Source: Deltaproteobacteria bacterium GWA2_45_12 (GTDB lineage: Bacteria; UBA10199). From it: a DNA stretch of 41,274 bases. The position numbers and the translations under genes are program-made. The stretch lies in NCBI GenBank assembly GCA_001797365.1, contig MGPH01000034.1:1-41274 (forward strand), in the 5' to 3' direction. Positions 1 to 41,274 of the stretch are shown here, in pieces; within the stretch, counting starts at the first letter, position 1; the number at the start of each line of letters is the position of its first letter. The notes under the pieces are model-generated. The model saw only the letters and a list, made by a program, of their open reading frames with translations. It was not told the origin of the DNA and searched no databases.

Positions 1-226
1 TCAACAGCAACAGATGAAAGAGATAAAAAAGGCTGCTTGATATGAAAAAAATGCAGAGCTGTCAGATAATTTCAACTAAAAATTTGACATCGCCCAAACC
101 AAGACTCGTGTCCTAGGCTAACCAACGCAGAATAAATTCAATTTGCCAAAGAGAATAAAAAAAGCAATATAGGGACCTTCCTTACTTATTTAAAAAAGGA
201 TTTTAGTCTAGGAAGGTTCTCAACTA
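1..226. other. Left edge: possible gene tail, then non-coding
   Basis: A reading frame open from the window edge ends in TGA at positions 38-40 (last residues QQQQMKEIKKAA). It could be the 3' end of a plus-strand gene, but twelve residues cannot establish that. From 41 to 226 no convincing gene is visible. The stretch is A+T-rich and presumably carries the leader of the aminotransferase gene, whose ribosome-binding site (GGAAGG) lies about ten bases before its ATG. Confidence 0.3.
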
Positions 227-1339
227 ATGGTCAGGGCAAAAAAATCGGTTGAAAAACTCGTTCCCTACATTAGCGGGAAAAACACGAGCTATCTCTTTGA
301 GCACTCCACCAAGGTGATGAAGCTTGATTCCAACGAATTAAGTATAACGCCCTCTCCCCGAGTCAGTGCCGTCCTTGTCGAGTTTGTTCAAAAATATCCC
401 TTAAATTGGTATCCCGATATTTCATGCACAACTTTGCATGAGAAACTGGCTGAATACGTCAAATATCCAACTTCATTTATTCAAACATTTAACGGATCAG
501 ACCATGGGTTGGAAACCATTTGCAAAGCTTACCTAGAACCCGGTGACGAAGTAGTGATTGCCATGCCCACTTACGATCATTTTCGAGTGTATGCCCAAGC
601 CTGCGATGCAACTATCAAGCCTGTTTTTGGGGATACTTTAACGCTGCCCTCTATAGATAAACTTATCGAAGCAATCACAGAAAAAGCAAAAATTATTTAT
701 ATTGTAAATCCCTTGACCCAAAGTCTTTATTCCAAGGAAAACATCGAAACCCTTTTGAAAACGGCGTCCAAAAGCCTGGTCATTGTCGATGAAGCTTATT
801 TTGAATTTTGCAATGCAACTGTTGCTTGCCTCATAAAAAATCATCCCCATTTGATTATTTCACGATCTTTTTCCAAGGCTTTTGGGTTGGCGGGACTTCG
901 TTGTGGCTATCTTCTGGCCCAACCAGAAACCATGGCCCCCATCAACAAGGTTCGTCTGGGCAAAATCAATTCGCTCACTCAAGTAGCCGCTTGCGCAGCC
1001 TTAGATGATGTCGAATACACCGAGCGTTCCGTCTTTGAAATAAAAACAGCGCGTGAATGGATTACCCCCAAGCTGAAAAATTTGGGACTTTTTGTGGTAG
1101 ACACCATGGCCAACTATCTTTTTGTTGAAGTAGCCAAGCCTTTGGAGGTTGCCCGTTTTCTTGAAAAACACGATGTCTTTATAAGAAGCGGACTTACCAA
1201 CATGGATGGATTTTTGCGCATCACCATCGGGCATCAGCTTTTGATGGAACGTTTTTGGCAAGAATTCAAAAAAATCCCGGCTGAGCTTTTATATTCCCAA
1301 ACACAAGTTCAAGCCCAAGGTCGTACCGGGTCAGTTTGA
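227..1339 (+). CDS. HisC-like class I/II PLP aminotransferase
   Basis: A fold-type I pyridoxal-phosphate aminotransferase of the histidinol-phosphate aminotransferase group, 370 aa, close to the usual length. The Schiff-base lysine is K217 in SRSFSKAFG. Other PLP contacts visible are N161, D188 and Y191 (VDEAYFEF) and the GSD motif at about 90-92. The YPD segment near 62 and the R-x-T-I-G motif near the C-terminus are HisC-like. The usual NPNNPTG loop reads NPLTQSLYS, so the substrate may not be histidinol phosphate. The neighbours are an asparagine synthetase, a glycosyltransferase and a sugar epimerase, which suggests amination of a small-molecule or sugar precursor for surface glycans rather than histidine synthesis. 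Start ATG follows GGAAGG. The 3' end overlaps the convergent asparagine synthetase gene by 9 bp. Confidence 0.82.
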   Translation: MVRAKKSVEKLVPYISGKNTSYLFEHSTKVMKLDSNELSITPSPRVSAVLVEFVQKYPLNWYPDISCTTLHEKLAEYVKYPTSFIQTFNGSDHGLETICKAYLEPGDEVVIAMPTYDHFRVYAQACDATIKPVFGDTLTLPSIDKLIEAITEKAKIIYIVNPLTQSLYSKENIETLLKTASKSLVIVDEAYFEFCNATVACLIKNHPHLIISRSFSKAFGLAGLRCGYLLAQPETMAPINKVRLGKINSLTQVAACAALDDVEYTERSVFEIKTAREWITPKLKNLGLFVVDTMANYLFVEVAKPLEVARFLEKHDVFIRSGLTNMDGFLRITIGHQLLMERFWQEFKKIPAELLYSQTQVQAQGRTGSV

Positions 1340-3241
1340 GAACTCCAAATACCTCTCCCTCCACCATTGGAACATAAGCAGGGAAAAAAGCTGTTTGCGG
1401 TTATTTTTCTTGCCATCCAGATGGTCTTTGACCAAACGGGTAATAAATTCAGGATTAAACAACCCGTTTTTGCGAATTTTTTGGGGATCTAACACCCGCA
1501 ACATTTCTTGTTTCAACTCCGTTTTAAGCCAAAGGGAAATGGGAATCCCAAAACCTTTTTTAGGGCGATAGAGAATTTCGGAGGGGAGGATTTTTTCCAG
1601 GGCCTTTTTCAAAATATATTTTGTTTTTGTCCCTTTAAGTTTCAGGTTGTAAGGAATACGTGAAGCATATTCCACAACATTGACGTCCAAAAAGGGGGCA
1701 CGAACTTCAAGGGAATGCGCCATCGAGGCGCGATCGGCTTTGACAAGGATGTCATCACACAAATAAAATTTTTGGTAGAAGTAGAGCATGCGTTCCCCGG
1801 GATGAACCGAAGGACAATGGCGCATGGTTTCGACAACCAGATCCAATGGATTCGTAGGGGCGGGGTTCCCCCGCCCAGGGCACGGCAACCCCGCCCCTAC
1901 GAACAATCTCTCCTGCTCCCCTTGATGAAACGCCCCCAACCAAACCTGATTGCGGATCACGGGCGGGAACGAGGCTCCGTAGAGAAACTGCTTCAATTTA
2001 AATTCAAAACTCATGTCCTTATCCGAAACAGGCAGGGCATTTCCGGCCCCAACAATTATTTTTTGAAGTGCCGATGGCAGCTTCCAAAACCACTGGGCAA
2101 CATGCCCTGCAAAAAAAGTGGGGTAACCCGCAAAAAGCTCATCACCCCCATCCCCTCCCAAGGCCACCGTGACATGGTTACGAGTAAAAGCGGAGAGCAG
2201 ATAAGTAGGGATGATTGAGTAATCGGCAAAAGGTTCATCTAACACGGAAAGTACATTAGGAAGAATCTCAATCATCTTATGCGGTGTTAAAATTTGTTCA
2301 TGGTGATCGGTGCCAAATTTTTTGGCCACAAGACGCGCATAAGAAGTTTCGTCAAAAGACTTTTCCTCAAAACCAATGGAGAAAGTTTTGATATCTTTTC
2401 CCGGATGATGGCGGGCCATCAATCCCACAACAGCAGACGAATCGATTCCTCCCGAAAGAAAAACCCCAAGGGGCACATCACTGACTAACCTTGCCTCCAC
2501 CGCGCTATCAAGAAGGTCTAAAAGTTTGGGGGCAATGGAATTTTCATCTTCACAGACAGGGTTTCCAAGAGGAATATTCCAGTAGGGAGCAATCGTAATT
2601 CCATGCCCATCCCATTCCAAAAAATGGGCCTGGGGAAGTTTTTTTACCCCCTTAAAAATGGAAAAAGGCGCCGGGACATACTCATATTGAAAATAATGCT
2701 GAAGAGCCCCGTCATCCAACTGATTTGCAAAATCGGGATGGGGCCGAAAAGCCTTCGGCTCGGAGGCAAAGGCAAAATGAGCAGGCGTATCCCAATAATA
2801 AAATGGCTTCTTCCCCATGCGATCGCGCGCCGCAAAAAGTTTTTTATCGCGTTCGTCCCAAATGCAAAAGGCAAACATGCCATTGAGTTTGGATAAACAG
2901 GATTTCCCCTCGGCAATGTAAAGTTGAAGTAGCACTTCGGTATCAGAACGCGTGGAAAAGAGGACCCCTTTTTTTTCTAACCCGGCTTTAAGCTCGATAA
3001 AATTATAAATTTCTCCGTTAAAGGTAATGGTAAAACGGCCATCGGGTGAGGTCATGGGTTGGTGCCCACCAGAGGACAAATCGATAATGGCCAGACGCCG
3101 CTGCGCCAACCCCACTGGGCCTTTGACAAAATACCCTTCATCATCCGGCCCACGGTGGGCAAGGGTGCGATTCATTTTTTGCAAAATTTCAAGGGAAACA
3201 GGCTTGTTGTTTTTGTGGAGAATTCCGGAAATACCGCACAT
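1331..3241 (-). CDS. asnB: Asparagine synthetase (glutamine-hydrolysing)
   Basis: Two-domain amidotransferase that makes asparagine from aspartate, ATP and glutamine. Copies in glycan clusters often amidate sugar carboxylates instead. The start is set at MCGISG because Cys2 must become the N-terminal nucleophile, which gives 636 aa; an upstream in-frame start would bury it. The N-terminal glutaminase domain spans roughly residues 2-210 (RRLAIIDLS, NGEIYN, SDTEV). The synthetase domain follows with the PP-loop SGGIDSS and GGDGGDELFAGY. The C-terminal region has the expected KAD-x-x-SMA and EVRAPFLD motifs. A 53-bp perfect-armed palindrome is translated in frame inside the synthetase domain as a Gly/Pro-rich insert. 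Downstream it overlaps the convergent aminotransferase gene by 9 bp. Confidence 0.93.
   Translation of the reverse strand: MCGISGILHKNNKPVSLEILQKMNRTLAHRGPDDEGYFVKGPVGLAQRRLAIIDLSSGGHQPMTSPDGRFTITFNGEIYNFIELKAGLEKKGVLFSTRSDTEVLLQLYIAEGKSCLSKLNGMFAFCIWDERDKKLFAARDRMGKKPFYYWDTPAHFAFASEPKAFRPHPDFANQLDDGALQHYFQYEYVPAPFSIFKGVKKLPQAHFLEWDGHGITIAPYWNIPLGNPVCEDENSIAPKLLDLLDSAVEARLVSDVPLGVFLSGGIDSSAVVGLMARHHPGKDIKTFSIGFEEKSFDETSYARLVAKKFGTDHHEQILTPHKMIEILPNVLSVLDEPFADYSIIPTYLLSAFTRNHVTVALGGDGGDELFAGYPTFFAGHVAQWFWKLPSALQKIIVGAGNALPVSDKDMSFEFKLKQFLYGASFPPVIRNQVWLGAFHQGEQERLFVGAGLPCPGRGNPAPTNPLDLVVETMRHCPSVHPGERMLYFYQKFYLCDDILVKADRASMAHSLEVRAPFLDVNVVEYASRIPYNLKLKGTKTKYILKKALEKILPSEILYRPKKGFGIPISLWLKTELKQEMLRVLDPQKIRKNGLFNPEFITRLVKDHLDGKKNNRKQLFSLLMFQWWRERYLEFSN
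1851..1903. repeat. Palindromic repeat in frame within asnB
   Basis: Two perfect 17-bp arms (1851-1867 and 1887-1903, TTCGTAGGGGCGGGGTT and its complement) flank a 19-bp loop. The unit resembles the GTAGGGGC/GTAAGGGC palindromes found between genes elsewhere in the window (7937, 10204, 16101). Here it is read through by asnB and encodes a Gly/Pro-rich segment, FVGAGLPCPGRG followed by NPAPTN. Confidence 0.85.
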
Positions 3242-3366
3242 AAGAAAAATTCGAAATTCAAATGTCGAAATTCGAAACAATATTTAAATGCCAAATTCAA
3301 GTGCTTAAATTTTGAATTTTTTATGTTCGAATTTGTTTCGTATTTCGTGCTTCGAATTTCGATTTT
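3242..3366. repeat. A+T-rich spacer with AAATTCGAA-type repeats
   Basis: The spacer between asnB and the glycosyltransferase gene is made of repeated variants of TTCGAAATTCGAA and AAATTCAA on both strands. No gene is visible. The run extends to the asnB start and leaves no clear ribosome-binding site, so asnB is probably translated from a poor signal. This looks like an intergenic repeat rather than a regulatory site; its exact borders are uncertain. Confidence 0.45.
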
Positions 3367-4326
3367 CTAAAAGTTAACCTTCTCCTGAATCAGATACACC
3401 GTCTTTCCCTGGGATTCGTGATAAGTACGCATAAGAAGTTCAGCGATAAGCCCCATCATGATAAGCATCATCCCCAGTACCGATAAAAAAACGGCCAAAA
3501 GCAAAACAGGATTTCTGTGGGCATAAACATCGTGATAAAATTTTTGATACAAGACAAAACCGGCTGCCAACACGGCCAAACCATTCAAACTAAATCCAAG
3601 CCCGCCAAAAAGATAAAGGGGTTTTGTGAAAAAAGAGCCCAAAAATTTCACCGTAAACAAATCGAGCAACACTTTCACAATGCGTGACATACCATATTTG
3701 GAAACTCCCTTGGTACGTGCCAAATGATTCACCGGGATTTCCGTGATTTTGGCCCCCGCATAACAACAATAGGCAGGAATAAACCGGTGCATTTCCCCAT
3801 AAAGGGTGAAGGCATCCACAAACCGGGCATCATAGGCTTTAAGTGTGCATCCATAATCCTTTAGTGCCACTCCCGTGGCCTTTGAAATAAGCCAATTAGC
3901 CATTTTGGAAGGAAGCTTTCTAGAAAAAAACTTGTCCTGACGATTTTTACGCCATCCTGAAACGACCCCGTAACCTTCCTTCATTTTTTCCAAAAGCTTG
4001 CCAATATCCCTTGGGTCATTTTGGTTGTCAGCATCCAAAGTAATATAAACACGGCCGGAAGCTTCTTTAAACCCGGCCTGCATCGCCGCCGTTTGTCCAA
4101 AATTACGGGTAAAGCGGATCACTTTGACATGGGAATCCTTTTTGGCCAGATTTTGGGTGATCTCAAAACTTTTGTCGGTAGAGCCATCATCAATAAGCAA
4201 AATCTCGTAAGAAAGCCCCAGAGGAGGAAGAACACTTCCAAGATTCTGATAAAGTTCCCCCAGGTTTTCCTCTTCATTTAAAAAGGGGACAATAATAGAG
4301 AGATCAAGTGTTTTTGTTTTCGGCAT
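3367..4326 (-). CDS. GT2 glycosyltransferase, polyprenyl-phosphate type
   Basis: A family 2 glycosyltransferase of the DPM1/ArnC/GtrB kind, which moves a sugar from a nucleotide donor to a polyprenyl phosphate on the cytoplasmic face of the membrane. The GT-A fold is shown by LSIIVPFLNEEENL near the N-terminus, the DDGSTD motif, and DADNQND carrying the metal-binding acidic residues. Two hydrophobic segments close to the C-terminus (around LFGGLGFSLNGLAVLAAGFV and LLAVFLSVLGMMLIMMGLIA) are the expected membrane hairpin. The start is uncertain: ATG at 4326 places the conserved LSIIVP nine residues in, and an alternative ATG lies at 4350. Neither has a good ribosome-binding site. It fits a surface-polysaccharide or lipid-modification pathway with its neighbours. 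Confidence 0.88.
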   Translation of the reverse strand: MPKTKTLDLSIIVPFLNEEENLGELYQNLGSVLPPLGLSYEILLIDDGSTDKSFEITQNLAKKDSHVKVIRFTRNFGQTAAMQAGFKEASGRVYITLDADNQNDPRDIGKLLEKMKEGYGVVSGWRKNRQDKFFSRKLPSKMANWLISKATGVALKDYGCTLKAYDARFVDAFTLYGEMHRFIPAYCCYAGAKITEIPVNHLARTKGVSKYGMSRIVKVLLDLFTVKFLGSFFTKPLYLFGGLGFSLNGLAVLAAGFVLYQKFYHDVYAHRNPVLLLAVFLSVLGMMLIMMGLIAELLMRTYHESQGKTVYLIQEKVNF

Positions 4327-4397
4327 ATTTAAGTGGGTTATCAAATCCATTGCACCCAGACAATGGATTTTATATGTAGGGATTTATATGTATGCAC

Positions 4398-4490
4398 AAT
4401 TCCCCTCCCTTGAGGGGAGGGGATTAAGGGGAGGGTGGCCCCGATCATCACCCTCTCCCTAACCCTCTCCCCTCAAGGGAGAGGGGATAA
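4398..4490. repeat. Two head-to-head copies of a C/G-rich palindromic repeat
   Basis: Copy one (about 4398-4437) contains TCCCCTCCCTTGAGGGGAGG. Copy two (about 4449-4488) contains CCCTCTCCCCTCAAGGGAG and is the same sequence in the opposite orientation. Each copy can form its own hairpin, and the two can pair with each other. The unit fills the divergent gap between the glycosyltransferase and epimerase genes and ends in GAGAGGGG just before the epimerase ATG. Confidence 0.75.
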
Positions 4491-4494
4491 TAAT

Positions 4495-5472
4495 ATGAAA
4501 ATACTCCTCACCGGCGCTGCAGGTTTTATCGGGTCCCATTTGGCCGAAGCCCTTCTTGGCAAGGGACACAGCATTATCGGCATCGATAATTTAAACAATT
4601 TCTATGACCCCGCTCTTAAAAGAAAAAACTTGAGTGAAATTGAAGCCACAGCAAAAAAACTTAAAGGAAAATTTGAATGCCACCAAGGAGATATTTGTAA
4701 CGAAGATTTCATAGTCCCCCTCATCAAAAAAGAAAAACCGGATGGCATCATTCATCTGGCCGCCATGGCCGGGGTAAGACCTTCCATCGAAGACCCCATT
4801 CTCTATGAAACCGTCAACGGCTTGGGAACGACTGTTTTGTTGGAAGCCTCCCGCCAGGCAGGAATTCATCACTTTATTTTTGGGTCTTCCTCTTCGGTCT
4901 ATGGTCTTAATACAAAGGTTCCGTTTGCCGAATCGGATCCGGTCAATCTCCCCTATTCCCCTTATGCCCAAACAAAACGAGCCAATGAATTACAATGCCA
5001 TGTCTATCATAAACTTTATAAAATGAATTTTGCCTGTTTGCGTTTTTTCACCGTCTATGGCCCCCGCCAGCGTCCCGATTTGGCCATACGAAAATTTACA
5101 GAGCTTATGTACGAAGGGAAGTCCATTCCCATTTTGGGGGACGGAAGTTTTCGTCGTGATTTTACTTATGTGGATGACATTATTGAAGGAGTCATGAAAA
5201 GCCTTGATTGGATCACTCAAAACTCATCCCAACCCAAATACGAAATTTTCAACTTAGGGGAATCTGCCACCACCAGCGTTCTCGATTTGATTCATTTGTT
5301 GGAAAAAGCCTCTGGCAAGAAAGCCAAACTCGATTTCAAACCCGTACAACCCGGTGATGTGCCCATTACTTATGCCGACATAAGCAAGGCACGCCAGATT
5401 TTGGGATATAACCCCCAAATCCCACTGGAAGCGGGAATCCCCAGGTTTATTCAATGGTTTAAGGGGATATAG
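4495..5472 (+). CDS. NAD-dependent epimerase, UDP-glucuronate 4-epimerase-like
   Basis: An extended short-chain dehydrogenase that interconverts nucleotide sugars, 325 aa. The N-terminus MKILLTGAAGFIGSHLAEAL holds the NAD-binding GxxGxxG. GSSSSVYG supplies the catalytic Ser/Thr, and Y-A-Q-T-K in SPYAQTKRANE is the YxxxK catalytic pair. VYGPRQRPDLAI and DFTYVDDI are typical of the UDP-glucuronate 4-epimerase branch, although UDP-glucose 4-epimerase activity cannot be excluded. The ATG at 4495 is chosen because the longer frame upstream merely translates the palindromic repeat; GAGAGGGG at the repeat's edge may act as the ribosome-binding site. It probably supplies a sugar donor to the neighbouring glycosyltransferase pathway. 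Confidence 0.88.
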   Translation: MKILLTGAAGFIGSHLAEALLGKGHSIIGIDNLNNFYDPALKRKNLSEIEATAKKLKGKFECHQGDICNEDFIVPLIKKEKPDGIIHLAAMAGVRPSIEDPILYETVNGLGTTVLLEASRQAGIHHFIFGSSSSVYGLNTKVPFAESDPVNLPYSPYAQTKRANELQCHVYHKLYKMNFACLRFFTVYGPRQRPDLAIRKFTELMYEGKSIPILGDGSFRRDFTYVDDIIEGVMKSLDWITQNSSQPKYEIFNLGESATTSVLDLIHLLEKASGKKAKLDFKPVQPGDVPITYADISKARQILGYNPQIPLEAGIPRFIQWFKGI

Positions 5473-5513
5473 CTCTTGACAATTCCCCTCCTCCTGTTAA
5501 AACGCCCAAACTT

Positions 5514-6080
5514 ATGTCAATTCAAGCCAGTCAACTTCGTCCGGGCATGGTCATCGACAAGGATGGTTTCTTGTGGCAATGCCTTGAGTCCGTTCATAAA
5601 ACCCCCGGAAATTTGCGTGCCTTCATCCAGGCTAAAATGCGCAATTTGAAAAATGGAACCCAAAAAGAATTCCGCTTTTCTTCAACAGAAACTTTAGAAA
5701 AAGTTGACCTCCGCGAAAAATCCATGCAGTTCCTCTATAATGACGACGGCGGCTACCATTTCATGGACATGGAAAATTACGAGCAAATCCAAATCAACAA
5801 AGAATTTTTGGGCAACAATGTCTTTTATTTAATACCCGAAGGCTTGGTGAATGTGACATTCCATGACTCAACACCCGTAGGTCTGGTGTTCCCGCAAACT
5901 TTAAGCTTTAAAGTCATTGAAGCCGAACCCAACATGAAATCCGCAACAGCCACCTCAAGCTACAAAAATGCCAAAATTGAGACAGGTTTAATCGTTAAAG
6001 TGCCCCAATTCATTGAAGTGGGCGATAAAATCACCATCAAAACCGAATCGGGAGATTATGTCACCCGGGTTAAAGAATAA
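5514..6080 (+). CDS. efp: Translation elongation factor P
   Basis: Ribosome-binding factor that relieves stalling at polyproline stretches, 188 aa, the normal length. The three OB-like domains are recognisable: the KOW-like N-terminus (SQLRPGMVIDKDGFLWQCLE), the middle domain (FLIPEGLVNVTF-like region) and the C-terminal domain ending in GLIVKVPQFIEVGDKITI with the conserved T-x-x-G-D-Y. At the domain I loop tip, where EF-P usually has a modified Lys (PGKGxAF) or Arg, this protein reads P31-G32-N33-L34-R35-A36-F37, so the residue in the modification position is asparagine. No EpmA/EpmB or EarP gene is in the window. No strong ribosome-binding site is seen. Confidence 0.95.
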   Translation: MSIQASQLRPGMVIDKDGFLWQCLESVHKTPGNLRAFIQAKMRNLKNGTQKEFRFSSTETLEKVDLREKSMQFLYNDDGGYHFMDMENYEQIQINKEFLGNNVFYLIPEGLVNVTFHDSTPVGLVFPQTLSFKVIEAEPNMKSATATSSYKNAKIETGLIVKVPQFIEVGDKITIKTESGDYVTRVKE

Positions 6081-6948
6081 GAATGGCAGGATCAAATCCC
6101 CCTTCTTTTCCCCCTTTATTAAAGGGGGACACAGGGGGATTTTTATTTGCCTCATTTTTTATTTTTCTTTGAGCACTCCCCATCTGTTCGCCCAAACAAA
6201 ACCTCTCTCCTTTCTTTTTATCTACCCCGGTGGCGAAGGCTCTGATGCCGATGCCCATCCTTTTATTGAGGCCTTTTTAAACGACCTCTCAAAAAAAACC
6301 GGCATGCATTTTGTTGGGAAATATTTTGAAGAGGCTGACGAGGCCTTGGAAACAATCCGTGAAACCAAACCTCAAATGGGAATTGTAAGTTTGGCATTCT
6401 ACCTTCAAGAACAAAATACGGTCCCCATGGAAATACTGGCCAAAACAGAAACCCTGGGATCAGGAGGCACCAATGAATACACTCTTTTTTCCCATGCGGG
6501 AGCGCTTTCCCCTGGCACTTATGATGTCTGGTGCCCGGAACCTTTGGGTCAAATTTTTTTTGAAAAGATCATCCTTAAAAATATTTCATTACCCGCGGGA
6601 GTTCACCTAAAAATAAAACCCAGCTATGGCATTTTGACAACCTTGAAGCGAATCAGCTCCGGTGAGTTAAAAGCCTTAGCGCTTTTGGATTCCCATGACA
6701 CACAATCGCTTGAAAAAATTTCTCTGCCCTGGGTCAAAAATTTGAAAAAAATTCACACCTCAATTACGCTTCCTTCATCCCCCGTTGTCAGCTTTGGTTT
6801 TATGCAGGAACTCACACGCAAACAGATCATCGCTGGCTTGCTAAACCAGCGCGGATCAAAACCTCTCTCTGATTTGCGGTTGAAAGGATTTCTAACGGCG
6901 GAAAAACAGGAATACACCTCACTTCTTCAGATGTTGGAGGGCAACTAA
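6058..6948 (+). CDS. Periplasmic PhnD-like binding protein
   Basis: Probable exported solute-binding protein of the PhnD / phosphate-phosphonate type. The signal-like segment IFICLIFYFSLSTPHLFA precedes the mature start QTKPLSFLF. Later segments fit the two-lobed fold: an N-terminal strand, MGIVSLAFYLQEQ, and YDVWCPEPLGQIFFEKIIL where the second lobe begins. No transporter permease or ATPase gene is adjacent, so the ligand and partner are unknown. The start is uncertain. The only in-frame ATG (6058) overlaps efp by 23 bp and forces translation through a palindromic repeat at 6094-6142, giving a 27-residue basic leader before the hydrophobic core. A TTG at 6169 would remove the signal peptide. 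The 3' end overlaps the convergent ROK gene by 30 bp. Confidence 0.6.
   Translation: MSPGLKNKNGRIKSPFFSPFIKGGHRGIFICLIFYFSLSTPHLFAQTKPLSFLFIYPGGEGSDADAHPFIEAFLNDLSKKTGMHFVGKYFEEADEALETIRETKPQMGIVSLAFYLQEQNTVPMEILAKTETLGSGGTNEYTLFSHAGALSPGTYDVWCPEPLGQIFFEKIILKNISLPAGVHLKIKPSYGILTTLKRISSGELKALALLDSHDTQSLEKISLPWVKNLKKIHTSITLPSSPVVSFGFMQELTRKQIIAGLLNQRGSKPLSDLRLKGFLTAEKQEYTSLLQMLEGN
6094..6142. repeat. C/G-rich nested palindrome
   Basis: Outer arms AAATCCCCC (6094-6102) and GGGGGATTT (6134-6142) enclose an inner CCCCCTTTATTAAAGGGGG hairpin. This is a typical small intergenic repeat just after efp. It lies in the 5' part of the next reading frame, so it may have displaced or obscured that gene's original start. 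Confidence 0.75.
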
Positions 6949-7890
6949 GCCGGAACCTAAAATGCCTGCCCTATCTCCCAGCTTGGCCAATCTGATTTCA
7001 ACCCCTTCAAAAGTTTTGGCATAAAGGCGGTTTTTCATTTCCTGGCGGCATTCATTTAAGAAAAGGCCGGATGATGCTGAGATGCCCCCTCCCAGAATAA
7101 TTTTTTGGATGCCTGTTGCACTCACAAGGGAGGCAAGTCCAATACCCAAATAATAGCCAAACCTCAAGAACATGTCCCGGGCCAAAAGATTTCCTTTTTC
7201 GGCCTGGCTGGCAAGGCCTGCCACTATTGTGGAGCTTTCTTGGCCCAGCAAAGAGGCGATGGGCTTTAGCTCCAAAGAATCCTCGTCACTTTCAAAAACT
7301 TCTTTCAAATTTCTCACCAACCCAGAGCCCGAAGCAAAAGTTTCCAGGCATCCCCGGCCTCCACAAGGACAGGAAGGCCCCGATGCTTCAACAACGATAT
7401 GCCCGAATTCGCCGGTAAATCCGTGCGTGCCGTGAAAAATCTGTGAATTAATAATGATGGCCCCTCCGATACCCGTCCCCAGGGTAAGCATTAAAAATGT
7501 ATCCCATTCCTGTGCGGCGCCTTTCCAATGCTCTCCCAAGGCAATCCGATTGGCGTCGTTATCGATGAACACGGATTTTTTCAAGTTTTTGAAGATTTCT
7601 TTCTGAAGGGCAAAATCCTTCCACTCAGAAAAATGGGGAGAGGCATGCACCACACCCATAGCCGCATTGACAATGCCGGGGACACCCAGCGAAATCGCCG
7701 CCACTTTTTCCTTGGGAAATGTCCCCATAAGTTCCATCAGCAGATCAACAACGGCTTTTTGTGAGCGAATTTCATCCACAGCCCGTTTTGACATTTGGGT
7801 TATTTCCCCCATACGATCAACCAAACCGGCACGCACATACGTACCTCCCAAATCCACCCCCACAATAAATTGGTCTTTATCTTCAGCCAT
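6919..7890 (-). CDS. ROK-family sugar kinase (glucokinase-like)
   Basis: Cytoplasmic ATP-dependent hexokinase of the ROK family, 323 aa, most likely glucokinase or an N-acyl-sugar kinase. The N-terminal phosphate-binding motif is GVDLGGTYVRAG (D13-T17), followed by the ROK signature GTGIGGAIIINSQIFHG and GEFGH, whose His helps bind zinc. CPCGGRGCLE is the CxCGxxGCxE zinc site. FIDNDANRIALGEH carries the expected catalytic aspartate. There is no N-terminal helix-turn-helix, so it is a kinase and not a ROK repressor. The start at MAEDKDQF (ATG 7890) is preferred over longer in-frame starts that run through the palindromic spacer. It is convergent with the PhnD-like gene and divergent from rsmE. 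Confidence 0.9.
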   Translation of the reverse strand: MAEDKDQFIVGVDLGGTYVRAGLVDRMGEITQMSKRAVDEIRSQKAVVDLLMELMGTFPKEKVAAISLGVPGIVNAAMGVVHASPHFSEWKDFALQKEIFKNLKKSVFIDNDANRIALGEHWKGAAQEWDTFLMLTLGTGIGGAIIINSQIFHGTHGFTGEFGHIVVEASGPSCPCGGRGCLETFASGSGLVRNLKEVFESDEDSLELKPIASLLGQESSTIVAGLASQAEKGNLLARDMFLRFGYYLGIGLASLVSATGIQKIILGGGISASSGLFLNECRQEMKNRLYAKTFEGVEIRLAKLGDRAGILGSGLVALQHLKK

Positions 7891-7936
7891 GGTTTTTGTT
7901 AGGTTAGCCTTAACTTTTCTAAAAGAAAACTTAATT

Positions 7937-7964
7937 GTAAGGGCGGCTTGCAAGCCGCCCTTAC
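7937..7964. repeat. Perfect 28-bp GTAAGGGC palindrome
   Basis: GTAAGGGCGGCTTG followed directly by its exact complement, with no loop, between the divergent ROK kinase and rsmE genes and ending 5 bp before the rsmE ATG. It belongs to the same family as the units at 1851, 10204 and 16101. Confidence 0.85.
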
Positions 7965-7969
7965 CTAAT

Positions 7970-8677
7970 ATGCAAACATTCCTCATTCCCACTACCGACA
8001 TCCAAGATAAAACCGTTCTCCTCACAGGGGAAAATGCCCATCATCTAAGCCGTGTCTTGCGTGCCAAAGAAGGGGAACGTGTCCGGATCAGCTCCCCGGA
8101 TGGAAAACTTTTTGAAGCTCAAGTGGCCTCCATTGGCAAAGAGGTAAAGCTGAATATCCTTCAAGAAATCCCAGCGCCTTCATCCCCCTATCCGATTCAT
8201 TTGTATCTGGCATTACTCAAGAGCGAAAAAATGGAATGGGTGATTCAAAAAGCGGTGGAGTTGAATGTCGAAGCGGTGCATTTGGTTATCACCCAAAATT
8301 CAGTCCGGCAAGAATTGTCGGAGTCAAAATGGAATCGAATCCAAAAAATAGCCGAAGAAGCACAAAAACAGTGTGGAAGAATTACTCCCTTAAAAATTTT
8401 CCCTTCGGTTCCTTTCCAAAAAGCCCTGGATTCTTCTTCAACAAAAATCAATTTTTTTGCCTGTGAAAAAGGTTCCCCGGAACCCCTAAAAGCCGCCTTT
8501 AAAAAAAGACCCCCTCCTCCTTTTTCAATATGGATTGGCCCCGAAGGAGGATGGGACGACCATGAGATAAGTCTGGCAAAAGCATCGGGATATCATTGTG
8601 TGGGGCTGGGGCCCTTCATTTTAAGGTCGGAAACGGCAGCGCTTCATGCCCTGTCGTGTCTGATTTACTCATTATGA
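7970..8677 (+). CDS. rsmE: 16S rRNA (uracil-1498-N3)-methyltransferase
   Basis: SPOUT-class methyltransferase that methylates N3 of U1498 in 16S rRNA, 235 aa. The N-terminal PUA-like part includes NAHHLSRVLRAKEGERV. The C-terminal knotted SAM-binding part includes IWIGPEGGWDDHEI, VGLGPFILRSETAA and ALSCLIY, the family's signature. LLKSEKMEWVIQKAVELNV is the expected central motif. The ATG at 7970 sits directly after a perfect palindrome and has no separate ribosome-binding site. The stop overlaps the next gene's start in an ATGA arrangement, so the glycerophosphodiesterase gene is probably translationally coupled. Confidence 0.93.
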   Translation: MQTFLIPTTDIQDKTVLLTGENAHHLSRVLRAKEGERVRISSPDGKLFEAQVASIGKEVKLNILQEIPAPSSPYPIHLYLALLKSEKMEWVIQKAVELNVEAVHLVITQNSVRQELSESKWNRIQKIAEEAQKQCGRITPLKIFPSVPFQKALDSSSTKINFFACEKGSPEPLKAAFKKRPPPPFSIWIGPEGGWDDHEISLAKASGYHCVGLGPFILRSETAALHALSCLIYSL

Positions 8678-9402
8678 AACCCTTCATTCTCGCCCATCGT
8701 GGTGCCTCTGGATACGCTCCTGAAAATACAATGAAGGCCTTTGCCTTGGCGGAAACGCTTGGGGCTGATGGTGTTGAATTGGATGTTTTTTTAACAACCG
8801 ATGGGCACGTGATCATCACTCACGACGAAGAACTTTTCCGACTGACAGGTCAGAAATTAATCACTCAAAAACAGAATCTAAAAACACTGAAAACCCTGGA
8901 TTTTGGCGAGGGAGAAAAAATTCCCACATTGGCCTATTTTTTTGATGCCTTCGGCAAAAAATTTTCCGTGATCAATGTAGAAATCAAATCCACGGGGTTG
9001 CGTACCAATGGGATTGAACAAGCCGTCTTAAAACTCATCAAAGATTTCAAAATGATCGAACAGGTTTACATTTCCTCCTTCAATCCCCTCCATCTCATCC
9101 GTTTCAAAAAAATGGCCCCCGAAATCAAACGCGGCTATTTGATCTGGCCCAAAAACAGGACGACACAACAAAACTTCTGGATCGCTCGCGCCAACCCTCA
9201 AACCATGAACCTCCCCCTTTTTTGGCTTAAACAAAGTCATCTGGAGCAATTTGGTAAACTGGAAAGAAGAACTTGGCTGTGGGATGTGGATAACAAAGAC
9301 AGTATTAAACCTGAACTTACCCCTTGGCTTTCCAAGTCCCTAGGCGCCATTATTACCAATTATCCGGATCGGTTAAGAGCCCTGCTTCACTCCCAAAATT
9401 GA
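8674..9402 (+). CDS. Glycerophosphodiester phosphodiesterase
   Basis: GDPD-family hydrolase releasing glycerol 3-phosphate from glycerophosphodiesters, 242 aa, as expected for a single-domain cytoplasmic enzyme. The TIM-barrel active-site residues are visible: H8-R9 in LAHRGASG, E17-N18, E35 and D37 in GVELDVFLT, and H50 in ITHDE. INVEIKS adds a further metal-site glutamate. No signal peptide is present. The start codon overlaps the rsmE stop (ATGA), so it belongs to that operon. Confidence 0.9.
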   Translation: MKPFILAHRGASGYAPENTMKAFALAETLGADGVELDVFLTTDGHVIITHDEELFRLTGQKLITQKQNLKTLKTLDFGEGEKIPTLAYFFDAFGKKFSVINVEIKSTGLRTNGIEQAVLKLIKDFKMIEQVYISSFNPLHLIRFKKMAPEIKRGYLIWPKNRTTQQNFWIARANPQTMNLPLFWLKQSHLEQFGKLERRTWLWDVDNKDSIKPELTPWLSKSLGAIITNYPDRLRALLHSQN

Positions 9403-9460
9403 GATTGGCAAAGGCTTTGGGGCTGTGTTAATCCACTGGCCTCATTAGAAGGAGCCAATC

Positions 9461-10207
9461 ATGTCCGGACATTCAAAATGGGCCACCATTAAACGCAAGA
9501 AAGGCGCAACGGATGCCAAGCGCGGCCAGCTTTTCACCAAACTCATTAAAGAAATCACCGTCGCGGCCCGCATGGGCGGGGACGATCCGAATGGAAACCC
9601 CCGGCTCCGCACCGCCATTGCCGGTGCACGCTCGCAAAGCATGCCCAACGACAATATTGAGCGCGCCATTAAAAAAGGAACGGGGGAACTGGAAGGGGTA
9701 AACTACGAAGAAATCATGTACGAAGGTTATGGCCCCGCAGGAGTTGCCTTGATTATTGAATCGCTAACAGACAATAAAAATCGCACCGTCTCTGAAATAA
9801 GAAATATCCTGTCCAAAAAAGGGGGGAACCTGGGTGAGGCAGGATCAGTTTCCTGGGGTTTTAAGAAAAAGGGCATACTCTCCTTTGATAAAAAAACAAT
9901 CTCTGAAGAAAAGTTGATGGAAACCGCCCTGGAAGCCGGAGCTGAAGATATTAAAGACGCCGACGATACTTTTGATGTCGAAACCGACCCCCAGCATTTT
10001 GAAAAAGTAAAAGAGGCTCTTGCCAAAGCAGGGCTAAACCCCACACATGCTGAAATCGCCATGATCCCCGAAAACACCATCAAACTGAATTTGGAAGAAG
10101 CCACCAAAATGCTGGCCTTAATGGAAGCGTTAGAAGATCACGACGATATCCAGAAAGTGTACGCTAATTTTGATATCCCTGCAGATGTAATGGAAAAAAT
10201 CTCGTAG
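9461..10207 (+). CDS. yebC: YebC/PmpR family protein
   Basis: Conserved cytoplasmic protein of the YebC/TACO1 family, 248 aa. The family is known as a DNA-binding regulator in some bacteria and more recently as a translation factor helping with proline-rich stalls. The N-terminus [20 protein letters not shown] is the invariant signature, and [11 protein letters not shown] and [17 protein letters not shown] are further conserved blocks. AGAAGGAG eight bases upstream is a strong ribosome-binding site. It leads the yebC-ruvC pair, an arrangement common in many bacteria. Confidence 0.96.
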
Positions 10208-10229
10208 GGGCGCTGCTTGCTGCGCCCAT
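10204..10229. repeat. GTAGGGGC palindromic repeat unit
   Basis: GGGCGC (10208-10213) and GCGCCC (10222-10227) flank an 8-bp loop, with GTAGG in front. The unit starts within the last codons of yebC and supplies most of the yebC-ruvC gap. It is related to the palindromes at 1851, 7937 and 16101. Confidence 0.65.
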
Positions 10230-10236
10230 TCCAACA

Positions 10237-10725
10237 ATGATCATCCTAGGCATCGACCCAGGCACACGCATTGCCGGTTACGGTCTGATTAAAAAAAAAT
10301 CGGGCCAGGTAATCCATATTGATAACGGCATCATCGACTGCCAGAAAATCGAAACCCTCCCTGGAAAGCTCGAGCACATTTTCAAATCCGTTCAAAAACT
10401 CATTAGCCAATTTCATCCAACAATTTTAGCCATCGAAGATATTTTCTACGCGAAGAATGTGCAGAGCACGGTCAAGCTCGCGCATACGCGCGGCATCGTG
10501 ATTCTCGCCGCCCAAATGAATGGATTGGAAGTGCACGAGATCTCGCCCCTCGAGGTGAAAAAAGCCGTGGTCGGCTACGGGCGGGCCGAAAAAACCCAAG
10601 TACAGCAGATGATCAAACTCCTCTTAAAACTCCCCCAAATCGCCGAAGAAAACGCGTCGGATGCCTTGGCGGTGGCGGTGTGTGTGGCCAATAGCTTGAG
10701 GCCGATCCTAGAAAAATCAAACTAA
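10237..10725 (+). CDS. ruvC: Crossover junction endonuclease RuvC
   Basis: Holliday-junction resolvase, 162 aa, acting with RuvAB in recombinational repair. The RNase H-like fold is clear. The catalytic acidic residues are D7 (GIDPGTRIAGYG), E67 (AIEDIFYAKN) and D142 (SDALAVA). The position three residues before D142, an Asp in E. coli and a His in Thermus, is N139 here. It lies 29 bp after yebC. Its usual partners ruvA and ruvB are on the same strand but 3.7 kb downstream, separated by minus-strand genes. The last 9 bp overlap the convergent DUF4143 ATPase gene. Confidence 0.95.
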   Translation: MIILGIDPGTRIAGYGLIKKKSGQVIHIDNGIIDCQKIETLPGKLEHIFKSVQKLISQFHPTILAIEDIFYAKNVQSTVKLAHTRGIVILAAQMNGLEVHEISPLEVKKAVVGYGRAEKTQVQQMIKLLLKLPQIAEENASDALAVAVCVANSLRPILEKSN

Positions 10726-11868
10726 ATTGAGAATATCATCAATCGATTGAGTACTCATCAATGGATGAGCTTCCTCTTGACCAATGACCATGAAGGGACA
10801 AGCCAGATTTGCTTTTTTAAGTAAAAGTTTATGAGGAATCTTTTTTTGCCGACCACTTTTAACCTCAAGCGCCAAAATGGGTTCATTGTGATGGGTAATC
10901 ACGTAATCGATCTCATCATTCTGTTCCTTCCAATAACAAAGCTCCCAATTTGTCTTTCCAAAAAGAAGATTCAAAAGATGGGATCCAATAAGATTTTCGA
11001 AAGTAAAATTTTTAAGCCCTTCACGCCTCACCGAAGCTTCCACAAGGCCGGGGTTGGGAAGAAGCCATTTGGGGAGCGATTTTTTGGTTCGGTGAGGTTG
11101 GATGGAATATTTGTAGATGGGGCAAACAAGAAAGGCCTGGGAAAGAAGCTCCGCATAGTGAACCAAGGTAGCCGTATTCCCATTTCCCTGAAGATGATCC
11201 AAAATTTTTTGAAAACTGACGATATGCGCCGGCAAGCGGGACACATACCAAAATAATTGCCGAAGGAGAGCCGGTTTATCCACAGCATGCAGTGACAAAA
11301 TATCGCGCCCCAACGAGGGCTCAATGATACTGTTTTGAAGGTAATGGTCGAGGCGTTCGGGATCCTTGGCAAAATCATAGGCCTTCGGATAGCCTCCCAT
11401 CCAGACATAATCCTCAAGGCTTGCCCGAAACACTTTGTGGCATTCTTCATAAGTCCAATGAGGAAAAAAATTCATTTCAAAACGCCCCGTCAAGCTCTCG
11501 GACAAACCTTTTTCAATCAAAATAGCAGAACTCCCCAAAAGACAAACACGAAGCATCGTTTGGTTTCTTTTGTCCTCATCCCACATCTTTTTAACGACTT
11601 CCGACCAACGCGGAATTTTTTGCACTTCATCAAGAACGAGCGTCCTTTCCGAGGAAGATATTTCGCGGGCCTTTGTCCATTGCTGAACAATAAAATCAGT
11701 TGTAGGAGGCGTGGGCAAATCAGCGCTCGCGTAAAGGGTAGTGGCCGGATCAAAAAAACGAGACACCGCCGTTGTTTTCCCCACTTGCCTGGAACCCGTA
11801 AGAACCTGGATTAAACCATGGGAATTTTTAAGGTTTTCAGTGAGATTTTTTGGGAAAATCCTGTCCAT
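10717..11868 (-). CDS. AAA ATPase with DUF4143
   Basis: A 383-aa P-loop ATPase of the AAA_14/DUF4143 group, widespread in accessory regions and of unsettled function. Walker A is GSRQVGKT (25-32). Walker B is LVLDEVQ (about 79-85), followed by KIPRWSEVVKKMWD as usual in the family. GSSAILIEKGLSESLTGRF is the sensor-like region, and the DUF4143 part follows from about residue 190. The C-terminus contains a nuclease-like segment, NDEIDYVITHHNEPILALEVKSG, with the E-V-K of a PD-(D/E)xK-type core as in other members. It is the last gene of a minus-strand block inserted between ruvC and ruvA. Confidence 0.85.
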   Translation of the reverse strand: MDRIFPKNLTENLKNSHGLIQVLTGSRQVGKTTAVSRFFDPATTLYASADLPTPPTTDFIVQQWTKAREISSSERTLVLDEVQKIPRWSEVVKKMWDEDKRNQTMLRVCLLGSSAILIEKGLSESLTGRFEMNFFPHWTYEECHKVFRASLEDYVWMGGYPKAYDFAKDPERLDHYLQNSIIEPSLGRDILSLHAVDKPALLRQLFWYVSRLPAHIVSFQKILDHLQGNGNTATLVHYAELLSQAFLVCPIYKYSIQPHRTKKSLPKWLLPNPGLVEASVRREGLKNFTFENLIGSHLLNLLFGKTNWELCYWKEQNDEIDYVITHHNEPILALEVKSGRQKKIPHKLLLKKANLACPFMVIGQEEAHPLMSTQSIDDILNLV

Positions 11869-11979
11869 AAATCAAATAATAACAGGATATTATAAGTTTT
11901 CAATGTTTTTCCGAGGTATAGATCGGAAAAACAAATGGAAGGCCGATGCAGGAAAAATCTAAAAATGGGTGATCGAACA

Positions 11980-12282
11980 TTACGAAAACAATCTGAAAAT
12001 TCTTTTGGAGTGCAACACTCTCAGAATTCGAACTTCTTTTTGATGGATTTTGTAAACGATCCGGCAGGGATTTACGATGAGCTCCCGGTAATCTGCAAAC
12101 AAGGTTCCTTTAAGTTCTGGAACCTTTCGGCCCCTTTCTGCAAAATTTTCAAGGGATTTGATTTTATTTTTGAACAAGGCTTTCAGTTTCTCTGCAGCCA
12201 AGGCTTTGTCCAGGCGAACATACCGGATGATCTGTTCGATGTCTTTTTGTGCAGGATTTGAAAGGAGGACTTTTCTCTTCAT
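11980..12282 (-). CDS. ParE/RelE-superfamily toxin
   Basis: A 100-aa toxin of the RelE/ParE superfamily. The C-terminal half YRELIVNPCRIVYKIHQKE and ILRVLHSKR is the typical ParE-type core, preceded by a helical NPAQKDIEQIIRYVRLDK region. ParE members poison gyrase and RelE members cleave mRNA on the ribosome; the sequence alone points to the ParE side without settling the target. Its ATG overlaps the stop of the upstream antitoxin gene by one base (TGATG), so the pair is translationally coupled with the antitoxin first. Confidence 0.85.
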   Translation of the reverse strand: MKRKVLLSNPAQKDIEQIIRYVRLDKALAAEKLKALFKNKIKSLENFAERGRKVPELKGTLFADYRELIVNPCRIVYKIHQKEVRILRVLHSKRIFRLFS

Positions 12283-12551
12283 CAGATTTTATCAAACTTA
12301 GCCTCGAAATCCTTCCATTCCAAAAAATCGCCCTGGGAGAAGGCTTTTTCGCCCAAAAGGATGGCGTCAATGAACTCCAACTTCTTCATCTGTTGCTGAT
12401 ATTCTTCAACGTCCATGCAAACCATAGCCGCACGGCCATTTTGAGTGATTAGAACCGGCCTTCGTGTCTGCCGTATCTTCTTAATCACCTTACCCGCCTC
12501 ATGCATAAGCTCGGTAACGGGGATGATATCTTGGTTAAAATCGGATTTCAT
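12282..12551 (-). CDS. Phd/YefM-family antitoxin
   Basis: An 89-aa antitoxin. The N-terminal DNA-binding part includes IIPVTELMHEAGKVIKKIRQT and RPVLITQNGRAAMVCMDVEEYQ, the Phd/YefM signature. The C-terminal acidic/aromatic tail (about 60-89) should wrap the toxin. The ATG at 12551 is used; a TTG two codons earlier is possible. Two tandem A+T-rich palindromes directly upstream are good candidates for an autoregulatory operator. Confidence 0.85.
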   Translation of the reverse strand: MKSDFNQDIIPVTELMHEAGKVIKKIRQTRRPVLITQNGRAAMVCMDVEEYQQQMKKLEFIDAILLGEKAFSQGDFLEWKDFEAKFDKI

Positions 12552-12555
12552 AGGC

Positions 12556-12576
12556 AATTTAAATTTAATTTAAATT
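12556..12576. promoter_or_regulatory. Candidate toxin-antitoxin operator
   Basis: AATTTAAATT, a perfect 10-bp palindrome, occurs at 12556-12565 and again at 12567-12576, 11 bp apart and therefore on nearly the same face of the helix. It lies just before the antitoxin start, the position expected for a Phd/YefM autorepressor site. Binding is inferred. Confidence 0.5.
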
Positions 12577-12623
12577 TACTCTCTTTGGAGGGGAGTGTCA
12601 AAAATAAATTTTTAAAAGAATCA

Positions 12624-14297
12624 TTACCCAACCAAATCCTTCACCCAATAATATCGACCTCTTAAAGATCCACCACCACGAATCCTATCCGGTAAACTGT
12701 CTTCACATACAAGTTTCCAGCCTTCTGCCTGAGGCACTTGGCGATAAACGCGATCGAGGTTTTTAACGGAACCTCGAGGAAGTAAGCGACCAAAAAGATT
12801 GAACGGCGTGTTTAAAAAGATTCGCTTGTAACCCCTCCCTTTCGCTAAACCCTCAACCCATTGAAGAGATTGTTGTTGCCAACCAGGAATATTATCCGGA
12901 TCGTATTGAATCTCATCAATCACAAGCGACGTTTCATCAAGAATAAATTCAACAACAACGTGGTCCCCCTTGTCCTGATAGAAAAATTTACGATGTCTCG
13001 CCCAATCCAATTTTCTGCCATCGGCACGAAGATCCAATATCAAAGGCGGAATTTCGGGGGAAGGGGCCTTGTCCTGAGTTTTACTCTCTGGACTCTCCTG
13101 GGTAAGATTTGGGTCTTCTACCACAGCTTCAATTCCCTTTTCCCGCATTTTTGAAGCCAAACCGCGATCATGCTCCAAAGATAAATTAAAATTGAGAACC
13201 GCATCGGCAATTTCTACTCCAAACTCCTTACTCAAACTCAATCGACGAAAAATAATTTCGAAGGGATTCCTCGTTTCTCTTTGGAGGAGGATAGCCTCCA
13301 AGACAAGGGAGAGATCAAACGGATGGAGGGACTCTCCTACTTGGGGACAAGAAACCTCACTCACAGTGTATTGACTCCAAAGATAAGAAATCACGAGGGG
13401 CCAATGGTCTTTCCCAACTTGAGCTTCTTTAAGCCCTTGCATCAGGCCTACCACATCCTGGTAGCTAATTTTTTTATCTGCGGTCAGATAATCTGACTGT
13501 ATCAACCGGTTGATATCGATGATCATTCTCTGCAGGACATCAAATACCTTCATCCAATGCTCCCGACGATTACCACTGATATGACTTTGGAGGGCATCCA
13601 CAAAGGCATAAAACTCACTCGAAATTCCAGCTTCCATTACATGCTCAAAACCGCCACGGAATATAACTCCTCTCAGATGTCCAAGGGGGACTCCTTTTTG
13701 AAGTAAAATGACAGCTTCCTTGAGCCAATTAGCCTGGGACTTATCATTAATAGGCAAGACGCTCTGTTGACAATGAGCTAGGATCAGCAAAAGTTCCATC
13801 GAAGGCACTGCATCTGTACGGCTTTTAACGAGGAAAGCCGCATCCACAATGTCTTTGTACCCTCCCGTGGCCGCCAAAATGGCATCGGGATCGGTGAATC
13901 CCCGAGCGGTTAGATCATCTCGGGATAAACGCTGTGGGCCACTGGAGGTAATAGACTGATTCACTCCATCATTCATAAAAACCATATCATGACTTTTTAA
14001 AGCAGGATGAACCCATCCCCTTTCTTCTCCAGCAATAAGACTTCCTCCCATGATCACCCCTAAGTTTTCCAATTGCTGCTGTTCCCCAGGCAAACCAACA
14101 GCATAAGGACGAGCTCCGCTAAGCGGAGACTCTCCAAAGGGCACTGCTTTTACAGAAACCGGGCAGGATAGAGGCTTGCCAAACGGAGAAGACGCAACGG
14201 TTCTTCTAAGTCCAGTGGCTAAAGAACGAGGTCCAACTCGCACGGGCACGAAATGAGTAAAAGGCAGGGCATTCGAATTTCTGACAAGGGGAAACAT
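12624..14297 (-). CDS. Unknown 557-aa multi-domain protein
   Basis: No family recognised. The first ~54 residues contain no Asp or Glu but many Arg, Pro, Ser and Thr (MFPLVRNSNALPFTHF and onward), a leader shared in style with the proteins at 25755 and 30149. A mainly helical region follows (about 60-395). Then comes a polar linker rich in Glu, Ser, Lys and Pro (about 400-425), and a C-terminal domain (about 430-557) with VVVEFILDETSLVIDEIQYD, an alpha-helix, GYKRIFLNTPFN and GRYYWVKDL. That order of strands faintly recalls a GNAT acetyltransferase fold, but the acetyl-CoA loop is not evident. There are no transmembrane segments. It is the first gene of the minus-strand block between ruvC and ruvA. 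Confidence 0.7.
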   Translation of the reverse strand: MFPLVRNSNALPFTHFVPVRVGPRSLATGLRRTVASSPFGKPLSCPVSVKAVPFGESPLSGARPYAVGLPGEQQQLENLGVIMGGSLIAGEERGWVHPALKSHDMVFMNDGVNQSITSSGPQRLSRDDLTARGFTDPDAILAATGGYKDIVDAAFLVKSRTDAVPSMELLLILAHCQQSVLPINDKSQANWLKEAVILLQKGVPLGHLRGVIFRGGFEHVMEAGISSEFYAFVDALQSHISGNRREHWMKVFDVLQRMIIDINRLIQSDYLTADKKISYQDVVGLMQGLKEAQVGKDHWPLVISYLWSQYTVSEVSCPQVGESLHPFDLSLVLEAILLQRETRNPFEIIFRRLSLSKEFGVEIADAVLNFNLSLEHDRGLASKMREKGIEAVVEDPNLTQESPESKTQDKAPSPEIPPLILDLRADGRKLDWARHRKFFYQDKGDHVVVEFILDETSLVIDEIQYDPDNIPGWQQQSLQWVEGLAKGRGYKRIFLNTPFNLFGRLLPRGSVKNLDRVYRQVPQAEGWKLVCEDSLPDRIRGGGSLRGRYYWVKDLVG

Positions 14298-14389
14298 AAT
14301 TTTGTAGGGTCTTTATCGCCTTTTACTTCCTAAGGTTGCTCCCAAAATTTCCCCTTGCCGCCCAAGGCTTGGGTGCTAGACTAGCCCGC

Positions 14390-15001
14390 ATGATTGCCCA
14401 GCTTGAAGGAAAGATTTCCCAAAAAAACCTCGAAGGACTCATCATCAACGTGAATGGCGTGGGCTATGAGGTGTTTGTTTCGAAAACTTGTTTTCAGAAA
14501 TTACCGGAACTCGGAGAAGGAGTCGCACTTCTCATCCACACACACATCACCGAGACAAGCTTCGTCCTTTTTGGATTTTTAGATTCCAGTGAGAAGCATC
14601 TTTTTAAAAATTTGCTCAGTGTCAGCGGCATTGGGCCAAAGCTCGCCATGCAGGTGCTCTCGGGGCTTACCAGTTTTGAATTGATCCAGGCGTTGATCGA
14701 CGAGAACTTGGCCAAGCTCACGGGCATCAGCGGCATTGGCAAGAAAACGGCGGAGAGACTGATTGTGGAGCTCAAAGATAAGGTTTTTAAAATGGCGGAT
14801 ACGATTAAGCTGGATGTGACTTCTTTTGGGAAAGGGCACGTTTCTCCTGGAAAAACTTATGATGAAGCGCTCTCGGCGTTGATGAATTTGGGGTATCAGC
14901 GGAATATTGCGGAGCAAGCTTTGGGGAAGGTGAAGCACCATGCGGGGGCGAGAGTGGAAGAATTGCTGAGAGTGTCTTTAGGAGAATTGTCGAAGATGTA
15001 G
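14390..15001 (+). CDS. ruvA: Holliday junction DNA helicase subunit RuvA
   Basis: Four-way junction-binding subunit that loads RuvB for branch migration, 203 aa. The N-terminal OB-fold starts MIAQLEGKISQKN and includes VNGVGYEVFVS. Two helix-hairpin-helix motifs are visible: LLSVSGIGPKLAMQVLSGL and LTGISGIGKKTAERLIVEL. The C-terminal RuvB-binding domain includes YDEALSALMNLGY. The ATG at 14390 matches the conserved N-terminus; an upstream in-frame start would add an unrelated 18 residues. It is followed 70 bp later by ruvB, with a hairpin repeat between them. Confidence 0.95.
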   Translation: MIAQLEGKISQKNLEGLIINVNGVGYEVFVSKTCFQKLPELGEGVALLIHTHITETSFVLFGFLDSSEKHLFKNLLSVSGIGPKLAMQVLSGLTSFELIQALIDENLAKLTGISGIGKKTAERLIVELKDKVFKMADTIKLDVTSFGKGHVSPGKTYDEALSALMNLGYQRNIAEQALGKVKHHAGARVEELLRVSLGELSKM

Positions 15002-15036
15002 GGGATGGGGATGACGCAGGAGCGTCGGGAACTTGC

Positions 15037-15060
15037 GTTCCCACGCAGGAGCGTGGGAAC
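15037..15060. repeat. Hairpin repeat between ruvA and ruvB
   Basis: GTTCCCACGC and its exact complement (15051-15060) flank a 4-base AGGA loop. A partial copy, GACGCAGGAGCGTCGGGAAC, lies directly before it (from 15013), so the unit appears one and a half times. It fills the 70-bp ruvA-ruvB gap and could affect transcript stability. Confidence 0.7.
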
Positions 15061-15071
15061 GAGAAAGAATC

Positions 15072-16100
15072 ATGATCAACAGAGAAAATTCAAATATCAT
15101 TCCCAACACATTAGATGACGAGCTGCATCTCGATCTCTCACTGCGCCCAAAAAGTTTGGATGAATTTGTCGGCCAGGCCAATATCAAAGAAAAATTAAAA
15201 ATTTTCATCCAAGCCGCCCGGCAGCGCAAAGAGACTCTGGATCACTGCCTTTTCTGCGGGCCTCCGGGATTGGGAAAAACGTCGCTGGCCAATATTATTG
15301 CCAATGCGATGGAAGCGCCGATCAAGTCAACCTCCGGCCCCGTGATTGAAAGGGCCGGCGATCTGGCGGCCATCCTCACCAATCTTGAACCCAATTCGGT
15401 TTTATTCATCGACGAAATCCATCGTTTAAACCCGATGGTGGAAGAAATCCTCTACCCGGCCATGGAAGATTTTAAATTGGATATCCTGATCGGTCAGGGA
15501 CCTTCTGCCCGCTCCATCAAACTGGATATCCCTCGATTTACCTTGGTGGGAGCCACAACGCGCGCAGGCTTACTCACATCCCCTCTTCGCGACCGGTTTG
15601 GGATTGTGGAGCGCTTGGATTTTTATAACCCGAAAGATTTGGAACAAATTCTCCGACGCTCAGCAAATATCTTGGAAGTTCCCATGGAAAACGAAGGGAC
15701 CCGTGAAATCGCCAAGCGCTCACGTGGCACACCCCGCATCGCCAATCGTTTACTACGTCGCGTGCGTGATTTTGCTCAAGTGAAAGGGAAAGGAATCATC
15801 TCTTCCCCCATTGCCTCCCAGGCCCTTGAAATGCTCGAGGTGGACAAACAAGGTTTTGATGCCATGGACCGAAAGATTTTAAGAACGATCATCCAGAAAT
15901 TTGATGGGGGGCCCGTAGGCGTGGAGGCGATCGCTTCCGCCATTAATGAAGAAAGAGACACGATCGAAGATGTTTATGAACCTTTTTTGATTCAGCAGGG
16001 TTTTGTCAACCGTGGCCCTCGGGGACGCACAGCCACAAGGCTGGCTTTTGAACATTTGCAGGTACCCTTTATTAATAAAGGACAGACGGAATTGTTGTAA
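15072..16100 (+). CDS. ruvB: Holliday junction DNA helicase motor RuvB
   Basis: AAA+ motor of the RuvAB branch-migration complex, 342 aa, normal length. Walker A is GPPGLGKT (63-70), Walker B is LFIDEIHR, and [18 protein letters not shown] covers sensor 1 and the arginine finger region. The winged-helix C-terminus contains GPVGVEAIA and [32 protein letters not shown] is the conserved N-terminal block. The ATG at 15072 is preferred because the upstream in-frame extension translates the hairpin repeat. Confidence 0.96.
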
Positions 16101-16126
16101 TAAGGGCAATTCATGAATTGCCCTTA
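16101..16126. repeat. Perfect 26-bp palindrome after ruvB
   Basis: TAAGGGCAATTCA followed by its exact complement, with no loop, starting at the base after the ruvB stop. It may end the ruv transcript as a hairpin, but there is no T-tract typical of an intrinsic terminator. It is in the GTAAGGGC family (compare 7937). Confidence 0.8.
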
Positions 16127-16265
16127 CAAAAAGCGGCGTGCCTTAAGGTTCTCCAAGGATGTATTTTTCAATTTTTTGAAGTTTCTCTTTTATTTCCCTA
16201 TAACCACCTGTATATTATTAAGTATTTTTTAGCTTATACTCTCTTTATTTTGCAGGCAGGAAAAA

Positions 16266-16562
16266 TTGAAACTCATCAGCAAAAAAGATTCGAATCTTAT
16301 TTTTTATATTTTGGCTGTGGTCATTTTTTGCGGATTTATGTCTGCAACCTTTGGAAGTGAGGATGGTTTAAGCCGTTTGATGGAATTAAGGCAGAGAAAA
16401 ACAACCTTAGAGGAGAAAAACAAATCCATCCTTGAAGAAAACCTCAAACTCACTCAGGAAATAACGTCCCTTCATGACAAAAAAAACCTGGAGCACAAAG
16501 CTCGTGAGGTTTTGGGCTATGTTTATCCCGACGAAGTCGTCTTCGTGCTAAGACCAAATTAA
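16266..16562 (+). CDS. FtsB/DivIC-type septum formation initiator
   Basis: A 98-aa single-pass membrane protein of the FtsB/DivIC family, which links early and late divisome components through FtsL and FtsQ. It has a short basic N-terminus, one transmembrane helix (about 11-28, LIFYILAVVIFCGFMSAT), a coiled coil (about 38-78, heptads around LRQRKTTLEEKNKSILEENL) and the C-terminal EHKAREVLGYVYPDEVVF typical of the family. The start is TTG at 16266, supported by CAGGA a few bases upstream. The stop overlaps the convergent reductase-like gene by 4 bp. Confidence 0.8.
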   Translation: MKLISKKDSNLIFYILAVVIFCGFMSATFGSEDGLSRLMELRQRKTTLEEKNKSILEENLKLTQEITSLHDKKNLEHKAREVLGYVYPDEVVFVLRPN

Positions 16563-18532
16563 TAAGTTCCATCTTCGGGGACATCAAAGTAGGAATATTC
16601 TTTTGAAAAGCCCATTTGGTCATCCACAATTTTCTTTATCGAACGAACAAACCATTTTTGAGTTTCCTGCTTGGCAAAACACAAATGCCGCAAGCCATAA
16701 CGATGGGCCTGCAACAAGGCAAAAACAAGGTCTTCCGGTTTTGTACTTTCATCAAAAAGAATTTTTTTATACACCAACCCTTCCACATGCTCTTCAACAG
16801 CCGCTTGCAAGGCCAACTGCCCTTGAAGAGAAGCCATAGGCACTTGAGCTTCCAAACCGGGAGTGCATCCCCAAATGGAGGCCAGTGCATCCGTGCAAAA
16901 AAGATTGGTAATCAAACTGTGACGCCGCTTAAGCCCATGATGCACATACCATGAATCCGTAAATTTTTGGAAAACGCCCCTGTGACTGGCTAATCTGACA
17001 GAAGCTTCCTGTGATTTACGTTGTACAAAAGACATGATCTGGCTTGCCAAATCAACGGCTTCCTGGGAATCGTAAGGGATATCCAGACCTGAGAACACAT
17101 CGGCAAAGCCGGCAAGTCCCAAAGAAATTTTTCTGAAAGCAGAAGCTGTGTTTTTAAACTCTGGCCGCGGATAGGAAGCCACTTCCAAAATATTATCCAT
17201 AAATCTGATTCCCAAAAACAAAGTTTCCGCCAAAGCATCCCAAGAAAACTGGCCTTCTAATACAAATTTTGAAAGATTAATGGCTCCACAAGGAACAGCT
17301 TCATGATGAAGCAAGGGGACATCCCCCTCTACGCCCACGGTTTGGTAAGAACCAAAAGAAGCAACGGGGTTTAGAGAGTTAAACTTATCCATAAAAACAA
17401 AATCTAATTTTGCTCCGGATAAGATGGCATCAACAAACACGGCTAAAAGATCCCTGGCTTTTGTCATTTTAACCGGTTTGCCTGACTGGGAATGAACCAG
17501 GGGCCAAGGGCCATCACGATTTAACTCTTGAAAAAAAGAATCTTGAAGCCCCACTGTTAGTCTCAAATTTGTGGAATGTTTTTGAGAGACTGCTTTAACA
17601 AGTTCGACAATATCGGGATGATCCACCGGCAAAAAAGCAGCAGAAACAGGATGTTTGTTAAAAAATGAGCTGGTAACAGAATGATAAATGTTCAAAAACC
17701 CTTGGGGAGACAAGCCATTTTCTTTGGGATAAAGCTGTGAAAAATTAAAACTGCACATTCCTCCATTTTGATGGACAAAGGCCGCTTCCTTCATCGTTTC
17801 AAAAACAGAATCAATGGAATTATCCACTGAAAAACTAAAAGACGAAATAAGAATACTTCCCGGCTTCCCCGCATTTTGAAGAACGCTTATCTCTGGCAAG
17901 AACTCTCCCCTTGCCATCATCGCATAGAACTTGTCTTCTATTTCCTGTAACACAGAGATCGGCTGATAACGGGCTTCTCCTTCAGCAACACACCGAGCCA
18001 CACGCAAAAAACATTCCTGCACGGTTTCACGCACCGCGTTCTGCCCGTTAGCCAACAAAACGTGCTGTAAAAGATACTGGGTCCCCTCTTCACCAAATTC
18101 GGGCACAATACGCACAGATTTTAATGGCGCTTTTTCAGGGGCCATTTGCACACTTTCTTTTTGCAAGGCCATCACCGCCAAGAGATCGGGGTTTAAGGAT
18201 TCGTCTTTTTCGGGAAAGGGGTTGTTTTCGTTTTGAGCCGCATGGAGGACCGGACTATTTTTTAAACGAACAAGCCCCAGTTCATGAAGTTGAAAGGCCA
18301 CCAATTCACTCACCAATTCCAAAGATAAAAACTCGATCTTGCATCGTGAAATTTCTTTTTCAACCTCCGTGGCCACAAGCTCGGCAATAGACTGGGTTAT
18401 TTTGGAATGTCCCAAAGCCAAAAGCTCTGAAATAAGACGCACCCGATCAAACCTGAACTCTTTCCCTGGATGGGAAAACCCAAGAAACCCTTCTTTGGAC
18501 AAAACCTCTTTTTTTGGTTGAAAGACTTCCAT
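16559..18532 (-). CDS. Class II ribonucleotide reductase homologue lacking catalytic cysteines
   Basis: A 657-aa homologue of the vitamin B12-dependent reductase NrdJ. An ATP-cone-like region occupies about residues 15-90 (FRFDRVRLISELL to LVAFQLHELG). The barrel domain follows with recognisable blocks: FLPEISVLQNAG (211-222), HQNGGMCSFNFSQL (254-267), VDHPDI (303-308), PLLHHEA..CGAINLSKFV (406-424), RFMDNILEV and GLAGFADVF. Against the NrdJ pattern, the three cysteines needed for chemistry are gone: the one in GQLSACF aligns with S231, the thiyl-radical Cys of NPCGE with E402 (reads GVEGD), and its partner in YESCNLGS with V413. The phosphate-binding PTGT reads CTDA. Dehydrogenation of the 2'-OH is therefore very unlikely. 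It may be a nucleotide-sensing pseudoenzyme. No zinc-ribbon tail is present. Confidence 0.8.
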   Translation of the reverse strand: MEVFQPKKEVLSKEGFLGFSHPGKEFRFDRVRLISELLALGHSKITQSIAELVATEVEKEISRCKIEFLSLELVSELVAFQLHELGLVRLKNSPVLHAAQNENNPFPEKDESLNPDLLAVMALQKESVQMAPEKAPLKSVRIVPEFGEEGTQYLLQHVLLANGQNAVRETVQECFLRVARCVAEGEARYQPISVLQEIEDKFYAMMARGEFLPEISVLQNAGKPGSILISSFSFSVDNSIDSVFETMKEAAFVHQNGGMCSFNFSQLYPKENGLSPQGFLNIYHSVTSSFFNKHPVSAAFLPVDHPDIVELVKAVSQKHSTNLRLTVGLQDSFFQELNRDGPWPLVHSQSGKPVKMTKARDLLAVFVDAILSGAKLDFVFMDKFNSLNPVASFGSYQTVGVEGDVPLLHHEAVPCGAINLSKFVLEGQFSWDALAETLFLGIRFMDNILEVASYPRPEFKNTASAFRKISLGLAGFADVFSGLDIPYDSQEAVDLASQIMSFVQRKSQEASVRLASHRGVFQKFTDSWYVHHGLKRRHSLITNLFCTDALASIWGCTPGLEAQVPMASLQGQLALQAAVEEHVEGLVYKKILFDESTKPEDLVFALLQAHRYGLRHLCFAKQETQKWFVRSIKKIVDDQMGFSKEYSYFDVPEDGTY

Positions 18533-18600
18533 ATATTTTAAACAGACAAGAAAAGCTAAAAAACGGCGCTCGGTGTGTCAATATCTGTTTTAAAAAAAAT

Positions 18601-19653
18601 CTAAATGTCTTTTAAAATCTTTTTGGTCACCGTAGAAAGGGGTAACTCGTTTTTCTGCCATACAGAAACCCAATGCCAATCTTTGACAAGATTTTTGGGG
18701 CGGTTTGACAAAACAAGTTTAAATGGTCTGATCTGCATGCGTCTATTCATAATGGCATGGGACACGGGCCGCATCAGTGCTGGTTCAAAATTGAGTGGAA
18801 GGTTTAAGTCTTCTATCCATTGCTTTACCGCCTTCAAAGACGGAGCCCCCTCACAAACCTGCGTGGGGACTTCCCACAAACCTTCCATAATTTCCTTCTT
18901 GGTACGTTGCCGCATTAAAAAACATCCTTCATGTTCAACAACCAGAGCCATCGAATGTTCCTTAACATAAGCCATCTTTTTCCCTTTAACAGGATAACTC
19001 TCTGGCCTGCCTTCTTTAAAAGCGGCACACCCCTTCAATACGGGGCATAAAAGACATTTGGGATTGGAAGGGGTACATACCGTGGCCCCCAGCTCCATCA
19101 TGGCCTGGTTAAAATCTCCCGGATTATTTTTATCTAGAAGTTTCTGGGCCTTGATCGCAATATTTTTCTGTACATTTAAGGAATCCACACTTTCATGAAT
19201 GGCAAACAAACGAGCCATGACACGAATGACATTTCCGTCAACCACCGCTACAGGCTCACCAAAAGCAATGCTGGCAATAGCAGAGGCCGTATATTCCCCA
19301 AGCCCCTTCAAATTTTTTAGTGCCTCTTTTGTGGATGGAATTTTTCCGTCATGCTGATGAAAAATCTTTTGGGCTGACTCATGAAAGTGACGAATACGAC
19401 GATAATATCCCAGACCCGCCCATAATTTGAGGAGTTCTTCGATGGGAGCTTGGGCCACGGATTTTAAAGTCGGAAATTTCCTTAAAAAACGGTTGTAATA
19501 GGGAATCACTGTCGCCACCGTCGTCTGCTGAAGCATGATTTCGGAAAGCCAGATGGCATAAGGATCCTTAAATTTTCTCCAAGGAAGATCCCGCTTTTGG
19601 GATTGATACCAACAAAGGAGTTGCTTACGGAATTTTTGCGGGGAGAGGGCCAT
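18601..19653 (-). CDS. mutY: A/G-specific adenine glycosylase MutY
   Basis: Base-excision repair glycosylase removing adenine mispaired with 8-oxoguanine, 350 aa. LPWRKFKDPYAIWLSEIMLQ opens the HhH-GPD domain with the catalytic Glu at E38. The helix-hairpin-helix is KGLGEYTASAIAS, and D139 in VVDGNVIRV is the conserved catalytic Asp. The iron-sulfur loop is C193-x6-C200-x2-C203-x5-C209. The C-terminal part (about 230-350) is the NUDIX-like domain that recognises 8-oxoG (MEGLWEVPTQ, VSHAIMNRRMQIRPF). A symmetric hairpin repeat lies directly upstream. Confidence 0.95.
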   Translation of the reverse strand: MALSPQKFRKQLLCWYQSQKRDLPWRKFKDPYAIWLSEIMLQQTTVATVIPYYNRFLRKFPTLKSVAQAPIEELLKLWAGLGYYRRIRHFHESAQKIFHQHDGKIPSTKEALKNLKGLGEYTASAIASIAFGEPVAVVDGNVIRVMARLFAIHESVDSLNVQKNIAIKAQKLLDKNNPGDFNQAMMELGATVCTPSNPKCLLCPVLKGCAAFKEGRPESYPVKGKKMAYVKEHSMALVVEHEGCFLMRQRTKKEIMEGLWEVPTQVCEGAPSLKAVKQWIEDLNLPLNFEPALMRPVSHAIMNRRMQIRPFKLVLSNRPKNLVKDWHWVSVWQKNELPLSTVTKKILKDI

Positions 19654-19666
19654 AGGCTAGGTCCCC

Positions 19667-19702
19667 GAGCGGAGTCGAGGGGCCATCACTTCGACTCCGC
19701 TC
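19667..19702. repeat. Inverted repeat GAGCGGAGTCGA
   Basis: Arms GAGCGGAGTCGA (19667-19678) and TCGACTCCGCTC (19691-19702) are exact complements around a 12-bp loop. The unit lies between mutY and the ribbon-helix-helix protein gene. It resembles a dispersed intergenic repeat and has no T-tract, so it is not called a terminator. Confidence 0.75.
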
Positions 19703-19767
19703 AGTGACCATAATTTTACAAATCCTAAAAAATTGTGGCGAAACCCAAGGAAAACTTCCACTCTTTT

Positions 19768-20253
19768 TTAAGAGGAAGCCCCTTCTTTTTCCCTCGCTAG
19801 CAGACGGATTGTCTCGGAGACCCCCTTGGTATGCAGCCTCTGAGTCAGCCTTTTCAACCTTTCCAGGTCTTCTATGCCCAAACGCAGGGTTAAAGTGCGG
19901 GATTTTCGTTTGGATGCATTCTCGCTTAGAAACTGCCTATAACGAAGCGCCGTTTTCAAACAGTCCTGCATGTCCACGCCATAAAAACTTTGAGGTAATT
20001 TTTCGGGATTGAAAAAGTTCTTCATCGCTTTTGCCAATTCCGGATATTTTTTACGGTCACGATCCTGCCGATGGATGACCTGCGGCCTATACATGAGGAT
20101 CGCTGGGAGAACCTCATAAATGCGCGGCTCCTCTAAGGCGGCATTGAATATCTCATCGAGTGTGACCCTCTTCCGGCGAGGAATCACACCCGAGGTCAAG
20201 AGAACCTTTTCATAATTCAATCTTTCGAGCACATGTTGAGTTGTTGGATTCAT
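19768..20253 (-). CDS. Putative ribbon-helix-helix partner protein
   Basis: A 161-aa protein without a recognised full-length family. The C-terminal ~45 residues (RTLTLRLGIEDLERLKRLTQ followed by HTKGVSETIRLLA) have the strand-helix-helix pattern of a ribbon-helix-helix DNA-binding domain. The central part, EEPRIYEVLPAILMYRPQVI, resembles the helical domain found in partners of small nucleotidyltransferase-like proteins. It starts 5 bases after the stop of the nucleotidyltransferase-like gene and probably shares its transcript. A regulator or antitoxin role is inferred from this layout. Confidence 0.65.
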   Translation of the reverse strand: MNPTTQHVLERLNYEKVLLTSGVIPRRKRVTLDEIFNAALEEPRIYEVLPAILMYRPQVIHRQDRDRKKYPELAKAMKNFFNPEKLPQSFYGVDMQDCLKTALRYRQFLSENASKRKSRTLTLRLGIEDLERLKRLTQRLHTKGVSETIRLLAREKEGASS

Positions 20254-20257
20254 GGTC

Positions 20258-20731
20258 TTATTTTTTTGATTGGATTCGGATCTCTTCTTCTTTTTCCGGG
20301 AAGAATTTCAAATAGGTCTGAATAAGTTTTTGGTCTTTAAGCCTATGAAATTTCAATTTCGAAGCCATGACCGCTTCGGGTAAGGCAATAAAAACCTCTA
20401 CCGATGGAAAATCCAGAATCTTTTGATACAATGTTTCTTGCGGCATCCAAATAAGATGCCCGTCATTTTCTAACCGCATGCCTTCATTCAAGAGAAGCTC
20501 TGATAATCTTTTCTGCACGATATAATTTAAGGGAGAAACCACATCCAAGTCCATAGTGGCCGTCACCGGAAAGGGTAAATCAGCCAAAAGCAAGGCCGTT
20601 TGCCCTACGATCTGAACCGTCTGCTTTGGAATCGAGGGAGACCCCATTCCATGGGCCTCTTCATTGAAGGCATCGATAAACTCATTTAATTGACCAAAAA
20701 TATTTTTAAAATTTTCTTGGATCGTTCTCAT
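20258..20731 (-). CDS. Putative small nucleotidyltransferase-fold protein
   Basis: A 157-aa protein resembling minimal nucleotidyltransferase-fold proteins of the DUF6036/AbiEii neighbourhood. VQIVGQTALLLADLP and ATMDLDVVSPL match the G-x-A-L ... T-x-D-x-D pattern that carries the metal-binding aspartates. VMASKLKFHRLKDQKLIQTYL matches the later helix with a conserved K...RxKDxxL-like pattern. It is first in a two-gene unit with the ribbon-helix-helix protein downstream. The region before it is very A+T-rich and includes a short palindrome. Family assignment is by motif only; enzymatic activity and a toxin-antitoxin role are inferences. Confidence 0.6.
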   Translation of the reverse strand: MRTIQENFKNIFGQLNEFIDAFNEEAHGMGSPSIPKQTVQIVGQTALLLADLPFPVTATMDLDVVSPLNYIVQKRLSELLLNEGMRLENDGHLIWMPQETLYQKILDFPSVEVFIALPEAVMASKLKFHRLKDQKLIQTYLKFFPEKEEEIRIQSKK

Positions 20732-20754
20732 CAGAGTATCTATATTACTTAATA

Positions 20755-20771
20755 TATTTACTTTGTAAATA
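20755..20771. promoter_or_regulatory. Candidate operator before the nucleotidyltransferase unit
   Basis: TATTTAC-TTT-GTAAATA, a perfect 7-bp inverted repeat with a 3-bp spacer, lies 24 bp upstream of the first gene within an A+T-rich stretch of about 80 bp. A plausible binding site for the ribbon-helix-helix partner; untested. Confidence 0.4.
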
Positions 20772-20829
20772 CATTATTTTAATATAATAAAATCATAAAG
20801 TTAATTTATAATAAAATTTTTAAATGGAT

Positions 20830-21801
20830 TTAAAAAGAGCGGAGGGAAGAATACTGCTCCTTTATCGAAAGCAGAAAATCCTGCCAATACCTCGTCTCCG
20901 CATAGTAAGGAAAAGCGCGTTTGAAGATCTCCTCCTCAAAGCGCTCGCCGATCCACGCGGCATGGCGGATCATACGAAGCGTGCGAAGGGGTTCCGTCAG
21001 GATGAAAGAAGCATGGTCGAAAGAGCGGAACATCTCATAACCTTCAAAAAAATTCTTCTTCTGTTCCCGCTGTTCGTCTTCGTCGCCAAAAAACAACATC
21101 CAGATGTCTTGAATCGCGGGCGCCACCACCATGTCGTCAAAGTCAACGAGTGTGGGGCCATCCTTGTTCCACAAAATGTTTCCAAAATGGCAATCGCCAT
21201 GCACGGCAAAGGGTTTCCAGTCCTGCGTGAAAAGCGGCTCTATTTTTTCTAAACATTGGGAAATGACATCTTCAAGGGAGTCCCGCAAACTTTCAGGGGC
21301 ATGGGGTTTGTCCAAAATAGAATCCAAAGAGCGCCAACCATAGGTTTCTGCAGTAAGATGGAGTCTATTTTTCACATTTAAGGAATGAGTAATATTATGC
21401 AAGCGCCCCAACAGACGCCCGAGCCACCGGAGATTTTCATTCGAAAGCTCGGCTTGTTCATGCCCCCCAAACTTCGGATACAAACAATAATAATAAGGCC
21501 CATCAAAACCCAAACTTGGGAAACCCTTTGATTGGGCCAAGCTTACGGGCCGCACCACTGGAACCTCGGCTTCGGCCAAGGCTATAAGCACTTTATGTTC
21601 ATCAACAAGGGTTTCTTCCTTCCAGCGGCCAGGACGATAAAATTTGGCAATAAGGGGAGAAACATTTCCTTCGAGATGAACCTGATAAACACGGTTTTCG
21701 TAGCTGTTAAGCTGAAAAAGTTGCCCGGTAGGTTGATACCCCTGATGGCTAAGAGCATCACAGATCCGGTTTGGCAACAGGTCTTGGAAAGGAGTGGTCA
21801 T
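20830..21801 (-). CDS. srkA: SrkA-like stress-response protein kinase
   Basis: A 323-aa kinase of the SrkA/YihE type in the APH/choline-kinase fold, a Ser/Thr kinase linked to envelope stress and death pathways in E. coli. LNSYENRVYQ is the family's nucleotide-loop signature, and K53 in LIAKFYRPGRW is the ATP lysine. The catalytic loop is H201-G202-D203-C-H-F-G-N208, and D220 in TLVDFDD binds magnesium. PAIQDIWMLFFGDEDEQ is also characteristic. The ATG at 21801 is preferred because AGAGG lies just upstream; a start six codons earlier lacks this. Confidence 0.9.
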   Translation of the reverse strand: MTTPFQDLLPNRICDALSHQGYQPTGQLFQLNSYENRVYQVHLEGNVSPLIAKFYRPGRWKEETLVDEHKVLIALAEAEVPVVRPVSLAQSKGFPSLGFDGPYYYCLYPKFGGHEQAELSNENLRWLGRLLGRLHNITHSLNVKNRLHLTAETYGWRSLDSILDKPHAPESLRDSLEDVISQCLEKIEPLFTQDWKPFAVHGDCHFGNILWNKDGPTLVDFDDMVVAPAIQDIWMLFFGDEDEQREQKKNFFEGYEMFRSFDHASFILTEPLRTLRMIRHAAWIGERFEEEIFKRAFPYYAETRYWQDFLLSIKEQYSSLRSF

Positions 21802-21878
21802 AAACCTCTTAAACCACAAATAAATTTAGCTTGCCATCTTCAAAATAAGGGAGCTTCATTTGAAACGAGGAGGCTTTT

Positions 21879-22085
21879 ATGAATGATAAGAACTTAAAAA
21901 AAGACCGTGAAGCCGAAATCCTTTCGGGCACAAAAGAAACGGTGAATTCCAGAAAGAACGACATCATCAAAAACATCGAGATCAACGCCAAAAAAGCAAT
22001 CGCCCACGAAGAAAAACCCCACGATCCCAAAAAGAAACCCGGGTTCCATTATGATGAAGGTGAAGAAGGCCCATCTTCGGACTAG
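21879..22085 (+). CDS. Small charged hypothetical protein
   Basis: A 68-aa, highly hydrophilic protein dominated by Lys, Glu, Asp and Asn (MNDKNLKKDREAEILSG at the start, EEGPSSD at the end). The strong ribosome-binding site GAGGAGG 8 bases upstream supports translation. No domain, transmembrane segment or cysteine is seen, and it is probably disordered. It is divergent from the SrkA-like gene and followed by tRNA-Leu on the other strand. Function unknown. Confidence 0.6.
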   Translation: MNDKNLKKDREAEILSGTKETVNSRKNDIIKNIEINAKKAIAHEEKPHDPKKKPGFHYDEGEEGPSSD

Positions 22086-22125
22086 GTGAAGAAAGCAGCC
22101 ACACTCAAAAAAATTTTGACTCTTG

Positions 22126-22157
22126 ATTCCGCATTCCGAAATCCGCATTCCGCATTC
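22126..22157. repeat. Short direct repeats of ATTCCGCATTCCG
   Basis: ATTCCGCATTCCG recurs with small variations three times in 32 bp directly downstream of the tRNA-Leu 3' end. It looks like the edge of an intergenic repeat. No function is apparent. Confidence 0.4.
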
Positions 22158-22163
22158 GATATG

Positions 22164-22245
22164 TGCCGAGGGCGGGAATTGAACCCGCACAGGTTACCCT
22201 ACTGGATTCTAAGTCCAGCGCGTCTGCCAGTTCCGCCACCTCGGC
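22164..22245 (-). tRNA. tRNA-Leu (anticodon UAG)
   Basis: Read on the minus strand, an 82-nt class II tRNA folds with acceptor GCCGAGG / CCTCGGC, discriminator A, anticodon stem CTGGA / TCCAG and loop CTTAGAA (anticodon TAG), a variable arm, and T-arm GCGGG-TTCAATT-CCCGC. It decodes CUA and, by wobble, other CUN codons. The 3' CCA is not encoded (the sequence continues CAT), so it must be added after transcription. Confidence 0.96.
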
Positions 22246-22321
22246 ATGGGATAAAAAAATGATGAGTAAATCTTTAAAAAGGTTATGACAATAGGATTTT
22301 TCTTAAATGAAACACCTCCTC

Positions 22322-22351
22322 TTGACAGCTCTTGGCGGATGGGTTCATAGT
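22322..22351 (+). promoter_or_regulatory. Candidate sigma70-type promoter of the sensory operon
   Basis: A consensus -35 TTGACA (22322-22327) is followed 18 bp later by CATAGT (22346-22351), a 4/6 match to TATAAT. It lies about 30 bp before the ATG of the ethylene-receptor-like gene, whose ribosome-binding site is GGAG. It is the only good match in this 138-bp gap. Confidence 0.45.
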
Positions 22352-22383
22352 CTTAAAAAGTTCATATTTGCTTTGGAGAATTT

Positions 22384-22965
22384 ATGATTTCTTTCTTCAA
22401 AAATATTTTTCAGGGTGATTTCATGCCTCACGGGCATTGCTATTTTTGGGAGCCTGAAATCTTATGGCTGCACGTTATCTCCGATGTTGTCATTTTTTTG
22501 GCCTACTATTCCATCCCCCTTGCCCTTGTTTGCTTTCTCGTTAAACGTAAGGACATTCCTTTTCGTTTAATCTTTCTCCTCTTTGCCATTTTCATTCTTG
22601 CCTGCGGCACAACTCATATCATGGATGTGTGGACAACATGGAGCGCTGCCTATCGCATTGAGGGTCTGGTCAAGGCTTTTACCGCCCTCGTTTCGTTGAC
22701 AACGGCCATTATTTTATGGCCCTTGTTACCAAAGGCCATGGCCATTCCCACCCCTGCCCATTTTGAAAAAATAAACCTGAAACTTCAAAAAATAGCCGAG
22801 GAAGCCAACAAGAAAGCCTTCGAACTCGACAGTGCCAACCGCGAACTGGAACGATTCAACCTGGCCATGATGGGCCGCGAAGAGCGTATTCTCGAATTAA
22901 AAGCCGAAGTCAACGATCTTTGTCGAAAATTCAATCAACCCGAACCTTATAAAATTGAATCATAA
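22384..22965 (+). CDS. Ethylene-receptor-type membrane sensor domain protein
   Basis: A 193-aa membrane protein homologous to the N-terminal copper/ethylene-binding domain of plant ETR1 and cyanobacterial relatives. Three transmembrane helices are predicted (about 28-52, 60-80 and 92-115). The key residues keep the ETR1 spacing: D34 and Y41 in ISDVVIFLAYYSIPL, then C74 and H78 in ACGTTHIMDVW. These correspond to ETR1 D25, Y32, C65 and H69, where Cys and His ligate Cu(I). A coiled-coil tail (about 125-165) ends in LERFNLAMMGREERILELKA, a linker that usually precedes a kinase. Here the chain simply stops, and a separate kinase gene begins 2 bp later. The ligand is unproven; relatives sense ethylene or other small molecules. 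Confidence 0.85.
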   Translation: MISFFKNIFQGDFMPHGHCYFWEPEILWLHVISDVVIFLAYYSIPLALVCFLVKRKDIPFRLIFLLFAIFILACGTTHIMDVWTTWSAAYRIEGLVKAFTALVSLTTAIILWPLLPKAMAIPTPAHFEKINLKLQKIAEEANKKAFELDSANRELERFNLAMMGREERILELKAEVNDLCRKFNQPEPYKIES

Positions 22966-22967
22966 CC

Positions 22968-24623
22968 ATGATGTCTTTGCGCATACGATTTATTCTGGTT
23001 TTCTTGATCACCATTCCCATCCTCTTTGGCATATCCTGGCTTATGGCCGATTATTATTTTCCCATAAATGACAAGTACAGGTGGGTTGCCCTTACCATCG
23101 CTTTAATCGTCATCATCACCAGCTTGAATTTGTACCTGCTTAACCCCGTTTGCAAATCGATTAAATTATTGCAGACGGCCATTGAGCAAATCCGCAATGG
23201 TAATTTCGAAGCAATCACAAATTTATGGGAAGATGTCTCGGGTCCGGAAATGAAAAAAATGGCCGAATCGCTTAGAATCATGGCCGAACAGCTCATGAAT
23301 ATTCAGTTTAATCTGGAAGAGAAGGTGGCAAAAAGAACCCAGGAACTTAAAGAAAGGAATGAACAACTCATCAAGTCACGTCAGGCCGCCTTAAGTGTTG
23401 TTGAAGATGTCTTAATTGAAAAGAAAAAAACGGAACAAGCCCATGAAGATCTCAGAAAGATAAAAGACGAATTGGATCTAAGAGTAAAATTGCGCACCGA
23501 AGAACTTAAAAAGAGCGAAGAAAAGTTCCGTCTTACCTTCCAGGCCGCACCCAACGGATTAATCATGGTTGATCATACCGGTAAAATCGTTCTCATGAAC
23601 ACCCAGATTGAAAAAATGTTCCTGTATTCCCAGAATGAACTGGCGGGGCAATCAATTGAAACCCTTGTCCCGCAAAGGTTTCATTCAAATCATGTTCATT
23701 ACCGCAGTCAATTCATGCAGGAACCGCAAGATCGTCAGATGGGGGCCGGCCGTGATTTGTTCGGTAAACGAAAAGATGGCACAGAATTTCCGGTAGAAAT
23801 AGGGCTGAAGCCTTTGGTCACTGAAGAAGGCGTTTTTGTCCTAAGCTCCATCATCGACATTACCGAAAGAAAAAATGCCGAAGAAAAAGTTAAAAAAGCC
23901 AATGAGGATTTAAAAAGGGCCAATCAATTAAAATCATCCTTTGTTTCGATGGTCTCCCATGAATTGAGAACCCCTCTTTCTTCCATGAAAGCAGGTATCG
24001 ATATGCTTTTGGCCGGCATTGATGGCCCTGTTAATGATGAACAACGCGAAACCCTTTTAATCGCCCAGAAAAACATCGACCGTTTGGCACGTCTTATCAG
24101 TAACGTTTTGGATTACACGCGATTGGAAGCCGGCAAGATGGAAATGGATTTTGCCAACATTAATTTAAACGAACTCGTCAATGAGGCTTGTCAATCGATG
24201 AAGCATGCCATCCTTGAAAAGGGATTGATCCTGGAAACAATTTTGCCACAAACACCTCTTTTTAGTTCCTGCGATGAAGACAGGCTCAAACAGGTCATCC
24301 TCAATCTGCTAAGTAACGCCATCAAGTTCACTGAAAGTGGTGGCAAAATTATTATTTCACTTAAAAAAACCGACGGCATCCTTTGTATCGAGGTCAAAGA
24401 TAACGGAATCGGGATAGATAAGGAAGATCAGAACAGGATTTTTGAAATGTTCAATCAGGCCATCACCCGTGGCATCTGGAAAACAGGCGGCTCTGGAATA
24501 GGACTTGCCGTTTGCCGGCTTATTCTTGAACAACATCGTGGAAAAATTACTGTTCAAAGTCAACCTGGGAATGGCTCTACTTTTTCAATCACATTTCCGC
24601 AAAATTTGTCAGCGTCTGCTTGA
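22968..24623 (+). CDS. PAS-containing sensor histidine kinase
   Basis: A 551-aa membrane histidine kinase. Two transmembrane helices (about 7-26 and 38-58) are separated by a very short exposed segment, so it has almost no periplasmic sensor of its own. A HAMP-like segment (59-112), a long coiled coil (113-185) and a PAS domain (about 186-303, closing IDITERK) follow. HisKA has the phosphorylated H331 in VSMVSHELRTPLSSM. HATPase has the N box (NLLSNAIKF), DNGIGID and TGGSGIGLAV. Its ATG lies 2 bp after the ethylene-receptor-like gene, with no clear ribosome-binding site, so coupled translation and a shared signalling complex are likely. The 3' end overlaps the convergent receiver gene by 35 bp. 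Confidence 0.92.
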   Translation: MMSLRIRFILVFLITIPILFGISWLMADYYFPINDKYRWVALTIALIVIITSLNLYLLNPVCKSIKLLQTAIEQIRNGNFEAITNLWEDVSGPEMKKMAESLRIMAEQLMNIQFNLEEKVAKRTQELKERNEQLIKSRQAALSVVEDVLIEKKKTEQAHEDLRKIKDELDLRVKLRTEELKKSEEKFRLTFQAAPNGLIMVDHTGKIVLMNTQIEKMFLYSQNELAGQSIETLVPQRFHSNHVHYRSQFMQEPQDRQMGAGRDLFGKRKDGTEFPVEIGLKPLVTEEGVFVLSSIIDITERKNAEEKVKKANEDLKRANQLKSSFVSMVSHELRTPLSSMKAGIDMLLAGIDGPVNDEQRETLLIAQKNIDRLARLISNVLDYTRLEAGKMEMDFANINLNELVNEACQSMKHAILEKGLILETILPQTPLFSSCDEDRLKQVILNLLSNAIKFTESGGKIIISLKKTDGILCIEVKDNGIGIDKEDQNRIFEMFNQAITRGIWKTGGSGIGLAVCRLILEQHRGKITVQSQPGNGSTFSITFPQNLSASA

Positions 24624-24966
24624 TGGTTTTGAGCAAGTCGTGTGGTTCGTAGGGCTTGTAGACAACACCCTGAGCTCCCAAACTTTCCAAATTTTCTGTT
24701 TCACCAGGCCGGGATGAAGTAAAAAAGAGAATGGGGATTTCTTTAAGTTGTTTGTCTTGTTGAAGTACCTTGCATATTTCAATACCGGAAATATCGGGCA
24801 AGATCACATCGAGTAAAATAAGATGGGGCTTGAGTTCCTTGACTTTTTCAACAGCCCCTTTCCCCTCATGGTAGCAGACAACATCATACCCCCCCGACCG
24901 AATCCACTTGGAGGTAATGCGGGCCAAATCTTCTTCGTCATCAATAATGAGAACTTTTGTATTCAA
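24589..24966 (-). CDS. Stand-alone receiver-domain response regulator
   Basis: A 125-aa CheY-like protein with no output domain. The acidic pocket is D9-D10-E11, the phospho-acceptor is D53 in LILLDVILPD, the switch Thr is T83 in FFTSS, and the conserved Lys is K104 in VYKPYEP. The start is TTG at 24966, overlapping the stop of the second receiver gene (TTGA), which suggests coupled translation. It is convergent with the kinase gene. Likely a phospho-relay or diffusible output partner. Confidence 0.88.
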   Translation of the reverse strand: MNTKVLIIDDEEDLARITSKWIRSGGYDVVCYHEGKGAVEKVKELKPHLILLDVILPDISGIEICKVLQQDKQLKEIPILFFTSSRPGETENLESLGAQGVVYKPYEPHDLLKTIKQTLTNFAEM

Positions 24967-25364
24967 TGAAGTAATTCTTGCACTTGTGACACCACCTGCG
25001 TGACATCAAAAGGTTTTTCAATAAAACTTTCAGCACCAAGCTCGGAAGCGAAATTCACAACCTCGGGGTCGCTATAGCCACTTAAAACCACAATGGGAGG
25101 GGGCTCTTTTCCTTCACCAACATAGTCTTTAATATTTTCAAGCAAGGCCAACCCACTGGCCTTTTTGAAACCCAAATCCAAAATAATAAGATGAGGAACC
25201 TTTTGCTTTACAAATTCCAAAGCCTTTTCCACGGAAGCCGCCTCTTGAACTTGATACCCTTTTTTTGTTAAGGTTTTGCGTAACAATAGACGGACATCAT
25301 CCTCATCGTCAACAATAAGGACCATCTTATTCCCACCATCCAATAATTCTTTGGTAGATTGCAT
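24963..25364 (-). CDS. Stand-alone receiver-domain response regulator
   Basis: A 133-aa CheY-like protein; only a receiver domain is present. VLIVDDEDDVRLLLR holds the acidic pocket, the phospho-acceptor Asp is in LIILDLGFKK (D63 from this start), LSGYSD carries the switch Ser, and FIEKPFD the conserved Lys. The ATG at 25364 is chosen because AGAGG lies about nine bases upstream; another ATG two codons earlier sits too close to that site. It overlaps the following receiver gene by 4 bp. Confidence 0.88.
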   Translation of the reverse strand: MQSTKELLDGGNKMVLIVDDEDDVRLLLRKTLTKKGYQVQEAASVEKALEFVKQKVPHLIILDLGFKKASGLALLENIKDYVGEGKEPPPIVVLSGYSDPEVVNFASELGAESFIEKPFDVTQVVSQVQELLH

Positions 25365-25370
25365 AAACAT

Positions 25371-25718
25371 ACCTCTTTTCCTAAAGTTAAAAATAAACTA
25401 TTTCCTGCTGGAGAATTATTGTCCGCCAATCTATTTTTTAGTCAAGGGTTGATTCTAAATCAATAATAATTTTAGCCGCTTAGAATCAAAATCGCCCGCA
25501 AATACAAGCTGGATGAGCTTTTTATCCCCTACGCTCGTTGGCGCAGGATGCGCGCCTTGCCACGGAATCTTGGGTCCAGGGCTTGCCCTGGGGGCATACC
25601 ATTGATCAAAAATATTGACACTCAAAATCTGTAAAATTGTGTAGAGGCGATTCGCCGGTTTGTGTTGAAAAATGGGGCATGGGAACTAGAGGATTGATGA
25701 CAAGTTTCTAATAAATTA
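25371..25718. other. Intergenic gap with one repeat
   Basis: No gene is evident in these ~350 bp. They hold the leader of the receiver genes (A+T-rich, 25371-25500), a dispersed repeat at 25519-25561, a small CCAGGGC-TT-GCCCTGG hairpin (25576-25591), and two TTGACA hexamers (near 25615 and 25719) without a convincing -10 partner. Confidence 0.6.
25519..25561. repeat. Dispersed repeat, copy 1
   Basis: This 43-bp stretch matches 30031-30073 at 38 of 43 positions. Shared core: TACGCTCGTTGGCG and AGGATGC. Both copies can form a hairpin with CTACGC-type arms around TCGTTG. Both lie in long intergenic gaps and share an orientation. Confidence 0.75.
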
Positions 25719-25754
25719 TTGACAAATAAGATACACCCGATAAGTCGTGGCCTT

Positions 25755-26250
25755 ATGCCTTATACACCTTTGGTTAGATATTTAAATGCGGCTCGGCCTA
25801 CCCTTCATGGGCTGCCCCATATTCCCCTTCTTCCCAAGCATAAGGTATTCAGAAATCCTCGTGGTCTTCCATCGGCACAACAATTGCGTGAAGATTTTGA
25901 GCGGCTTGTAGCTATGAGAAAACCTTTGGGTGGCACATGGAATCCTGTTTCATTTGGAGAACCTGTAGGTACAGATACGTGGCATGTGGTTGCTGAAGGG
26001 CACGGCGATTATCCTGGGGGACAAACCATATGTTTTAGTTGGAGGTGAGTTTGAAAGCCCCGATAGAAGTTCGCGTGTCGTTTTGATTTTTCAAAATGCG
26101 GATCGCAGAGTAGAAGGGGCGGTCCCTTGGGTGTCATTTAGCCAAATTTATAACGGTCCTTTATTGGATGGTTCTTCAGTATTTGTTGGTGATTTCGTGG
26201 CCCCTGTTTTAAGGCAGCTTGTGCCGAGGTTGGCATCGGTTCCTGAATAA
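25755..26250 (+). pseudogene. Unknown accessory gene interrupted by a frameshift
   Basis: Two overlapping frames read as one protein if a base is removed from the five-G run at 26016-26020: GHGDYPG then continues directly as DKPYVLVGGEFESP to the stop at 26250, giving about 164 aa. Without that change the first frame ends at 26048 and the second lacks a sensible start. The first ~45 residues are acid-free and rich in Arg, Pro, Leu and His (MPYTPLVRYLNAARPT and onward), like the leaders of the proteins at 12624 and 30149. The remainder has no recognised family. The start may instead be TTG at 25719; neither has a good ribosome-binding site. It may be a real lesion, an assembly error or a slip site. 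Confidence 0.6.
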
Positions 26251-26258
26251 ATTTTTCC

Positions 26259-27245
26259 ATGACCCAAAAAAAAATCAAAATCGAAACAGCATTCACAAAA
26301 CAATTTAACGTTAAATACCCCATTATCGCGGCCCCCATGTTTTTGGTAAGCACCACCAAACTGGTGACGGCTGTTTGCAATGCTGGAGGGGTGGGGTCTT
26401 TTCCTGCGCTAAATTACCGGCCCACTACGGAGTTTAGGAAAGCGGTTCAGCAAATCAAGAAATCGACGGATGGCCCTTTTGGCGTGAACATCATCGTTCA
26501 GAAATCAAACAAGTTTCAAAGCGAGCAAATGGATGTGTGTCTCGAAGAAAAAGTCCCTCTCTTGATCACTTCGCTGGGGAGCCCCAAGGAAATCATCAAG
26601 CTCGCCCATCAGACGGGGACGAGAGTGTATTGCGATGTCGTCAATTTGGAGCACGCGAAAAAAGTGGCTGACAGCGGGGCGGATGGGCTGATTGCCGTGG
26701 GGAGTGGTGCCGGTGGGCATGCGGGGGATATTTCGGCGTTTGCGCTGATTCCCTATTTGGTTCGCGAAACAAAATTACCGGTAGTAGCCGCGGGGAGCAT
26801 TGTGGACGGGGCTGGGATGGTGGCTGCGTTTGGGCTTGGAGCCTCGGCCATTTACATGGGAACGCGTTTTATTGCCAGCTTTGAGGCCGAGGTGGATGAG
26901 GCTTACAAGCAGACGATTGTCTCCGCCCGTTGCGAAGATATTATCAGCACCGACAAGGTGGATGGATTCCCGGGAAATTTCATTTTGACGCCCGCGCTTC
27001 AGAAACTTGACCTGGATAAAAGCTTGATTGAGGAGATCGCTTCTAAAAGCCCAAAGATTAAAAAATGGATCGCCCTTTCCCGCGCGGCGCGCTCTCTTTT
27101 TGGAAACCCCAAGTCAAAGGCTTCTTACAAGACCGTTTACTCTGCGGGCCAGGGTGTGGGCTTGATCGACAAGGTGAAGTCGGTACGGGATATTATTTGC
27201 GACACCGTGGCGCATTATGAAAAAATTAAAGCGCAATTACCTTAA
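26259..27245 (+). CDS. Nitronate monooxygenase-family flavoprotein
   Basis: A 328-aa FMN-dependent TIM-barrel enzyme of the nitronate monooxygenase / 2-nitropropane dioxygenase family, related to FabK. PIIAAPMFLVSTTKLVTAVC opens the barrel, VGSGAGGHAGD (H154) is the active-site loop, and LPVVAAGSIVDGAGMVAA with GASAIYMGTRFIAS is the FMN phosphate-binding region. The substrate could be nitronates or an enoyl compound. G+C in parts of this gene is visibly higher than in the frameshifted gene before it. It begins 8 bp after that gene and overlaps the convergent four-helix-bundle gene by 9 bp. Confidence 0.88.
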   Translation: MTQKKIKIETAFTKQFNVKYPIIAAPMFLVSTTKLVTAVCNAGGVGSFPALNYRPTTEFRKAVQQIKKSTDGPFGVNIIVQKSNKFQSEQMDVCLEEKVPLLITSLGSPKEIIKLAHQTGTRVYCDVVNLEHAKKVADSGADGLIAVGSGAGGHAGDISAFALIPYLVRETKLPVVAAGSIVDGAGMVAAFGLGASAIYMGTRFIASFEAEVDEAYKQTIVSARCEDIISTDKVDGFPGNFILTPALQKLDLDKSLIEEIASKSPKIKKWIALSRAARSLFGNPKSKASYKTVYSAGQGVGLIDKVKSVRDIICDTVAHYEKIKAQLP

Positions 27246-27773
27246 GCGGCTTCTTACTTTGTAAAGCTTTTCTGTAAACCCGCCTTCTTTTAAAAATTGT
27301 TCTTCTAAAGTGCGTAATTGTCGCCCCAATAAATAACTGGCTTGGTGTATTAAGCAAATAAGTGTGTTGGCCGCATGTTCGGGGTCGGACATGTCTGACT
27401 CGTCCGACGCGTCTGACAGGTCCGACAGGTCTGACCGAAGCTTTTGTCGGACGACCAGCGCTTTGGGCGAATCTTTTGGCCAAAGGGGTAGGCGCTGTTG
27501 GCGCAAGAAGTCTTCGTAGTCGAGCAAGAGCTCCTCCAGGCTGGCGCGGGCGACATTGGTTAATTTAAGTTCGGTTTTTTTCGAAGTTGCCGAAGCCATG
27601 CTGCCCTCGGCTATATTTTGCACGCCGCTCCGTGCGGCTTGGACCATTTGGTCGTGCGTCCGCGAAAATTTGTTAATGAAACGCTTACAAAAAAGAACGG
27701 TGGCATCGTAAACGGCTTGTGCGCATTGAAAGCTGCGCAACTTGCGGTATCCTCCGTGGTGGGGAATAAGCAT
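27237..27773 (-). CDS. Four-helix-bundle protein (S23/IVS type)
   Basis: A 178-aa member of the four-helix-bundle family first found in 23S rRNA intervening sequences. AVYDATVLFCKRFINKFSRT, QMVQAARSGVQNIAEGS and SLEELLLDYEDFLRQ are typical blocks, and a last helix contains HQASYLLGRQLRTLEEQF. The family's function is unknown; related proteins assist diversity-generating retroelements, but no reverse transcriptase is present. A Ser-Asp repeat (SDLSDLSDASDESDMSD) is inserted between helices three and four. The ATG at 27773 is preferred because TGGAGG lies 5 bases upstream. Confidence 0.82.
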   Translation of the reverse strand: MLIPHHGGYRKLRSFQCAQAVYDATVLFCKRFINKFSRTHDQMVQAARSGVQNIAEGSMASATSKKTELKLTNVARASLEELLLDYEDFLRQQRLPLWPKDSPKALVVRQKLRSDLSDLSDASDESDMSDPEHAANTLICLIHQASYLLGRQLRTLEEQFLKEGGFTEKLYKVRSRLR

Positions 27774-27881
27774 AAAAACCTCCAGCCCATGGCTAAGCAA
27801 TTTCAATGCCAGAGATAAATAGTTGAAAAGTAATGGTTGGTTTTTTTCAACCGTCCGAAAACGAGACGGTCGGCGTCTGTT

Positions 27882-29828
27882 TTATGGACGGGTCAGCGGT
27901 GGCAATAAAGAGCTTGGTTTCTGAACGCCGATAAAATCCAGCCGCTCCTCAGCACGTGTCACAGCCACATACAGCAGGTTTTGTTCTTCCTCACTTGCGG
28001 CTTTGTAATTTTCTTCGGAAGGCTCCACAATCAAAACATTTCGGAACTCAAGACCTTTTACCTGATGCACATTGGTCACGGTAATGCCGGGGGAGAAATC
28101 AAATTTTTCCCGGTGTCCCAAACGCACAGAATTAAAACCCAGTTTGCGCAAATCTTCCACCAATTGCACTGCCTGCTTTGGCCAGCGGCAAATGATGGCG
28201 GAGAGCGCCTTGGCACTGTCCTTGTTCCTGGCGTCAATCCACTGGCTGACACGTTGTGCGAGCAAGGTCGGGTTTTCAACGCGTTGAAAGGTGGGGATGG
28301 CTCCGCGACGGCCCGAAGACGTGTTTTCTTTTTCAGAAAATTTTTGCCCGCGCAAATGTTCGGCAATTTCCATGATCTCTTTTGTCGAACGAAAAGAAAC
28401 TGTCAGCGAAATGGGCATGGTATCCGTGAATCCGGCGTCTTTTAAGAGTTCATCCCATCCGCCAAAATCCCTTCCCACCACAATTTTTTGGGCCATATCC
28501 CCCACAATGGTGACAGTGCGATCAACATCCAACGCATTTAAGAGGGCGCGAATTTCAACACTGCCGAAGTCTTGGGCTTCATCGATGACAATATGGTCAC
28601 ACATGCCCAGGCTTTTGGATGATTTGCCAGGGTAATAACCGTGTTCGGCATAAATCAAATGAAGGAGCAGGGCATCATCTTGATGATCACAGATTTTTTT
28701 CTCCACCTGTTCCTTGAGTTGGGATTGCACCAAATTCCATCGTCGCCAGAGAATGTCTTGTTTAACCAAGCTCGCATAAAAACCAAACAGGTCGTCAATG
28801 AAACTTTTGTTTTCTTGATGGGGGTTTTTTGAAATATATTCCAAAAGAAGTTTTAAACACTGACGGGATGATTTAAAAAGTTCCAGCTCACGACTTTTTT
28901 CAAACGATCCCACGGGTCGCGGGCCTAAAAGGTCCGTGGTCAGTTCACCAATCCATTGTGAAAAGGTGCGAATTTGAACGCCGGGGATTTTAAGTTCAGG
29001 CAGAGTGGTTTCGACATAGGCTTTAAGAGAACGGTTAAACATGACGACCAAACAATTTTTAGCGCGAGCATCGCTATTGTCCTCGTGAAGCAACCAGGCC
29101 AGCCGATGCAGGGCGACGGTGGTTTTGCCGCTACCGGCAATACCCTGAATGACAATAGGCTTTTGTGCATTTTTGGTGATGAGGGCAAATTGCTCGGAAG
29201 TGATCAGCGAAAGAATGGGCGGAAGATGCCCATCATGATCTTCGGTTCGTGAAAGGGCCTGGGTTTGTGATTTGATTTCCCAGCCACTTTTTGTTTTGGT
29301 GATGACCCCTTGCGTGGTTTCAATTCGATGGAGTTCATTTTCCACACCTTGATAGGCGCGTCTTAGACGGATGGTGCCATAATGCTCCTGACCTTGAATG
29401 GTTTCCGCAAATTCTTCACCTTCGCGATAATCATAATAAAGTTTGCTGATGGGAGCTTTACGCCAGTCAATAATGCGTTCGGCGGGAAAACTGGCCGTCC
29501 CCAGTTTAAATTCGATGGTGCGATCTTCCTCGTCTGTGATGACCCGCGCAAAGTAGGGTTGTTCGGCCAAAGATTCCAGGTCATTTGATTTGTGTTCTCT
29601 TAAACGAGCCAACCCATGGGCGACAGCTTCGTCACTGGCCAAGGCGGCTTTGTCTTCATCCCTGCGGGCGGCCACAATCTGGCTGGTGAGGTCACGGGCG
29701 GTTATGCGGTCTGCTCTTAGATCACTTGAAGTTTGATGGATCTCTTTTAAAATGGCGGCATGTGTTCTTTGCCAAAGTTCTTCTTCAGTTTTTCCCATTT
29801 CCTGGGCCTCTTTTTGGGTCATTGGCAT
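27882..29828 (-). CDS. HelD-like UvrD/Rep-family helicase
   Basis: A 648-aa superfamily 1 ATPase resembling HelD / helicase IV-like proteins, which in some bacteria recycle stalled RNA polymerase. Residues 10-90 form a charged helical N-terminal arm. PYFARVITDEEDR and the small barrel-like region (about 90-190) are typical of HelD. Walker A is G229-IAGSGKTT, Walker B and motif II are IVIDEAQDF, and VSFRSTKEIMEIA and LLYVAVTRAEERL are motifs IV and VI. ADP/ATP-driven remodelling rather than unwinding is likely by analogy. A small inverted-repeat element lies immediately before its start. It stands apart from other operons. Confidence 0.85.
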   Translation of the reverse strand: MPMTQKEAQEMGKTEEELWQRTHAAILKEIHQTSSDLRADRITARDLTSQIVAARRDEDKAALASDEAVAHGLARLREHKSNDLESLAEQPYFARVITDEEDRTIEFKLGTASFPAERIIDWRKAPISKLYYDYREGEEFAETIQGQEHYGTIRLRRAYQGVENELHRIETTQGVITKTKSGWEIKSQTQALSRTEDHDGHLPPILSLITSEQFALITKNAQKPIVIQGIAGSGKTTVALHRLAWLLHEDNSDARAKNCLVVMFNRSLKAYVETTLPELKIPGVQIRTFSQWIGELTTDLLGPRPVGSFEKSRELELFKSSRQCLKLLLEYISKNPHQENKSFIDDLFGFYASLVKQDILWRRWNLVQSQLKEQVEKKICDHQDDALLLHLIYAEHGYYPGKSSKSLGMCDHIVIDEAQDFGSVEIRALLNALDVDRTVTIVGDMAQKIVVGRDFGGWDELLKDAGFTDTMPISLTVSFRSTKEIMEIAEHLRGQKFSEKENTSSGRRGAIPTFQRVENPTLLAQRVSQWIDARNKDSAKALSAIICRWPKQAVQLVEDLRKLGFNSVRLGHREKFDFSPGITVTNVHQVKGLEFRNVLIVEPSEENYKAASEEEQNLLYVAVTRAEERLDFIGVQKPSSLLPPLTRP

Positions 29829-29830
29829 AA

Positions 29831-29947
29831 GGGTACCTCTAAAAACTCGAGTTCATGGTTCGAGAACCTCACCATGTCCACTATAGCTTAGTTGGGACAC
29901 CCTGAGGCTCTCGAAGGGTCACTCTGTAACAGTTTTTAGAGGTGCCC
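29831..29947. mobile_element. 117-bp element with terminal inverted repeats (MITE-like)
   Basis: The ends GGGTACCTCTAAAAACT (29831-29847) and AGTTTTTAGAGGTGCCC (29931-29947) are inverted repeats matching at 16 of 17 positions. The interior contains further short symmetric pieces such as GGTTCGAGAACC and has no reading frame. It lies 3 bp upstream of the helicase start. Size and ends fit a non-autonomous miniature element, but no flanking target duplication is obvious. Confidence 0.55.
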
Positions 29948-30148
29948 ATAAAGAAAGTTTTCCTTTCATCAGTTGTGTGTGTTCTTGTCAATAAGTGGAT
30001 TTTTTTATTTTTGTCATGGGAATCTTTTTGTTTTTATCCCTTACGCTCGTTGGCGTAGGATGCAAGCCTTGGCTTTGTCAAGACCCTCCGCCGCCGAGGC
30101 GATGATGGGTTGGTTTAAGAAGTACCTTTAAAAAATTTTGGAAAACAT
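29948..30148. other. Intergenic remainder
   Basis: Downstream of the MITE-like element, about 200 bp hold no gene. They contain the second copy of the dispersed repeat (30031-30073) and T-rich stretches. Together with the element this makes a 320-bp gap between the helicase gene and the 3' end of the 749-aa protein gene. Confidence 0.6.
30031..30073. repeat. Dispersed repeat, copy 2
   Basis: Matches 25519-25561 at 38 of 43 positions (core TACGCTCGTTGGCG, AGGATGC), in the same orientation and also intergenic. Confidence 0.75.
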
Positions 30149-32398
30149 TCAAACAAACCGGCCCAAAACATTCATAAGGGGGCCTAAAATTAGTTGACAT
30201 CTTTCACGAAAACCAATGGGCGCAGGGCCATCAGAATCATTTCCCAAATCCGGGTTATTCCCCATCGCGCAAAGGACACAACTTATTTCTTCAAAGGTAT
30301 CTGGGTTGGCAAGGACTAACCAGGCACTCCCCATTGATTGTTGGATAGCTTCTTCCATGGCGGCAAGATCAATATCTGCTGGTGAAGCCAGAGCGTAAGC
30401 CTCGATAATACGAGTTTCCTCAGGGGTATAGTCCCATACCCAGGGGGGAATGGGGGTCACCCTAACCGTAGATGAAAGTGGTTCCACGAGATTACGAAGG
30501 GTAACGGCATTCCCTCGGGGGTTGTAAAGAAGCGGGACAGGAGTCTCATTGAAAGTGGTCATGCTATCGGTAGCTACATAAACAAAAGTACCCCCTCGTT
30601 TTAGGAAATTGAGAACTTGTTCCCAATGTTTATGGAGAGAAATGCCATCAAAAATATTGAAAGCCTTGTTGCGTATGTGCGCTTGAGGGATGGCAAGACC
30701 CGTTGCCGGTATGAAAGACCTTTTTAGAAACGTTCCTAGTTGGCTTAAAACCATCGAAGAGACAATGGCCCTTGTTTCCTCGGCAATGGGAGGAACGCTA
30801 TATTCATAAACCACACGGCTTGCTTCCAACAAAAATTGAATCCTTTGTTCAAAGGATGGATGGGGAATTTTCAAAAATTCTTTCAGACGCCTTAAGACTT
30901 CAAACATGGCCCCGCCCAATAAATCTTTTACATGAAGATTCTGCTGTTGGTGAGTTTTGCCCCTGATTTTATCGTAGGCTAATTTTAAGGCGCATTCATT
31001 GTAGTCGACCAGGTGAAACGGGGCTTTAATCTCTTCAAGAGGAATGTCAGCGGTGACACCGGCACCTAAAAATTCCACTGTGGGGTATTTGCCATTTTTT
31101 GCTTTTTGCCCTTCAAGCCAGGGCATGAGGGTGGCGCATATGCCCCCTTGGTTTTGTTGGCAATGGTCATACCATTGGTGAGAATCTTCGGCTTGAGCGG
31201 CGACTCCAATGGCATTGTCCATTTCTGCCCAATCAAGAAGCTCAAAACCATCCGGAGGAAAATCCCGAACAAGGGAATAGAACGTTTTCCCAGCCGGTGA
31301 AAGAATAAGTGTTTCAACATGGGCATGGTCATGAGGGAGTCCTACGGCTAGAAAAGGGTATTCTTCAATGCCAACATCTTTAGGGTTGCCAAGGATAGTT
31401 TTTACAGAAGGGGCGGGGTTCCCAGCAGCGTCAAAAAGTAGGGGATGAAGATCATATCCATCACGGGGATTTCCCGTGACCAAAAGAGTGTCGGTGGTTA
31501 CAAAAACCCTGGCGCCGCTTTGAGCCAGTTGGATAAGAGCTTTAAGTTGAAAGCACATGTTCAGGCCTGAAACCTGGTCCCATAGAGGGTCACTTGTGGG
31601 CGGTATGGTTAAAGGATGGACGTTTCTTAAAGCGTCTTCTATTGAATTGGCCACGGGCCTTAATCCAAAATGATAAACAATCAAGTCTGCATTTTCATCC
31701 GGCCTTAAAAATCGTAAGGAAACAGGATTATGAATCAAAGATTCACAATCTCCGGGTTCAAGTCTTTGCTTCATTCCCACAATGAAATTGCGCTGTATGA
31801 AATGAAGATTTTTGAGCCTATCGGAATGATGCCTGCTCATGGATTGAACGAGCTTTTCGTATCCTTCGGCATTTTGATCTATCAGGTAAACGTCGAAATA
31901 AAGGGTAAACCATGGCAAGTCAATTTCAAGGCCATCCCCGGAGGCAAGGAAATAAATTTTTGGTCGCTCAGAAATGCCGGCAGTTTTTCGTTGGTCCAGA
32001 AATTTTTGAGCCCAACCCTTCAACTTAGCCCTTTGCAAAGTAAGGTAGGCTTGCATGTTCAGAATTTGCGTTCCACTTACTTTCCTTTTTATTTTTTTAA
32101 CAAAGCATTCTTGCGGGTTTGGAAGGCCGAAAAATCCGGGAGGAAAAATTCCCGAGTGCAGGCCCGTGTTAAGGTGTTCTAAATCATAGTCCTTCATTTC
32201 CACAATGGGTTCACTTTCCCCTCCATCAATGATTTGTCGTAAGTGTTGGGGCGATGCCTTGCGATAAGAGGAAACATGGGTGGGCAGGGCCTTCCTGATG
32301 GCAGGGCGTGTGGTGGCAACTGTCGGGATTCTTAAACCCGTTAAAGGTCGTAAAGCGGGGGAAGACCCCACGCCAAATCTTGGATGAATGCGGTACAT
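30149..32398 (-). CDS. Unknown 749-aa protein with two methyltransferase-like domains
   Basis: No named family recognised. The first 57 residues contain no acidic residue and many Arg, Pro, Thr and His (MYRIHPRFGVGSSPALRPLT and onward). Domain one (about 146-310) has the layout of a class I SAM methyltransferase: IYFLASGDGLEID, an acidic strand end D174 in VYLIDQN, ADLIVYHFGL, then GARVFVTTD. Domain two (about 440-615) repeats the layout: VEFLGAGVTADIP, D465 in HLVDYNE, HVKDLLG, IVSSMVLSQLGT, then GGTFVYVATD. The glycine-rich loops (ASGDG, GAGVT) differ from the usual ExGxGxG, so activity is uncertain. There are no transmembrane segments. It stands alone between the helicase and lon genes. 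Confidence 0.65.
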   Translation of the reverse strand: MYRIHPRFGVGSSPALRPLTGLRIPTVATTRPAIRKALPTHVSSYRKASPQHLRQIIDGGESEPIVEMKDYDLEHLNTGLHSGIFPPGFFGLPNPQECFVKKIKRKVSGTQILNMQAYLTLQRAKLKGWAQKFLDQRKTAGISERPKIYFLASGDGLEIDLPWFTLYFDVYLIDQNAEGYEKLVQSMSRHHSDRLKNLHFIQRNFIVGMKQRLEPGDCESLIHNPVSLRFLRPDENADLIVYHFGLRPVANSIEDALRNVHPLTIPPTSDPLWDQVSGLNMCFQLKALIQLAQSGARVFVTTDTLLVTGNPRDGYDLHPLLFDAAGNPAPSVKTILGNPKDVGIEEYPFLAVGLPHDHAHVETLILSPAGKTFYSLVRDFPPDGFELLDWAEMDNAIGVAAQAEDSHQWYDHCQQNQGGICATLMPWLEGQKAKNGKYPTVEFLGAGVTADIPLEEIKAPFHLVDYNECALKLAYDKIRGKTHQQQNLHVKDLLGGAMFEVLRRLKEFLKIPHPSFEQRIQFLLEASRVVYEYSVPPIAEETRAIVSSMVLSQLGTFLKRSFIPATGLAIPQAHIRNKAFNIFDGISLHKHWEQVLNFLKRGGTFVYVATDSMTTFNETPVPLLYNPRGNAVTLRNLVEPLSSTVRVTPIPPWVWDYTPEETRIIEAYALASPADIDLAAMEEAIQQSMGSAWLVLANPDTFEEISCVLCAMGNNPDLGNDSDGPAPIGFRERCQLILGPLMNVLGRFV

Positions 32399-32458
32399 GA
32401 TGGATTACCGCATTATTTCGGCATTTTTTATAAAAGGTTGCGCCGTTATTTTGGATGG

Positions 32459-34918
32459 TTAATGCGCCACGATTTCAGTTTGGGGCTTGGTTTCAACAAC
32501 GGGAGGTTTTTTGGAATAGATTTCTTCCATGACAATGTTGAAATCTTTATTCTTAAAAATACGGTCCTGACTATCCACTTTAAGCGCGGCTTTTAAGACT
32601 TCATCCATGTGGTCTGCACAAATAATGTGAAGAGTACTTAAAATCTTTTTAGGAACATCTTTTAAGTCTTTTTCGTTTTCTTTCGGGATGATGATGGTTC
32701 TGATTTGCCCACGATGAGCGGCCAATAATTTTTCTTTCAAACCACCAATGGGAAGCACCTTTCCACGCAGGGTAATTTCACCCGTCATGGCAATGTCTTT
32801 ACGCACAGGAATGCGTAACAAGGCCGAAGTAATGGTGGTGGCCATGGTAATCCCTGCCGATGGCCCGTCTTTGGGGATGGCCCCTTCGGGCACGTGAATG
32901 TGAATATCCACCTTCTGGTAGAAATCGCGATCCAGACCAAATTGGAGGGCGCGTGAACGGACATAACTCATGGCGGCCTGTGCCGATTCTTGCATGACAT
33001 CCCCTAATTTGCCGGTGATGGTAAGCTTCCCTTTGCCGGGAAGTACGGTAACTTCGGTTGAAAGAAGTTCTCCCCCCACTTCGGTCCAGGCCAACCCCGT
33101 GGTAATTCCCACTTCGTCTTTTTCTTCCATGACACCGTAACGAAATTTGGGAATGCCCAGGAAGTTGGGTATGTTTTTGGCTGTGGCCACTTTTTTCAAA
33201 CGAGTTTCTGTGGGATTTTCGGCAATTTCCTTGGCGACTTTGCGGCAAACAGTGGCGATTTCGCGTTCTAAATTGCGCACGCCCGCTTCTTTGGTGTAAC
33301 GCCGGACAATCATTTTAAGGCCCGAATCGGCAAATTGGATGTCTTCTTCTTTTAAGCCGTTGGCCTCGCGCTGCTTTTTAATGAGATATTTTTGGGCAAT
33401 GGTCAGTTTTTCGTCTTCGGTATAGCCCGGGATACGGATGATTTCCATACGGTCTTGAAGTGGGCTCGGAATTGACTGCAGCGTGTTGGCTGTGGTGATG
33501 AACATGATGTTTGAAAGATCATAGTCCAAATCAAGATAATGGTCGTTAAAGACATTGTTTTGTTCAGGGTCAAGAACTTCGAGCAAAGCGGCTGATGGAT
33601 CGCCACGGAAATCCATGCTCATCTTGTCTACTTCGTCCAAGAGGAAAACAGGGTTGCTGGAACCGGCTTTTTTCAGTGATTGGATAATCTTTCCAGGCAT
33701 GGCGCCAATATAAGTGCGACGATGACCACGGATTTCTGCTTCATCCCTGACGCCCCCAAGGGAAAGCCGTACAAAATCACGTCCAGTTGCGCGGGCAATG
33801 GAACGGGCCAATGATGTTTTACCAACGCCCGGAGGGCCAACCAAACAAAGGATGGGGCCCTTCATTTTGCCGACAAGTTTGTTGACGGCAAGATATTCAA
33901 TGATGCGGCCCTTGGCTTTGTCCAGACCGTAATGATCTTCTTCAAGGATTTTTTCGGCATCTTTAATTTCATGTTTTTCTTCTTTTCGTTCATCCCATGG
34001 CAGGACCAAAATCCAATCGATATAATTACGAACCACAGTGGCTTCCGCCGACATGGGGGACATCATTTTCAGTTTTTTGATTTCTTTGCGGCATTTTTCC
34101 ATGCCTTCAGTGGTCAGTTTTTTCTTTTTAAGTTTTTCTTCAAGTTCTTGAATTTCGGTTTTGAATTCATCGCGCTCGCCAAGTTCCTTTTGAATGGCTT
34201 GCATCTGTTCATTGAGATAGTATTCTTTTTGCGTCTTCTCCATCTGCTTTTTGACGCGCGTACGGATCTTCTTTTCAACCTGTAAAATTTCAATTTCTGC
34301 CTGCATCAGGCCATAGAGCTTTTCCAAACGTTCTTTGGGCGAATCGATTTCCAGGATTTTTTGTTTATCCAAAAGTTTTAGGTGAAGATGGGCCACAATT
34401 GTATCCGCCAAGCGGGCAGGGTCATCAATAACAGCAACGGAGGCCAGCATTTCAGGGGGAATGCGTTTATTGAGCTTTACATAGGTTTCAAAAGTGGCCT
34501 TTAAGGAACGCATGAGCGCTTCGACTTCAATATTAATGTTGCGATCTTCTAAAATTTCTTCCACTTCAACCGTGAAATAAGTTTCCATGCCGGTATAACG
34601 CAGAATACGGGCCCGTTTTTTTCCTTCGACTAAAACTTTTACTGTGCCGTCGGGCAGGCGCAGCATTTGGATGATGGTGCCCAAGGTGCCCACTTTAAAG
34701 ATGTCGTCTGGTTTTGGATCGTTGGTTTTGGCGTTGATTTGGGCCACCAAAAGAATGTCCTTTTCGGTATTCATGGCCTCTTCAAGCGCACTAATAGACT
34801 TTTCGCGGCCCACAAAAAGCGGAACAACCATGTGGGGGAATATAATAATATCCCTTAAAGGAAGAAGGGGAACCTGTTTGATGCCCGGGCCTTTATCGAA
34901 AAATCTTGTTTCATCCAT
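32459..34918 (-). CDS. lon: ATP-dependent protease Lon
   Basis: Cytoplasmic AAA+ protease of 819 aa, normal for LonA. The N-terminal substrate domain begins [20 protein letters not shown]. The AAA+ module has Walker [10 protein letters not shown], Walker [12 protein letters not shown] and [12 protein letters not shown]. The protease domain carries the catalytic Ser in [12 protein letters not shown] and the catalytic Lys in [16 protein letters not shown]. The ATG at 34918 is selected because GAGGA lies eight bases upstream; the longer in-frame extension has no conserved residues. It closes the tig-clpP-clpX-lon series, 81 bp after clpX. The last ~25 residues are a variable tail. Confidence 0.96.
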
Positions 34919-34999
34919 GTGGTTTTCCTCATGAAAAGGGGTATAAACAGAGGTTATCCTAGTGGCTTTCAGAAGCTTGTCAAGACAATCCAATGAATC

Positions 35000-36250
35000 T
35001 TAAGCCGACTCGGCTTTTTTCTGGTAAATAATGATGGGTTCGGCTTTTTTCAAAACGGTGTCTTCGTTAATGATGATTTCTTCCACGTTTTCCTGCGAAG
35101 GGATCTCATACATAATGTCGAGCATAATGTTCTCCAAAATGGCTCTTAAGCCACGGGCCCCCGATTTTTTCTTGATGGCTTCTGAAGCGACGGCTTCCAG
35201 GGCCTTGGCAGTCAAGGTAAGCTTTACTTTTTCAAAATCAAACAAGCGTTGATACTGTTTGCTTAAGGCATTTTTGGGTTTTACAAGAATGTCGATAAGA
35301 GCCGCCTCATCTAATTCAGACAAAGTGGCAATAACGGGAAGACGGCCGACAAATTCAGGAATAAGTCCAAACTTCAGAAGATCTTCCGTTTCAACTTCTT
35401 TTAAGATCTCACCAATTTTTTTTTCGTTTTTAGACTTGATGGTGGCCCCGAACCCGATACTTTTCTGGTTGAAACGTCTTTCAATGATATTTTCCAAATT
35501 ACAGAAAGCGCCCCCGCAAATAAAAAGAATATTTGTGGTGTCTACCTGGATAAAATCTTGCTGGGGATGTTTTCGACCGCCCTTGGGGGGGACATTGGCC
35601 ACGGTTCCTTCAATAATTTTTAGCAGGGCCTGTTGCACCCCTTCCCCTGAAACATCACGGGTAATGGAAGGGTTTTCGGATTTACGCGAAATTTTGTCGA
35701 TTTCATCAATGTAGACAATACCTCTTTCGGCCTTGGTTTTGTCAAAATCAGCCGCTTGCAACAGATTTAAGATGATGTTTTCGACGTCTTCCCCCACATA
35801 ACCTGCTTCAGTAAGCGTTGTGGCATCCACAATGGTGAAGGGGACATTAAGAATTTTGGCCAATGTTTGGGCCAGAAGGGTTTTGCCGGAACCTGTGGGC
35901 CCAATGAGAAGGATGTTGGATTTTTGAAGTTCGACATCTTTGGAAATTGAGGAGGATTCAATCCGCTTGTAGTGGTTGTGCACGGCTACAGAAAGAATTT
36001 TTTTGGCGTGTTCCTGACCAATGACATATTCATCCAGAATGTTTTTGATTTCTTTTGGTTTGGGGATCGACGAACGGGCCTTTAAGCGTTCTTGTTTAAC
36101 AGTTTCTTCGGCAATGATGTCGTTGCACAAGTCAATACATTCATCGCAAATATAGACCGTGGGGCCGGCAATGAGTTTTTTTACTTCTCTTTGCGACTTT
36201 CCACAAAAAGAACATGAAAGATTCATCGATTCGTTAAAGATTTTTGCCAC
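35000..36250 (-). CDS. clpX: ATP-dependent Clp protease ATP-binding subunit ClpX
   Basis: AAA+ unfoldase that delivers substrates to ClpP, 416 aa. The N-terminal zinc domain has its four cysteines in CSFCG and [10 protein letters not shown]. Walker A is GPTGSGKT, Walker B is [10 protein letters not shown], and GYVGEDVE is the pore loop. The IGFGA segment that contacts ClpP is present ([13 protein letters not shown]). The start is taken as GTG at 36250 with GAAGGA upstream; an ATG seven codons later (MNLSCSFCG) is the alternative. It follows clpP by 63 bp. Confidence 0.96.
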
Positions 36251-36313
36251 TTTTTTGTTTTCCTTCTTTTTCCCATTTCCGGGAAAAGCCCGGAAACAGT
36301 GTGACGGAACGCG

Positions 36314-36940
36314 TCATTTTACTTTTTTGTCTTTGCCGCGATACTCTACAACTTCGTCTATTATTCCATACTCTTTTGCTTCGGGTCCAGACATAAAATA
36401 ATCACGTTCGGTATCCATTTGGATACGTTTGATGGACTGTTTGGTGTGTTTGGCTAAAATCTGGTTGAGGGCTTCTTTTAAACGCAAAATTTCCTTGGCT
36501 TGAATGTCAATATCGGTTGCCTGACCCTGAACGCCACCCAAGGGTTGATGGATCAGAATGCGCGAGTGGGGAAGCGCATAACGTTTACCTATGGTTCCGG
36601 CTGAAAGAAGAAGGGCAGCCATGCTGGCGCATTGCCCCATGCAAAAAGTGGCCACATCGGGACGAATGTACTGCATGGTGTCATAAATAGCCAACCCCGC
36701 TGTGACAGAACCCCCTGGTGAATTGATATATATAAAGATGTCTTTTTCGGGATCGTCTGATTCCAAAAAAAGTAATTGGGCAATAAGCAGATTGGCGACG
36801 TTGTCATCAATGGCGGTGCCGATAAAAACGATGCGGTCTTTAAGCAGGCGGGAATAAATATCGTAAGCGCGCTCCCCACGATGCGTGTTTTCAATGACCA
36901 TGGGGATGAGAGTGTTGAGCGTTTCAGGTGTTTTAATCAT
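36314..36940 (-). CDS. clpP: ATP-dependent Clp protease proteolytic subunit ClpP
   Basis: Serine protease subunit of ClpXP, 208 aa. The catalytic triad is S106 in MGQCASMAA (usually GQAASM), H131 in ILIHQP and D180 in [17 protein letters not shown] is the oxyanion region. The N-terminal [22 protein letters not shown] is typical. Its ATG overlaps the tig stop codon (ATGA), so it is translationally coupled to trigger factor. Confidence 0.96.
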
Positions 36941-38145
36941 TCTTTGAGTGTAGCGTTGTCGATCACAAAATCAAGAGTTTTCTCCAGCAGAATCTGGCTT
37001 ACAAGCTGTGGAAGCATTTTATTTTCGGTGTAATATTTTTTGATGACATCCACCGGCTGACGATACATGTGCGAAAGCGAATGAAACCGTTCTTCAACGT
37101 CTTTAGGATCAATTTTGATGTTGTCTTTTTCTTTCACCGAAATTTCCTGCAAGACAAATTGAAGTCTTAAGTTTTTTTCTACTTCATTTTTGTCTTTTTT
37201 GCCGGCTTTTACTTCGGCATCAATAAGCCCTTCCGGTACGTCAAACTTGTATTCCTTTCCCAAAAGATCCATGACGTCTTTAGCATATTCCTGACGGATT
37301 TCCCGTTCCTTTCGTTTGGTCAAAAAGGTCGTTACCTCGGTTTTGATGGCCTCCAAACTTTCTTTGCCAAGGTCTTTGGCAAGTTCGTCATCCAATTTGG
37401 GCAGGAGTTTTTCGTGCAACGCCACCACTTTTACTTTGAAGGCGGCTATTTTACCTTTGAGGGCTTCGGCAAAATAGTCGGAAGGGAAGGTAAGGTCGAA
37501 AGTTTTTTCTTCTCCTTCTTTGGCCCCCTTGATGTGGGCTTCAAAATCTTTTAGGAAGTGGCCCTTGCCATATTCAAAAAGATAGCTTTTGGCTTCGGAG
37601 CCTTCAAAGGGCTTGCCATCAATGGTGCCGAAAAAATCGATTGTGGCCACCAAACCATCTTGCAATACACTTTCCTTATTCGCCGGTTTTAGTTCGGCCT
37701 TGGCTTCCTGGATGCGGCTGAGTTCTTGTTCGATATCCTTGGGGTTTATTTCGGTCTTTCGTTTCTTTAGCTTGATGCCTTTATAATCTTTAAGGTCAAA
37801 TTCGGGTTTAATTTCAACTTCAACCTCGTATTCAAATTTTTTGCCCTCTTCCATGGGTTTTTCAATATGAAAATGGGGTTCAAGAACGGGGGATAATTTG
37901 TGTTCGTCCAGGGCTTTGGGGTAGGTGTGATTGACCAAATGATTGACAGCTTCGCGCAGAATTTCACCCGGATAATAGGTTTGTAAAACATTCTTGGGAA
38001 TTTTCCCTTTGCGAAACCCCTTGATATTGGCTTGTTTGCTAACTACTTTCAGGGCTTCTTCAAAGGCGTGGTCTACTTCAGCCACATCCGCTTCAATAGT
38101 TATTTTTTTCTTTGTTCCGGACAATTTTTTGATTCCTGCTTTCAT
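36937..38145 (-). CDS. tig: Trigger factor chaperone
   Basis: Ribosome-associated chaperone with peptidyl-prolyl isomerase domain, 402 aa, slightly shorter than E. coli Tig. The N-terminal ribosome-binding domain contains the signature [14 protein letters not shown]. The FKBP-like domain (about 150-235) includes [20 protein letters not shown]. The C-terminal arm is helical and Lys/Glu-rich. AGAGGT nine bases before the ATG is its ribosome-binding site. It is the first gene of the tig-clpP-clpX-lon cluster, the common bacterial order for folding and degradation functions. Confidence 0.95.
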
Positions 38146-38235
38146 AAAGTAAACCTCTTTCTAAAAGGGCATTTCCCCCTATCAGACCTTAAAGCCCACA
38201 ACAACAAGAATTTGAAGGGTAAAGAGGGGCCCTTT

Positions 38236-38775
38236 TTAGAAAAAACGGGCAAATAAAAGGTATGTTTTTTCTTCAAATTGAAATTGATCGACAGCTTCCA
38301 TTTTACCCTGCCGGATGGCCTTTAAATGTCTCTTATTTTCGGGTGATATGAGACCTACGGCCAATTGGTAGGTTTTTGGAATGAACTCGAGCACCTTGTT
38401 GCATAGCCCCAAATAGACCCCGGTTCCCCTAAAACTTTTATCAATGCAAATGGGGTTTGCCACAAAAGTTTGATAGGACGATAGGGGTTTATTTTTGTGG
38501 GAAATTTGGGAGCAACGTTCAAGCATGGCTTTTTGGAGCGGGAATTTTTTGAAGAAGTCAGGTGGGCTGGTGCAAATATAGCCACAGACTTTTTTCCCTT
38601 TCACGGCAACGACAACGCAAAGGGCATCATTCATTTCCCTGAATTGTTCAATGGTGAACACGGTGGCAAGAAACCCATCAGAACGCTCCGATGGGTTTAT
38701 GGCTGACAACAGGTTTTTATTTTGAAGTTCAAAAATTTTTTCGAAATCGGCATCGTTTGCTCTTCGATAGTGCAT
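38236..38775 (-). CDS. GNAT-like acetyltransferase
   Basis: A 179-aa protein with the general order of a GNAT N-acetyltransferase: an N-terminal YRRANDADFEKIFELQNKNL, central strands CVVVAVKGKKVCGYICTS, and ICIDKSFRGTGVYLGLCNKVLE resembling the acetyl-CoA loop (R/Q-x-x-G-x-G/A; here FRGTGV). The C-terminal YQLAVGLISPENKRHLKAI also fits. The substrate is unknown. It follows 3 bp after the exported protein gene upstream on the same strand, which suggests a two-gene unit. Confidence 0.75.
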   Translation of the reverse strand: MHYRRANDADFEKIFELQNKNLLSAINPSERSDGFLATVFTIEQFREMNDALCVVVAVKGKKVCGYICTSPPDFFKKFPLQKAMLERCSQISHKNKPLSSYQTFVANPICIDKSFRGTGVYLGLCNKVLEFIPKTYQLAVGLISPENKRHLKAIRQGKMEAVDQFQFEEKTYLLFARFF

Positions 38776-38778
38776 GAG

Positions 38779-39324
38779 TTACTTTTGATGGATATCAGTT
38801 CCCTTGGCGGCATGTCCTGCCTGGATACTCTTTTTAAAGGCTGCCACGGTTTCATCACTGGGGTTGACCAAAGCCGTGTAATAGCACTGGGCATTGTGGC
38901 TGGCCAAGAGAATGGGATAAATATATTTGTGATCGGGGTTATTAAGATTGGCCGAAATGGCAGCCACATAATCTATTTGCTGGTCCTTCATTGTAAAATT
39001 TCCTGAAATGGTCCGGTTGACAATGCCCCCGTTTACTTCTTGATTCATGATGGAATGGCTATGATTGTTTATCTGCCCTGAAGAGTCTTGGGCTGCTATT
39101 TGTGATTTGGAAGCCGGAGTGAATTGCAAGGTTACGGGGTTTTTTGTGAGCTGCTTCAATTCTTTATAAAAAGCCGAACATTCTTTGTGATTGGAGACCA
39201 CCTGATGGAGCTGGGTGAGCGTGTAAGTTTTAGTGGCGTCAGCGACAGGGGTTGAAGTTGCATGGGCCATAAGCGAAAAAGACAACGAAGCGATTAAAAC
39301 AAGAATTTTTTTATGAATGAGCAT
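38779..39324 (-). CDS. Exported protein of unknown function
   Basis: A 181-aa protein with a clear Sec signal peptide (MLIHKKILVLIASLSFSLMA, cleavage likely after AHA at about residue 22). The mature part is polar, with two cysteines (ECSAFYKEL and QCYYTALV) that could form one disulfide, and no recognised domain. AAGGAG seven bases upstream supports the start. It is co-directional with the acetyltransferase gene and divergent from panD, sharing a 58-bp promoter gap. Confidence 0.7.
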   Translation of the reverse strand: MLIHKKILVLIASLSFSLMAHATSTPVADATKTYTLTQLHQVVSNHKECSAFYKELKQLTKNPVTLQFTPASKSQIAAQDSSGQINNHSHSIMNQEVNGGIVNRTISGNFTMKDQQIDYVAAISANLNNPDHKYIYPILLASHNAQCYYTALVNPSDETVAAFKKSIQAGHAAKGTDIHQK

Positions 39325-39382
39325 GAGTTTTTCTCCTTGAGGTTAATAATGATAAAGGGCAATTTTACGGAAAGGAGGTTCT

Positions 39383-39781
39383 ATGTCAATCACCGTTTGT
39401 ACGGGAAAACTTCATCGTGTTCATGTAACCCAGGCAAGGCTTGATTATGAAGGCAGCATTACCATCGATCCTCTTTTGATGAAAGCCGCCGACATTGCCC
39501 CTTTCCAACTTCTTCACATCAACAGCATGGCCAATGCCGCGCACTGGGAAACTTATGCCATTCCCGGAAAATCCGGTTCCGGGGAGATTTGCCTGAACGG
39601 CTGCCCTGCCCTGCTTTTTAAACCAGGAGATCAGGTCATCATTCTTTCACTCGAACAAATCCCCCGCGAAGACGCCGCCCAGATAAAGCAAAAGGTGGTG
39701 CATGTGGATGAAAAAAATAAAGTGGTGAGGGTGGAGATAAAAACGGGGAGTTATCCCACTCGGCATCTATGCCCCATCTAA
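39383..39781 (+). CDS. panD: Aspartate 1-decarboxylase PanD (altered C-terminus)
   Basis: Pyruvoyl-dependent enzyme converting aspartate to beta-alanine for pantothenate, made as a zymogen. GKLHRVHVTQARLDYEGSIT matches the family, and self-cleavage is expected between G24 and S25, leaving a pyruvoyl group on S25. Y58-like and NGCPALLF regions follow as usual. AAAGGAGG is a strong ribosome-binding site. The last residues, TRHLCPI, run into an inserted DUF559 cassette. The segment GSYFTRHHTCST encoded at 40231-40267 looks like the original C-terminus. The core enzyme is complete, so activity is probably kept. Confidence 0.92.
   Translation: MSITVCTGKLHRVHVTQARLDYEGSITIDPLLMKAADIAPFQLLHINSMANAAHWETYAIPGKSGSGEICLNGCPALLFKPGDQVIILSLEQIPREDAAQIKQKVVHVDEKNKVVRVEIKTGSYPTRHLCPI
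39745..39767 (+). repeat. Left direct repeat flanking the DUF559 cassette
   Basis: This 23-bp piece of the panD 3' end matches 40228-40250 at 21 of 23 positions (shared GGGGAGTTAT and ACTCGGCATC). Confidence 0.7.
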
Positions 39782-40137
39782 CCAACGATCCATCTCTAAA
39801 ACCCTTCCGCCGTAAATTGCGGAAAGATCAGACCGATGCCGAAGCCAAAATGTGGCAACAATTAAGAAATAAACGATTGGATGGTTTTAAATTTTTTCGA
39901 CAGTACAGTTGTGGGCCTTATATTTTGGATTTCTACTGCTCCGAGAAGCGCTTGGCTATTGAGCTAGATGGTAGCCAGCATTTAGCTGCAGAGCTTTATG
40001 ACAAAGTTCGAACACAATACTTAAAAGAAAATAACATTGATGTGATCCGCTTTTGGAATAACCAAGTTTTGGAGGACATGGATGTTGTTTTGGAAACAAT
40101 TTGGCAAAAACTAAATACGGAAAGTAACTTCCCCTAA
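39769..40137 (+). CDS. DUF559 (Vsr-like fold) protein
   Basis: A 122-aa protein of the DUF559 family, related to very-short-patch-repair and other PD-(D/E)xK nucleases. RRKLRKDQTDAEAKMWQQLR starts it, GFKFFRQYSCGPYILDFYCS carries the core Asp, and LAIELDGSQH carries the E-x-D-G segment. The function is unproven; DUF559 genes are often isolated and associated with repeats. The start overlaps the panD stop by 13 bp. Its last residues (SNFP) and stop are encoded by the repeat at 40125-40236. Flanking 23-bp direct repeats suggest it arrived as a cassette. Confidence 0.85.
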   Translation: MPHLTNDPSLKPFRRKLRKDQTDAEAKMWQQLRNKRLDGFKFFRQYSCGPYILDFYCSEKRLAIELDGSQHLAAELYDKVRTQYLKENNIDVIRFWNNQVLEDMDVVLETIWQKLNTESNFP

Positions 40138-40236
40138 CCCCCTCTTATTCTAAGAGGGGGGATAAGAGAGAAAAAACTGATTTTTCTCCCTTTCTTCTAC
40201 CCCCTCTTAAAATAAGAGGGGGGCAGGGGGGAGTTA
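40125..40236. repeat. Paired inverted C/G-rich repeat after the DUF559 gene
   Basis: The outer arms TAACTTCCCCTAACCCCC (from 40125) and GGGGGGCAGGGGGGAGTTA (to 40236) are near-complementary. Each has an inner CCCCCTCTTA / TAAGAGGGGG hairpin, and the centre holds GAGAAAAA / TTTTTCTC. The whole is a 112-bp nested palindrome that supplies the DUF559 stop codon. Confidence 0.75.
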
Positions 40237-40250
40237 TTTCACTCGGCATC
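40228..40250 (+). repeat. Right direct repeat flanking the DUF559 cassette
   Basis: Counterpart of 39745-39767 (21 of 23). In the panD frame it continues to a stop at 40265-40267. Confidence 0.7.
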
Positions 40251-40875
40251 ATACCTGTTCCACGTAATCTAATCTTTTGTTTAAAATGATTTTTAAAAAA
40301 TCCTCCCGTTTCATTTTATGATCTAGGGTGACTATAAATCGAAACTCTGATTCAGGTTTAAATTTTGGCGATTTTTGTGTGTATATTAACTTCGTTTCAT
40401 CTTCTGGATCTGCCGGCAAGATATTACCTTTAGTGTATTCCACTTTCTTTAAAGATATTGGACCAACGGTTTTTAAGTTTCCATGGCTGAAGAAATTATT
40501 TAAATCGATCAGCAATTGTTCTGGGTTATTGATTCGAACCACATAGATACCAAACTTCTTTTTTAAAAATTCCAAATCTACTTCTGGACTTGAACAACAC
40601 AGAAGATGAATAGGATTTAATATATTGGCTGTACAATTAATATAACCAGGCTGGGTATTTCTATTAACAATGTTTTCTGTTGCTTTTGCAGTATACTTTT
40701 TATAACAGGATTCACCTTCTGTGATGTCTTGGCGAGTAGCATCTTCAATTTTTTTATAGTAATTAATATTTCCCATCCAAAATGATCCATTTAAAAAATC
40801 GTGAGTATGATCAAGACACCTAAAAGCTTTAAATAAATGCATGGGGTTACTCTTCAGTTCGTCATTTGTAACCAT
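40249..40875 (-). CDS. Hypothetical protein
   Basis: A 208-aa protein of unknown function. The start at MVTNDELK is chosen because AAGGAGGG lies just upstream. The N-terminal FKAFRCLDHTHDFLNGSFWM and INYYKKIEDATRQDITEGES vaguely recall DUF2971-type proteins, which are often found in defence or phage-related loci, but the similarity is too weak to name it. It has no signal peptide or transmembrane segment. The codon usage is A+T-rich compared with its neighbours, suggesting transfer. Its 3' end overlaps the displaced panD tail. Confidence 0.65.
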   Translation of the reverse strand: MVTNDELKSNPMHLFKAFRCLDHTHDFLNGSFWMGNINYYKKIEDATRQDITEGESCYKKYTAKATENIVNRNTQPGYINCTANILNPIHLLCCSSPEVDLEFLKKKFGIYVVRINNPEQLLIDLNNFFSHGNLKTVGPISLKKVEYTKGNILPADPEDETKLIYTQKSPKFKPESEFRFIVTLDHKMKREDFLKIILNKRLDYVEQV

Positions 40876-40891
40876 ATTACCCTCCTTATTG

Positions 40892-41221
40892 TTAATACCC
40901 CCCACAAGTACACGACGGACTCAAAGTTCCGTCACAACATACAATCCGATCCGAGGCTGCATCGCAGCCACAAACACCGCCGTGCCATGAGCAACATCCG
41001 CTGCGGGCTATGAGAGTTGGATTTTCTTGAGTGCAGTTGTTGGCATTTAAGCTTTCTTGCTCGCTTGGCGCCATGTTAGGCCTCGCATCAAGTGCGGGGT
41101 AACAGAATGTGTCTTGAGTTAAATAAGATTGAGGTTGTGATGTTGTGGATTCAGCTTTTGCCAAAACGGGGGACAAAACCAAACTGACAGTGGCAATCCA
41201 TAATAGGATGATGTATTTCAT
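40892..41221 (-). CDS. Exported Cys-rich small protein
   Basis: A 109-aa protein with a Sec signal peptide (MKYIILLWIATVSLVLSPVLA, cleavage near AKA) and a C-terminal Cys-rich module (about 74-107): SGCCSWHGGVCGCDAASD followed by IVCCDGTLSPSCTC. The module resembles the GCCSxHGGV pattern of small exported bacterial proteins and probably forms several disulfides or binds a metal. The central part is polar and disordered. It lies just upstream of the hypothetical gene at 40249-40875 on the same strand, with 16 bp between them, and may be co-transcribed with it. Confidence 0.75.
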   Translation of the reverse strand: MKYIILLWIATVSLVLSPVLAKAESTTSQPQSYLTQDTFCYPALDARPNMAPSEQESLNANNCTQENPTLIARSGCCSWHGGVCGCDAASDRIVCCDGTLSPSCTCGGY

Positions 41222-41274
41222 GGGAACCTTTCAGTTCCACCCCGCAAGCAACTAGAGTATTATGCTCCCCTGTC

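Follow-up and report, generated by a model that had tools for sequence, protein, structure and literature searches.

Ribonucleotide reductases (RNRs) are among the most constrained enzymes known. NrdR, a repressor with an ATP-cone plus a zinc ribbon, is a stand-alone RNR regulator. Class II NrdJ, represented by the T. maritima structures 1xje and 3o0q and by the models TIGR02504 and PRK08665, combines a ten-stranded barrel with an all-alpha domain. Every known RNR is described as having a radical cysteine, and loops 1 and 2 have been identified on structural grounds as the sites where effectors are bound and read out (PMC4390871). A cryptic function has been argued for the ATP-cones of class II enzymes, and non-functional inner ATP-cones as well as the half cone of class Ib NrdE are treated as remnants that followed loss of nucleotide binding or activity regulation (PMC9669993). 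Among viruses, MCMV M45, an inactive betaherpesvirus R1, is described as non-catalytic and used for protein-protein interactions (PMC12282084, citing Lembo 2004). No report of a bacterial or other cellular RNR pseudoenzyme was found in the open-access literature.

The window, the whole stretch of 41,274 nucleotides that was analysed, holds a gene whose product is homologous to NrdJ along its length (Table 1), as the first-pass annotation had proposed. Both PF02867 (the barrel, 2.5e-35) and PF00317 (8.6e-9) pass the Pfam cut-off, and the closest solved structure by sequence is T. maritima NrdJ 1xje (HMMER, E 8.7e-32). Sequence searches and the tree place the closest kin of the protein among short class II NrdJ. 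It shares with class II NrdJ the barrel and the all-alpha domain and retains HPDI, INL, RFMDN, and R..LG..GF, but lacks the three catalytic cysteines along with those of the C-terminus, the active-site Asn and Glu, both effector loops (1 and 2), and the phosphate loop. The NCBIfam scores lie far under their cut-offs (303.9 vs 961 for TIGR02504; 203.8 vs 399.95 for PRK08665). The 657 codons run uninterrupted, as reported before; the strand, minus, is added here. GC by codon position in the gene is similar to that of neighbouring genes.

Table 1. Coordinates of the NrdJ-like gene, its domains and altered sites, the adjacent mutY, and a second Cys-less NrdJ in a relative (positions in the window unless another locus is given).
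Feature	Position	Strand	Details
NrdJ-like Cys-less pseudoenzyme CDS	16559..18532	minus	657 aa; ATG start, ending at 18532; last codon 16562-16564; stop 16559-16561
ATP-cone-like helical domain, truncated	18278..18445	minus	~residues 30-85; cone N-terminal segment absent; pLDDT, PF03477 in relatives
PF00317 all-alpha domain	17858..18097	minus	residues 146-225; Pfam
PF02867 barrel domain	16940..17845	minus	residues 230-531; holds the lost active site
S231 codon, replaces Cys134	17840..17842	minus	two alignments
Loop 1 deleted (NG-LSPQ) and loop 2 replaced by NKHPVSAA	17630..17725	minus	residues 270-301
E402 codon, replaces thiyl-radical Cys322	17327..17329	minus	NPCGE to GVEGD; two alignments
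V413 codon, replaces Cys333	17294..17296	minus	two alignments
CTDA in the place of phosphate-loop PTGT	16886..16897	minus	residues 546-549; alignment
Disordered C-terminal tail, SYFDVPEDGTY	16562..16651	minus	residues 628-657; pLDDT <50; no CxxC redox pair
mutY	18601..19653	minus	68 bases upstream of the pseudo-NrdJ start, same strand
Second Cys-less NrdJ of G026, 558 aa	L036 1504-3177 (G026:C33, about 1659-3314)	minus	LLSSF, SPYGE, GVIYGS, PTDL

All three catalytic cysteines are gone, in agreement with the first-pass annotation: C134 is S231, C322 is E402, and C333 is V413, with N320 as G400, E324 as D404, and PTGT as CTDA, the last likewise noted before (T. maritima numbering). The cysteine replacements agree in two independent alignments, one by HMMER against 1xje and one by MAFFT with 61 sequences. 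No cysteine takes the finger-loop place, residues 390-412 containing none, and the last 60 residues hold a single one (C617), the C-terminal Cys pair or zinc ribbon being absent. Effector loop 1 is deleted, and of loop 2 (canonically GGxRRGANMG) the RRGANM residues are retained in almost none of the 11 members of the main inactive group. Kept and lost positions were judged in alignment columns at least 95% invariant among canonical sequences. There the inactive members have lost the NPCGE and PTGT motifs together with the GGGTG loop and the RRGANM of loop 2, while the structural positions F211, P213, N419, F444, D446, N447, R467, G475, Y487, and R518 were fixed in them.

Canonical NrdJ outside the phylum provides the measure of these losses. 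NPCGE is present in 80 of the 80 highest-scoring out-of-phylum matches among those listed, and the exact strings SACF, CNLG/AS, and PTGT are found in nearly all of the best 80 listed; minor variants such as AACF, CVLGS, or PTGS occur. Because the best 80 matches listed keep the motifs, the losses amount to more than chance. A scan of genome contigs returned at least 80 loci from outside the window's phylum, all of them canonical NrdJ among the matches listed. Plasmid and phage searches gave only matches below 60% identity and below 80% coverage, those listed being mostly ordinary reductases by annotation only; a Haladaptatus plasmid match (74% coverage), considered as a further Cys-less case, keeps NPCGE and is ordinary. 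Judged by its residues, the window protein is a descendant of NrdJ without the defining chemistry and, by the test of membership, no NrdJ enzyme.

The predicted fold is in keeping with this assignment. An AlphaFold2 model built on the 61-row alignment has a mean pLDDT of 85.5, with the barrel above 90 and residues 1-22 and 628-657 mostly below 50. The best solved match by Foldseek is T. maritima NrdJ 3o0q (E 5.3e-35, TM 0.68/0.72, 21-22% identity over ~610 columns). In the model, S231 opens strand 231-235, E402 lies in the counterpart of the finger loop, and V413 stands just before strand 415-419, which is the placement that the sequence alignment requires. The ATP-cone-like N-terminus that had also been claimed is upheld in part: helices at 30-39, 47-64, and 71-84 have high pLDDT, and relatives align partially to PF03477, but their matches start no earlier than position 12 or 13 of 88, with E 0.007-0.045, below the cut-off, and the window protein itself has no Pfam match to the ATP-cone even at E 1. 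Complete cones on three canonical NrdJ from other phyla score 56-82 bits. From alignment and model together, the N-terminal domain is a putative cone remnant, and most main-group members have such a cone-like helical domain. It is in this respect like the inner ATP-cones and the NrdE half cone, which differ in being carried by active reductases.

Relatives were searched in 46 genomes, and the class and phylum searches returned the same set. A search for orthologues with the same Cys losses had been proposed by the first-pass annotation; inactive homologues occur in several families (G001, G002, G003, G004, G007, G019, G022, G025, G026, and G039), and those with the same barrel losses span the window's order and three other families of the phylum, with nearly all frames intact. 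Within the order, strongly degenerate homologues are found in four (G001, G002, G003, G004) of the seven genomes besides the window's own; those of G002 and G003 are smaller and more diverged, and the G003 frame is broken. The G007 homologue keeps the cysteines yet has DPCSG for NPCGE and DDPL for PTGT; its Asn and Glu are gone, as is its phosphate loop. At the mutY locus, the G006 homologue is canonical. The mutY-linked NrdJ of G005 has canonical residues, but ~41 bases are deleted out of frame exactly at loop 1, which splits the gene (L024 6900-7300, G005:C40, minus); the deletion may be real decay or an assembly fault. Members of three further families (G019/G020/G021/G022/G025; G026; G039) carry an inactive version of greater length (858-1022 aa) that shares the cone remnant and has a TSCPD domain at the C-terminus, the G020 and G021 copies being known only in pieces.

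An LG+G4 tree sets the 11 inactive sequences of the main group apart by a branch with 100/100 support, and the canonical G005 and G006 proteins stand next to them. Under a mixture model without G002 and G003, nine inactive sequences group together at 78/74, and this set plus G005/G006 at 98/99. Because the branches are long, these trees make a single origin of the main inactive group likely, short of proof. The short Cys-less NrdJ of G026, a genome that also has the long inactive version, is placed instead, with 100/100 support, beside the short canonical NrdJ of family f11. That all Cys-less NrdJ of the phylum go back to one origin was rejected for this protein (AU p 5.5e-5), and the phylogeny indicates that it was inactivated independently of the window's family.

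The first-pass annotation had asked whether the genome has another, intact NrdJ. It does: a long one, encoded separately, in which SNPCSE, ACNLAS, PTGT, and cysteines at the C-terminus are all present. A search of the window's genome for a class I small subunit gave no match. An ATP-cone/NrdR match was likewise not found there, vs NrdR in 28 of the 29 good-quality genomes of the class. Since every relative carrying a pseudoenzyme has NrdR, the gap in the window's genome is probably explained by sequence missing from the assembly or by a loss private to this genome. The idea of the pseudoenzyme as an NrdR replacement was rejected because these relatives all retain the repressor, so that NrdR is not replaced where both occur; the window protein also differs from NrdR in having neither a zinc ribbon nor a complete cone. 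The gene had been described as standing alone next to mutY, of which the adjacency held but not the isolation, the gene lying close downstream of mutY in the same orientation. This adjacency is common to five genomes (the window's, G001, G004, G005, and G006), and two of the five orthologues retain the cysteines. Elsewhere the neighbours are a divergent LysM/SLT lipoprotein (next to the long inactive version in G019, G021, G022, G026, and G039), DUF507 plus groESL (G007), or smc (G002/G003). No consistent operon partner was found across the neighbourhoods of the examined lineages. Because the neighbours vary by lineage, operon logic was dropped as a route to a partner, and none can be named from context.

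The explanation that we consider probable is that of a retained NrdJ-family (class II RNR) pseudoenzyme, its barrel shell selected for a non-catalytic, most likely protein-protein role. An ancestral NrdJ with a cone-like N-terminus beside mutY would have lost catalysis, and the long NrdJ elsewhere in the genome would have gone on supplying dNTPs. The barrel shell would then have been retained by selection for a non-catalytic role, possibly as a regulatory or scaffolding partner that works through its barrel surface and its disordered tail at the C-terminus, with no reading of nucleotides. A protein-binding role best fits the conserved barrel core together with the YF..P tail motif in predicted disorder, a motif that the window protein shares with its inactive counterparts in G001 and G004 and, loosely, with that in G003. 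That protein binding is the actual job, we infer with about even odds. Binding another reductase, one of two functions offered by the first-pass annotation, is putatively the best-fitting kind, and the active NrdJ as the partner is a speculative and rather doubtful suggestion. More doubtful again is the wider proposal that a non-catalytic NrdJ family, spread over several families of one phylum, binds and regulates a working class II reductase or a repair partner such as MutY, which would constitute a cellular reductase/pseudo-reductase pair. The inactive R1 of betaherpesviruses is likewise an RNR large-subunit homologue retained without catalysis (PMC12282084), but it is class I-derived, viral, and has known host partners, whereas the window protein is class II and encoded on a bacterial chromosome. 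The origins are independent; the repurposing of R1 for host-protein binding suggests by analogy that such a change is possible, as a parallel rather than as kinship.

Retention by selection has to be weighed against the alternative of a gene on its way out, recently inactivated and with a frame still uninterrupted. The inactive genes do evolve faster than the active enzyme, and the G005 orthologue, which keeps its cysteines yet is split, means that the locus can decay. However, with the exception of G003, the main-group inactive homologues that were read have intact frames at only 20-36% identity to the window protein, and orthologues gave no sign of random frame decay; like the absence of a finger-loop cysteine, this outcome of a check named by the first-pass annotation favours what it had observed. 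Neutral copies would lose the frame far earlier, as 0 of 100 simulated copies kept it open at 0.1 substitutions per site. Furthermore, the dN/dS of the long inactive versions is 0.21 for G022/G020 (dS 0.18) and 0.25-0.28 for G022/G021, rising to 0.51 for G022/G019; the active short NrdJ of G022/G020 gives 0.04. Purifying selection thus acts on these near relatives in another family, more weakly than on the active enzyme. Selection on the window's own gene is presumed from its frame integrity and from the constraint on these more distant cousins, and the patchiness and fast evolution of the inactive group (dN/dS up to 0.5) indicate that constraint is weak. A frame kept across genomes whose catalytic residues are lost, the pattern by which a retained pseudoenzyme was recognised, was found here. 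Decay in progress accordingly has a slim chance, and the earlier description of a conserved, non-decaying NrdJ-derived pseudoenzyme stands, with intact inactive homologues in several families, dN/dS of 0.21-0.28 in near relatives, and a confident barrel.

Three further explanations concern what the protein might do with small molecules. The other function offered by the first-pass annotation was nucleotide sensing, in which the protein would bind ATP/dATP or dNTP effectors and signal to another reductase or regulator. The retained cone-like domain and the cryptic function argued for class II cones (PMC9669993) would suit a sensor, but this claim was not supported: beside the loss of NPCGE and of the phosphate loop PTGT, loops 1 and 2, which bind and read effectors (PMC4390871), are deleted and erased, respectively, and the cone lacks its N-terminal segment and falls below the Pfam cut-off, in contrast to the scores of canonical NrdJ cones. 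Such damage to active site, specificity site, and cone makes sensing unlikely, as far as the residues allow a prediction. A new activity other than ribonucleotide reduction in a remodelled pocket is improbable as well. The barrel is confident with an intact core, and pocket positions are altered rather than just deleted, but new shared chemistry should fix residues there, and the columns of C322, E324, C333, and PTGT instead differ in nearly every inactive member. Least credible of all is an active reductase with relocated cysteines (C260, C415, C546). C415 shares a strand with V413, at a distance of two residues, and C546 takes the place of the PTGT proline, positions from which both may face the pocket; yet the finger loop and its surroundings hold no cysteine, neither the Glu nor the Asn is left, C415 and C546 are found in the window protein alone, the C-terminal redox pair is absent, and the radical cysteine is otherwise described in all known RNRs (PMC4390871).

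A lineage with dead copies beside an active one, the G007 intermediate, and the canonical G006 gene at the same locus together outline a stepwise route from an essential enzyme to a pseudoenzyme, and raise the question of a dead RNR's use in a cell. The independent inactivation in G026, if true, would mean that these bacteria have repeatedly recruited dead reductases. There is also a warning for annotation, as such frames score above the Pfam threshold for RNR and could be mistaken for working reductases.

Several observations were made alongside. Long NrdJ frames of 1435-1686 aa with split matches occur in G001:C23, G008:C60, G009:C19, G026:C33:113518, G031:C3, G041:C56, and G043:C108, most other long NrdJ frames measuring ~950-1250 aa; inserts such as inteins are possible in the former. 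G048, an NC_groundwater MAG, has four NrdJ-type genes (L146, L149), three of them short (frames of 563-584 aa). A nucleosidase-like gene of the PF01048 phosphorylase superfamily adjoins the pseudo-NrdJ of G001 (L020 5750-6490), and a look-alike lies near that of G004 (L023 10399-11070); the window has no such gene. Finally, the window encodes a 193-aa membrane protein (22384-22965, plus strand) directly 5′ of a separate PAS/histidine kinase gene (22968-24623, plus strand), and this protein presumably resembles the ethylene-binding domain of ETR1-like receptors.
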